This document shows, in pieces, positions 1 to 38,875 of a stretch of DNA of 38,875 nt. The notes below the pieces were generated by a model. It saw nothing but the letters and a program-made list of their open reading frames with translations. It was not told where the DNA came from and did no database searches. Made by a program: the position numbers and the translations under genes. The DNA comes from Clostridiales bacterium (GTDB lineage Bacteria > Bacillota > Sulfobacillia > RBS10-35): assembly GCA_018729555.1 (NCBI GenBank), contig JAHHQG010000028.1, forward strand, positions 1-38,875, read 5' to 3'. Each line of letters starts with the position of its first letter. Position 1 is the stretch's first letter.

Positions 1-34
1 CCCCGGAAACCGGCGTGCGGGAAGGAAGAACGAG

Positions 35-75
35 CAAAAAAGAGGGCACCCCGTTGTGGAAACGGGGGCCCTCTT
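35..75 (-). terminator. Rho-independent terminator
   Basis: An inverted repeat (AGAGGGC at 41-47 against GCCCTCT at 68-74, with an inner C/G-rich stem) is followed on the minus strand by six T residues (positions 40-35). It ends the leftmost minus-strand transcript. Confidence 0.8.
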
Positions 76-85
76 AACTACTCGA

Positions 86-319
86 CTACTTCTTGACTAC
101 TTCCGGCTGGACTATTTCCAGCCGGAAGAAGCCCTCCTCGTCCAAGCGCAGGCGGCACACGCCGCTCCGCACCAGGAAGTGGGCTATCGTCTCGGCTACC
201 ACGGGGTCCTCTTGAACCCCGTGGAGCATTAACTCATACAACAGGTCCGCCAACAGGTCCGACTTCAACGCCCGGCGGAGTTCCGCCGGGCAGAAAGACA
301 CAAAATCAACCACGGCCAT
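86..319 (-). CDS. Small acidic hypothetical protein
   Basis: Encodes about 77 residues beginning MAVVDFVSFCPAELRRAL. I do not recognise the family. The sequence is mostly helical and acidic, with no membrane segment or metal motif. The ATG at 319 lies inside the end of the upstream gene, a 14-bp overlap that suggests translational coupling; an in-frame GTG lies one codon upstream and a much longer start at 409 would overlap the upstream gene by over 100 bp. A strong terminator follows, so the pair 306-560/86-319 is a complete two-gene transcript. Function unknown. Confidence 0.6.
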   Translation of the reverse strand: MAVVDFVSFCPAELRRALKSDLLADLLYELMLHGVQEDPVVAETIAHFLVRSGVCRLRLDEEGFFRLEIVQPEVVKK

Positions 320-560
320 CACCCGCCGGGCGGTCTCGCCGGACCAGCCAGACCTCCCACCCTGCCCCCTCGGGGTCGCCCGGCGGGGTATAGTAAACCC
401 ACCGGACAAGACCCTTCTTCTCCAGGAACCCGATGGCGGCCTGCGCCGCCTTAGGGTTCCAGGATTGGATCATACCCCACAACGATTTGATTTGGCTACG
501 GGCCAAACCCGTAGCCAGGGCCGCCTCCACGAATTCTTCCTTCGAGAATTGAATCCACAT
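306..560 (-). CDS. Small winged-helix-like hypothetical protein
   Basis: Encodes about 84 residues starting MWIQFSKEEFVEAALATGL. The start was chosen because the minus strand reads AAAAGGAGG followed by nine bases and ATG at 560; the longer open frame upstream has no ribosome site and runs through a leader hairpin. The alternating short helices followed by GLVRWVYY and WEVWLVRRD resemble a small winged-helix fold (helix-turn-helix then beta wing), but this is inference. First gene of a two-gene transcript whose promoter and 5' hairpin are at 579-620. Confidence 0.65.
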   Translation of the reverse strand: MWIQFSKEEFVEAALATGLARSQIKSLWGMIQSWNPKAAQAAIGFLEKKGLVRWVYYTPPGDPEGAGWEVWLVRRDRPAGDGRG

Positions 561-578
561 GATGTTTATCCTCCTTTT

Positions 579-620
579 CCCCCGTACATACGGGGGTGTT
601 TTTTCTGCACCATCACTATA
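579..620 (-). promoter_or_regulatory. Promoter and 5' hairpin leader
   Basis: On the minus strand a -10 like TATAGT (620-615, within GCGTATAGTG) is followed about 20 bases later by an 8-bp stem (CCCCCGTA at 596-589 on that strand against TACGGGGG) and then directly by AAAAGGAGG. The same order is seen upstream of the genes at 3223, 3647 and 31446. Confidence 0.6.
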
Positions 621-683
621 CGCTTTTTCTTCACCCCGATCCTCAAAGTCCACCCAAGGGCCTAAACGCTTCCCTGCCGTGGA

Positions 684-716
684 AAACCAAAACACCCGGG
701 GGGACGCCCGGGTGTC
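684..716 (-). terminator. Rho-independent terminator
   Basis: Inverted repeat ACACCCGGG / CCCGGGTGT (692-715), followed on the minus strand by TTTTGGTTTT. It ends the HNH-repeat gene transcript (768-1367). The 150 bases between it and the gene at 306-560 hold only the promoter and leader of that gene. Confidence 0.75.
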
Positions 717-767
717 TTTCGAAAAAAGGGCGGGGGGTGGCGGACGCTGGCTAGCGCTTGGGTTCCA

Positions 768-1367
768 TCAACCTTCTTCCCTCTTCTCCTTCGGGAAGGC
801 CGCCTCCAGGGCCTTTCGCCACGATCCGAAATATTCCCGGATGGTCGGGGGCGACGGGATCCTCGGATCTTCCCGGCGAAGGGCCATCACGTCGGCGTAG
901 CGGGCGTTGGGACCGATCCTCCGCAAAACCGCCAGAAGCTCTTCCTCCGTATAAGCCCGGCGCTTGGGACCTCTCGGGGAAAAACCGGCCCGGCGCACCG
1001 CCTCCTGGTAGGAACCGAAGTACCACTTCAGTTCCTGCACCTCCGGTTCCCAGGGGAGCCGCTCCCTTTCATACGCCGCCACTCCCGGCGGGCGGCCCAG
1101 TTCCTTTGCGATGCGCCTGATGGCCGAAAGGGCCTTCTCCTCCAGGGCATCGCCAAAGACGGCGCGGGCAAAGGCCCGGCGGAAGCGGAACCTTTCGTAA
1201 ACGGCGTCGGGAGCGAACCGCTTCATCAGCGTGACCGGATGCACGTTCGTCCGGCGCGCCCACTCCAGCCGCGTCGGAAACCTTCCCAGCTCCCGGAAGA
1301 CGTCCCGCGCCAACTCCGCGAGCTCTTCCCGCGTGTGCCGCCGCCCGGGCCGATGAATAATCTTCAA
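768..1367 (-). CDS. Homing endonuclease-associated repeat protein
   Basis: Encodes 199 residues made almost entirely of three copies of a roughly 50-residue unit (about 12-64, 79-131, 138-191). Each unit has a helix, a conserved ELGR.P or IGPNARY segment, then a FGSW/FGSYQEA..RAGF ending. This matches the homing endonuclease-associated repeat family, whose units are helical DNA-binding modules often found beside HNH or Vsr-like nucleases. No nuclease motif is present, so this copy is probably a stand-alone DNA-binding protein, perhaps a regulator. Start is TTG at 1367 behind GAGGAGAG; the 7-bp inverted repeat at 1389-1409 sits just upstream and is shared with the divergent gene. Confidence 0.75.
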   Translation of the reverse strand: MKIIHRPGRRHTREELAELARDVFRELGRFPTRLEWARRTNVHPVTLMKRFAPDAVYERFRFRRAFARAVFGDALEEKALSAIRRIAKELGRPPGVAAYERERLPWEPEVQELKWYFGSYQEAVRRAGFSPRGPKRRAYTEEELLAVLRRIGPNARYADVMALRREDPRIPSPPTIREYFGSWRKALEAAFPKEKREEG

Positions 1368-1388
1368 GCAACATCTCTCCTCTTTCTG

Positions 1389-1409
1389 CTATCCTTTAAA
1401 CCAGGATAG
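1389..1409. promoter_or_regulatory. Inverted repeat between divergent genes
   Basis: CTATCCT at 1389-1395 and AGGATAG at 1403-1409 form a 7-bp inverted repeat with a 7-base spacer, directly between the SD of the minus-strand HNH-repeat gene and the plus-strand membrane protein gene. It could be an operator or a 5' hairpin in either transcript. It overlaps a -10-like TATCCT. Confidence 0.4.
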
Positions 1410-1445
1410 GAGGCGATCCGTACGCTCGTCAAGGGAGCAGCCGTC

Positions 1446-1841
1446 TTGGGTTTCACCCTCGCCGGGGTCGCGGCCTTCCGGTACCCCCGGCAGGCCCAGC
1501 GCCTGGCCTTTCCCCTTCTCCTGGCGGTTCTCCTCCTTGCCTACTTCCAGGGCGGCTTCCCCCTTCTTGAGCTGGCCCTCCGCCGCTTCCTCATCCTGTG
1601 GGCCCTCGGTTGGGCCGTCAACCTCCTTTTCGCGGCGTTTTGGGGAGCGCCCCGGACCAAGGCGGAAAACAGCGAGTGGGCCGGGGTTCTCGGAGCCGCC
1701 TTATCCCCGGGAGACGCCGCCGCCGCTTTCTTCCTCGCCCTCGCGGCAACCGTTTTCCTCGCCGCCGTTTTTCGGCCCGGACAGCCCCCGCCTTTCGCGC
1801 CCTTTCTCCTCCTCGGCGCGGGAGCTGCCCTCGCCTTTTAA
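1446..1841 (+). CDS. Hydrophobic integral membrane protein
   Basis: Encodes 131 residues, with about four membrane segments (near residues 18-36, 42-62, 88-108 and 115-131). No recognised family. It lies 19 bases upstream of the prepilin peptidase gene, so the two are probably one operon, and a role in pilus processing or assembly is possible from context only. The start used is TTG at 1446, eight bases after AGGGAG. A better SD (AGGAGG at 1408-1413) is followed by no normal start codon in frame at a suitable distance, so the true N-terminus is uncertain. Confidence 0.5.
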   Translation: MGFTLAGVAAFRYPRQAQRLAFPLLLAVLLLAYFQGGFPLLELALRRFLILWALGWAVNLLFAAFWGAPRTKAENSEWAGVLGAALSPGDAAAAFFLALAATVFLAAVFRPGQPPPFAPFLLLGAGAALAF

Positions 1842-1860
1842 AAAACGGGGAGGTGACCCG

Positions 1861-2295
1861 TTGGTCGTCCATGTCCTTCTCGGCCTTCTCCTCCTTCTTT
1901 GCGCCATCCAGGACCTTTTGACCCGCACCGTCTACCGCGAACCCATCCTGCTGGGGGCCCTTCTCTTTTTCCTCCTGAACGCCCTCCACCTTGGACCTGT
2001 CGGACCTGCCGAAAGCTTCCTCGGGGCCCTTCTTTGCGGGGCGCTCCTCGCAGGCGTCCGGTGGCTGGGGCGTCTCCTCACCGGCTACCCCGACGCCTTC
2101 GGCAAGGGGGACGTGCTCCTCGGCATCGCCCTCGGGGCCGCGACGGGACCCGTCAAGGGGCTTTTCATCCTCGTCGGCGCTTTCATCCTCGCGGGCCTCT
2201 GGGGACTCCTTCTCCTCCTCAAGGGAAACGGCGCCCGGGCTACCATGCCCTGGGCTCCCTTTCTTTTCCTCGCGTTTCTTCTTCTGGCGGGTTGA
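1861..2295 (+). CDS. Type IV/Tad prepilin peptidase (A24 family)
   Basis: Encodes 144 residues, the short form of the A24 aspartic prepilin peptidases (TadV/CpaA type, which lack the N-methylation domain). The two catalytic aspartates are visible: IQDLLTRTVYREP near residue 20 and the GKGDVLLG motif (GxGD) near residue 82. Several hydrophobic segments and a final MPWAPFLFLAFLLL helix fit the family. It should cleave the leader of the Flp pilin and TadE encoded at 36826 and 37126. Start is TTG at 1861 after GGGGAGG with seven spacer bases. It is about 30 kb from the Tad operon in the linear window but would be close to it on a circle. Confidence 0.85.
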   Translation: MVVHVLLGLLLLLCAIQDLLTRTVYREPILLGALLFFLLNALHLGPVGPAESFLGALLCGALLAGVRWLGRLLTGYPDAFGKGDVLLGIALGAATGPVKGLFILVGAFILAGLWGLLLLLKGNGARATMPWAPFLFLAFLLLAG

Positions 2296-2319
2296 CCACC
2301 CGGCGGGGCGGACAAGGCT

Positions 2320-2913
2320 TCACCCAGATCGCCGCCCGGACATCGCCATCGGCGGCGGGGCGCCGTCACCCCGGGCCGCCGGGTTTTCCCACCCCTCCAG
2401 GTACTTCTCCCGGTCCCACCGGGACCCGTAAACCAGCGCTAAAAGCTGGAACCGGTTCTTTACCCCGAGCTCGAAAAAGATTTCCGTGAGGTGATTCTTC
2501 ACCGTTTTCTCGGCAACAAAGATGCGCTTCGATATGGTCTTCGGGTCCATCCCCATCAGGGTGAGACGCAAAATCGCACGGCGGGGCTCCGACCAGCGGG
2601 CCACCCGCCAGCGGATCCAGTCGCGGCGCCGGGGAGCGAAAAAACCGCCGCGCGCCGCCGTCAGAAGGGCTTGGTGCATCTCGTCCCATGAACAGTCGAA
2701 ACCCAGGCAGGCGCCAATCCTCTCGTTTTCCGGCCACACCAGCGGATCCTCGGCCACCAGCACTACCGGAAGATCTCCTTCCAAAGCTTCCTTCAAGTGC
2801 TCTTCATCGCATACCCGCACACGGGGCGGGCCAGGCGGAGCGGCCCGCAAAAGCGCCTCCCGGATAAGGCTTTCCTTCATCCGGACCTCGTAGGGAACCG
2901 GGAAAACCTTCAC
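2320..2913 (-). CDS. LuxR-type helix-turn-helix regulator
   Basis: Encodes 197 residues. Residues about 109-163 form a LuxR/GerE-type DNA-binding domain: RRAILRLTLMGMDPKTISKR followed by VAEKTVKNHLTEIFFELGV, the usual four-helix pattern. The N-terminal 100 residues have receiver-like length (VVLVAEDPLVWP) but no convincing phospho-acceptor set, so it may be a degenerate receiver. GTG start at 2913 overlaps the stop of the AbrB gene (GTGA), so the two are co-transcribed. It faces the prepilin peptidase gene tail to tail, and a role in pilus or plasmid gene control is inference. Confidence 0.8.
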   Translation of the reverse strand: MKVFPVPYEVRMKESLIREALLRAAPPGPPRVRVCDEEHLKEALEGDLPVVLVAEDPLVWPENERIGACLGFDCSWDEMHQALLTAARGGFFAPRRRDWIRWRVARWSEPRRAILRLTLMGMDPKTISKRIFVAEKTVKNHLTEIFFELGVKNRFQLLALVYGSRWDREKYLEGWENPAARGDGAPPPMAMSGRRSG

Positions 2914-3098
2914 GAGTCCTCTTCCCCTTCCCGAAGAGCCCGGATGAGAAACGCGCGACGGCCATTTTCCTCTTCGACGAGAAAGATCTCGACAACCCCG
3001 TCGCGACCTTTAAGGCCCAGTTCCCGGCGGAACATGGTGGGCACCACCAGCCGTCCAAACCCGTCCAGGCGCACCCGCACACCGACAACCTTCGCCAT
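2910..3098 (-). CDS. AbrB/SpoVT-type transition regulator
   Basis: Encodes 62 residues starting MAKVVGVRVRLDGFGRLVVP. The LDGFGRLVVPTMFRRELGLK stretch is the swapped-hairpin AbrB/MazE/SpoVT DNA-binding motif, and the rest is a short acidic tail. Such proteins bind as dimers to AT-rich promoters; alone they may also be antitoxins, but no toxin gene follows. The ATG at 3098 was chosen because AAGGGG lies eight bases upstream and the protein then begins directly with the AbrB fold; 18 bases upstream another ATG gives a 6-residue extension. First gene of an operon with the LuxR-type regulator. Confidence 0.8.
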   Translation of the reverse strand: MAKVVGVRVRLDGFGRLVVPTMFRRELGLKGRDGVVEIFLVEEENGRRAFLIRALREGEEDS

Positions 3099-3143
3099 GG
3101 GAAACACCCCTTCCATCGCCGTCAAAATACCTTTTTCCTTCCC

Positions 3144-3217
3144 TTGACGGATCTTCCGCCGGGTTTTGGTATTGTTTAACCACAAGAAACCCCCCCGACC
3201 GGGGGAAAAGGAGGTAG
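3144..3217 (+). promoter_or_regulatory. Promoter with 5' hairpin and strong SD
   Basis: TTGACG at 3144-3149 and an extended -10 (TGG TATTGT, 3171-3176) are followed by a C5/G5 stem-loop at about 3191-3205 and then AAAAGGAGG at 3206-3214. The predicted transcript would begin about 8-10 bases before the hairpin. The 125 bases between the two divergent genes (AbrB and 3223) hold this promoter. Confidence 0.6.
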
Positions 3218-3222
3218 TTCCA

Positions 3223-3510
3223 ATGGAATGGACGGTTATCCAGGTCGTGAAGGGGCTCATCGAAACACCCGAACCCGATGACCCCGGCTACGAGCAGTAT
3301 CTTCTGGACATGGCGGCCGCCCTCAGGGCGGGCGCCCAAAAAGCCGCCGAGATGCTGGAAGAGGAAGTGATGTTTCTTCGTTTCTTGCGGGGGGATTGCC
3401 CTCGCTGCGGGGCAAAGCTGGAAGGCATCCTGGGATGGGCTCGGGAATGGAGAAAAATCATCGGCTACGAATGTCCTTCCTGCGGCGTCCGGTACGCCCG
3501 GAAGGCATGA
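3223..3510 (+). CDS. Zinc-ribbon hypothetical protein
   Basis: Encodes 95 residues with a helical N-terminal part (MEWTVIQVVKGL, then a long helix around DMAAALRAGAQKAAEMLEEEV) and a C-terminal zinc ribbon: CPRCG near residue 62 and CPSCG near residue 87, four cysteines that should bind one zinc. Such small proteins usually bind nucleic acid or protein; the specific role is unknown. The ATG at 3223 was chosen over an upstream in-frame GTG because GGAGG lies eight bases before it. A strong terminator follows, so it is a single-gene transcript. Confidence 0.75.
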   Translation: MEWTVIQVVKGLIETPEPDDPGYEQYLLDMAAALRAGAQKAAEMLEEEVMFLRFLRGDCPRCGAKLEGILGWAREWRKIIGYECPSCGVRYARKA

Positions 3511-3522
3511 AGCTACTTCTTT

Positions 3523-3560
3523 CCCCCGCGCCTTCGTGTGCGGGGGGGTCTTTTCTTTTC
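3523..3560 (+). terminator. Rho-independent terminator
   Basis: CCCCCGC (3523-3529) pairs with GCGGGGG (3540-3546), followed by TCTTTTCTTTT. Confidence 0.85.
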
Positions 3561-3587
3561 CTGACCTTTGCCGGTGGACCTTGCAAT

Positions 3588-3640
3588 AAGCGTATTGTGA
3601 CTTTGCAAAAAAGGCCCCCCGGTAAGGGGGGGAAGGAGGA
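3588..3640 (+). promoter_or_regulatory. Promoter with 5' hairpin and strong SD
   Basis: A -10 like TATTGT (3593-3598, in GCGTATTGTG) is followed by C6 (3615-3620), loop GGTAA and G6 (3626-3631), then AAGGAGG and ATG at 3647. Same order and spacing as at 3144-3217. Confidence 0.55.
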
Positions 3641-3646
3641 AGTTAA

Positions 3647-4144
3647 ATGAGGACGGTTGTCGGACGAAGGCTCAAAGGCAGCCATCGTGGTTCTTTCACG
3701 GTAGCCCGAAAGGGCACCGTGAGGGAAAACCAATTCTCGGTTTGGGCCCGGGCTCTCTTTCTTTCAGAGGGGCCCAAGGCCCTCTACGCCAGGGGCCCCT
3801 GGCGGGCTCGGGAATTCGTTGGCATGCTGGTAGATCTCCTCGCCGGGGGAGCCGGTAGCGGCCTCCTGGTGAGGCGCTCCGTACCGCAACTCTTGGCAGG
3901 AATTCGACTCCGGAAGGAGGTCAGCGTAGACCTCCTTATGGGGTCGGTCCGCAGATCGGTCAGGCGGGGCATGGACCCCGTCGTGGCCGCCGTCTATTGG
4001 AGGGTCGACCCGGCTCTTGTCCGCCTTGTGGCGGACGTCCGGGTCGAGCGGCGTGTTCTTCCCGTCCCCGAAGAAGGGCAGCTTTCCCTCTTTGGGGAGC
4101 GGGAGGAGATCGAGGCACGCCTCCGCCGCTATTGTCGGCGGTAA
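3647..4144 (+). CDS. Basic hypothetical protein with clamp-binding-like motif
   Basis: Encodes 165 residues, Arg/Val-rich and strongly basic, of no family I recognise. Near the C-terminus (about residues 144-148) is QLSLF, which matches the bacterial sliding-clamp (DnaN) binding pentapeptide QL(S/D)LF. The motif sits in a likely disordered acidic segment (VPEEGQLSLFGEREE), where clamp-binding motifs usually lie. This suggests a protein that acts at replication forks or DNA repair sites, but the pentapeptide could be coincidental. SD AAGGAGG precedes the ATG by seven bases. Followed by its own terminator. Confidence 0.65.
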   Translation: MRTVVGRRLKGSHRGSFTVARKGTVRENQFSVWARALFLSEGPKALYARGPWRAREFVGMLVDLLAGGAGSGLLVRRSVPQLLAGIRLRKEVSVDLLMGSVRRSVRRGMDPVVAAVYWRVDPALVRLVADVRVERRVLPVPEEGQLSLFGEREEIEARLRRYCRR

Positions 4145-4151
4145 GGCGCAA

Positions 4152-4190
4152 GCGGGACCCCGGTTCCATACCGGGGTTCCCGCTTTTCTT
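4152..4190 (+). terminator. Rho-independent terminator
   Basis: GCGGG plus CCCCGG (4152-4163) pairs with CCGGGG plus CCCGC (4171-4183), followed by TTTTCTTT. Confidence 0.85.
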
Positions 4191-4202
4191 TCGCTTCCTA
4201 TT

Positions 4203-4230
4203 CGTGGTATCCTTTTACCAAGGAGGCGGG
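4203..4230 (+). promoter_or_regulatory. Extended -10 promoter
   Basis: TGGTATCCTTTT at about 4205-4216 resembles the TGGTATTCTTT elements at 13578, 14395 and 16536. AAGGAGG follows at 4220-4226. Confidence 0.5.
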
Positions 4231-4234
4231 ATGC

Positions 4235-4552
4235 ATGGACCCTCTTCTCACCGATCCCCGGAGCCGTGACCTTACGGAGGACAGCGACCTCTGGGTCATC
4301 CTCCTCTCCCGCTGCGCCGACCTGAAGCTCCGCATCTCCCTCCACGCTTTCAGGGCGGCGGGGACCATCATCACCTGGAAAAACGAACGCTGGGTCATGG
4401 AACCCCTCGTCGATCCCCAGCGGGGATGGGGAAGCTACGAGGAATACCGGCGGCTTCGCGAGCGGTTTCTCGTTCCAAAACGGCCGGAACTCATCGCCCT
4501 TTTGGCGTCGCTTCCGAAACCCTGGGAACGAAGGAAGGCCACAGGCTCATGA
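4235..4552 (+). CDS. Hypothetical protein
   Basis: Encodes 105 residues, starting MDPLLTDPRSRDLTEDSDLW. No recognised family, no membrane segment or signal peptide. The central LKLRISLHAFRAAGTIITWKNERWVM segment looks like an alpha-beta unit. SD AAGGAGG lies eight bases before ATG. Its stop overlaps the start of the next gene (ATGA), so the two are translationally coupled and probably act together. Function unknown. Confidence 0.65.
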   Translation: MDPLLTDPRSRDLTEDSDLWVILLSRCADLKLRISLHAFRAAGTIITWKNERWVMEPLVDPQRGWGSYEEYRRLRERFLVPKRPELIALLASLPKPWERRKATGS

Positions 4553-4926
4553 TCCACGCCTACTTCGTCCCTCTCCCCCCTCTTTCCCCCGAAGAGGAAG
4601 AACGGGTCCAAAATACGGAAATCACTCAGGCGGACCGCATGGCCGCCGAAGGCCTCACCATCGCCATCAACCTGGCGGGGGACCTCTTCGTCGCCTTCGC
4701 CAACCCGGCGGACGCCCTCGCCTTCGCCCACCACATGGCCGCGACCGGCCCCCTGGAAGGGGTCATCTTCCGCCACGGGGAAGACCTCACCCTTTCCGGA
4801 AACACGCTGGAACGGGCCACCCGGGAGGGCCTGGACCCGCTTTTTTTCATCCGGCCCGAGTATGTGGGGTTCATCATCCCCCACCGGGACGCCCTGGACC
4901 TCCTCGCCCGCCTTTCCTGGCCTTAA
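4549..4926 (+). CDS. Hypothetical protein, coupled to upstream gene
   Basis: Encodes 125 residues starting MIHAYFVPLPPLSPEEEERV. The ATG overlaps the TGA of the upstream gene. It is predicted to be a soluble alpha-beta protein with an acidic N-terminal part; no family recognised. Its TAA stop (4924-4926) shares the palindrome TTAA with the stop of the opposite-strand sigma factor gene, so the two genes meet exactly tail to tail. A longer upstream frame was rejected because it would lie inside the previous gene. Confidence 0.6.
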   Translation: MIHAYFVPLPPLSPEEEERVQNTEITQADRMAAEGLTIAINLAGDLFVAFANPADALAFAHHMAATGPLEGVIFRHGEDLTLSGNTLERATREGLDPLFFIRPEYVGFIIPHRDALDLLARLSWP

Positions 4927-5675
4927 AAACCCCAGCGGGAAGGATGGCGCAACTTCACGCGGATCTGGTTCAGCACCGCTTTCACCCAATAGGCGGGTTT
5001 TCCTAAGCGGCGGGCAATCTCCGAAATGGTTTCTCCCTGCAACCGAAGACGCAGGCACAGGCATTCCGCTTCGCTGAGACCGGCCATAAGGGCCTCGAGA
5101 TCAACCGCCGCCACCACGTCCTCCAAAGCCCGCTCGGCGGCGGGATCACCGGTGATGGCCTCGAAATCCGGCAGTTCCTCCGGGTCGGGAGACCAGTTCA
5201 GGCTCAGCGGATCATACACGTCGCGATAGTGCCGAAGCCAACGCCGGGAATCGTTTTCCCGGTCCATGATCTCTTCCACCGGCACTTCCCGGCCCTCCTC
5301 CGCAGTGGCCAGGGACGCCTTGCTGTGGAGCTTGCGGATCTCTTTCGCGGAAAGCGACGGGAAATAAACCACCCCGTTGTAACGATGGCCCGTGCTCATG
5401 ATCTGTTTCCGCATCCAGATGACGGCCACATGGGCAAAGGAACCGCCCCGCCGCTCATCAAAACGCCGGGCCGCCACCCACATCCCATATTCCGCCTCGC
5501 GTTCAAGATCCTCGGGGTCCGCTTTGGGAAACTTGGCCAGATACCGCCGCAACGTCTGATAAATCAGACCCTTGTTCTTCCGCAAAAGCGCCTCGAAATA
5601 CCGCTCGTCGCCCGTCCGCTGATACCAACGCACCAGCTCTTCGTTGGTCGCATCCTCCAGCCGCGCCGCTTCCAT
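4923..5675 (-). CDS. Sigma-70 family RNA polymerase sigma factor
   Basis: Encodes 250 residues. Region 2 is clear: the core-binding part around NKGLIYQTLRRYLAKFP and DPEDLEREAEYGMWVAARRF, then the -10 recognition part FAHVAVIWMRKQI (about residues 30-92). A region-3-like stretch follows (FPSLSAKEIRKLHSKASL), an acidic linker, and region 4 at the C-terminus with the helix-turn-helix ETISEIARRLGKPAYWVKAV (about 215-234), which should recognise the -35. No anti-sigma gene is adjacent. An element-borne sigma factor could drive the recurring TGGTATTCTTT promoters in this window, which is inference. ATG at 5675 with GGAGG six bases upstream. Confidence 0.9.
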   Translation of the reverse strand: MEAARLEDATNEELVRWYQRTGDERYFEALLRKNKGLIYQTLRRYLAKFPKADPEDLEREAEYGMWVAARRFDERRGGSFAHVAVIWMRKQIMSTGHRYNGVVYFPSLSAKEIRKLHSKASLATAEEGREVPVEEIMDRENDSRRWLRHYRDVYDPLSLNWSPDPEELPDFEAITGDPAAERALEDVVAAVDLEALMAGLSEAECLCLRLRLQGETISEIARRLGKPAYWVKAVLNQIRVKLRHPSRWGF

Positions 5676-5693
5676 AGGGACCCTCCTCCCCCC

Positions 5694-6263
5694 CTACACT
5701 TGGCGGGCCGACTCGTTAAGGCGAAGCAGCCCCGGAACCCAACGGCTGAAGCCTACCCAGGCGTCGGGCCGCACGCCGTCCAGTTCCTCCTGGCTCCACC
5801 AACGCAGAGGAGCACCTTCGGCCTCGGCGTCCCCGGGCACCTCCCAGACGGCCACCAGGGCGAGGCGATCCCGGTTCTCCGGCGTCCAGGGATCATGGAT
5901 CCAGGCGAGAAAACGCGGGACGCCCTCGAAAGGCCGCAAGCGCCACTCGTCCCGCACACGGCGCCCAAGCCACCGAAGGGCTTCCCCCAGACGCCGCTCG
6001 GCCGGGGGAACACCCTCCGCCATCTCGAAGGACTCCATCCCCAGAAGCCCCACGTGCCTTCTCCCATAATCCAGCACGGCCACCCTGCCGCCGCGCACCA
6101 CCATCAAACCCAGCCAAAGCGAAATCTCCTCTTCGGGATGAATGGTCGAAACGGGCAGCAACCGGCCCAGCGCCCAGCGGCTGAAGACGTCCGCGCCATC
6201 AAAGGGCCGCACCCCGCGCCAAAGATCCCCCCGGTAGCGTTTGAGGTCCAGCGAAAGGAACAC
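5694..6263 (-). CDS. Hypothetical protein upstream of the sigma factor
   Basis: Encodes 189 residues, Trp- and Arg-rich (for example RPFEGVPRFLAWIHDPW and WVGFSRWVPGLLRL). The layout (a central strand-rich segment SLWLGLMVVRGGRVAVLDYG, then an acidic helix and LALVAVWEVPGD) vaguely recalls Nudix-like folds seen in phage proteins, but no Nudix box is present, so no function is assigned. GTG at 6263 with GGGAGGG six bases upstream. Eighteen bases separate it from the downstream sigma factor gene, so the two are likely one operon. Confidence 0.6.
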   Translation of the reverse strand: MFLSLDLKRYRGDLWRGVRPFDGADVFSRWALGRLLPVSTIHPEEEISLWLGLMVVRGGRVAVLDYGRRHVGLLGMESFEMAEGVPPAERRLGEALRWLGRRVRDEWRLRPFEGVPRFLAWIHDPWTPENRDRLALVAVWEVPGDAEAEGAPLRWWSQEELDGVRPDAWVGFSRWVPGLLRLNESARQV

Positions 6264-6360
6264 GGCGTCCCTCCCTTATGAACGATGTTCGAAAAGATTT
6301 GAGCGGGTGTCAAGGGAGAAAGGGCAAAAAAGGGTATTTTTTCGTCGAAGGAGGATCGCC

Positions 6361-6780
6361 GTGAACATCCCCCGCGAACCCCTGGCGCGGGCCCTCACCG
6401 AGAACGACGAAGTCCTTTTCAACCGGGTGATCATCGCCCACAGCTTCTGGCAAAAACTCTTCGGCCTTCTCCCTTACCCGCCGCTCCAGCCCGGCGAAGC
6501 CATGCTCCTCCCCTACACCCGCCGGGTCCATACCTTTGGCATGCGCTTCCACATCGATGTGGGATACCTCGACAAAGAGGGGAGGCTTCTTTATGTCGAA
6601 ACCCTGCCGCCACAGCGGCTCGGATCCTTTCTCCGCGCGGCCGCCCATGTCCTTGAAGCCCCGAAAGGCTCCCTCGAAAACCTTCCTCCCCGCTCCCGGA
6701 TCCTCTTCGCCCCGCTTCAGGGAGAAACGACGCCGAGGGAGACGAAAAGCCAGACGGGAAGCGGTGTCGCCAGCAGGTAG
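6361..6780 (+). CDS. DUF192 family protein
   Basis: Encodes 139 residues. The segments FWQKLFGLLPYPPLQPGEAM, LLPYTRRVHTFGMRFHIDVG, YLDKEGRLLYVETLPPQRLG and AAHVLEAPKGSLE follow the DUF192 (COG1430) pattern: a small beta-rich domain with conserved H-T-FGM-R-F-ID. The biochemical role of the family is not established. Many family members are secreted, but this one lacks a signal peptide. GTG at 6361 was chosen because AAGGAGG lies six bases upstream; the longer frame from 6241 overlaps the opposite gene. Its 3' end overlaps the lipoprotein gene on the other strand by 64 bp. Confidence 0.8.
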   Translation: MNIPREPLARALTENDEVLFNRVIIAHSFWQKLFGLLPYPPLQPGEAMLLPYTRRVHTFGMRFHIDVGYLDKEGRLLYVETLPPQRLGSFLRAAAHVLEAPKGSLENLPPRSRILFAPLQGETTPRETKSQTGSGVASR

Positions 6781-7442
6781 TAGGGCACGTCGGGGCCCCG
6801 GTAGAGACCCTCCACCTCAAAATCCTCCTCGTCTTCCAGGGGGTGGCCCCAGACAAGGCCAAAACGGCCCTCTTCCCCCTCCTTTTCCGCCATCATGGTG
6901 GCCAGGAGATACTTCCCCCCCCAATCAAGACTCTCCCAGACGGCCGCCAAAAGCGTCTTTCCCGCTTCCGGCGCCGCAAGGTTGGAAAAACTGCCGCCCA
7001 GCCACAGGCTGTCGCCCGAGGGCCCGATCCAGCGAAGGCTTACAAAACCGCGACTCCCCGCCCCTTCAGGGCCCGCCAGCAAAAGCCCCTCGTAAAGCCA
7101 CTCGGCTTCGCCAAGGCTCCTTCCCTTGGGGTCTTCCCACTTCTCCCACCCCCGCACCTGTTCCAACACCCGGGCGCCTTCGCTGTTCATTTCACCCCCG
7201 GCTTTCCTTTCCCAGACGCCTTTGCCGCGAAACACCATGCCGTCCCATTCCAGACGACGGGTGAACTCCCCGCGAACGGCCGCCACGTATCCCTTTTCTT
7301 CCGCGATCTCCACCGTGCCCTTCGTCCGCACCTCGGCCCCGAGCCCGGTCTCCACCACCTCGTAGGCCAGGCTCCGTGGGCCGCCGCACCCGGAAACCGC
7401 CAGCAGAAGAAAAAGGCAACCCAAAACCCAAAGACGTTTCAC
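6717..7442 (-). CDS. Predicted lipoprotein
   Basis: Encodes 241 residues with a lipoprotein signal: basic N-terminus MKRLWVLGC, hydrophobic core, and lipobox AVSGC with the acylated cysteine at residue 19. The mature part is beta-rich (VETGLGAEVRTKGTVEIAEE, then many strand-like segments) and ends in a hydrophobic stretch YYLLATPLPVWLFVSLGVV that could be a membrane anchor. No family recognised. GTG at 7442 with GGAAGAA upstream. The last 21 codons overlap the opposite DUF192 gene; either C-terminus could be annotated too long, but both reading frames are open without a closer stop. Confidence 0.7.
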   Translation of the reverse strand: MKRLWVLGCLFLLLAVSGCGGPRSLAYEVVETGLGAEVRTKGTVEIAEEKGYVAAVRGEFTRRLEWDGMVFRGKGVWERKAGGEMNSEGARVLEQVRGWEKWEDPKGRSLGEAEWLYEGLLLAGPEGAGSRGFVSLRWIGPSGDSLWLGGSFSNLAAPEAGKTLLAAVWESLDWGGKYLLATMMAEKEGEEGRFGLVWGHPLEDEEDFEVEGLYRGPDVPYYLLATPLPVWLFVSLGVVSP

Positions 7443-7507
7443 CGTTCTTCCACCCCACCGGCAGAGATACCTCTACACTGGAAGCAAGGAAAAGGAGGGC
7501 GGGGCCC

Positions 7508-7990
7508 ATGCTGGAGACGGCTTTTTCCTGGCTGGCGGCAGGCTTCGCGGTGAGTTTCCTGCACGAGCTCGGGCATTTTACCGTGGCGGCCTTGCGGGGT
7601 TGGCCCGTGGCGGAACTTCGTATCGGCGCCGGGCCCACGGTATTTCGGGCCGGTATGCTGAGGGTCCGCCTTCTGCCCTTCGGCGGCGGCATCCTTATGC
7701 CCGTCCCGCCGCGCCACCTGGCGGTTCCCATCCTCTGGGGCGGCCTCTTGACCACCGCTTTCACCACCGCCGCCGCCGTGGCCGCGTTTTTCTCCACAGG
7801 CCAGCACTCCCTCTTCCTCTTCGGGACGGCCACCCTTGGCGTCGCCGCCTTTTTCGCCAACATAGACCCCGGGGTTCCGGGAAGCGACGGAAGCTTTCTT
7901 TTCGGCGCCCGGCCAACGCCGTGGGTTTGGGTCCGCCAGGGCCTCTTTTTAACCCTCCTCGTCCCGACGGCCGCTCATTTCATGCCTTGA
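7508..7990 (+). CDS. M50 site-2-protease-like metallopeptidase
   Basis: Encodes 160 residues, a minimal S2P-type intramembrane protease. The zinc motif HELGH is at 19-23 inside the first hydrophobic helix (AVSFLHELGHFTVAAL), and the second ligand motif, N..P.....DG (NIDPGVPGSDGS at about 118-129), is present after the third hydrophobic segment. About four membrane helices. Family members cleave membrane-bound substrates such as anti-sigma factors or signal peptides; the substrate is unknown. ATG at 7508 with AAGGAGG nine to ten bases upstream was preferred to the longer frame. The stop codon overlaps the presumed left boundary (TTGAC) of an IS605-like relic. Confidence 0.8.
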   Translation: MLETAFSWLAAGFAVSFLHELGHFTVAALRGWPVAELRIGAGPTVFRAGMLRVRLLPFGGGILMPVPPRHLAVPILWGGLLTTAFTTAAAVAAFFSTGQHSLFLFGTATLGVAAFFANIDPGVPGSDGSFLFGARPTPWVWVRQGLFLTLLVPTAAHFMP

Positions 7991-7991
7991 C

Positions 7992-8249
7992 CATAACCCG
8001 GGCGCCGCAAGCCCCGGGCTTTAGCCCTGGGGACAAGGCGACCACACCGGTACAAAAGTGTGGTAAAATAGTATTGAGCTCCACCCCATATTGGAGGGTG
8101 TAGCATTATTCAAGTATCTGGGCTTAGGCCCAGTAGTCGGGGCGATGGCGTCCCCCACGGGTGTTCGGTGGCATCCCCACCGGCGCACCCGCGTAGCTCG
8201 CGATGAGCGAGAAAGAATCCCCGCCCTTTAGGGCTGGGGAGAACGTCAA
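7992..8249 (+). mobile_element. IS200/IS605-like relic with orphan omega-RNA-type end
   Basis: This 258-bp non-coding stretch has the look of an IS200/IS605 or tnpB element without its genes. It is preceded by TTGAC (7987-7991), like the insertion targets of this family, and ends in GTCAA (8245-8249), like the TCAA right cleavage site. Subterminal stem-loops are present at 8012-8032 (CCCC-GGGCT-TT-AGCCC-GGGG) and 8220-8239. The right 90 bases, with the GCTCGCGATGAGCGAGAAAG stretch before the terminal hairpin, resemble tnpB omega-RNA ends as I recall them. No tnpA or tnpB reading frame remains. Confirmation needs a search against ISfinder or omega-RNA models. Confidence 0.5.
8057..8070 (+). 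promoter_or_regulatory. Extended -10 promoter inside the IS-like relic
   Basis: TGTGGTAAAATAG contains TG-G-TAAAAT, a good extended -10. It would transcribe the omega-RNA-like end and possibly the DndC-like gene at 8316. Confidence 0.4.
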
Positions 8250-8259
8250 CGTTCTCCCC
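8236..8259. repeat. Perfect 11-bp inverted repeat
   Basis: GGGGAGAACGT at 8236-8246 and its exact complement ACGTTCTCCCC at 8249-8259 flank CA. The repeat straddles the presumed right end of the IS-like relic and lies about 50 bases upstream of the DndC-like gene. Confidence 0.7.
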
Positions 8260-8315
8260 CGGCGCCGGGTTCCAACCGCCGGTAGCGGTATGGTGTCAGC
8301 GGGAGGATGTGTTCC

Positions 8316-9356
8316 ATGGGCCAGATCCTGGCGACGGAGGAGTTTCTGAAAACCAATCGGACCGCCTTCGCCCCGGACTTCCAGGAAGCTATCGATATGG
8401 CCGAAGGAGCCCTTGAGGCCGCCCTGGAGAGGGGCTTTTCCCACTGGGTCCTCACCTATTCGGGAGGAAAAGATTCCACGGCGACGACCGTTCTCACCTT
8501 GGAATGGCTGAAGCGTAAGGGCTACCCTGTCAAAGCCCATGTGATCTACGCCGATACGGGCCTGGAGATCCCGACTCTGCACGCCCAGGCCCAGGAATTC
8601 CTGCATGCACTGCAGGAGCTACACCCGGAGGTTTCGGTCCACACGGCGAAACCGGAAGCCGAAGAGAGTTTTTGGGTGAACCTCATCGGGAAGGGCTATC
8701 CGCCACCCCACAACCGCTTCCGGTGGTGCACCCGGCGACTAAAGGTCGCCCCCATGGACGCTCTTGTGCGAACGCTTGATGGAAAGGCGCTCATCATCAC
8801 GGGGGTTCGCTTCGGCGAATCGGATGCCCGCGATGCCCGCATGCACCTCTCCTGTTCCAGGGGTGGGGAGTGCGGCCAGGGCGTCTGGTACGAGGAAAGC
8901 CACAGGCTTGGAGCAGGGTATTTGGCGCCCATCGCCTTCTGGCGGGAATGCTTCGTCTGGGACTACGTTTCGTTGGTGGCGCCTTCCTTGGGCTATCCGA
9001 CGAAGGCCATCGAGGAGATCTACGGCGGAAGGGACACCCGCTTCGGGTGCTGGATCTGCACGGTGGTACGCCAGGACCGGGCCATGCAAAAGGTCGTCTC
9101 CAGCCCGGAAGGGCGGCGGTACCTTCCCCTGGCGGAATTCCGCACCTGGCTCAAGGAATTCACCGAACAGCGGGAGAATCGGGTCCTGCGGTCCAACGGA
9201 GTGCCCGGGCGGCTCACCCTCCGCGCGCGCCGCGCCATCTTGGAGCGGCTCCAAAGGACGGAAGCGGAAACCGGAATGAGGCTCCTTTCGCCTGAAGAAC
9301 ACCGCCTTATCCTGCGGTACTGGCAATGGGGCCGCTACGGCGATTCATACCGGTAG
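8316..9356 (+). CDS. DndC-like PAPS reductase-family protein (orphan)
   Basis: Encodes 346 residues of the adenine nucleotide alpha-hydrolase/PAPS reductase family. The PP-loop SGGKDST is at about 49-55. Cysteines at about 138 (FRWCTRR), 180 and 186 (CSRGGEC), 245 and 248 (GCWIC) fit an iron-sulfur cluster site, and the C-terminal order (TVVRQDRAM, pL.eFr.WL, R....NG.PGRLTLRARR.IL) matches DndC, the sulfur-activating protein of DNA phosphorothioation. No dndB, dndD or dndE is nearby, so it is an orphan: a phosphorothioation relic, a tRNA/nucleotide thiolation enzyme or a phage-type PAPS reductase-like protein. ATG at 8316 is nine bases after GGGAGG; the ATG at 8307 touches that SD. Confidence 0.8.
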   Translation: MGQILATEEFLKTNRTAFAPDFQEAIDMAEGALEAALERGFSHWVLTYSGGKDSTATTVLTLEWLKRKGYPVKAHVIYADTGLEIPTLHAQAQEFLHALQELHPEVSVHTAKPEAEESFWVNLIGKGYPPPHNRFRWCTRRLKVAPMDALVRTLDGKALIITGVRFGESDARDARMHLSCSRGGECGQGVWYEESHRLGAGYLAPIAFWRECFVWDYVSLVAPSLGYPTKAIEEIYGGRDTRFGCWICTVVRQDRAMQKVVSSPEGRRYLPLAEFRTWLKEFTEQRENRVLRSNGVPGRLTLRARRAILERLQRTEAETGMRLLSPEEHRLILRYWQWGRYGDSYR

Positions 9357-9565
9357 GCCAGGCGGAGGTCACCCCCCTTGTGCCTTTCGACAAAGCTCGC
9401 TAACATAATCCCCAAGGATGGCAAAGCCCGGCGCCGAAACGCCGGGCCCCACAATATTCAGTTCCGGAGGCCGACCTCCGGGTAGCGGCGGCTACATCCC
9501 CAGTTTAACGCCCGCTCCCGGCGGTGTCAACTCCAACGCCATCCGAAAGAAGGGAGCGGAGATTC
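9357..9565 (+). promoter_or_regulatory. Structured leader of the replication operon
   Basis: A promoter-like TTGTGC (9378-9383) with TAACAT 17 bases later (9401-9406, overlapping CATAAT) precedes three consecutive hairpins: GCCCGGCG/CGCCGGGC (9426-9447), CCGGAGG/CCTCCGG (9464-9481) and GTAGC/GCTAC (9482-9495). The first could be a weak terminator, but none has a T-run. A copy-number control region such as an antisense RNA target is possible. SD-like GGGAGCGGAG precedes the initiator ATG at 9566. Confidence 0.45.
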
Positions 9566-10654
9566 ATGGACACCCTCTTCAGCCCACAGACAGATTACCT
9601 CACCCTGGAGGAGGCCGGGGCCCTCCTTCGCCTCCTCCGAGCCATGAGCCAGCTGGAGGCCCCGTTCCTCCCCGACGACGACGAAACCCTCGCCCGCATC
9701 GCCCGCCTTTCCCCCGAGGCCTGGCAGGCCCTCCGGTGGGCCCTCATCGACCAACCCATGGCGCCTCTCACGCGGACGGATGAAGGCCTTACTTACCTCC
9801 CCCTCCTCCGCCTCCACGAAGCCACCCGCAAGAGAAAGGCCGCCGCGCAAAAGGCGGGACAAGCCTCCGCCAGGAAACGGCGCCCGCCCGCCGCCCACGA
9901 CCGTTCCACGAACGTTCAACCCAAAGGGGCAAAGGCGCCCATGGACGGCAACCCCCCGCAACACCACGCCGCTTCACGATCGTTCAACGAACGTTCAACG
10001 GACGCCCCGCGCCAGCTCCCAGGGGCACGGAAAGAAACCCGCAAACCCCAAGACCAAGCGGCTTTGGAACCGTCAGACGATCGTTCAACCGACGCTCAGC
10101 GCCTGTATTTCTTGGATATACCCTTAGAAGAATATCTAAATCTAAAAAAAATAAAATTATTTTATTCTTCCAAGGGTAAGACCGTTCGCCTTTCAGCAAA
10201 GGACGAAGTCGCTGACGTTTCCACCGTGAGGGAGTTCCTCTCCCAACCCTCGGCCCCAGACCTGGTGGAACGTATCGTCCTCAGGTGGAACGAGCTGGCG
10301 GAGAAAACAGGGCTCCCCGTATGGGAAGCCCTTACGCCCAAACGGGTCCTTCTCCTCGTCAGCCGTCTCGCCGAAGACCCCGAACGGCAAACCCTTGAGT
10401 GGTGGGATGCCCTTTTCGGGATCGTCGAGCGGACGCCCTTTCTCCTGGGACACGGCAACTGGGGATGGCGGGTGAGCTTTGACTGGCTCCTCTCTTCGCC
10501 GGATCGCCTCCTCCGGGTGAGGGAAGGACGGTACGGCAAGGTCCACGCCGGATCCAGCGTCTTCCGGGAATGGCGGGTGCCTGTCGGCGAAGAGCGGGTG
10601 GAACTCTACCGCCGCCGGGCCGAGCTCATCCTGGGAAGGGCGGCGGGATCATGA
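9566..10654 (+). CDS. Replication initiator (DUF1376 and DnaD-like parts)
   Basis: Encodes 362 residues. The first 95 residues (LTLEEAGALLRLLRAMSQLE, then PFLPDDDETLARIARLS) follow the DUF1376/YdaU pattern of phage replication proteins. The middle (about 100-195) is a hydrophilic, low-complexity linker. The C-terminal part, ending in FLLGHGNWGWRVSFDWLLSS and RVREGRYGK, is the signature of DnaD-like phage initiators and helicase loaders (FL.G....W..SFDWLL...N..KV.EG.Y). It lies just upstream of dnaB with a 4-base ATGA overlap, so it probably loads that helicase. The linker-coding DNA contains iteron-like repeats and an AT-rich tract, as in lambda gene O, where the origin lies within the initiator gene. 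Confidence 0.8.
   Translation: MDTLFSPQTDYLTLEEAGALLRLLRAMSQLEAPFLPDDDETLARIARLSPEAWQALRWALIDQPMAPLTRTDEGLTYLPLLRLHEATRKRKAAAQKAGQASARKRRPPAAHDRSTNVQPKGAKAPMDGNPPQHHAASRSFNERSTDAPRQLPGARKETRKPQDQAALEPSDDRSTDAQRLYFLDIPLEEYLNLKKIKLFYSSKGKTVRLSAKDEVADVSTVREFLSQPSAPDLVERIVLRWNELAEKTGLPVWEALTPKRVLLLVSRLAEDPERQTLEWWDALFGIVERTPFLLGHGNWGWRVSFDWLLSSPDRLLRVREGRYGKVHAGSSVFREWRVPVGEERVELYRRRAELILGRAAGS
9897..9920. repeat. Iteron-like repeat, copy 1
   Basis: A 24-bp unit, ACGACCGTTCCACGAACGTT plus CAAC, with two CGTTC(A/C)ACG-like half-sites 11 bp apart. In the initiator gene it is read as DRSTNVQ. Confidence 0.65.
9976..9999. repeat. Iteron-like repeat, copy 2
   Basis: A 24-bp unit, ACGATCGTTCAACGAACGTT plus CAAC, differing from copy 1 at two positions. 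Here it is read in another frame (RSFNERSTD), so the conservation is at the DNA level rather than the protein level. Confidence 0.65.
10077..10100. repeat. Iteron-like repeat, copy 3 (diverged)
   Basis: A 24-bp unit, ACGATCGTTCAACCGACGCT plus CAGC, with three or four differences from copy 2, all in its second half. It is the last repeat before the AT-rich tract. Confidence 0.55.
10105..10175. other. AT-rich tract, candidate origin unwinding element
   Basis: About 70 bases inside the initiator gene are strongly AT-rich (for example TCTAAAAAAAATAAAATTAT at 10141-10160) in an otherwise GC-rich window. It lies immediately after the three iteron-like repeats. The repeat-then-AT layout within the initiator gene is that of lambda-type origins. 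The local codons (EEYLNLKKIKLFYSS) differ from the composition around them. Confidence 0.6.
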
Positions 10655-11994
10655 CGGAGGCCTTTTTTGACCGGGACGCCGAACGGGCCGTATTGGGCGC
10701 GCTTCTCCTCAGCACCGAGCAGGTGACCCTTGTGGGTGCCATCCTCCGGCCGGAGGATTTCTTCCTCGACGGACACCGCCACATCTATGGCGCCATCCTC
10801 GACCTCTACGAAGCCGGGACGCCCATCGATCTTATCACCGTCGGGGAGGAGCTCAAGCGAAAAGGTGTTCTCCAGGCGGCGGGAGGGTTCGCTTATCTCG
10901 CCGACCTGGCGAAAGAAGTGCCGACCGTCCAGTTGGCCAGCCACTACGCCCGCATCGTGAAAGAGCGAAGCATCGCACGGCGCCTTCACCAGTGGGGGCT
11001 TAAAATGCAGACGCTCGTGCGCACCGGGACCCCGGCCGACGAGATCCTTCAGGAGACCGAACGGACGCTTTCGGCCATCCAGGCGGACTACCACCAACCC
11101 GATCGCCCTCACCTGGCAGCCGACGTGCTCCTCGGGGAGATCCTTCTCCCCCTCAAAAGGGGCGAACGGCCCCGGCCCCTCTTCTCGCCCTTCCCGTCTC
11201 TCAACCGGCTCCTTGGCGGCTTTTACGGCGGGCAACTCATCATCATCGGCGCGCGGCCATCCCACGGCAAGACCACCCTCGCCCTGCACCTGGCCCTTTT
11301 TCTGGCCCGGGAGGCGCCAGCCCTCTTCTTCTCCCTGGAAACCTCGCGAAAAATGCTGGCCTACCGGGTCCTCTCCATCCTCCAAGGCGCGCCTTACCGC
11401 CGACTGGATGAGCTGGACACCAACACCGAACGGCAGATCGAGGACGCGGCGCGCCAGCTTCTCCGCGATGCGCCCCTTTACCTGGACGACCGGCCGGGGC
11501 TCACCGTCCCCGTTATGGCGGCCAAAGCCCGGGCTCTCCAGCAGTCCCTGGAAAAAGGCCTTAGCGCCATATTCGTCGATTACCTGCAGCTTATCCCGGG
11601 TGAAGGCGCCACCGCCTACCAGCGGGTGCAGGAACTGACGGAGATGAGCTACCAGCTGAAGGCCATGGCCCAGCGGCTTGACGTCCCCGTCTTCGTCCTT
11701 TCCCAGCTGAACCGGCAGATCGAACAGCGGGCCGAGAAGCGGCCGGTCCTGAGCGATCTTCGCGACTCGGGGGGCATCGAGGCGGCGGCGGACGTGGTGC
11801 TCCTCCTCCATCGCCCGGGATTCCACGACCCGGCCGCCAACCACCACCAGCTGGACGTCTACGTCGAGAAGAACCGCGACGGAGCAACGGGAAAGATCAG
11901 CCTCTTCGCGGATTTTAAGACCCTCTACATCGAGGACCCGGGGGCGCGGGAGGAAAACCCCGGAAAAGGACGTCTCGGCGGGGAGGCATCGTGA
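10651..11994 (+). CDS. dnaB: Replicative DNA helicase, DnaB type
   Basis: Encodes 447 residues, the usual length. The N-terminal DnaB domain (AERAVLGALLLS, LYEAGTPIDLITVGEELKRKG) spans roughly 1-110. The RecA-like motor follows with Walker A GARPSHGKT (about 200-208), Walker B-type VDYLQLIPG, and SQLNRQIEQRAEKRP plus SDLRDSGGIEAAADVVLLLHR. It unwinds DNA ahead of the fork as a hexamer. The ATG overlaps the stop of the initiator gene (ATGA), so the two are translationally coupled and almost certainly partners at the plasmid origin. Element-borne, since host DnaB is normally elsewhere. Confidence 0.93.
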   Translation: MTEAFFDRDAERAVLGALLLSTEQVTLVGAILRPEDFFLDGHRHIYGAILDLYEAGTPIDLITVGEELKRKGVLQAAGGFAYLADLAKEVPTVQLASHYARIVKERSIARRLHQWGLKMQTLVRTGTPADEILQETERTLSAIQADYHQPDRPHLAADVLLGEILLPLKRGERPRPLFSPFPSLNRLLGGFYGGQLIIIGARPSHGKTTLALHLALFLAREAPALFFSLETSRKMLAYRVLSILQGAPYRRLDELDTNTERQIEDAARQLLRDAPLYLDDRPGLTVPVMAAKARALQQSLEKGLSAIFVDYLQLIPGEGATAYQRVQELTEMSYQLKAMAQRLDVPVFVLSQLNRQIEQRAEKRPVLSDLRDSGGIEAAADVVLLLHRPGFHDPAANHHQLDVYVEKNRDGATGKISLFADFKTLYIEDPGAREENPGKGRLGGEAS

Positions 11995-12243
11995 GACCGC
12001 TTCGCCGGTTCTTCGCCCATGGCCCGCCTTTCGGAACGGGGCCAGGGCCGGGGTCCGGGGAGAAAGACGAGGGGGTTTCGGGGGGGCGGCCTCGGCCCAG
12101 GGCGCGGTCGGCAAGGCCAGGCTCTTCGCTGATTTTTTACCGATCGTTCGCCCTCAACCCGGGGGCAGGGGGTCTCCCTGAGAACGACTCTGGCAAGGGA
12201 GGCGTTGGGTTTTTAGCTATTCTTTGATTCCCAGGCAGGGGGT
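11995..12243 (+). other. Gap after dnaB
   Basis: No convincing gene. A frame 11991-12227 begins with a GTGA overlap behind GGGGAGG, but its 78-residue product is low-complexity Gly/Pro/Arg, so it is kept only as a possibility. A -10-like GCTATTCTTTG lies at about 12216-12226. An ATCGTTC element like the iteron core occurs near 12142. No clear T-run terminator follows dnaB. Confidence 0.4.
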
Positions 12244-12358
12244 CCTCGGCCCGAGGCATGGATGGGCGGGGTTTGAGCGTTTTCGGCGAGGCGCACCGGC
12301 TTCCCGATTAGGGTTTTGTGCTATCATTTGACTATCAAAACCAAAGGAGGTTGTCGGC
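12244..12358 (+). promoter_or_regulatory. ssb promoter region, copy 1 of a duplication
   Basis: This 115-bp segment is repeated almost exactly at 17089-17201. It contains CCTCGGCCCG (12244-12253), an extended -10 like TGC TATCAT (12322-12327) and an inverted repeat GGTTTTG (12312-12318) / CAAAACC (12336-12342) spanning the -10, likely an operator. AAAGGAGG follows directly. Confidence 0.7.
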
Positions 12359-12724
12359 ATGAACAAGGTTTTTCTCATCGGCAGGCTGGCGCGGGATCCG
12401 GAATTGAGGTATACGGCGGCAGGCACCCCGGTAGGTAAGTTCACGTTGGCGGTGGACCGGAATTTCCAGAATGCCAACGGTGAGCGGGAGACGGACTTCA
12501 TCGACGTGGTGGTCTGGCGGCAGCTGGCGGAGACCTGCGCCAATCACCTAGCGAAAGGACGGCTGGTGGCCGTGGCGGGAAGACTTCAGATCCGCTCCTA
12601 CGATGCCCAGGACGGTCAGCGGCGCCGGGTGGCGGAGGTCGTGGCGGAGGAGGTGAAGTTCCTGGATAAGCGGAAGGCGGCCTTGGATGCGGAAGAAGAA
12701 GAAGTCGAAGACAGCGTGTTCTAA
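12359..12724 (+). CDS. ssb: Single-stranded DNA-binding protein
   Basis: Encodes 121 residues, a compact SSB with one OB fold: MNKVFLIGRLARDPELRYT, the GKFTLAVDR strand, ETDFIDVVVWRQLAETCANH and KGRLVAVAGRLQIRSY follow the family closely. It coats single-stranded DNA as a tetramer. The linker is very short, and the last residues EVEDSVF replace the usual DDIPF tip that recruits partner enzymes; the acidic run and terminal Phe remain. Length is below the usual 150-180. SD AAAGGAGG eight bases before ATG. Own terminator at 12733-12770. Confidence 0.93.
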   Translation: MNKVFLIGRLARDPELRYTAAGTPVGKFTLAVDRNFQNANGERETDFIDVVVWRQLAETCANHLAKGRLVAVAGRLQIRSYDAQDGQRRRVAEVVAEEVKFLDKRKAALDAEEEEVEDSVF

Positions 12725-12732
12725 GGCAGGAC

Positions 12733-12770
12733 GGGGCTGGGGGGGGAATAACCCCGGCCCCTTCTCTTTT
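12733..12770 (+). terminator. Rho-independent terminator of ssb
   Basis: GGGGCTGGGG (12733-12742) pairs with CCCCGGCCCC (12752-12761), followed by TTCTCTTTT. Confidence 0.85.
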
Positions 12771-12779
12771 GGTCATCTG

Positions 12780-12810
12780 AGCGGGTCCTAACGGCAGGGC
12801 CCGCTTTTTT
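12780..12810 (+). terminator. Second terminator-like stem-loop
   Basis: AGCGGG (12780-12785) pairs with CCCGCT (12800-12805), followed by TTTTT. It lies 10 bases after the ssb terminator, so transcription from ssb is doubly insulated. Confidence 0.7.
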
Positions 12811-12844
12811 CACCTAGGATCCGTGGGCTTTCCCCCTTCGGCAT

Positions 12845-12858
12845 ACGGTATAATGATA
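12845..12858 (+). promoter_or_regulatory. Promoter with consensus -10
   Basis: TATAAT at 12849-12854 in ACGGTATAATGATATC is the best -10 match in the window and lies 35 bases before the ATG at 12890. Confidence 0.6.
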
Positions 12859-12889
12859 TCAGAAAACCGTAACGAAAGGGGTATGGGCG

Positions 12890-13090
12890 ATGGAGACAAA
12901 GCAGGTCACGTATCGGGCCATGTGGGCGCGGGGGGTCAAGCTGGTGCACCGGGCGTTCCTCCTCTCGGTGGAACCCACCTACTACGCCAGCCGGGAGGTC
13001 ATGGAGCGAAGGCTCGATAGGATCAGGTCGCTCCTCCACGAGGCGATGGGATACCTCACGTCGGAGGAGGACCCTCTGGAGAGCCGGTAG
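12890..13090 (+). CDS. Small hypothetical protein
   Basis: Encodes 66 residues, starting METKQVTYRAMWARGVKLVH. Mostly helical and basic in its first half, with VEPTYYASREVMERRLDRIR in the middle and an acidic C-terminal end. No recognised family. GAAAGGGG lies about nine bases upstream. Flanked by a consensus -10 in front and a strong terminator behind, so it is a complete single-gene unit, which supports it being real despite its size. Confidence 0.6.
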   Translation: METKQVTYRAMWARGVKLVHRAFLLSVEPTYYASREVMERRLDRIRSLLHEAMGYLTSEEDPLESR

Positions 13091-13096
13091 AGTCTG

Positions 13097-13130
13097 CAGG
13101 GCCCGCCCCTATGCGGGCCCTGTTTTTGTT
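13097..13130 (+). terminator. Rho-independent terminator
   Basis: CAGGGCCCGC (13097-13106) pairs with GCGGGCCCTG (13113-13122), followed by TTTTTGTT. Confidence 0.9.
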
Positions 13131-13154
13131 AGCTTCGAAGAGGGAAGGGGGGCG

Positions 13155-13481
13155 GTGATTGCAATGATAACGATCCAGCGGCATGTCTATGGGCGCAAGC
13201 CGAATTGGATCGCGCGGATCGACGGGCGCGACAAAACCTACGGTCTTTCGCGCCGGTTCATCCACCGGCGCGATGTAACAAGGCACCGGACCAATGTCTA
13301 CCGGGAATATGAATGGGTGGTCGATCTCACGGAGGGTGTCATCTACGAATACTGCTTCGCCATCAGCTCTGGCCAGGAAGAGCGTGGCTTCTGGCGCGTG
13401 AAGGGCGGCCAGCTGGTGGAGGTGAGTTACCAGGAGGTGCTGGAGGCTTTCCCGCAAGAAGGCGGCCACGGTCCCGCGTGA
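13155..13481 (+). CDS. Hypothetical protein
   Basis: Encodes 108 residues, rich in Arg, Tyr and Trp (TIQRHVYGRKPNWIARIDGR, then REYEWVVDLTEGVIYEYCFA), probably a small beta-rich protein. No family recognised. The GTG at 13155 has AAGGGG five bases upstream; an in-frame ATG at 13164 is an alternative that would remove three residues. No promoter is obvious between the terminator and this start. Confidence 0.6.
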   Translation: MIAMITIQRHVYGRKPNWIARIDGRDKTYGLSRRFIHRRDVTRHRTNVYREYEWVVDLTEGVIYEYCFAISSGQEERGFWRVKGGQLVEVSYQEVLEAFPQEGGHGPA

Positions 13482-13616
13482 TTCGGGGGTCACGTCTCGG
13501 CAGGGGGGATCCCTCGGCCCGGTCCCAGGAGGGCGCGGGAAACACTTGGCCTGCGGGTTCTTCGGTTTTCGGTTTATGGTATTCTTTTATTAGCTTGAAG
13601 GAAGGGGGCGCTACCC
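13482..13616 (+). promoter_or_regulatory. Promoter region with CCTCGGCCCG motif
   Basis: CCTCGGCCCG at 13512-13521 is followed 58 bases later by an extended -10, TGG TATTCT (13580-13585). GGAAGGGGG precedes the GTG at 13617. The same motif-then--10 order recurs at 14340-14402. Confidence 0.55.
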
Positions 13617-13826
13617 GTGAGCGAGACTTTTTGCCCAGGGGAAAGGGTCTATGTTCTCAGGGACAATAAGGCGGGACGGCTGGAGGGGTTCGGGGTGGTC
13701 GTCCGCTACTATCGCAACAACGCGTGGTGGGTAAGATTGGAACCCCATCACACCGAGACAGTCTTCGATCAGAAAGAGATTTTCCCCGTCGTCGATGGGG
13801 AGAAGAAGGGAGGGGAGCGGCCATGA
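13617..13826 (+). CDS. Small SH3/KOW-like hypothetical protein
   Basis: Encodes 69 residues: CPGERVYVLRDNKAGRLEGF, then GVVVRYYRNNAWWVRLEP, a pattern of strands like small SH3/KOW or Tudor-like barrels, followed by an acidic-basic tail. Function unknown. GTG at 13617 with GGGGG upstream. Its stop overlaps the next start (ATGA), so the two are coupled. Confidence 0.6.
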   Translation: MSETFCPGERVYVLRDNKAGRLEGFGVVVRYYRNNAWWVRLEPHHTETVFDQKEIFPVVDGEKKGGERP

Positions 13827-14017
13827 CGCCGAAGGCCAGAGAAGCGCTTGAAAAGATCTTGAGGTACGCCCATCTGTACGGAGCCAAAAAAACCGAGCGG
13901 CTTCTCAACGAATTTTTGAAAACATACCCGAGCGCCAAGGCGGACGAGGTGGTCCAGATCATGCGGGAACGCGGCATGGCGGCCAGGGTTGAAAAAGGGA
14001 AGAAAGGCCGGACCTGA
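13823..14017 (+). CDS. Small basic helical protein
   Basis: Encodes 64 residues, starting MTPKAREALEKILRYAHLYG, with two or three helices and a very basic tail ending KKGRT. It may bind DNA or a protein partner, but no family is recognised. The ATG overlaps the preceding stop and GGGAGGGGAG lies upstream. Confidence 0.6.
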   Translation: MTPKAREALEKILRYAHLYGAKKTERLLNEFLKTYPSAKADEVVQIMRERGMAARVEKGKKGRT

Positions 14018-14038
14018 CCCATGGAAGGAGGGAGAACC

Positions 14039-14281
14039 GTGCTGTTGTGGGAAAAGCCCACGCGGATCGAAGAACGGCAAGGGATTGCGGCCGTTGCCGA
14101 GGCGCCCTACGGATTCTGGTTCATTCGTCGGCGCCGCGACGGAAAGCTTTATGTGGTCCTAAGCACTTTCGGCAGCCCGTATTACCGGGCCCTGCCTGGG
14201 CTGGACGGCAAGCTGTTCGATACGGTCGAGGCGGCCCGGGCGGCGGTTGAACAATATCTCGGGAAACCGGCGCCGCAATAG
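14039..14281 (+). CDS. Hypothetical protein
   Basis: Encodes 80 residues starting at GTG 14039 (then LLWEKPTRIEERQGIA). A strong SD GGAGG lies seven to eight bases upstream, which favours this start over the ATG at 14021, which has none. The product is probably a small alpha-beta protein (FWFIRRRRDGKLYVVLST, then DTVEAARAAVEQYLGK); no family recognised. Confidence 0.6.
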   Translation: MLLWEKPTRIEERQGIAAVAEAPYGFWFIRRRRDGKLYVVLSTFGSPYYRALPGLDGKLFDTVEAARAAVEQYLGKPAPQ

Positions 14282-14440
14282 GAGGACTTCTTCGCGGGGG
14301 CGGGTTCGCGGCCGGGCGGAGCGGGTTTTTAAGGGAGGCCCTCGGCCCGCAAGGGTGAGACGGCTGACGTCGGGGTTTTACGGTGGCGCTTTGTGGTATT
14401 CTTTTTGTACCAGCAAGCAAGGCAGAGAGGAGGAGGCGCG
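14282..14440 (+). promoter_or_regulatory. Promoter region with CCTCGGCCCG motif
   Basis: CCTCGGCCCG at 14340-14349, then an extended -10, TGG TATTCT (14397-14402), 47 bases later. GAGAGGAGGAGG lies just before the ATG at 14441. No gene is seen in these 159 bases. Confidence 0.55.
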
Positions 14441-14800
14441 ATGAAGGGTGAGCAGGTAAAGGGAGCGGGGATCGTTTCTGAGAGCATCGTGACCTTTGAG
14501 GACGCGGTGGACTGGGCGCTTTCGGTGATGCGTGATGTTATGATCCGCAAGCAGCGGGATTACGGCAGCGGCAACATCAGCGCTTTCGGCGAATTTGGAG
14601 TGCTGGTGCGGGCCAGCGACAAGGTGCACCGGCTAAAGAATCTCCTGGAGAAAGCGGAGAAGGGCCAGGTTCCGCAGAATGAGCCTCTTTTCGATAGCTG
14701 GCTGGACCTGGCGAACTACGGCCTTATCGGAATGCTTTTGCAGTCCGGTCTCTGGGGGCTGCCGATGGAAGAAGAACTCTCGTGCGAAACCGGGAGCTAA
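14441..14800 (+). CDS. DUF1599-type nucleotide-related protein
   Basis: Encodes 119 residues. The segments RKQRDYGSGNISAFGEFGVL, RASDKVHRLKNLL and EPLFDSWLDLANYGLIGMLL match the DUF1599/nucleotide modification-associated domain 1 family of phage and element proteins, an all-alpha fold related to MazG-type nucleotide pyrophosphohydrolases, with the conserved RKQ.DYG and DKV.RL motifs. A role in nucleotide or modified-base metabolism is likely but unproven. ATG at 14441 behind GGAGGAGG. Its stop codon lies inside the hairpin loop of stem III of hammerhead ribozyme 1. Confidence 0.75.
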   Translation: MKGEQVKGAGIVSESIVTFEDAVDWALSVMRDVMIRKQRDYGSGNISAFGEFGVLVRASDKVHRLKNLLEKAEKGQVPQNEPLFDSWLDLANYGLIGMLLQSGLWGLPMEEELSCETGS

Positions 14801-14854
14801 CCCCGGTCGCCCGCAAAACCCCGCCCCGTCGCGGGCCTGATGAGCAGGGGGCGG
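14783..14854 (+). ncRNA. Type II hammerhead ribozyme 1
   Basis: Core elements occur in type II order: GAAA (14786-14789), stem III CCGGG/CCCGG (14790-14794 with 14802-14806), GTC with cleavage expected after C14808, stem I GCCCGC/GCGGGC (14809-14814 with 14831-14836), then CTGATGAG (14837-14844). Stem II is short, GCA (14844-14846) with TGC (14783-14785). The stem I loop CCGCCCC (14821-14827) pairs with GGGGCGG (14848-14854) as a 7-bp pseudoknot. The stop TAA of the upstream gene (14798-14800) lies in the stem III loop. Confidence 0.88.
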
Positions 14855-14879
14855 CAAATAGGAGCAGTGTAGAAGGGGG

Positions 14880-15179
14880 ATGGTGCTGGTGTGGGAAGTT
14901 GTGGACTCCAAATACGGATACATGCTGGTACGAGACGGCGACCGGTGGTCGGTGGTGCGGGAATACGGCGAAGAAGGCAACCAGGTGGCGGCGGTCATGC
15001 CGGGAGATCAGCCTGGAGATGGGCTCACCGCCATCGCGAAGCTCACGTCTATGGGCATTGGATCTATTACGCGTGGGTACAGCCGCTCCTATGCGAAGCG
15101 GGTGTATAGGGACCGGGTGCGGCAAGCCCGGGAATGGTACGAATGGTACGGGGGCAGGGACGAGACCGACGAAGACTAG
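14880..15179 (+). CDS. Small hypothetical protein after ribozyme 1
   Basis: Encodes 99 residues, with VVDSKYGYMLVRDGDRWSVV strands followed by a helical, Tyr/Arg-rich end (RSYAKRVYRDRVRQAREWYE). No family recognised. The ATG at 14880 directly abuts the SD-like AAGGGGG, so the GTG at 14889 (nine bases away) may be the true start, losing three residues. It begins 26 bases after the pseudoknot strand of hammerhead ribozyme 1 and its stop is immediately followed by ribozyme 2. Confidence 0.6.
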   Translation: MVLVWEVVDSKYGYMLVRDGDRWSVVREYGEEGNQVAAVMPGDQPGDGLTAIAKLTSMGIGSITRGYSRSYAKRVYRDRVRQAREWYEWYGGRDETDED

Positions 15180-15180
15180 A

Positions 15181-15253
15181 GTGAAACCGGGGATTACTCC
15201 CCGGTCGTGGCCAAAAATACCCCGGCGTCGGCCACCTGATGAGCAAGGCCGGG
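15181..15253 (+). ncRNA. Type II hammerhead ribozyme 2
   Basis: GAAA (15183-15186), stem III CCGGGG/CCCCGG (15187-15192 with 15199-15204), GTC with cleavage expected after C15206, stem I GTGGCC/GGCCAC (15207-15212 with 15230-15235), CTGATGAG (15236-15243). Stem II is only GC with GT (a G-U and a C-G pair). Loop I CCCGGC (15221-15226) pairs with GCCGGG (15248-15253). It begins two bases after the upstream stop. Confidence 0.86.
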
Positions 15254-15278
15254 CGGTGTTAATAAGGGGGAAGTTGAT

Positions 15279-15653
15279 ATGTGGTTAAAAGACGGTATGG
15301 AGCGTATGGCGCAGCGGAAAAAAGAACGTCTTGAACGAAACCGTGACGCGATCGAGATCGCTGGCCGTCTAGTACCCGGGAAGGTGCTGGACGTCACCGA
15401 GACGGCCGGGAGGGGCGGCCGCCGGTATGTTGATGTGTATATCGAAGATAACAAAGGAGAAGAGAGAAACGTTCATCTCGCGTTTGATAACAACGAGTTG
15501 AAAGCCGTCGTAGTCGACAAGGCTGGTATGGTAAAGGTGGCCGACGAGTGGCGAGTATATCACCATCGCTCTTATGCCGACTCGGACCCGATCGCGTACA
15601 CCGCGACGTTTGAAGACGCCGTTGCCGAACTGACTGCACGTGGTCTGCTGTAA
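15279..15653 (+). CDS. Hypothetical protein after ribozyme 2
   Basis: Encodes 124 residues: a very basic N-terminal helix (KDGMERMAQRKKERLERNRD) then a beta-rich part (GRRYVDVYIEDNKGEERNVH, LKAVVVDKAGMVKV). No family recognised. AAGGGGGAAG lies about eight bases before the ATG. It lies between hammerhead ribozymes 2 and 3, so cleavage would release it as a single-cistron RNA. Its codons look less GC-biased than those of the replication and pilus genes. Confidence 0.65.
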   Translation: MWLKDGMERMAQRKKERLERNRDAIEIAGRLVPGKVLDVTETAGRGGRRYVDVYIEDNKGEERNVHLAFDNNELKAVVVDKAGMVKVADEWRVYHHRSYADSDPIAYTATFEDAVAELTARGLL

Positions 15654-15659
15654 GGAATC

Positions 15660-15734
15660 GCGAAACCGGGGAGTAGCCCTCCCCGGTCGGCACCAAATCA
15701 CGCCCGCGTCGGTGCCCTGATGAGCATGGCGGGC
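15660..15734 (+). ncRNA. Type II hammerhead ribozyme 3
   Basis: GAAA (15662-15665), stem III CCGGGGA/TCCCCGG (15666-15672 with 15680-15686), GTC with cleavage expected after C15688, stem I GGCACC/GGTGCC (15689-15694 with 15711-15716), CTGATGAG (15717-15724). Stem II is two pairs (GC with 15660-15661). Loop I GCCCGC (15702-15707) pairs with GCGGGC (15729-15734). Confidence 0.88.
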
Positions 15735-15750
15735 CGGAAAGGAGATCGGT

Positions 15751-15966
15751 ATGGCCAGGGCTGTCTACCGTGTGCGGTTAGAAGAAGGGCGTATCATTGA
15801 GGTTCCGCTTGCTGAGTGCCCACACCCGTTTTGCGACGTCATAAGAATGAGGTGCTCTGAATGCGGGCAGCACTACTCGTACTGCCTAAGCCACGAGGAG
15901 TTCACGCGCCACCATCGGTGCCGGTGCCATGGGCCGCGCGCCGAAAACGGCGGTTTGGACCCCTGA
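15751..15966 (+). CDS. Small Cys/His-rich zinc-binding protein
   Basis: Encodes 71 residues. Cysteine and histidine residues are dense: CPHPFC, RCSECGQHYSYC, then HEEFTRHHRCRCH, enough for two zinc sites. This suggests a small DNA-, RNA- or protein-binding zinc finger. No exact family recognised. AAAGGAGA precedes the ATG by about six bases, 16 bases after hammerhead ribozyme 3. The next gene starts 17 bases downstream. Confidence 0.7.
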   Translation: MARAVYRVRLEEGRIIEVPLAECPHPFCDVIRMRCSECGQHYSYCLSHEEFTRHHRCRCHGPRAENGGLDP

Positions 15967-15983
15967 GGGGAAGAAGGAGTGAC

Positions 15984-16193
15984 ATGACACCGGAAGAGTT
16001 TCGGCGCGCTGTACAAAGGTTTTTCGGCGATCGGGCGTTTGAGGTTCACGTCGATGCCATGGAGTACATCGGGCGTTGGGACGGGTTCACCTTGAAAGGG
16101 TATCCGTGGTCCCACTTCATTGACATTTTCTGGGATGGACGTCAGATCGGAACCCTTAATCCCAGCGAGATCATGACCGAGGCGGTGAGATGA
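15984..16193 (+). CDS. Small hypothetical protein
   Basis: Encodes 69 residues (MTPEEFRRAVQRFFGDRAFE, then HFIDIFWDGRQIGTL), probably a small alpha-beta protein; no family recognised. GAAGGAG lies six to seven bases upstream of ATG at 15984, which favours it over an upstream frame that would overlap the zinc protein gene. Last member of the ribozyme-punctuated array. Confidence 0.6.
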   Translation: MTPEEFRRAVQRFFGDRAFEVHVDAMEYIGRWDGFTLKGYPWSHFIDIFWDGRQIGTLNPSEIMTEAVR

Positions 16194-16575
16194 TGATGCT
16201 TCGCTGAAGTGTTCATGGGTGGTGTTGATGAGGAACATCCAGGAGCGGATCCTTAAGGCGCTCCAGCAGGACTAGGGATTTTAGGATCGATTAGGATCGA
16301 TTGCGATGGCAAGCCTTTAAGACGTGTTCCTCGGCCCGGAACGATAGGGCGGGTCCTATCACGGCATCCTTATGGGCAAATCGTTCGGTTGCGGTTTTCT
16401 GGATCCACGAGTACGCCGCGATTTTCCGGGAGGCCGGGTCTTCCACCTCCGCCTTGGAGGCGCCAAGGACCGCGCCCAGCCCCAAACAGCTTCTGGCATG
16501 GCTAGAGGCTATCGCGCGGTCGCCTTTTTCCTTATGGTATTCTTTGAGTAGATTCGAGAAAGGAGAGGTGACAAG
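16194..16575 (+). other. Long gap with promoter and repeats
   Basis: No convincing gene. It contains a possible 18-19-codon peptide frame ending at 16275 without a good SD, a perfect tandem TTAGGATCGA (16281-16290 and 16291-16300), another CCTCGGCCCG (16329-16338) and an extended -10, TGG TATTCT (16538-16543), before GAAAGGAGAGG. Frames run through it on both strands (minus 16291-16485, plus 16301-16666) but neither has an SD. It may be a decayed gene. Confidence 0.45.
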
Positions 16576-17031
16576 ATGGTTCTTGCGAAAAAAGCGGCGG
16601 AAGCATTGTCCTGGCTTGAATGGCGGGAACAGCTACGGGAGGATGGCAGCATCCGGTCTTACGTAGCCGCCAGGGATGGGGCTCCGGAATGGATCCAGGA
16701 ATTGATCTACGCTGCCCATGATCATGGGCGATGGCTCCCTGATGATCACGTCTACGAAGCGGTCTATCGCATTTTGGAGGCTCTGGCTAGGGAGGCATCT
16801 GAAGACGATGTGCACCTGGAACCGCCGGTGACGTACGAAGAGCTTTTGGCGTGGCTCACCGACGGAGCAGGGGCCATCGAGGCGGTGGATTACGTGCTGG
16901 ACGAAATAGTGGATTACGTGCTGGACGAAATACCCGTCTCCCGGCAGGGTCTCTGGACACTGCTGGCGGCGGCCTGGGGAGAGTGGGCCGAAGAGATCAA
17001 GGAGCGGGTGGTGGAAAGCCTGCAAGACTAA
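16576..17031 (+). CDS. Acidic hypothetical protein with tandem duplication
   Basis: Encodes 151 residues, acidic and helical (APEWIQELIYAAHDHGRWLP, VYEAVYRILEALAREASEDD). An exact 24-base tandem repeat encodes VDYVLDEI twice in a row (about residues 105-120), a recent in-frame duplication. No family recognised. GAAAGGAGAGG precedes the ATG. Single gene behind its own promoter; the duplicated ssb-type promoter follows. Confidence 0.65.
   Translation: MVLAKKAAEALSWLEWREQLREDGSIRSYVAARDGAPEWIQELIYAAHDHGRWLPDDHVYEAVYRILEALAREASEDDVHLEPPVTYEELLAWLTDGAGAIEAVDYVLDEIVDYVLDEIPVSRQGLWTLLAAAWGEWAEEIKERVVESLQD
16887..16934. repeat. 24-bp tandem duplication in a gene
   Basis: GTGGATTACGTGCTGGACGA plus AATA occurs twice back to back. 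The reading frame is kept. Confidence 0.9.
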
Positions 17032-17088
17032 GGGGTTAGGGCGTCGTCCGGGCTGGCGGCGCCCTACCGTCGCACTGGGGAGGGTGGC

Positions 17089-17201
17089 CCTCGGCCCGAG
17101 ACACGGACGGGCAGGGCCTGAGCGTTTTCGGCGAGGCGTACCGGCTTCCCGATTAGGGTTTTGTGCTATCATTTGACTATCAAAACCAAAGGAGGATCGA
17201 C
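17089..17201 (+). promoter_or_regulatory. Second copy of the ssb promoter region
   Basis: About 90 percent identical by eye to 12244-12358, including CCTCGGCCCG (17089-17098), TATCAT (17167-17172), the GGTTTTG/CAAAACC inverted repeat and AAAGGAGG. The last 65 bases before the SD are almost perfectly conserved. Confidence 0.75.
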
Positions 17202-17534
17202 ATGGCGCCGAAGGATCCCAGACCACACCCCGACAGCGACTCTGCATGGAAGTACTACGATTACGGGATTACCGATGTTTGGGGCAGGAAAGTCTATGTC
17301 GCGTTCTTTTTTGGAAAGTTCGCCGGGTTGCGTTACCGGCGGACGGACCGAGAGATGAAACAGATTAAGGGAAACGTGCAGCAGTTAGGCGTGTCGAGGT
17401 GGGCGGATTGCCCGGTTGATGTCCTGCCGCCCGATCTTATCCGCACTTTTGCGGCGGGGATGATGGGGGGAGAGGGAGAAAGTCACCCCACAGAAAGGAG
17501 GCAGCGAAATGATTTCGGCTCAGGTCGCCGTTAG
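17202..17534 (+). CDS. Hypothetical protein under the ssb-type promoter
   Basis: Encodes 110 residues (DSAWKYYDYGITDVWGRKVY, then VAFFFGKFAGLRYRRTDREM), a soluble protein without recognised domains. Its promoter and SD are a copy of those of ssb, so the two are probably expressed and regulated together. The C-terminal 26 residues overlap the next gene, which has its own strong SD; the overlap is unusual but not impossible. Confidence 0.6.
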   Translation: MAPKDPRPHPDSDSAWKYYDYGITDVWGRKVYVAFFFGKFAGLRYRRTDREMKQIKGNVQQLGVSRWADCPVDVLPPDLIRTFAAGMMGGEGESHPTERRQRNDFGSGRR

Positions 17535-17739
17535 GTTGGGCAGTCTTGGGACGCTTGCCCGCCTGGACGAGGCGCTTTCGGGGCTTCGGTACAGCAATTG
17601 GGTTGAGGGCATCTTTTCCTATTACCGGTTTCGGGATTGTTCGGTTCTGGTGGTGTGGCACGACGGCCAGCGGGGATGGATTTGGGCGGCTTTGCCCGGG
17701 CGCCCGGGCTGTCCTGAAGCCGAAGGGGAAACCCCTTAG
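17509..17739 (+). CDS. Small hypothetical protein
   Basis: Encodes 76 residues, starting MISAQVAVRLGSLGTLARLD, with CSVLVVWHDGQRGWIWAALP near the end, a short alpha-beta protein. No family recognised. AAAGGAGG precedes the ATG by eight bases. It overlaps the previous gene by 26 bases in another frame. It ends about 50 bases before the tail of the opposite-strand recombinase. Confidence 0.55.
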   Translation: MISAQVAVRLGSLGTLARLDEALSGLRYSNWVEGIFSYYRFRDCSVLVVWHDGQRGWIWAALPGRPGCPEAEGETP

Positions 17740-17785
17740 GAAAGAACGGTCGCCCCGGCGGAGACATAGGCGGAAAGGGCGCGGC

Positions 17786-19540
17786 CTAGGTGGGTAGCGT
17801 CCCACCGATAACGGCGGCGCCTCTTCTTTGGATCCGCAAGAGCTTTTCCACCATCGCTTTTTTGCCGCGTCTTTGGGCCACCGCCAAGGCCTCCTCCACC
17901 GCCAGAAGGGTGAGAGGCGTTAAAGGGTCCGGCGGGTTCTTCGCCGGGCCATCCAGGGGACCCCGGGAGGCATAAATATACGTCACCTCGATCCGGCCAT
18001 GGCCCAACAGCGCCGAGACGATAAACCGTCTGACATCCGCCGGGACCCCTTGCTCCTGCAAGTCTTTCAGCCACCTTTGGGCATACGCGTGGCGAAGCCC
18101 GTGATGATGCAAATGGGTGGCCTCACCCCGGACACGGCTAAGCTCCGTCTGCAACCGCGCCTGGGCCAGGTGGGTTTTGTCCTTCTCCCTCAGAAAAGGC
18201 AAAAGCCTTCCCGGATGACGCGAAAGGGCCTCTTCCAGAATCGCCGCCGCGCGATCCGTCACCGGCACAAAGCGGATCCGGCCGCCTTTTCCCCGCACCC
18301 GCAACCGCCTTCCCGCCAGTCCCGCCACGATGTCCTTTCGACGTAGGCGAAAAACCTCCACCAGCCTTAACCCAAGCTCCCAGCTGAGATCCACCACTGC
18401 CCGGCTTTCCTCCGAGAGACGCTCCCGGATAGCCCGGTACTCATCTTCCTGCCAGGCGTCGCTAAGGTCGATCGCCTCTTCCTCTTCCTCCGGCGAAGAA
18501 AACCTTACCCCAAGTTCTTCCAGGGAGGCGGGGAGGGGCCGCTCCGCAGCCCGCCCCATCACTCCCATGAGAACCTCCGCCGCGCGAAAACTCGACCAGT
18601 ACACCCGCGCCGTCTGCGCCGTGAGCTCCTTCGTTCCGAGAAACTCTTTCACCAAACCCGGCGCCAGCTGGCCTAGGGGCTTTCCCGTATACCGCTCCCA
18701 CTCACGCCACCGCTCCACGTAGCCGAAAAAGGTCTTGGCCGAAAGGGGCGGAAACCTCCAGAAGCGACTCACGATATGCCCCGCCCGAATAAACCTCGGA
18801 TGGGGACGGCCCAGGGGAGGCACCGCTGGTACCCTCGGATCCACCTTTTTCAGCAGCGCCGCCGCCTCCGCTCGCCGGTCCCCGCGCCAGGACTTCTCCC
18901 CCAGATACACTTCCAGGGACCGGTCTTCCCCAGGGTCCCTTCCCCAGACCCACAGCAAATAATCGGTCGCCCACCGGTACCGGCGCGCCTTCTCGTGCTT
19001 CTCATAGCCCCGGTACTCCCTTTTGATCCAGCTCCTGATCTCATCCAGTTTCCGCACCTCGCCAGGCGTCAGGTGCCACAGCAGCCGCCCCCGGTACCAG
19101 AGATGACCGTACCCCAGATGTTCCGCCAGTACCTTGGCTTCCCTCGCGGCTTGATAACTGCTCACTCCCCGCGCTCTCTCGTAACGGCGAAAGGCTTCGA
19201 TGTGCTCCGGATACACCCACCGCCAGGAAGCCACCCGGCAACGGATCCCTAAATAATCCCGAAATTTCCGGAGCACGTAGACGTTCCGCTTCCGCGTGGC
19301 CGCGCTCCCACGACGACCCAAACGCACTAGCCGCATTTCATCCAGTTCCCGCTCAAGTCTTGATAGCGTCGGGCCTGTCCCGCTCTCCAAACGGCGGGAC
19401 CACTGCGAACGGTGGGGAAATACCCGGCAGTCCACATGGGTGGCTGTCCAGCGGCAACCTCTCCCGGCTTCGCCGCAAAGGGGGCAGGGAACCTGGGCCT
19501 CTCCGCCGGGGTGAACCCCTTTTTGGGCATAGACAACCAA
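17786..19540 (-). CDS. Tyrosine recombinase with N-terminal zinc-finger motif
   Basis: Encodes about 584 residues. The C-terminal catalytic domain has the expected set: Arg in ELGLRLVEVFRL, HHHGLRH (H480, R483), LLGHG (H514) and the nucleophile candidate Y523 in EVTYIYASRG, nine residues after that His. The length is nearly twice that of usual phage integrases. A likely metal motif (CPLC, C, H, C at about 19-38) lies at the extreme N-terminus, with one or two arm/core-binding domains after it. It could integrate the element or resolve multimers. TTG at 19540 with GGGAG nine bases upstream was chosen; the frame is open up to 19738, so the N-terminus is uncertain. Confidence 0.85.
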   Translation of the reverse strand: MVVYAQKGVHPGGEAQVPCPLCGEAGRGCRWTATHVDCRVFPHRSQWSRRLESGTGPTLSRLERELDEMRLVRLGRRGSAATRKRNVYVLRKFRDYLGIRCRVASWRWVYPEHIEAFRRYERARGVSSYQAAREAKVLAEHLGYGHLWYRGRLLWHLTPGEVRKLDEIRSWIKREYRGYEKHEKARRYRWATDYLLWVWGRDPGEDRSLEVYLGEKSWRGDRRAEAAALLKKVDPRVPAVPPLGRPHPRFIRAGHIVSRFWRFPPLSAKTFFGYVERWREWERYTGKPLGQLAPGLVKEFLGTKELTAQTARVYWSSFRAAEVLMGVMGRAAERPLPASLEELGVRFSSPEEEEEAIDLSDAWQEDEYRAIRERLSEESRAVVDLSWELGLRLVEVFRLRRKDIVAGLAGRRLRVRGKGGRIRFVPVTDRAAAILEEALSRHPGRLLPFLREKDKTHLAQARLQTELSRVRGEATHLHHHGLRHAYAQRWLKDLQEQGVPADVRRFIVSALLGHGRIEVTYIYASRGPLDGPAKNPPDPLTPLTLLAVEEALAVAQRRGKKAMVEKLLRIQRRGAAVIGGTLPT

Positions 19541-19649
19541 GACGGGACGCTCCCATCCAAAATTCTTCAAATTTGCGGTTCTCACGGGCCCTTGCGGGAC
19601 GCGGGTTAGCGGGCCCGAAAAACTTTTGTAAGGCCAACAAGGCCTTCTT
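19541..19649. other. Upstream region of the recombinase gene
   Basis: The recombinase frame stays open through here on the minus strand. A repeated AAGGCC (AAGGCCAACAAGGCCTT, about 19631-19647) stands out. It could be a recombination site or regulatory element, but no core or arm repeats can be assigned. Confidence 0.3.
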
Positions 19650-19874
19650 TTAAAGAAACCCGTTGAGGGAACCGTGGCCGCCAGGTGCCCCAAGATACAT
19701 CGTGGGTTTGGAACCTTGCGGCGCTGTGGGGCGGCCATGCCCCTTGCATCGGGGGCCCCCCGCCCAGGTGCAGGCGACTTCGCTCAACGTCCGGAGCCCG
19801 ATGGACGCCCCCTGGAAGGCCAAGGGAAGGCGATCAAACCATCTCAGGCCGTGCCAACGTTGAGCCGTCGCCAT
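19650..19874 (-). CDS. Small hypothetical protein with strong SD
   Basis: Encodes 74 residues (MATAQRWHGLRWFDRLPLAF, then GASIGLRTLSEVACTWAGGP), basic, with a Gly/Pro-rich C-terminal half. No family recognised. The main support is an excellent SD, AAAGGAGG, eight bases before the ATG at 19874 on the minus strand, preceded by a C5/G5 hairpin (19917-19929) and a -10-like TATAGT (19956-19951). It may instead be a leader peptide or a spurious frame. Confidence 0.45.
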   Translation of the reverse strand: MATAQRWHGLRWFDRLPLAFQGASIGLRTLSEVACTWAGGPRCKGHGRPTAPQGSKPTMYLGAPGGHGSLNGFL

Positions 19875-19916
19875 CCAAGCCGCCTCCTTTCTGGTTTCAC
19901 GGCACCGCCACCGTTT

Positions 19917-19956
19917 CCCCCTTAGGGGGGCGATGTCCGTTGCACTCAACACTATA
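19917..19956 (-). promoter_or_regulatory. Promoter and 5' hairpin leader
   Basis: On the minus strand GCGTATAGTG (-10 at 19956-19951) is followed by CCCCC-TAA-GGGGG (19929-19917). This is the same promoter type and hairpin as upstream of the gene at 306-560, but the SD lies about 25 bases further on. Confidence 0.45.
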
Positions 19957-19965
19957 CGCCAAAAC

Positions 19966-20000
19966 GCCGCCGCCCTCCAAATGAGAAGGAGGGCGGCGGC
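19966..20000 (-). terminator. Rho-independent terminator of the parM operon
   Basis: A 13-bp stem, GCCGCCGCCCTCC (19966-19978) with GGAGGGCGGCGGC (19988-20000), followed on the minus strand by GTTTTGG. Confidence 0.8.
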
Positions 20001-20005
20001 TGTTT

Positions 20006-20332
20006 CTAGCTTTCGTTTCCGAACCTAAGGGCCCGGCCCAGGATTTTCTCGCGGATGTCCGGTTCAGGCGGCGGGGAAGGCGGCTTCGGCGAAGGAGCCT
20101 CTTCCTCTCTCGCCGCCCGCAATACTTTGAGAAGAAGGCGCCTTGGGTCCCTTTCACCGTGGATCTCGGCCAGCTGGAGGAAAAACACAAGCACCTCCTG
20201 CATCCACGCCGAAGCGGAATAACCGCCCGGAAAGGCCTTTTGGGTCATCATGGCGAGGATCTCCTCGCGATACGGCCCCAGCTGGTCGGAAAGATAGACC
20301 GTGATTTTCGGCGCCGAATCCCTCCGCGCCAT
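20006..20332 (-). CDS. ParR-like partner of the actin-like protein
   Basis: Encodes 108 residues. The N-terminal ITVYLSDQLGPYREEILAMM resembles the strand-helix start of ribbon-helix-helix proteins, followed by helices and a Pro-rich, acidic linker (EEEAPSPKPPSPPPEPD) and a basic end. It lies three bases downstream of the ParM-like gene. In type II partition systems the small gene after parM encodes ParR, which binds the centromere and caps ParM filaments. Sequence similarity is not recognisable by eye, so the assignment rests on position, size and fold pattern. Confidence 0.6.
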   Translation of the reverse strand: MARRDSAPKITVYLSDQLGPYREEILAMMTQKAFPGGYSASAWMQEVLVFFLQLAEIHGERDPRRLLLKVLRAAREEEAPSPKPPSPPPEPDIREKILGRALRFGNES

Positions 20333-20335
20333 GTC

Positions 20336-21382
20336 CTACACTCCCTGGGCCGCCGCATGCTGTTTTGCCACGCTCATCAGGTAATAGCCGCGCACGTTCG
20401 CGAACTGGGGATCGGACGGAACAAACACCGGTGTTTCCCCCCACGCCTTGCGAAGGTCTTCCTCCAGTGCCTTTCCGCCGCCACCCATAACCACCACGGC
20501 TTCCGCCGTCACCATCTCCCGCTGCCAACGGCCCGCCAAGTCGTGGCGAAGGGCCGCCGCCAGGTCTTTCACCGCCTCGGCGTAGATGTCAGCGACATCA
20601 TAGCGGCGGCCCTGGTAGCGGGCATAGCCATCAGCGATAATGCTTTCCATGTCGTGCAGGCGCCAGGGTGCCATGCTGATCTTCCGCTGGAGTCTATCCA
20701 AAACCTGCTGGTGCACCTGGTTCATCCCGAGATCGATGGTGCCGCTCAGGTGGCCTACGATTTGGTTCCGTTCCATGTCCACGCCGAGATATTCGGTGGT
20801 GCGGGTACCGATGTCGATCACCATCACAATCCCCGTCTGCAGATCGGCCAGCTCCGCGAAATCTTCCATAGCGGCCACAAGACCCGCCAGTCCTTGGGCG
20901 TACACGTCCACCTTCTCAAACCGAAGGGCCCGGTCTGCCGCCGGGTGTTCGATATCCACAACGGCTTCTTGGTTTTCAAGCCAGCGGCGCACTTTTTCCC
21001 GTGTTGCTTCGTGACGGTACTGGGCGAAGGGAAGCCCCACGGCCAGGCGAATCCGATGATTGAGGGGATCCATCACCTGGGCCGCCGCAAGCAAGATCAG
21101 CCACAAGGCATGGTCGGAAAAGCTCCGGTCCACCTCGAAAGGCCGCATGGACATGCTGGAACCCACGGCCGCCGCCTTCCCCGCCGCCACCACCACTGCC
21201 CGCCGGTCCGCCTGGAAGATGGTCGCCGTGATCGACTCCCCGTCAGTCTTGCCACCGCCCCGCACCGACAGAATCTCATCATGCTCGGTTTTGGCAATCA
21301 CCGAGGGAAACCGCGCCTTTCCCCGCGCCCCCAACGCTTTCACCCACCCAAAACCCAAATCCACCGCCACCACTTGTTCCAT
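20336..21382 (-). CDS. parM: ParM/StbA-like actin homolog
   Basis: Encodes 348 residues with the actin-fold nucleotide signatures: phosphate-1 VVAVDLGFGWVKA near the N-terminus, phosphate-2 VMVIDIGTRTTEYLGV in the middle, and adenosine motif VVVMGGGGKALEEDLRKAWG toward the end, with FANVRGYYLM as in ParM/StbA and archaeal-type actin relatives. Such proteins form filaments that push plasmid copies apart. ATG at 21382 with AAGGAGG eight bases upstream. The promoter is at about 21403-21408 (TATTAT on the minus strand). Partner gene directly downstream. Its presence is strong evidence of a plasmid-type element. Confidence 0.88.
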   Translation of the reverse strand: MEQVVAVDLGFGWVKALGARGKARFPSVIAKTEHDEILSVRGGGKTDGESITATIFQADRRAVVVAAGKAAAVGSSMSMRPFEVDRSFSDHALWLILLAAAQVMDPLNHRIRLAVGLPFAQYRHEATREKVRRWLENQEAVVDIEHPAADRALRFEKVDVYAQGLAGLVAAMEDFAELADLQTGIVMVIDIGTRTTEYLGVDMERNQIVGHLSGTIDLGMNQVHQQVLDRLQRKISMAPWRLHDMESIIADGYARYQGRRYDVADIYAEAVKDLAAALRHDLAGRWQREMVTAEAVVVMGGGGKALEEDLRKAWGETPVFVPSDPQFANVRGYYLMSVAKQHAAAQGV

Positions 21383-21507
21383 TCCAGACCTCCTTCCCCG
21401 CCATAATACCTCTTTTCCGTCGCGTTACCACCGCTTTTTCTTCCCTATTCCGGCCTCCACCTTCATCGGTGCCTTTTCTCTAACGCCGGTTCACCGCCAC
21501 TTCGCTG
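21383..21507 (-). promoter_or_regulatory. parM promoter and possible centromere region
   Basis: A -10-like TATTAT (21408-21403, in GAGGTATTATGG) lies before the SD. Short similar words GTTACCACCGC, GTTCACCGCC and GTTACCTCAC occur near 21425, 21489 and 21508, as might be expected of a ParR-binding centromere, but they are too diverged to be sure. Confidence 0.35.
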
Positions 21508-21948
21508 TTACCTCACGTTGGCACCAGCTTGCGAGGCGATCTGCATGGCCTGGTGATACAGCTTTTCCACATTTCCGTAAGGATAGTTACCGCGAAGGGC
21601 CGCCTTCATCAATTCCCCCGTCGTTTGCAACTCCTCCAGGGACTGAAGGGCCCGCAACATCTGCCGCTCATAGTACGGGGGAAACCTGTGGCGCTTCAGC
21701 TTGGCCTCCGCCGCCCGCAGGCCCTCCTGGGCCCGCTCCACCGCTTCGATGGCGTCGGACCGGCTCATGGTTTCATGGCGGATCCCGTCCCGGACGGTCG
21801 CCATAACGATGGCGAAATCCATCCCCGCTGCCACCGCTTCATGAAGAAAACGCTCGGCGTCCAGGGGGTGCAACTGGTTGGCCCCGCACCCGCTCAGGAA
21901 AAGAAGCAGCAACATCCCGACAAGGCATCTCCCAATCCTTCGTTGCAA
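21508..21948 (-). CDS. Predicted lipoprotein
   Basis: Encodes 146 residues. Basic N-terminus MQRRIGRCLVG, hydrophobic core MLLLLFLSG, and lipobox LSGC with cysteine 21, so it should be anchored to the membrane. The mature part is helical (AEAKLKRHRFPPYYERQML, LQSLEELQTTGELMKAALRG). No family recognised. TTG at 21948 with AAGGAGG seven bases upstream. It is divergent from the gene at 21997 and could serve the DNA-processing run that follows. Confidence 0.75.
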   Translation of the reverse strand: MQRRIGRCLVGMLLLLFLSGCGANQLHPLDAERFLHEAVAAGMDFAIVMATVRDGIRHETMSRSDAIEAVERAQEGLRAAEAKLKRHRFPPYYERQMLRALQSLEELQTTGELMKAALRGNYPYGNVEKLYHQAMQIASQAGANVR

Positions 21949-21996
21949 CGGTATACCTCCTTCGAGTCCACGTTACCGCGATGAGGAGGACCGGCC

Positions 21997-22665
21997 GTGA
22001 GCCTCAGGCTTTTAGAGTTTTTGCCGCCGGGGTTTGGCGTCCGCTTAACCTTGGAAATTCCTCCGGAAAACCGCAACGCTTATCCGCTTTTCATCGGCAC
22101 CCAGCGCATTGGCACCACCCTCCAGCGGCTATTCCCGGACTCCCGGGCCTCTTTCTGGCTTCTCTACGCCTCCTCCATCCCCGACGCCCTTCCAGGAACA
22201 CCGCACCTCGCCGGACGATTCCGCGCCGAAAAACCCCTCGCCTGGGACCGGGTTCTCCGCCGCCTTCCCACCCTCACCCAGCAACGCATGGCGGTCTGGA
22301 TCGCGCCCCTTACCGCTTTCGCGCCACCCCGGACCACTTTCCCAGGCTGGTACCGCGACCTCCCGACCAACACCCTCTTCACCTTTGTGTGGCGGCCCAT
22401 CGGCGGATGGTGGTATATCGTTCTTTCGCCCGATCTCAGCCGCGTCTACATTGCCGCCCTTTCCCGCTACGAACCCCTTGACCGAGATGCTTTCCTGGTC
22501 GAGGAAGCCTTCTCCCTTCCCTTCGCCCGGCGCCGTTGGGACCGGAACCTTTTGACCGCGCTTCTGGAAACCGCCTTCCGGTTGCCGCCGCCGTCCCCGC
22601 TTTCCCTCTCCTCTTTCCCCGCCGCCACCGTCCGACTTTCCAAAACAACCGTAAACTTCCCTTGA
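21997..22665 (+). CDS. Hypothetical protein, start of the DNA-processing run
   Basis: Encodes 222 residues, Pro/Arg/Trp-rich, soluble, with no recognised family (for example RRLPTLTQQRMAVWIAPLTA and FTFVWRPIGGWWYIVLSPDL). GTG at 21997 with GAGGAGG six to seven bases upstream. The following OB-fold gene starts 33 bases later, after a short hairpin, so it is probably co-transcribed. Function unknown. Confidence 0.6.
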   Translation: MSLRLLEFLPPGFGVRLTLEIPPENRNAYPLFIGTQRIGTTLQRLFPDSRASFWLLYASSIPDALPGTPHLAGRFRAEKPLAWDRVLRRLPTLTQQRMAVWIAPLTAFAPPRTTFPGWYRDLPTNTLFTFVWRPIGGWWYIVLSPDLSRVYIAALSRYEPLDRDAFLVEEAFSLPFARRRWDRNLLTALLETAFRLPPPSPLSLSSFPAATVRLSKTTVNFP

Positions 22666-22692
22666 GGGGGGTAGCCCCTCACGAAAGGGGAG
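22664..22692 (+). promoter_or_regulatory. Hairpin before the SD
   Basis: GAGGGG (22664-22669) pairs with CCCCTC (22675-22680), directly before AAAGGGGAG and the ATG at 22699, a hairpin-then-SD arrangement like that at 3191-3214, but inside an operon. Confidence 0.4.
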
Positions 22693-22698
22693 AGCTGT

Positions 22699-23730
22699 AT
22701 GGCGGTGTACGTGAACTTCACCAGCGGTCTCACCGAACTCCGGCGAGATCCTGTTTTGCAACGCGGGCCAGATGGCCAGCCGGTGGCCACCCATCTTTCC
22801 ATCAAGGTTGATAAGCATCACTTAAAGGCGCGCCTTCTTGCCAAAGACGGCGGAACCGACTTCGTTGAGCAGGTAGCCCGGAACCTTCGCGGCGGCCACC
22901 ACATCTGGCTGGAGGGCGCACTTTCGGTGCACCCCTACGAGGTGAAAGTGGTTGCGGAGGAAGACGCCCGCCACTGTCCCTACTGCAAGGCTCCCATCAG
23001 CGACGACAACGAGCGGGGCATCCTCGGTCGGCGGCGATTTATTCGCTGCCGCCAGTGCAAACGGCCGTTTTTCATCGCCACCCGCTCCACCTACTGGACC
23101 TTCCTTGCCCACCGGATCGTCAAATTTCCTCAGGCTCCCAGCAACCGCTATCCGGCCGGAAGCCTCTACGAGTTTCGGGTTTTCCTCATGGGGCTCCTCG
23201 CCGGGAACCCCCAGGTCCAGACCACGCCGGAGGGCCTGCGCCAGGTGATCTTCCCCTTGGCGGTCCACTACCATACCGTCACCCAACCCGACGGAACCAA
23301 AACGAAGCGCCAAACCGACATCGTACCGGTCCTCGTCAACCCCAGGGGAGGAAGCGACAGCCTCGCCCGGAGCATCCTTGTGCTTGGACCGGGAAGCCCC
23401 GTGGTGGTGGAAGGGAAGCTGGCCGCCGAATACCGGGCCTGGGCCAACGTTCCGCCCAAGCACGCCTACCACTTCTGCCCCCGATGCGGCACTCCCGTCG
23501 ATCAGCAGACCTATCCGGCCTTCAGCCTCGGGAAAAACACCACCGACGTTCGCTGGGTGTGCGACTCCTGCGGTCTTGAGGTGTGGCTCGCCCGAAGGGT
23601 CAGCAGTTTCCACGTGGAGGCCAGGGACGTCCACTACATCGGACGCTATCCCATGGACGTCTGGGAACGGTGGATCGAGCAAGGCGCCGAATGGGAAGCC
23701 GTCCGCAGCGAAGATCTCCAGGAGGTTTAG
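22699..23730 (+). CDS. Tandem SSB-like OB-fold protein with two zinc ribbons
   Basis: Encodes 343 residues in two similar halves. Half one begins like an SSB (MAVYVNFTSGLTELRRDPVL, then VATHLSIKV, FVEQVARNLRGGHHIWLEGA), followed by a zinc ribbon with C93, C96, C117 and C120. Half two has the same plan (YEFRVFLMGLLAGNPQVQTT, LARSILVLGPGSPVVVEGKL) with C260, C263, C288 and C291 set into it and a returning strand VHYIGRYPMDVW. It should bind single-stranded DNA or another nucleic acid. I know no standard family with this layout. It lies four bases upstream of a RuvC-like gene, so it may act at recombination or replication intermediates. Confidence 0.7.
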   Translation: MAVYVNFTSGLTELRRDPVLQRGPDGQPVATHLSIKVDKHHLKARLLAKDGGTDFVEQVARNLRGGHHIWLEGALSVHPYEVKVVAEEDARHCPYCKAPISDDNERGILGRRRFIRCRQCKRPFFIATRSTYWTFLAHRIVKFPQAPSNRYPAGSLYEFRVFLMGLLAGNPQVQTTPEGLRQVIFPLAVHYHTVTQPDGTKTKRQTDIVPVLVNPRGGSDSLARSILVLGPGSPVVVEGKLAAEYRAWANVPPKHAYHFCPRCGTPVDQQTYPAFSLGKNTTDVRWVCDSCGLEVWLARRVSSFHVEARDVHYIGRYPMDVWERWIEQGAEWEAVRSEDLQEV

Positions 23731-23733
23731 CTT

Positions 23734-24255
23734 ATGCGCGTCCTGGGAATCGATCCCGGCAGCCGTACCATCGGCGCGGCCCTCCTGACCGTGGACGACG
23801 CTCCCCGGTTTTCCGAGGGGGCCGTGCTCCATCTCAGCGGGCCGCTACACGCGCGCTTCCGCCTCATGGAAACGCACCTGGACCCCTTTTTCTCCAGGGC
23901 CGACCTGGTGGTCGCGGAACTTCCCTACATGGGTGGGCCTTCCACTACCGTTCACCACGTGGCGAGGGCCCTGGGATACCTGGAGGCCCTCGCCGCTCGC
24001 AGGCGCCTTCCCTTCTACGGCCTTCCTCCCACCCAGATCCGGGCCCAGTTTTCCAGCGGCCGCGCCAACAAAAAAGACGTGGCCCGCCAGCTTTTATGGC
24101 AAATCCAGGGACTTCCGGATGACGCGCCGGATCATCTCTACGACGCCGTTGCGGCGGCCTGGGCGGGGGTGCTGCTTCGGCCCGCACCCGAGGACGAGGA
24201 GGCAAACTGCCGTGTCCGCGTTTTTTCGACGGAACACATCTACACCGCCCGATAG
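23734..24255 (+). CDS. RuvC-like Holliday junction resolvase
   Basis: Encodes 173 residues, the length of RuvC. The catalytic acids are in place: D7 in MRVLGIDPGSRTIG, E62 in LVVAELPYMGG, and the C-terminal pair D133 and D137 in PDHLYDAVAAAWAG. The central HHVARALGYLEALA and PTQIRAQFSSGRANKKDVARQ also follow the RuvC fold, where a basic Lys segment contacts the junction. It cuts four-way DNA junctions as a dimer. It starts four bases after the OB-fold gene, suggesting coupling. It could resolve plasmid multimers or replication intermediates. Confidence 0.85.
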   Translation: MRVLGIDPGSRTIGAALLTVDDAPRFSEGAVLHLSGPLHARFRLMETHLDPFFSRADLVVAELPYMGGPSTTVHHVARALGYLEALAARRRLPFYGLPPTQIRAQFSSGRANKKDVARQLLWQIQGLPDDAPDHLYDAVAAAWAGVLLRPAPEDEEANCRVRVFSTEHIYTAR

Positions 24256-24919
24256 CGGGTGGGTTAACTGGGACGCGGCCAATCCGGACTACATCGATTT
24301 GGAACCGGAGGATGTCCGGGATGCCGGAGGTCCCGGGGGGCCCCTCTTCTCCATCCGGAAACGGCCCGGCTTTTCCCGCCGGGCCCTTGCCTTTCTTGGC
24401 GGTGCCGCCTTCCTTTTCCTGGCACTCCCGCTGATGGGTTACTTCACCACACCCCGGGTTTTCGGAGAACCCGTTGTCGCGACGCCCGCATTCCGGCAAA
24501 TCGCCCGCGATGTGGCGGACCTTCGTTCCCTTGCCGAGGCCACCCACGCATGGGACCCTTTCATGGACCGCGTACTCTTTTCCGACGCGCCCCCCGCTTC
24601 GGCGGCTTACGATCACGTTGAGGAATTCCTTTGGGTCGGAGACCAGGCCGCCGCCCTCCAAAAACGTCTTGCCCTCATGACATTCCATGGACCCTCGGCC
24701 CTCTACGGCCAGCAGCTGTTACAATGGCTCGAACGCTACCAGGATCTCTACCAACGGGTTTCGGCCTGGCTTTTGACCCCCGTTCCGCCGCCCGCTGAAT
24801 TCGAGCCCCTGAGGACCGAATGGGCGGAACTTCTTGCCGCGCGGGATGCACTGGAACAAGGTTTGTGGAAACTCTCCAAGGAGTATCCTTTCGGACGAAA
24901 CGGAGGGACACCGCCGTGA
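24212..24919 (+). CDS. Single-pass membrane protein
   Basis: Encodes 235 residues: an acidic cytoplasmic N-terminal part (about 1-48), one membrane helix ALAFLGGAAFLFLALPLMGY (about 50-70), and a helical external or cytoplasmic domain (ARDVADLRSLAEATHAWDPF, then QWLERYQDLYQRVSAWLL). No family recognised. GTG at 24212 lies nine bases after GAGGAGG and overlaps the ruvC-like gene by 44 bases; the upstream longer frame lies wholly inside that gene and was rejected. Its stop overlaps the next GTG (GTGA). Confidence 0.65.
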   Translation: MSAFFRRNTSTPPDSGWVNWDAANPDYIDLEPEDVRDAGGPGGPLFSIRKRPGFSRRALAFLGGAAFLFLALPLMGYFTTPRVFGEPVVATPAFRQIARDVADLRSLAEATHAWDPFMDRVLFSDAPPASAAYDHVEEFLWVGDQAAALQKRLALMTFHGPSALYGQQLLQWLERYQDLYQRVSAWLLTPVPPPAEFEPLRTEWAELLAARDALEQGLWKLSKEYPFGRNGGTPP

Positions 24920-26013
24920 ACGACTACGGTTTCCCCACCCTCTCCCAGATCCAGACGGAGGAAATGCTGCGCCGCTGCCGCGATAAACTCCAAGAAACCC
25001 TTCACGATATGCACGAAACCGAACTGGCCGTGCAGGAACTGGTTCTCCGGGTCCTCAAACAACAGTCCCTGCCCCGCCAGAACCAAAGCCTGCCTTCTTA
25101 CATCCGTCTGGTAGGCCTCCGCATCGAAGAGGAGCTGACCGTGCTCTACCGGTATATCCGCGAACTGAAGGCGGAGCTTTCCAAGAAAGAGAAGGCGCTA
25201 CAGGAACTACAAGCCAGCGGCAAAACGCCGGATGTCGCCTCGGATCCGCAGCCGGTCCAAACCGCGCCTCCATCTCCCGGGGTCGAGGCTTTTTTCCCCG
25301 ACCTTTCCCCGGCGGCCCAAAAGGCCCTCTCCCTGCACCTGGAAAAAGGCTACGTCCTCGACGAGCACTTTAAGGCCCTTAGGAAGGGCGTCCAGGAACT
25401 CGCCAAAAAAGAAATCCTCCGGGCCGAGAAGGTCACCCTTCCCACCGGCGAACCCGGGTGGCTTTATCTTCCCGGACCCAAGCTCCAAGGCCTTCCGGCC
25501 CTTGCCCGCGCGCCCCTGGAAACCGCCAGGTGGGAAACCACCCACCCCGACCTCGCCAAAGGCTACGTCACGGCCCGTTTAGCCGCCATCTACCGCGCCA
25601 GGGGTTATGAGATCGACCAAAGCCTGGCGGCCAACCGTCTGGGGAAAACCGACGTGTGGAGCACCTTCTTGGCCGTGAAGGACAGCGACGTCCAGCGGGT
25701 GTTCCTCATCCTCGACGCCGACGATCTCGAACAGGCCGGGGCCTTCATCTCCGCCTTCGCCGCCCACGACATCGAAGAACGCGATTTCTGGGTGATCGCC
25801 GGGCTACAGGCTCAAGCCAACGCCTTCCGCCAGCTTTTCGCCCACTACGCCATGACCACGCCCGAGCTCGATTCCAAGGCCGCCATCCTTTGGATCACAA
25901 CCTACCGCTCCTTTATCGATCAAAAAGGCGAGCGGTGCTGGCTCCCCCAACCCGCCGGGCCCAACGCTTCCCGCCGTTTGGAGGCCGTGAAGGAGGGACC
26001 GCGCGATGAATGA
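24916..26013 (+). CDS. Coiled-coil hypothetical protein
   Basis: Encodes 365 residues. The N-terminal third is heptad-rich and likely a coiled coil (TEEMLRRCRDKLQETLHDMH, RYIRELKAELSKKEKALQEL). A Pro-rich linker follows and then an alpha-beta domain (GYVTARLAAIYRARGYEIDQ, VQRVFLILDADDLEQAGAFI) of unknown fold, perhaps nuclease-like or wH-like. No family recognised. GTG overlaps the stop of the previous gene with GGAGGGA upstream. It sits between two membrane protein genes, so it may be a soluble partner of the membrane complex. Confidence 0.65.
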   Translation: MNDYGFPTLSQIQTEEMLRRCRDKLQETLHDMHETELAVQELVLRVLKQQSLPRQNQSLPSYIRLVGLRIEEELTVLYRYIRELKAELSKKEKALQELQASGKTPDVASDPQPVQTAPPSPGVEAFFPDLSPAAQKALSLHLEKGYVLDEHFKALRKGVQELAKKEILRAEKVTLPTGEPGWLYLPGPKLQGLPALARAPLETARWETTHPDLAKGYVTARLAAIYRARGYEIDQSLAANRLGKTDVWSTFLAVKDSDVQRVFLILDADDLEQAGAFISAFAAHDIEERDFWVIAGLQAQANAFRQLFAHYAMTTPELDSKAAILWITTYRSFIDQKGERCWLPQPAGPNASRRLEAVKEGPRDE

Positions 26014-26680
26014 GTACCTGATTTACCTGGCCAACGGTGCCATCACCTTGTGGGTATGGCTCCTAAAGCTTCTCCCCTTCGCCGCCGCCCTCCCCTTCGC
26101 CCTCTACGCCATGCTGGTGGAGGCCCGCCACGATATCACCGCCAGGCCTTTCGCCCGCTACATCGGCAAGGAGCTGGATCGCCCCTGGAACCGCACCCTC
26201 TGGGAAAGCCGCCGCATGGCTCTCCGCCTTCTCCTCACCTACTTTCTTACCTTCGCCGTATGGGTGGCGGCGGTGGAGGTCTACGCCCGCGTGGGGCGCG
26301 CCATCATCCTTCTCATGGGCTTTCTTATGTGGGCGGCGGCGGCCATCACGGCCTACCTGGTTGTGGACCAGGAAACCAGCATCGTGATCCGGGGCCGCTA
26401 TTCCGTCCTCAGTTACGCCGCCCTCCTTCTCCTCTATCGCCTCATCCAAGGGGCCATCTACTCGGTGTCGCCCGCCGACTGGGCCATCGCCCTCGGGGCC
26501 GACGTCCCCATGGCCCTAGGACAAACGGCCGCAGGCTGGCTGCATGTCATGCTCATCCTAGCGCTTCTCATGGTGCCCATCGCCTATCTCAGCTGGACGG
26601 CGCAGCTGTATCTCGTTCACCGCGCCCGGATGCGGGCCGATGAGGCCTTCGCCAAGTATCAGCGGCGGCCCCAGGCTTGA
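26006..26680 (+). CDS. Polytopic membrane protein
   Basis: Encodes 224 residues with about five or six membrane helices (for example LIYLANGAITLWVWLLKLLP, ALRLLLTYFLTFAVWVAAVE, AIILLMGFLMWAAAAITAYL, WLHVMLILALLMVPIAYLSW) and a basic C-terminal tail (RARMRADEAFAKYQRRPQA). It could form the channel or anchor for the ATPase encoded next. ATG overlaps the stop of the coiled-coil gene by 8 bases with GGAGG upstream. Function inferred from context only. Confidence 0.65.
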   Translation: MNEYLIYLANGAITLWVWLLKLLPFAAALPFALYAMLVEARHDITARPFARYIGKELDRPWNRTLWESRRMALRLLLTYFLTFAVWVAAVEVYARVGRAIILLMGFLMWAAAAITAYLVVDQETSIVIRGRYSVLSYAALLLLYRLIQGAIYSVSPADWAIALGADVPMALGQTAAGWLHVMLILALLMVPIAYLSWTAQLYLVHRARMRADEAFAKYQRRPQA

Positions 26681-26711
26681 GGTATAGTGACTCCGGAAAG
26701 GAGGTTTCCGC
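26681..26711 (+). promoter_or_regulatory. Promoter and SD of the ATPase gene
   Basis: Extended -10-like GAGG TATAGT (26683-26688) and GGAAAGGAGG before GTG at 26712. It allows separate expression of the ATPase. Confidence 0.5.
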
Positions 26712-29700
26712 GTGGCCCTCATTCCCAAACCGCCCGCCGAGCATCTTCCCCGTTCCCACAAGGTCCCGAACGACCACGTCTTCCTCATCGACATGAAAAT
26801 CCAAGAAGGCGCCGAGGGACCCCATCTCTTCTACCACTTCGTGCAGACATCGGAAGACGGCCACACCCACGAACTCTACAAATCGGTGCGCCTCATCCGG
26901 ATCCTTCGCGTCCCCTACCGGGAGAGGGAACTGGAAACCTTCCTCGACATCCACAAGGACCTTCTCGCAGGCCTCTGGCAGGCCAACACCGAGTTTCTTA
27001 CCCTCATCGAAAATACCGTGAGGCCCAGCCAGATCGGTCTCGTCTACTACTACGGCGTCCAGGGCACATCCGATCACCCCGGCGAAGCGGTGGAAACCGC
27101 CCGCCACGCCTACCACACCCTGAGGGCGCTTCTCCAGGGCAATTACGCCCAGCTTATGTACCGGGCCGCCGATGACGAGGAGCTTTTCCGCGTCCTCGAA
27201 AAAACCCAGAAACTCCCCCGTTTCGTTCTCTTCCGGGGCATTCCCCAGGCACGGAAAACCGCCGCCGACGTGCCGAAAACCGGCATCGCGGGGCCCGTCA
27301 ACAAAGTAGTGGAGCAGCAAGTCGAGGAATTTGTCCGCGCCATGATCAACCGCAATTTTCTCTACTTCCTCCAGGCCCAGCCCGTGGCGTACGGCGAAAT
27401 CGCCCGGGGCCTGGATTTTGTGAGCCGCGACTACACCCGCTGGGCGAGCCAGGTCCAGGGCACCAAGACGGTATCGGCGGGGATCGCCATGCCTTTTGTC
27501 ATGATGGGTTCCTCGGGAACCGCCACCAGCGAGGGGCAGACGGCAACCCACAGCGACAGCGACACCCAGTCGGTCAGCCGAACCAATACCGTCTCCACCA
27601 GTGAAACCGTGGGCATCACCCACGGCGTCGGTCAGAGCCAGACCGTCAGCTACGGGGAGTCCGTCGGCATGAGCCAGACCGCCGGTGTTTCCCAGGGTCT
27701 CAGCAGCTCCACCACCATCGGCCGCTCAGAGGGAACCACCGTCGGCGTCACCGATACCACCTCCATTTCCCACACCGCAGGCCAATCCATCACCCAGACC
27801 CACGGCATCAGCCAGAGCCAGAGCGTATCGGACACCGAATCCTATACCACCACGCGGGGAACAAGCGAGACCACCGGCGTCTCCCACAGCTGGGACCGGA
27901 GCTTTTCCGAAAGCGTCTCCGCAAGCCACAGCGAGAGCGCAAGCCAGGGCCAAGGCGCCAGCGCCAGTTTCAACCAAACCACCGGCGGTTCAGAATCCCG
28001 CTCCACCGGCGAATCGCGGGGCGCCGCCACCGGTACCAGCACCTCCGTCGGGGCCAGCGGCGGGGGAAGCCTCACCACCCGCCCGGGGGCCCACGGCGCC
28101 AACCTTTCCCTTGACTACCATTCCCAGATCCAGGATCAGCGAAGCGCCTCCGTGAGCCATGACGTGAGCCAAAGCACCAACCGATCCGTGGGCACCAGCA
28201 CGGGCTTGAGCGCCGACCGGAGCGTCAGCATCAGCGACTCCTTCTCCCGCAGCCAGAGCATCAGCCAGGGGGAATCCGTATCGCAAAACTATTCGGTCTC
28301 CTCCAGTTTCTCCGAATCGGTGGCCAAAGGACGAACCCTCTCCTACGGCCAATCGGTGTCCGACAGCATCGCTTACGCCACCAGCGAGCAGGTCACCGAG
28401 GGGTTTTCCAAGAGCGTCAGCCGATCCGTGAGCTACACCGACTCCCTTAGCCAAACCCAAGGGCGGAGCATGGGCACCAGCTTTTCGCAATCGGTGAGCC
28501 AGGGTCAAAACACCGGCGTCAGCCACGGCCAGTCCGTTTCCAAGAGCGTCAGCCACTCCCTCACCGACGGACGTTCCGTGGCCGATACCACCGGACGATC
28601 CTTTGGCACATCGGACGCCCTCGCCCTTTCGCGCGGACGAAGCGAAAACCTCGGCATGAGCACGGGTCTTACCCTCGGCCCCACCGCGTCGGCGGCCAAA
28701 AGCTACCAGTGGTTCGACGCGCGGGCCGACAACGTGCGCAAAATCCTGGAAGCCCAGCGGACCCGGCTTCTGGAAGCCCTCCAGGGACAGGGAGCCTTCC
28801 ATGTGGATGTCGGCGTTTTCGTCGAGGACGACGCCGATGCCCTCGCCGCTTCGGCGGCGGCCAAAAGCGCCTGGTATGGTGATGTTTTGCCCACGCCCTT
28901 CGAAACCCTCCCCCTCACCCCCGAGGAGGAGGCCCACCTGCGAGCCCATTTCCAGCTTTTCACACCCTGTCTCGGGGAAGAGCCCGTGCCGGGACTCATC
29001 GACGGCTACAAATACTCCACCGTCCTTTTGGCCAGCGAGCTGGCGGCCCTTACGCACCCGCTCCGGGCAGAACTCGGCGGTTCGCCGACGGCGGTGGAGG
29101 ACGTGCCCACCTTCCGCGTCCCGGCGGTCATGAACGGCGAGATCTACATGGGCACCATTTTGGCCTCCAGCAAATGGACACCGGAAGACGAGTTTCGCAC
29201 ACCGTACGAGTATCGCCTGTCACGCCATCACCTCGGCCATACCCTTTTCGTGGGCGCCAGCCGGAGCGGCAAGACCGTGGGCGCCCTTCGCTTTGTCGCG
29301 GAAATCGCCAGGCTCAAGGACCCCACCCCCACCATCGTCGCCTTGGACTGGAAATCCGACTGGCGAGCCCTCGCGAGGGTGGTGGATCCCGGGCGCCTCC
29401 ATTTCCATTCCCTGGCACAGCCTGAGCTCGGTGTGAGGATGAACGTCCTCCGTGTGCCCAAGGGCGTCGATCCGCACCTCTGGATGGACGTGGTGGCGGA
29501 AACTTTCGCCCTGGCCTACGGCCTCGGGCAGCGGGGTTACTCCATCATTTGGGACCACCTGCAAAACCTCTACGAGGAGCACGGGGTCTTCGACGACCCT
29601 TCCCAAAGCCGCAAAGTCACCCTCCACTCACTCTACCGAGCCGTCAGTTTCACCCTCTCTTCCATGGACGCGCCGTCGGGAAAACCGCGCCTCGGCTTCG

Positions 29701-30398
29701 ATACCAAGGAGCGCCTCCAGGCCGTGCTGGACCGGCTGGTGTACTACCAGAAGGGCAAATGGGTGGACATGTTCTGCTACGACGGAGAGGACGCCCTTAC
29801 CATCGAGGATCTCTGCGCCGAGGACGGCCGGGTGACGGTCCTGGAAGCGCAAGGCATGGCGTCCCTGCAAAAGGTCTTCCTGATCGGGATCCTCACCTCG
29901 GGTATCTGGAGCTTTATCCAGGCCAAAAAGGGACACCGGACCGGACTTTTCCTCATCCTGGAGGAAGCCCACGAGGTGGTGCGGGGGGCCGACGTCACCA
30001 ACAAGCAAAATCTCATCAACATCAACGAAACCGTCTATGAGACGATGTACGCCGAAGGGATGGGCCTGGGCCTGAACCTTGTAACGATCACCCAGACGCC
30101 CACCAAGCTTCCGCCCACATGCCTCGCCAACTCCCCCCTCCTCTTCGCCTACCGCATGCTCATCGAAGAGGACATCGCCACCATCGTCCGCATGATCAGC
30201 CGCGATCCCCGCTACGACCACCGGGACATCGCCCGCTGGTTCACCCGCCAGCCCACGGGGTGGTGTGTGGCCCGCACCAGCCGCGTCACCAACTTCCTCG
30301 ACGCGGACCCCGTGCTTGTGGAGACGGACATGATCAAGGTGACCCCACCCTCCGACGACGAGCTTGCCATCTGGTCGGACCTCTCGCGCCTTGGCTAG
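26712..30398 (+). CDS. HerA/VirD4-type ATPase with serine-rich repeat insert
   Basis: Encodes 1228 residues. N-terminal domain about 1-270 (PSQIGLVYYYGVQGTSDHPG). Residues about 272-658 are a Ser/Thr/Gly/Gln-rich repeat with alternating S-x-S and S-x-T patterns and no usual globular composition. The motor follows: Walker A FVGASRSGKTVGAL (K854), VALDWKSDW, Walker B LFLILEEAHEVV (E1084, E1085), sensor-like NLVTITQTPTKLP and a C-terminal RMISRDPRYDHRDIARWFT with a Trp/Cys-containing end. This is the DNA-translocase branch (HerA/FtsK/VirD4). It may pump DNA across a membrane or process it. The serine-rich insert is very unusual for this class. Confidence 0.75.
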   Translation: MALIPKPPAEHLPRSHKVPNDHVFLIDMKIQEGAEGPHLFYHFVQTSEDGHTHELYKSVRLIRILRVPYRERELETFLDIHKDLLAGLWQANTEFLTLIENTVRPSQIGLVYYYGVQGTSDHPGEAVETARHAYHTLRALLQGNYAQLMYRAADDEELFRVLEKTQKLPRFVLFRGIPQARKTAADVPKTGIAGPVNKVVEQQVEEFVRAMINRNFLYFLQAQPVAYGEIARGLDFVSRDYTRWASQVQGTKTVSAGIAMPFVMMGSSGTATSEGQTATHSDSDTQSVSRTNTVSTSETVGITHGVGQSQTVSYGESVGMSQTAGVSQGLSSSTTIGRSEGTTVGVTDTTSISHTAGQSITQTHGISQSQSVSDTESYTTTRGTSETTGVSHSWDRSFSESVSASHSESASQGQGASASFNQTTGGSESRSTGESRGAATGTSTSVGASGGGSLTTRPGAHGANLSLDYHSQIQDQRSASVSHDVSQSTNRSVGTSTGLSADRSVSISDSFSRSQSISQGESVSQNYSVSSSFSESVAKGRTLSYGQSVSDSIAYATSEQVTEGFSKSVSRSVSYTDSLSQTQGRSMGTSFSQSVSQGQNTGVSHGQSVSKSVSHSLTDGRSVADTTGRSFGTSDALALSRGRSENLGMSTGLTLGPTASAAKSYQWFDARADNVRKILEAQRTRLLEALQGQGAFHVDVGVFVEDDADALAASAAAKSAWYGDVLPTPFETLPLTPEEEAHLRAHFQLFTPCLGEEPVPGLIDGYKYSTVLLASELAALTHPLRAELGGSPTAVEDVPTFRVPAVMNGEIYMGTILASSKWTPEDEFRTPYEYRLSRHHLGHTLFVGASRSGKTVGALRFVAEIARLKDPTPTIVALDWKSDWRALARVVDPGRLHFHSLAQPELGVRMNVLRVPKGVDPHLWMDVVAETFALAYGLGQRGYSIIWDHLQNLYEEHGVFDDPSQSRKVTLHSLYRAVSFTLSSMDAPSGKPRLGFDTKERLQAVLDRLVYYQKGKWVDMFCYDGEDALTIEDLCAEDGRVTVLEAQGMASLQKVFLIGILTSGIWSFIQAKKGHRTGLFLILEEAHEVVRGADVTNKQNLININETVYETMYAEGMGLGLNLVTITQTPTKLPPTCLANSPLLFAYRMLIEEDIATIVRMISRDPRYDHRDIARWFTRQPTGWCVARTSRVTNFLDADPVLVETDMIKVTPPSDDELAIWSDLSRLG
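27520..28690 (+). repeat. Degenerate Ser/Thr-rich repeat region in the ATPase gene
   Basis: About 390 codons of imperfect repeats in which Ser occupies roughly every second or third position (for example SQSVSDTESYTTTRGTSETT, SASHSESASQGQGASASFNQ). The regular polar alternation suggests stacked beta strands, and such repeats are prone to slippage. Confidence 0.8.
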
Positions 30399-30410
30399 CG
30401 CCGGGAAAGG

Positions 30411-30446
30411 AAAAGGGGCGCACCTTTTTGGGTGCGCCCCTTTTTT
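30411..30446. terminator. Bidirectional terminator
   Basis: GGGGCGCACC (30415-30424) pairs with GGTGCGCCCC (30431-30440), with T6 after it on the plus strand and a T4 tail on the minus strand. It ends both the ATPase and the primase-like transcripts. Confidence 0.9.
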
Positions 30447-30453
30447 CGCCCTC

Positions 30454-31446
30454 TTAGCGGGCAAAGGGCGGCGAGGCTTGAATCCGCACCTGCCCGCCAT
30501 GGCCCTCGGTCAGAACATCGTCGATGCCCTTCCCGAGGGACTTTTCCCAGACGGCCCACCGGACGCGCCACCCGGAAAGGGAAAGCATCTCCGACAGGTG
30601 CTGCAAACTCCTTCGTACATGCGGATTATCTCCATAATCCGCATCGAAGGCGAGCACCACTTTCTGGGGACGGAGCCCCTTCAGGGCCTCTTCCAAACCC
30701 CGGAAGGAGCTTACCCCGGGAAGACCGATAAACCGCTCGCCCGTGTAAAGGGAAGCGATATCGGCCTTCAGAGCCCCCTCGGTAATCCACACCCGAGGAG
30801 ACCCTTCCCCCAACCGACTCACGTGGACGCTGGCGGGGAAGCCCCCGGCACTTACCTGCCGGTATTTCCCCTTATTTCCGCTCTGGTCCCGGGGGCGGAC
30901 CTGAAGGCCCACCAGCCGCCCTTCCTGATCCCGGAAGGGAATCAGAAGGCCAGCGGGGGCTGCCAGCACCCACCCCGCCCCCCTCGGGAGCCAGATGGGG
31001 AGTTTCCCCCGTTTAGGCCACCGCTCCTCCTCGTAGGAGCGGTAGCCCAACTCGCGCGCGATGGGCGGAGGAAACCCCCGGCGGCTAAGGGCCGCCTCTT
31101 CCTCGGGGGATAGGTCGAGGCGGTCCAAGACCCGGGCCAGCTCCGCATCCACCTCCTCTGGAGGCGGGAGCGGCTTTTCTTCCTTTTTTGGTTTTGGCTT
31201 TGGGCCAGACACCCGCCGGGGGGGAGTCGGGCCCAACCCCTCCAATAGCCAGATCCCCGCCTGGTTCCTGCTAATTCCCCGGAACCTGGCGGGAGTCGTC
31301 GGCACCGTATCCCCGAGGTTCCGAACACAGAGGACGAGACCGTCCTCTGTGTAGCCGCACCAGCTGTCCCTCCCGCAAATCGGGCAGGGATTGGCGCGGC
31401 TCACGCGACGGAGAGGGGGCCGCGTCCAGATGACCCTTCCATTCAT
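30454..31446 (-). CDS. DUF3854-type TOPRIM primase-like protein
   Basis: Encodes 330 residues. A zinc-finger-like segment (CPICGRDSWCGYTEDGLVLC, Cys 21, 24, 30 and 40) opens the protein, followed by a Pro/Lys linker. The C-terminal half has a TOPRIM-type core: VWITEGALKAD near 220 (acidic glutamate) and VVLAFDADYGDNP near 262 (DxD), followed by GKGIDDVL as in DUF3854 proteins. Family members act as primase-like or plasmid helicase-associated proteins. ATG at 31446 was chosen for GAAGGAGG eight bases upstream; the longer frame lies in the leader hairpin. Confidence 0.75.
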   Translation of the reverse strand: MNGRVIWTRPPLRRVSRANPCPICGRDSWCGYTEDGLVLCVRNLGDTVPTTPARFRGISRNQAGIWLLEGLGPTPPRRVSGPKPKPKKEEKPLPPPEEVDAELARVLDRLDLSPEEEAALSRRGFPPPIARELGYRSYEEERWPKRGKLPIWLPRGAGWVLAAPAGLLIPFRDQEGRLVGLQVRPRDQSGNKGKYRQVSAGGFPASVHVSRLGEGSPRVWITEGALKADIASLYTGERFIGLPGVSSFRGLEEALKGLRPQKVVLAFDADYGDNPHVRRSLQHLSEMLSLSGWRVRWAVWEKSLGKGIDDVLTEGHGGQVRIQASPPFAR

Positions 31447-31463
31447 GCCACCAACCTCCTTCG

Positions 31464-31501
31464 CCCCCTGAAAGGGGCCTCTTCTTTGCGCTTCCACAAT
31501 A
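31464..31501 (-). promoter_or_regulatory. Promoter and 5' hairpin leader
   Basis: Minus strand: TATTGT (31501-31496) then a hairpin CCCC-TTTCA-GGGG (31477-31465) and GAAGGAGG, the same order as upstream of the genes at 306-560, 3223 and 3647. Confidence 0.55.
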
Positions 31502-31529
31502 CCGCTCGCGCCACTCCCAAACCGCTTGA

Positions 31530-31560
31530 TCTGGGGTATTCCTTCCGGCGGGAGGAGTGA
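31530..31560 (+). promoter_or_regulatory. Promoter of the Tad pilus operon
   Basis: CTGGGGTATTCCTTCC holds the extended -10-like GGGG TATTCC (31537-31542). GGGAGGAG follows at 31550-31557. It is divergent from the primase-like promoter. Confidence 0.5.
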
Positions 31561-31565
31561 TTTTT

Positions 31566-32288
31566 TTGCGTCAAACCCGCAGACAGGCCCGCCTGTTTCT
31601 TTTCCTCAGCATCATCCTGGCCGCCATCGCTTTTCTCCTGGGCGCCCAGTTTCTCAGCCAGGCCGAGGCCACAGGCCCCGTGATCGTCGCCGCCAAGGAC
31701 CTGGCCCCTTACACGGTGCTCACCTCCAGCGACGTCACCGTCGCCCAGTGGCCCGTCAACGCCCTGCCGCCCAACCGTTACAGCCGCCCGGAAGAGGTGG
31801 TGGGCAAAACACTTCTCGGGCCTCTCGCCCAGGGACAGGCCATCATGCCGCAAAACCTCGGGGAAACGGCGAGCCAGAAAACCGGGCCTCTCGCGACCGC
31901 CCTCACCGAACTTAAGGAGCCTCGCATGAGGGCCCTCACCCTGTCTTTTTCCGCCGCCGACGCCCTCGGCGGCCAAATCCGCCCGGGGGACCGCGTGGAC
32001 ATCATCGCCACCATCCCCTTCGAAAACGAGCCCGTCACCCGGACCATCCTGGAACAGGTGCTGGTCCTTCGCACCAGCGGGGGCGAAGGCGGGTTTCTCG
32101 ATTCAGGCGGGAACGTACAGATCACTCTCGCCGTACCCGCCGAGGCCGCGCAGTACCTTGTTTTCGCCCAGCAACAGGGAAAGCTGGTCCTTATGCTCAA
32201 CCCCTATCAGACGGAGATGATCCGCCCGCGCATCGTCAACCCCGAGCGTATGCGCCAGGCCATGGAGACGGAGGTGCCGGTGCGATGA
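31566..32288 (+). CDS. cpaB: Flp pilus assembly protein CpaB/RcpC
   Basis: Encodes 240 residues: one N-terminal membrane helix (ARLFLFLSIILAAIAFLLG), an SAF-type domain (PVIVAAKDLAPYTVLTSSDV) and the C-terminal CpaB core with the RPGDRVDIIATIPFENEP motif and VLVLRTSGG. It is the periplasmic or extracytoplasmic component that stabilises the Tad secretin or pilus base. TTG at 31566 has GGAGG ten bases upstream; the GTG at 31557 lies only one base after it and was rejected. First gene of the Tad operon; next gene overlaps by 4 bases (ATGA). Confidence 0.85.
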   Translation: MRQTRRQARLFLFLSIILAAIAFLLGAQFLSQAEATGPVIVAAKDLAPYTVLTSSDVTVAQWPVNALPPNRYSRPEEVVGKTLLGPLAQGQAIMPQNLGETASQKTGPLATALTELKEPRMRALTLSFSAADALGGQIRPGDRVDIIATIPFENEPVTRTILEQVLVLRTSGGEGGFLDSGGNVQITLAVPAEAAQYLVFAQQQGKLVLMLNPYQTEMIRPRIVNPERMRQAMETEVPVR

Positions 32289-33598
32289 AGCCTGTGATCG
32301 TTGCCGAACACGCCCCTTTTTTGGGTACCTTGGCCCAGGAGGCTTTTGCACAGGCTTCGGGAGGCCAGGCGGCCCTTAAAATCGTCGCCATGCCCTCGTC
32401 CCTAGACGAAGTGCCATCCCTCATGCAGGCCACCAAGGCGGAAGTGGTGATCCTCGCCCTGGACCTGGAAGGCGACCCTATCGCCATGGCCAAGTTCATC
32501 ACCCACACCTATCCCCGCACCCTCCTTTTCGCCGTTGCGGCGCCCGACACCCATCCGGACCAGCTTCGCTACGCCCGTGCCCAGGGGTTCCGCGACGTCC
32601 TCATCCGGCCCCTTAGCCTGGCCGCCATCCAGCAGGCCATCGAAAAGGCCGAGATGGAGGACCGGCAGCCGAAAGCCGCCGCTTCCTACGGGGCCTACAC
32701 GCTTCCGCCGACTCCCAGCACCATCAAATCCCGCATGATCGCCGTCTACAGCCCTAAAGGGGGCGTGGGGAAGACGGCCGTCGCCACCAACCTCGCCCTG
32801 GCCTACGCCAACAACCCAACGGTAAAGCTCTCCGTCTGCCTCGTGGACCTGGACCTCTCCTGGGGCGATGTGGCCACCGTTCTAGGACTTCCCGCCAGCA
32901 TCCCCACCATCCTCGATTGGATCCCCCAGGTGGACCGGTTCCAGGGACCGGTCCCGCCGGAAAAAGTCCAGGACCTGGTGGTCCATACCGGTTTCAACGT
33001 GGATGTGGTGGCCGCGCCTTTTTCTCCCGGCGATCACCTGCGGTTCCAGGAAAACGGCCAGGAGGACCAGCGGGTCCGCTGGATCCTCGAAAGCCTCAAG
33101 CGAGACTACGATGTGGTCATCATCGACCTGGAGCAGCAACTGCGCGACTCCACCATCGTCGCCATTGAAATGGCCCACCGCACCCTCGTGGTCAGCACGC
33201 CCGACATCCAGAGCCTAAAAGCCATCTATCGCACCGTCTCCAAGCTCCGGGAAGCCCACGTGGACGTTTCCCGCATGCGCCTTGTCCTTAACCGCATGGG
33301 AAGGGGTTCCGATCTCCCCTTCGCCGACGCCGCCGCCATGGCGGACCAGATGGCCCTTCCCGTGATGGCCCAGCTCCCCGAGGATCCTCAGATGCAGCTC
33401 AGCATTAACTTGGGCGAGCCCATCGTCCACCGCATGCAAAAGGGCCCCTTCGTCACGGCCCTTCGGCAACTGGCCCACGCGGAAATCCCCGTTTTCGGCC
33501 GCGACCGGAAGCGCGCACCTCTCCCGGTGACACCGCCTGTACCCGCCGCCAAGGAGGAAACCAAACCCTTCCTCCGGCGTCTATTCCGCAACCGTTAG
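32285..33598 (+). CDS. tadZ: TadZ/CpaE pilus localisation ATPase
   Basis: Encodes 437 residues. N-terminal receiver-like domain (MKPVIVAEHAPFLGTLAQEA, about 1-125) without a clear phospho-acceptor set, then a MinD/ParA-like ATPase with the deviant Walker A SPKGGVGKTAVATNL (K163 and the upstream signature Lys), VVIIDLEQQLRDSTI and a C-terminal tail. TadZ proteins place the Tad machine at the pole. It overlaps cpaB by four bases. The C-terminal tail is basic and may contact the motor. Confidence 0.88.
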   Translation: MKPVIVAEHAPFLGTLAQEAFAQASGGQAALKIVAMPSSLDEVPSLMQATKAEVVILALDLEGDPIAMAKFITHTYPRTLLFAVAAPDTHPDQLRYARAQGFRDVLIRPLSLAAIQQAIEKAEMEDRQPKAAASYGAYTLPPTPSTIKSRMIAVYSPKGGVGKTAVATNLALAYANNPTVKLSVCLVDLDLSWGDVATVLGLPASIPTILDWIPQVDRFQGPVPPEKVQDLVVHTGFNVDVVAAPFSPGDHLRFQENGQEDQRVRWILESLKRDYDVVIIDLEQQLRDSTIVAIEMAHRTLVVSTPDIQSLKAIYRTVSKLREAHVDVSRMRLVLNRMGRGSDLPFADAAAMADQMALPVMAQLPEDPQMQLSINLGEPIVHRMQKGPFVTALRQLAHAEIPVFGRDRKRAPLPVTPPVPAAKEETKPFLRRLFRNR

Positions 33599-33610
33599 GA
33601 GGCGATGCCC

Positions 33611-34906
33611 ATGAGCCTTTTCGCGAAGCGCTTGCAGGAAACCCAAACCCAGGGTGCCTCTCCCGGGCAGCCCCAAAGGAAAAAGGACCATTCCTTCGAC
33701 GAAATCCTGGATCTTGTCCGCGCCAGGGTGCGGGAGATGGAACTGGACGGACGTCTCCTGCAAAAACCCACGCCTGAAACGCGCCAGGCCCTGGAGACGG
33801 TGATCCGTCAGACCCTGGCGGACCACCAGATCTCGATTCCCCTTCTCGAAGCCGAAACTTTCTACCAAAGGGTGCTTTCCGCCCTGGTGGGCTTCGGAAG
33901 ACTCCAGCCTCTCCTCGACGACCCGGAAGTCACCGAGGTCATGGTGAACGGCCCCGGGTTTCCTGTCTGGATCGAGCGGGAGGGCCGCCTCTGGACCACG
34001 GACGTGCAGCTTTCCGAACAGGAGATCCTCCTTCTCATCGACCGCATCGTCCAGCCCATCAACCGCCGCGTCGATCAATTCAACCCTTATGTGGACGCGC
34101 GCCTTCCTGACGGAAGCCGGGTGAACATCGCCGTGCCGCCCATCGCCATCAAGGGGCCCTACATCACCATCAGAAAATTCCGCCAGGCCCTCACCATGGA
34201 TAAGCTGATCCGGTTCGGAAGCCTCCCGGAGGACGTGGTACCTTTCCTCGCCTCCGCCGTCGAGGCCCGCCTTTCCATCCTCGTCTCCGGGGGCACCGGG
34301 TCGGGGAAAACCAGTTTCCTCAACGCCCTTGCGGCTTTCATCCCCCCCGACGAGAGGATCATCACCATCGAGGACGCGGCGGAGCTCCAGCTGCAGCAGC
34401 CCCACGTCGTCCCCTTCGAAGCCAAAATGGCCAACATCCAGGGGATGGGCGAGGTCACCATCCGCGATCTCGTCCGAAACGCCCTCCGTATGCGTCCCGA
34501 CCGTATCGTGGTGGGCGAAGTGCGAGGGAAAGAGGCCCTGGACCTTATCAAGGCCCTCAACACCGGCCATGAGGGAAGCCTTGGGACTATCCACGCCAAT
34601 TCACCCGCCGATACCGTCTCCCGCCTCGAAACCCTCGCCATGGAGGCGGGTGAGGCCCTCACGTCCCAGGTTCTCCGGGACCAGATCTTCGGCGGCGTCC
34701 ACATGATCATTTTCCTCAAGCGTTTCCCCGACGGTCGGCGGCGGGTCACCCAGATCACGGAAATCGCCGCCATCAAAGACGGACAGATCCAGCTGGCGGA
34801 CATCTACCGGTACCGCCACGAAATCGACCGGCTGGAACGCACGGACCACATCCCGAGCCGCCTCATCGCCCTGGCGGAATCCTTCGGAAAGGAGCTGAGG
34901 CTTTGA
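33611..34906 (+). CDS. cpaF: CpaF/TadA pilus secretion ATPase
   Basis: Encodes 431 residues of the type II/IV secretion ATPase family. Walker A GGTGSGKTSFLNALA (K233), Asp box EDAAELQLQQPHVV, Walker B IVVGEVRGKEALDLIKALNT and His box GHEGSLGTIHAN follow in order, and the N-terminal part (RLQPLLDDPEVTEVMVNGPG, SRVNIAVPP) is typical of CpaF. It powers pilus assembly and retraction. ATG at 33611 is eight bases after GGAGG; ATG at 33605 sits only two bases away. The next gene overlaps by four bases (TTGA). Confidence 0.92.
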   Translation: MSLFAKRLQETQTQGASPGQPQRKKDHSFDEILDLVRARVREMELDGRLLQKPTPETRQALETVIRQTLADHQISIPLLEAETFYQRVLSALVGFGRLQPLLDDPEVTEVMVNGPGFPVWIEREGRLWTTDVQLSEQEILLLIDRIVQPINRRVDQFNPYVDARLPDGSRVNIAVPPIAIKGPYITIRKFRQALTMDKLIRFGSLPEDVVPFLASAVEARLSILVSGGTGSGKTSFLNALAAFIPPDERIITIEDAAELQLQQPHVVPFEAKMANIQGMGEVTIRDLVRNALRMRPDRIVVGEVRGKEALDLIKALNTGHEGSLGTIHANSPADTVSRLETLAMEAGEALTSQVLRDQIFGGVHMIIFLKRFPDGRRRVTQITEIAAIKDGQIQLADIYRYRHEIDRLERTDHIPSRLIALAESFGKELRL

Positions 34907-35808
34907 AAACCCTCTTCCTCTTCACCGTCTTCCTCGCGCCCTTCTTCTTCGTCCTCGGCCTGGGCCGCCTGATGGAACTCCGGCAAAAGCAGCGCATGGC
35001 CAAAATCACGGGCCTGGAGGACGACTCCGCGCCAGAACCCTACTTTCCCTGGCTTGTGCACTACTTTGACCGCCTGCAAAGCCAGACGGAGGCCGCTGGC
35101 ATCCCCACCGAGCGTGCGCGGTTGCAGTTTATCACCGTCGCGGGTGGGGTTCTGGGATTCCTCTTGCTTTACGTGGCCACGCGGCACTGGGCCCTCGCCA
35201 TCCCGGGAACGGCCCTGGGACTTGTCGCCCCGCCCCTTTACCTGAGGCGCCTCGTCACCCAGCGCGCGGAAAAATTCGAGGCCCAGCTGGAAAGGGCCAT
35301 CGCCCACATCGTCAACGCCCTCCGCGCGGGCCAGAGCATGGCCAACGCCATCCAGGAGGCCGCCAACCGCGCCGCCGACCCCCTGGCCTACGAATTCCAC
35401 CGCGTCCACCAGGACCTGATGCTGGGAACCCCCCTCATCGCCGCCCTCGAAAAGCTCCAGCGCCGCGTGCGGTCCACCGACTACGACCTTTTCGTCGCCA
35501 CCGTCTCTCTCCAGCACACCACCGGCGGCGATATGATCCCCATGCTGCAAACCATCGCCGAAACCATCCGCCAGCGCCAGCAGGCCAAGTCCAAGGTCGA
35601 GGCCCTTACCGCGCCAGGGCGCCTCAGCGCCGGTCTTGTGCTGGTGGTACCCCTTATCCTTATCGGCGTCCTCTACGTCTTCACGCCCGACTTTTTCGCC
35701 GTGTACCTCCGGCCGGGCTTCGGACAAACGCTTCTTTTCATCGCCGCCGCTACCATCGCGGTAGGCTTCTTCTGGATCCGCAGGATCACCGACATCCGCT
35801 TGGAGTGA
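34903..35808 (+). CDS. tadB: TadB pilus inner membrane platform protein
   Basis: Encodes 301 residues of the GspF-like family: N-terminal helix FLFTVFLAPFFFVLGLGRLM, a soluble middle with RAEKFEAQLERAIAHIVNAL, NALRAGQSMANAIQEAANRA and TGGDMIPMLQTIAETIRQRQ (the GspF_T2SS pattern), and C-terminal membrane helices. It forms the platform with TadC that couples to CpaF. TTG start overlaps the cpaF stop, with AAAGGAG upstream. Confidence 0.88.
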   Translation: MKTLFLFTVFLAPFFFVLGLGRLMELRQKQRMAKITGLEDDSAPEPYFPWLVHYFDRLQSQTEAAGIPTERARLQFITVAGGVLGFLLLYVATRHWALAIPGTALGLVAPPLYLRRLVTQRAEKFEAQLERAIAHIVNALRAGQSMANAIQEAANRAADPLAYEFHRVHQDLMLGTPLIAALEKLQRRVRSTDYDLFVATVSLQHTTGGDMIPMLQTIAETIRQRQQAKSKVEALTAPGRLSAGLVLVVPLILIGVLYVFTPDFFAVYLRPGFGQTLLFIAAATIAVGFFWIRRITDIRLE

Positions 35809-35824
35809 ACAAGGGGGGATCGCC

Positions 35825-36733
35825 GTGGTTTACGCCGTCTCTTTTCTTCTGGCCCTTTCCGTTCTCCTTCTGGGCTACGCCGCCTACGTCTGGACCACCA
35901 GCCCCAGCGTGACCTACGAACGCTGGAACCGTGAGGTGGGTCTCGCCAGCTGGACACCCGAAGATCTGGACGTCCTCGCCCGAAAGAAGAGCGCGCCGCG
36001 AGGACTTCGCCGGGTCATCCTCTGGATCCGAAGAGCGATCCGGTTCCGCCAGGAAGACCTGTCGGTTTTCCGCCGCCTCCTTGAGCAGGTCGATGCCCGC
36101 CAGTACCAGGCGGAAGACTGGGCCGCCTTCCGCTACCTCGCGGCGGCTGGCCTGCCCCTCTTCCTCTGGTTCTTCACCGGCTTTTCCTTGAACTCCGCCG
36201 CCCTTCTCATGCTCGTCCTCGCCGCCTGGCTCGGCTGGCGCCTCCCCCTTCTCATCCTCCAGCGGCAGGCCAAGGCGAGGATCGCCCGGATGAACCGCGA
36301 TCTCATGGACTTTCTCGACCTTCTCGGCATCGCCTCCCAGTCCTTCGCCAACATCGTCTCCGCCATGGAATTCGCGGCGCAGAAAAAACCCGGCGAGCTT
36401 TCCAAGGTCATGATGGATCTTGTGCGCCGCATCCAGCTGGGAGAACCCCTGGAGGACGCCTTCCTCCGCACGGCGGAACTCTACGAAAGCGAGGATCTCT
36501 CGACGTTCCTCGGTTCGGTGGTGCAGGGCATCCGGCTGGGTACGCCTATCAACGACATCCTGCGCCACCAGTCGGAAAACCTCCGCATCCGCCGTCTCCA
36601 CCGGGTAGAGGAGGCCGCCGGGAAAACCTCGGTGAAGATCATCCTCCCTCTGGTGTTCGGAATCTTTCTTCCCATGCTCCTGGTGGTCGGCTATCCCATT
36701 CTGGGCCAGTTCACAAAGCTTCTCGGAAACTAG
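35825..36733 (+). CDS. tadC: TadC pilus inner membrane platform protein
   Basis: Encodes 302 residues: N-terminal helix VVYAVSFLLALSVLLLGYAA, central membrane segments, then RMNRDLMDFLDLLGIASQSF, EFAAQKKPGELSKVMMDLVR and TFLGSVVQGIRLGTPINDIL, the GspF-like pattern of TadC, and a C-terminal helix KIILPLVFGIFLPMLLVVGY. GTG at 35825 after GGGGGG with short spacing. Last gene before the pilin, which has its own promoter. Confidence 0.88.
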   Translation: MVYAVSFLLALSVLLLGYAAYVWTTSPSVTYERWNREVGLASWTPEDLDVLARKKSAPRGLRRVILWIRRAIRFRQEDLSVFRRLLEQVDARQYQAEDWAAFRYLAAAGLPLFLWFFTGFSLNSAALLMLVLAAWLGWRLPLLILQRQAKARIARMNRDLMDFLDLLGIASQSFANIVSAMEFAAQKKPGELSKVMMDLVRRIQLGEPLEDAFLRTAELYESEDLSTFLGSVVQGIRLGTPINDILRHQSENLRIRRLHRVEEAAGKTSVKIILPLVFGIFLPMLLVVGYPILGQFTKLLGN

Positions 36734-36759
36734 CAGGCGGAAGTCACTCCCGGTCACCC

Positions 36760-36825
36760 TCGTTAACGGTATAGTGTCGCTGGTGGCAACACCGTCAACC
36801 TTCGAGGAAAGGAGGTAGCGTTCCG
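36760..36825 (+). promoter_or_regulatory. Pilin promoter
   Basis: Extended -10-like ACGG TATAGT (36770-36775) and AAAGGAGG (36808-36815) lie before the pilin ATG. A separate strong promoter is usual for pilin genes. Confidence 0.6.
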
Positions 36826-37029
36826 ATGTTCATGGTTTTCAAGACCTGGCTCGCCGCGTTTCTCGTGGACCGTGGCCTGAAGGCCGAGAAAGCCCAGTCC
36901 CTCGCGGAATACGCCCTCATCGTGGCGCTCATCGCGGTGGCGGCCATCGTGGTCCTCAGGAACCTTGGCGGAGCCATCGGAGCGAAGTTTGACGAGATCC
37001 TGAAAGCACTGACCGACGCGAAACCATAA
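36826..37029 (+). CDS. flp: Flp/Fap-type pilin
   Basis: Encodes a 67-residue prepilin. The cleavage motif is KA-QSLAEYALIVALIAVAAI: likely cleavage after A23, giving mature Q24 with Glu at +5 (E28) and Tyr at +6, then a continuous hydrophobic helix of about 20 residues and a short charged tail. The -1 residue is Ala rather than the common Gly. It forms the pilus fibre after removal of the leader by the prepilin peptidase encoded at 1861. Strong SD and own promoter. Confidence 0.88.
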   Translation: MFMVFKTWLAAFLVDRGLKAEKAQSLAEYALIVALIAVAAIVVLRNLGGAIGAKFDEILKALTDAKP

Positions 37030-37069
37030 CCGTAACAGCGACGCCCCGATGTCCTCGGTACCGAAGACA

Positions 37070-37096
37070 AGGAGGGGTAGGGCCGCCGCCCCTCCT
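37070..37096 (+). terminator. Stem-loop after the pilin gene
   Basis: GGAGGGG (37071-37077) pairs with CCCCTCC (37089-37095). No T-run follows, so it is likely an attenuator or RNA-stabilising hairpin that keeps pilin mRNA in excess of the downstream genes. Confidence 0.55.
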
Positions 37097-37125
37097 CGTT
37101 GCTGAAGAGAAGGAGGGATGGTCTT

Positions 37126-37515
37126 TTGAAGCGCTTGCGTGCCCAGGCTATGGTGGAGACGGTGCTTGTGATGCCCATCCTCCTCACCATCGTCTTCACG
37201 ATCCTGGTGGGCGGGCTTCTCATGACCCAGAAGTACGCCGTTACGGTAGCCGCGAGGGAAGGCGCACGGATTTGCGCCCTCCAGCAGGATGTTTTGAAAG
37301 CTCAAGACGCAGCCCGGTCCGTCCTCCAGACCTACGGCCTTTCCCCCAGTCAGGCCATCCTCGGCAGCTGCCAAATCGACTCCACCCGCTCCACACCGTA
37401 TGCCGTGTTCACCGTTAGCTACCGCACCGAGACCATTGTCCCCGCCTTCGTTTTCGGCGGCACGCAAAACCAGTTGACGCTCACTTCCACCGGCCGGTTT
37501 TTAAAGGAGCGCTGA
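37126..37515 (+). CDS. tadE: TadE-like pseudopilin
   Basis: Encodes 129 residues. The N-terminus KRLRA-QAMVETVLVMPILL is a prepilin-like motif: Ala at -1, Glu at +5 (E11) and a hydrophobic helix, as in TadE. The rest is soluble with cysteines at ICALQQD and GSCQIDS. TadE-type pseudopilins are processed by the same peptidase and sit at the pilus tip or base. TTG at 37126 with AAGGAGG nine bases upstream was preferred to the longer frame. Confidence 0.8.
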   Translation: MKRLRAQAMVETVLVMPILLTIVFTILVGGLLMTQKYAVTVAAREGARICALQQDVLKAQDAARSVLQTYGLSPSQAILGSCQIDSTRSTPYAVFTVSYRTETIVPAFVFGGTQNQLTLTSTGRFLKER

Positions 37516-37520
37516 GGAGC

Positions 37521-38264
37521 ATGCGCAAAGAGCGCGCCCAGGCTGTCGTTTTTATCGCCGTCGCCCTCATGGCCCTCATCCTGCTGACGGTCTTCGTCCT
37601 CGTCATCGGCTCCTACGCCATCGCGTCGGAGGAAGCGCAATCCTGGACCGACGCGGCCGTCACCGGCGTCTTCTACGATCCGCAAAGCATCCAAATCCAG
37701 TACCGCTACTGGGACTATACCACCCAAACGGTTTATCGCGACCCCCAAGATCACTACAAATCCTGCGACCCGCGAACCCAAAGCTGTGTTCAATTGGTTC
37801 TCCGCAAAAAGACCAACCAATGCACGCTGACGGCCCCCTATCAGGACACCCAGGACTTCTACGCACCCGACTCCGACCTCGTCGATCCCGACCCATGCGG
37901 CGCGGATGTCTTCATCGACACCCAGGTGGCCAACACGCGCATGCAAACCACTTTGACGGACACCTGGCAGCTATCGAAGGCGGAGGAGCGCGGCTTTGAG
38001 GCACCTAGGCTCACCGCGCCCCCAGACTACGCCTGCATGGTGGAAAGGAAAGGCCAAACATGGCTCGCAACCATCAAGGTGAGCATCAGGGCCCTCGTCC
38101 CCCTCAACCTCGCCGGTTCGGAGCTCCTCGGCCAAAAGGGTCCCGTTCAGGTAACCCGCAAGGCCTCCAGCGACACGGAACTCACGCTGCCGGGGACGAT
38201 TCAGAACGGGCAGCTAAAGGTCTTCAAAATTCCTGATCAACATCAACAGCTTTGCACTAACTAG
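37521..38264 (+). CDS. TadG-like pilus-associated protein
   Basis: Encodes 247 residues. It begins RKERAQAVVFIAVALMALIL, a prepilin-like Tad N-terminal motif without the +5 Glu (Phe instead), as often in TadG-type proteins, followed by one membrane helix. The large external domain has several cysteines (SCDPRTQSC, NQCTLTAPY, PDPCGAD) and may be disulfide-stabilised. It follows TadE by five bases, so it belongs to the same operon. Exact role within the Tad system is not certain. Confidence 0.7.
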   Translation: MRKERAQAVVFIAVALMALILLTVFVLVIGSYAIASEEAQSWTDAAVTGVFYDPQSIQIQYRYWDYTTQTVYRDPQDHYKSCDPRTQSCVQLVLRKKTNQCTLTAPYQDTQDFYAPDSDLVDPDPCGADVFIDTQVANTRMQTTLTDTWQLSKAEERGFEAPRLTAPPDYACMVERKGQTWLATIKVSIRALVPLNLAGSELLGQKGPVQVTRKASSDTELTLPGTIQNGQLKVFKIPDQHQQLCTN

Positions 38265-38284
38265 CCGAACGTTGGTTATGCTAA

Positions 38285-38304
38285 GGAAAGGAGGGTGATT
38301 CCTC
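38285..38304 (+). promoter_or_regulatory. Strong SD before the last gene
   Basis: AAAGGAGGGTG precedes ATG 38305 by 7-10 bases. A weak -10-like GGTTATGCTAAG lies at about 38273-38284. Confidence 0.45.
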
Positions 38305-38875
38305 ATGAAGCGTTTCCTCGCTTTCGGGTTGGTGGTCGGCATGATTCTTCTCGTCCTGGCCGTAGGCTGGGTATGGGTCGTAGCTTTGGAGGACCCCTCA
38401 GAAGTTATGGCGAACCCTCCGACGAAGTCCCCTATCGCGGATCCACAAACCCAGAGTCTCGCTGGGTACCAGCAGGACTTTGAGGGGATGCTCGGCTGGT
38501 TCTCGGGGGATTCCGGAACTTCTGGGGCCCCGTCGCCGCAAGGATCAACCCGAAAGACGAAGGAGACTCCAAAGAACCCGCCTTCTCCGTCGTCCAATGC
38601 TCCTTCCTCCAAGAAAGACACCTCTGCGCCGAATGAAGTGGAGGACGAAAAGAAGACCAGTGACACGTCTCAAATACCGCTTGGGGATCTCTACAACAAA
38701 GCATTCACCCAGCTTCCTAAGGCCGTCCAAGGGAAGTACGTAACTGTGGAGTATGGGCAAGGGCAGGTCATTCCAATGGATGTAGGTCCCGAAGAACAAT
38801 CTTCGTATGCGATCCCCGTGGAAGACTTCCTCGCCATGACCGAGGACGAACGGGAAAAGGCCCTCAAGGATCTGC
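38305..38875 (+). CDS. Membrane-anchored Ser/Pro-rich protein, truncated by the window
   Basis: At least 190 residues, open at the right edge. N-terminal signal-anchor helix MKRFLAFGLVVGMILLVLAV, then a long disordered region rich in Ser, Pro, Lys and Thr (residues about 65-125), and an acidic segment (PMDVGPEEQSSYAIPVEDFL). Likely an extracytoplasmic protein of the pilus operon, possibly a stalk or adhesin-like factor. If the window ends are joined, the frame continues 25 codons to TAA at 75-77, coinciding with the terminator there. Confidence 0.7.
   Translation, partial: MKRFLAFGLVVGMILLVLAVGWVWVVALEDPSEVMANPPTKSPIADPQTQSLAGYQQDFEGMLGWFSGDSGTSGAPSPQGSTRKTKETPKNPPSPSSNAPSSKKDTSAPNEVEDEKKTSDTSQIPLGDLYNKAFTQLPKAVQGKYVTVEYGQGQVIPMDVGPEEQSSYAIPVEDFLAMTEDEREKALKDL

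Follow-up and report, generated by a model that had tools for sequence, protein, structure and literature searches.

The window analyzed here, a stretch of 38,875 nucleotides, is the entire contig C21. Families recognized among its scanned genes include DnaB, an SSB-domain protein (a second SSB was noted by eye at 12359), a ParM-like protein, a tyrosine recombinase, a RuvC-like protein, and sigma-70 regions, along with RcpC/CpaB, T2SSE, and T2SSF, which we read as a Tad-type pilus. One protein of 1228 a.a. matched four plasmid records and no phage record, and phage structural families were absent among the 20 window proteins compared to PHROGs and the 20 compared to Pfam (49 genes predicted). 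The carrier looks plasmid- or ICE-like and is not an evident prophage. It holds a co-directional run of small genes, with three candidate self-cleaving ribozymes (R1–R3) at the gene boundaries:

14389–14402, forward strand: recurring motif CTTTGTGGTATTCT, promoter-like by eye and similar to an extended −10; it precedes the gene run with the ribozymes
14441–14800, forward strand: 119 a.a. gene upstream of R1, weak DUF1599 match
14783–14859, forward strand: predicted type II hammerhead R1 with core, helices, and pseudoknot potential (52.5 bits with our covariance model R1, 34.2 bits with RF02276); stem II UGC/GCA, GAAA at 14786–14789, stem I GCCCGC/GCGGGC, core CTGATGA at 14837–14843; predicted cleavage after C14808; loop I strand CCGCCCC pairs with tail GGGGCGG
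14880–15179, forward strand: 99 a.a. gene between R1 and R2, with a 99% identical protein on contig C37
15180–15258, forward strand: predicted type II hammerhead R2 (36.7 bits with model R1, 18.3 bits with RF02276); GAAA at 15183–15186, stem I GTGGCC/GGCCAC, core CTGATGA at 15236–15242; predicted cleavage after C15206; pseudoknot CCCGGC with GCCGGG
15279–15653, forward strand: 124 a.a. gene between R2 and R3 (start placed at 15306 by the gene caller)
15659–15739, forward strand: predicted type II hammerhead R3 (44.6 bits with model R1, 23.0 bits with RF02276); GAAA at 15662–15665, stem I GGCACC/GGTGCC, core CTGATGA at 15717–15723; predicted cleavage after C15688; pseudoknot GCCCGC with GCGGGC
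15751–15966, forward strand: Cys/His-rich 71 a.a. ORF downstream of R3, with a C37 homologue (84.5% identical over 71 a.a.)

The DUF1599 match of the 119 a.a. product (nucleotide modification associated domain 1) scored 21.3 bits, under the cut-off of 25, and the 99, 124, and 71 a.a. products had no Pfam or PHROG match. The 71 a.a. ORF was skipped by the gene caller, its support being the homologue on C37. Motifs near YTTTRTGGTATTCT precede small-gene runs at 13572, 14389, and 16530 on the forward strand (three in the window versus a mean of 0.21 in shuffles), and a similar motif occurs on contig C1 of the same genome before a paralogue of the 119 a.a. gene. This motif is possibly an extended −10 promoter; a sigma-70 consensus scan of 12000–18000 returned no promoter. 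Given that the ribozyme-bearing genes lie between the promoter-like motifs at 14389 and 16530, R1–R3 may share one transcript. A direct repeat of ~118 bp (91.5% identical), both copies of which end in GTTTTGTGCTATCATTTGACTATCAAAACCAAAGGAGG, flanks the ribozyme stretch at 12234–12350 and 17078–17195.

R1–R3 share one element order, comprising the stem II 5′ strand, GAAA, the stem III hairpin, GTC, the stem I hairpin, CTGATGA, and the stem II 3′ strand. The catalytic core (GAAA ... UH ... CUGANGA) is complete in each (as GAAA, GUC, and CTGATGA), and the type II permutation is present, with loops closing stems I and III and stem II left open. Stem I measures 6 bp in all three motifs, and stem II measures 3 bp in R1, 2 bp in R2 (one pair being a G-U wobble), and 2 bp in R3. 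Loop I is 16–17 nt long with an A-rich 5′ part, and its pseudoknot strand lies 3 nt 5′ of the stem I 3′ strand, separated from it by a GTC linker in all three motifs. This strand is complementary to the 3′ tail over 7 (R1), 6 (R2), and 6 (R3) Watson–Crick pairs, the tail beginning 4, 5, and 5 nt past CTGATGA, respectively.

This anatomy agrees in most respects with an earlier sequence-only reading of the window, which had placed three type II hammerheads between the small genes. The motifs lie where it put them, the GAAA, GTC, six-pair stem I, and core occur in the type II order it gave, stem II is as short as it stated (two or three pairs), the loop I strands CCGCCCC, CCCGGC, and GCCCGC are complementary to the tails, and the predicted sites C14808, C15206, and C15688 coincide with the GUC cytosine of R1, R2, and R3, respectively. 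Some of its statements require amendment. Stems were said to differ between the copies while remaining paired; pairing is indeed kept, but the first six pairs of stem III are identical in R1–R3 and its length alone varies. All three motifs were also called intergenic, which does not fully apply to R1, where the stop codon of the upstream gene (TAA, 14798–14800) lies inside loop III.

Matches of this kind are rare by chance. With a strict criterion (stem III and stem I of 6+, stem II of 2+, and a pseudoknot of 6+ Watson–Crick pairs), three motifs were found in the window versus none in 600 dinucleotide shuffles, and at the loose scanner setting, such shuffles averaged 0.05 motifs. The search with the Rfam type II model that had been proposed as a check came out mixed: RF02276 matches all three (R1 34.2, R3 23.0, and R2 18.3 bits) and is the only Rfam family matching 14600–16000 at E up to 10, but no RF02276 match reaches the gathering cut-off of 37 anywhere in the window. 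In the whole-genome search, R1 was the only one of the three among the matches listed (150 of 1443 first-look candidates scored). Five RF02276 matches outside the window (C18, two on C19, C16, and C1; 14.5–22.1 bits) were taken as chance, since this search also gave matches in 10 of the 14 control genomes, all of them short of the cut-off. The recall of RF02276 at its cut-off is low, with 19 matches among 56 scanner motifs (12 loci) and, in 15 further loci, 16 matches versus 32 scanner motifs (one of the 16, L074:8077-8145, being absent from the scanner motifs). Because this cut-off misses many motifs, we built our own covariance model (model R1).

Model R1 was trained on 37 of 51 listed references, none from the genome under study, although 11 of the 37 came from one viral contig, one (L043) came from a genome of the same class, and one row (L065:8443) is misaligned in stem III. 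Across the 2.27 Mb genome, the model returned matches of 52.5, 44.6, 41.3, 37.7, and 36.7 bits, followed by 15.2 bits (150 of 2128 first-look candidates scored). The top five are R1–R3 and two further copies on contig C37, so a model made from foreign sequences ranks the three reported motifs among the genome's best five. The sequence-only reading had treated a missing covariance-model match, combined with a lack of cleavage in vitro, as evidence against itself; such a match was obtained for each of R1, R2, and R3 (52.5, 36.7, and 44.6 bits). Within the same class, 8 of 154 genomes, the source genome counted, have a model R1 match at E up to 0.001. The other seven comprise G038 (the source of L043), G148 (L100, intact by the scanner), three genomes with weak matches of 22–24 bits, and genomes G031 and G062, whose matches (L101 and L103) look degenerate by eye, stem I being affected in one and the core in the other. 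Most of 39 stretches from genome contigs were taken as chance matches, the structural scanner passing only L020, L023, L035, L039, and L043. Length limits then removed four of 100 scanner rows, namely L020 and L039 (Pseudomonas, long loop I), L073:6643, and L076:5754, leaving a wider set of 96 motifs from 32 loci, five of them from the source genome.

Compensatory change was found in stems I and III in both a close and a wider set of relatives. The close set (R1–R3, one C37 copy, L043, and two motifs from viral contig L073; thus, four of seven from the source genome) had all 98 of 98 stem cells paired, 12 of which were changed on both sides (shuffled mean of 3.4; none of 500 as high). Stem I holds four of the five pairs changed on both sides, owing to the near invariance of stem III. 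Among 37 wider relatives, 98.8% of 508 cells were paired and 108 were changed on both sides.

For the pseudoknot, we considered the 87 motifs with a stem II of at least 2 bp, dropping nine of the 96 rows for a shorter stem II. Figures from all 96 rows lean toward the claim, since the filter admitted rows with a stem II below 2 bp only if the pseudoknot had at least 4 pairs; those from the 87 rows do not. At least five Watson–Crick pairs form in 55 of the 87 motifs, versus 10.2% of 2610 tails drawn from other loci, and excluding the five motifs of the source genome leaves this picture intact (50 of 82 versus 10.8%). The pair count of each window loop I with its own tail was matched by one of 91 foreign tails. 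Within the window, the loop I of R1 also forms 6 pairs with the R3 tail and the loop I of R3 forms 5 pairs with the R1 tail (both in the canonical register range), so the covariation once claimed among the three copies is weaker than supposed: pairing is kept in each, but only R2 is clearly private. This weakness follows from the GC-rich pseudoknot strands, and it is the wider family, rather than R1–R3 by themselves, that argues for the predicted pseudoknot. We also considered mutual orthogonality of the tandem copies, in which stem I and the pseudoknot diverge against cross-pairing. This idea is unsupported, given that R1 and R3 cross-pair and that tail swaps within a locus pair better than those between loci (at least five pairs in 34% of 404 versus 11%).

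Nested RNA folding did not return the active fold, with minimum-energy structures keeping stem III and not stem I (by eye) and z-scores of −0.70, −0.87, and −0.96 for the window copies and +0.42 for the C37 copy. Such folding is unable to show stem I and the pseudoknot together because the two cross; GC-rich misfolding of R1–R3 is also possible. The unfavorable nested folds, the Rfam scores under the cut-off, and the two same-class matches that look broken by eye (stem I; core) would suit decayed or inactive hammerheads kept by hitchhiking. We regard this as very unlikely, since the copies of this genome retain the core letters and the pairing of stems I and III, and since stem I stays paired in both R3 and its C37 counterpart despite its different sequence in the two.

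Another alternative takes R1–R3 for spacers of hairpin type, terminators, REP-like repeats, or attC-like sites of recombination. In its favor, stem III forms a strong hairpin close to a stop codon, and the small ORFs are cassette-like and sit in an element with a tyrosine recombinase. However, the core letters and three closing helices recur in the 96 motifs at 32 loci (the letters being demanded by the scanner), the helices covary, and no terminator-like site was found at R1, R2, or R3. The attC consensus is GTTRRRY / RYYYAAC, and neither half occurs within R1–R3. Terminator or REP hairpins and attC-like sites were rejected on these grounds, and a reading without ribozymes appears extremely improbable.

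Motifs of the wider set, for which the scanner demands the core letters GAAA, UH, and CUGANGA, are packed against genes much as R1–R3 are. A Shine–Dalgarno-like string and start follow within 90 nt in 88 of 96 motifs, compared to 31% of 4800 random same-strand places, at a median distance of 27 nt from the core; these placement counts are non-independent, given that some motifs are closely related and many come from a single contig. An upstream stop codon was identifiable for 92 motifs, 70 of these stops ending 1–10 nt before GAAA, nine ending 13–18 nt into the motif (in loop III by position), and 13 lying farther upstream. None of the 92 stops end between the first two zones, where the sequence of GAAA and stem III leaves little room for a stop codon. 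The control for stop codons is weak: within equal reach, 74% of random places also have a stop upstream.

The densest example is the viral contig IMGVR_UViG_3300033551_000003 (64,814 bases; L014 and L080), which supplied the 11 viral training sequences of model R1. It carries 32 model matches on one strand within 18.6 kb (record positions 42611–61255), often one per small gene. In two stretches of this contig, 20 of 31 ORFs with a Shine–Dalgarno sequence have a hammerhead core at most 60 nt upstream, versus none of five ORFs on the opposite strand. A megablast comparison of stretch L080 to named phages gave no match.

Taken at about 90% probability, our reading from sequence is that R1–R3 are self-cleaving type II hammerheads with a stabilizing pseudoknot, located in the co-directional small-gene run of a mobile element and likely cutting mRNA. 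Each ribozyme would fold in the mRNA where the upstream gene ends and cut 3′ of the C of GUC. The upstream mRNA would then carry the stem III hairpin and a 2′,3′-cyclic phosphate at its 3′ end, and the downstream mRNA would start with a 5′-OH and the stem I hairpin, shortly before the Shine–Dalgarno sequence. If the run is indeed co-transcribed, a single operon transcript would be divided into one-gene mRNAs with structured, presumably protected ends, which could set mRNA lifetime and translation gene by gene.

The source genome also allows internal comparisons. Much of the window has a collinear sister in contig C1 (53,350 bases), with 22,926 of 38,875 bases covered by blastn pieces of 72–89% identity; no hammerheads were found on C1. 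In place of the ribozyme stretch (window 12567–17810), C1 has 2.6 kb without a match, and matches of the stretch to C1 total only 343 bases, at other C1 places. The 119 a.a. gene has a paralogue at another C1 location, which lacks a ribozyme and finishes simply with a stop codon and Shine–Dalgarno sequence; its homology stops at window position 14779. A PAPS-reductase-family gene at window 8316–9356 has a C1 homologue (86%) near this paralogue, outside the collinear order.

Contig C37 has four blocks in common with C21, two of which contain ribozymes and sit separately on C37, between other genes. The first (14866–15253, 99.2% identical) holds the 99 a.a. gene and R2, the copy of which is identical from GAAA to CTGATGAG; the second (15683–15946, 89.4% identical) holds R3 and the 71 a.a. 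gene. The R3 counterpart (C37:5803-5879) is diverged, with a core of CTGAAGA; stem I and core position 7 differ between the two, with pairs intact in both. Position 7 of the core is described as any nucleotide (PMC10085705). The other shared blocks (17223–17475 and 17497–17711) contain no ribozyme, including at their ends. Between the ribozyme-bearing blocks on C37 lies a TnpB-like gene (L015:3401-4849; OrfB_IS605 and Cas12f1-like TNB domains).

These breakpoints raise the alternative that the hammerheads, although real, serve mainly as seams in the DNA: the conserved stem III sequence where genes end would let accessory genes be swapped by homologous recombination, with RNA cleavage secondary. 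Three of the four ends of the ribozyme-holding C21/C37 blocks fall at a ribozyme (14866 is just past R1, 15253 is the R2 end, and 15683 is within R3; the fourth is 15946), R2 moves with its upstream gene and R3 with its downstream gene, and homology to the ribozyme-free C1 paralogue breaks just before R1. We nevertheless consider this unlikely, as it draws on few breakpoints in one genome, the other two common blocks end at no ribozyme, any spacer between shuffled genes might give the same breakpoint picture, and conservation follows the letters used in RNA catalysis. A combination of both roles can be offered tentatively: type II hammerheads may be portable gene-boundary units in mobile elements, gained and lost at stop/Shine–Dalgarno junctions, that act as seams for swaps of small accessory genes and give each swapped gene a separate mRNA, which would keep the expression of cargo genes independent of their neighbors. 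Since the upstream stop codon lies against or within the ribozyme, the ribosome terminating there might also set the time of cleavage.

The type II hammerhead reading of R1–R3 is supported, and the kind is already published. Perreault et al. 2011 (PMC3088659) described natural type II hammerheads with the pseudoknot between loop I and the 3′ tail, a 2 bp stem II, and copies clustered between prophage genes. A majority of published members have this pseudoknot, and the earlier reading was correct that one is reported for some type II hammerheads. The same study reports that three natural tandem hammerhead arrays cleave in vitro, one also in E. coli, that 4 of 18 consensus-matching hammerheads showed no cleavage, and proposes mRNA processing by tandem hammerheads. 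A 2017 review notes that hammerheads often flank small ORFs and calls their prokaryotic role open (PMC6155905), and bacterial ribozymes are described as overrepresented close to Mu-like phage genes and to other ribozymes (PMC10085705).

R1–R3 share with the RF02276 family, as described in PMC3088659, the permuted order, open stem II, core, 2 bp stem II, pseudoknot, and clustering beside genes. They differ in their scores under the cut-off, their loop I of 16–17 nt with an A-rich 5′ part, the GUC linker, a GC-rich pseudoknot of 6–7 bp, and a plasmid- or ICE-like carrier rather than an evident prophage. The closest published arrangement we noted is the ardA array of Agrobacterium tumefaciens, in which three hammerheads likewise flank individual genes (PMC3088659), a likeness drawn without regard to hammerhead types and involving other genes and another host. 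Cleavage of that array was seen in vitro and in E. coli. What appears new here, relative to the literature consulted, is mainly the location of R1–R3 and their tight packing against genes, to which we add a plasmid- or ICE-like carrier, a sister element without ribozymes, some shared blocks ending at ribozymes, and the packing of stop codon, ribozyme, and Shine–Dalgarno sequence. One genome thereby offers natural comparisons of a related backbone with and without ribozymes (C21 and C1) and of the same genes with other neighbors (C21 and C37). The architecture of stop codon, ribozyme, Shine–Dalgarno sequence, and start codon is recurrent, with as many as 32 repeats on a single viral contig, which makes the idea of mRNA segmentation directly testable.

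Finally, a second ribozyme class was seen beside a hammerhead. No twister-P5 (RF02684), a self-cleaving ribozyme with a fold unrelated to the hammerhead, reached the Rfam cut-off in the window. On viral contig L011, a twister-P5 above the Rfam cut-off (5677–5735) lies ~0.8 kb upstream of a type II hammerhead (6525–6601) on the same strand, a hint that self-cleaving ribozymes of different classes perform one and the same function.
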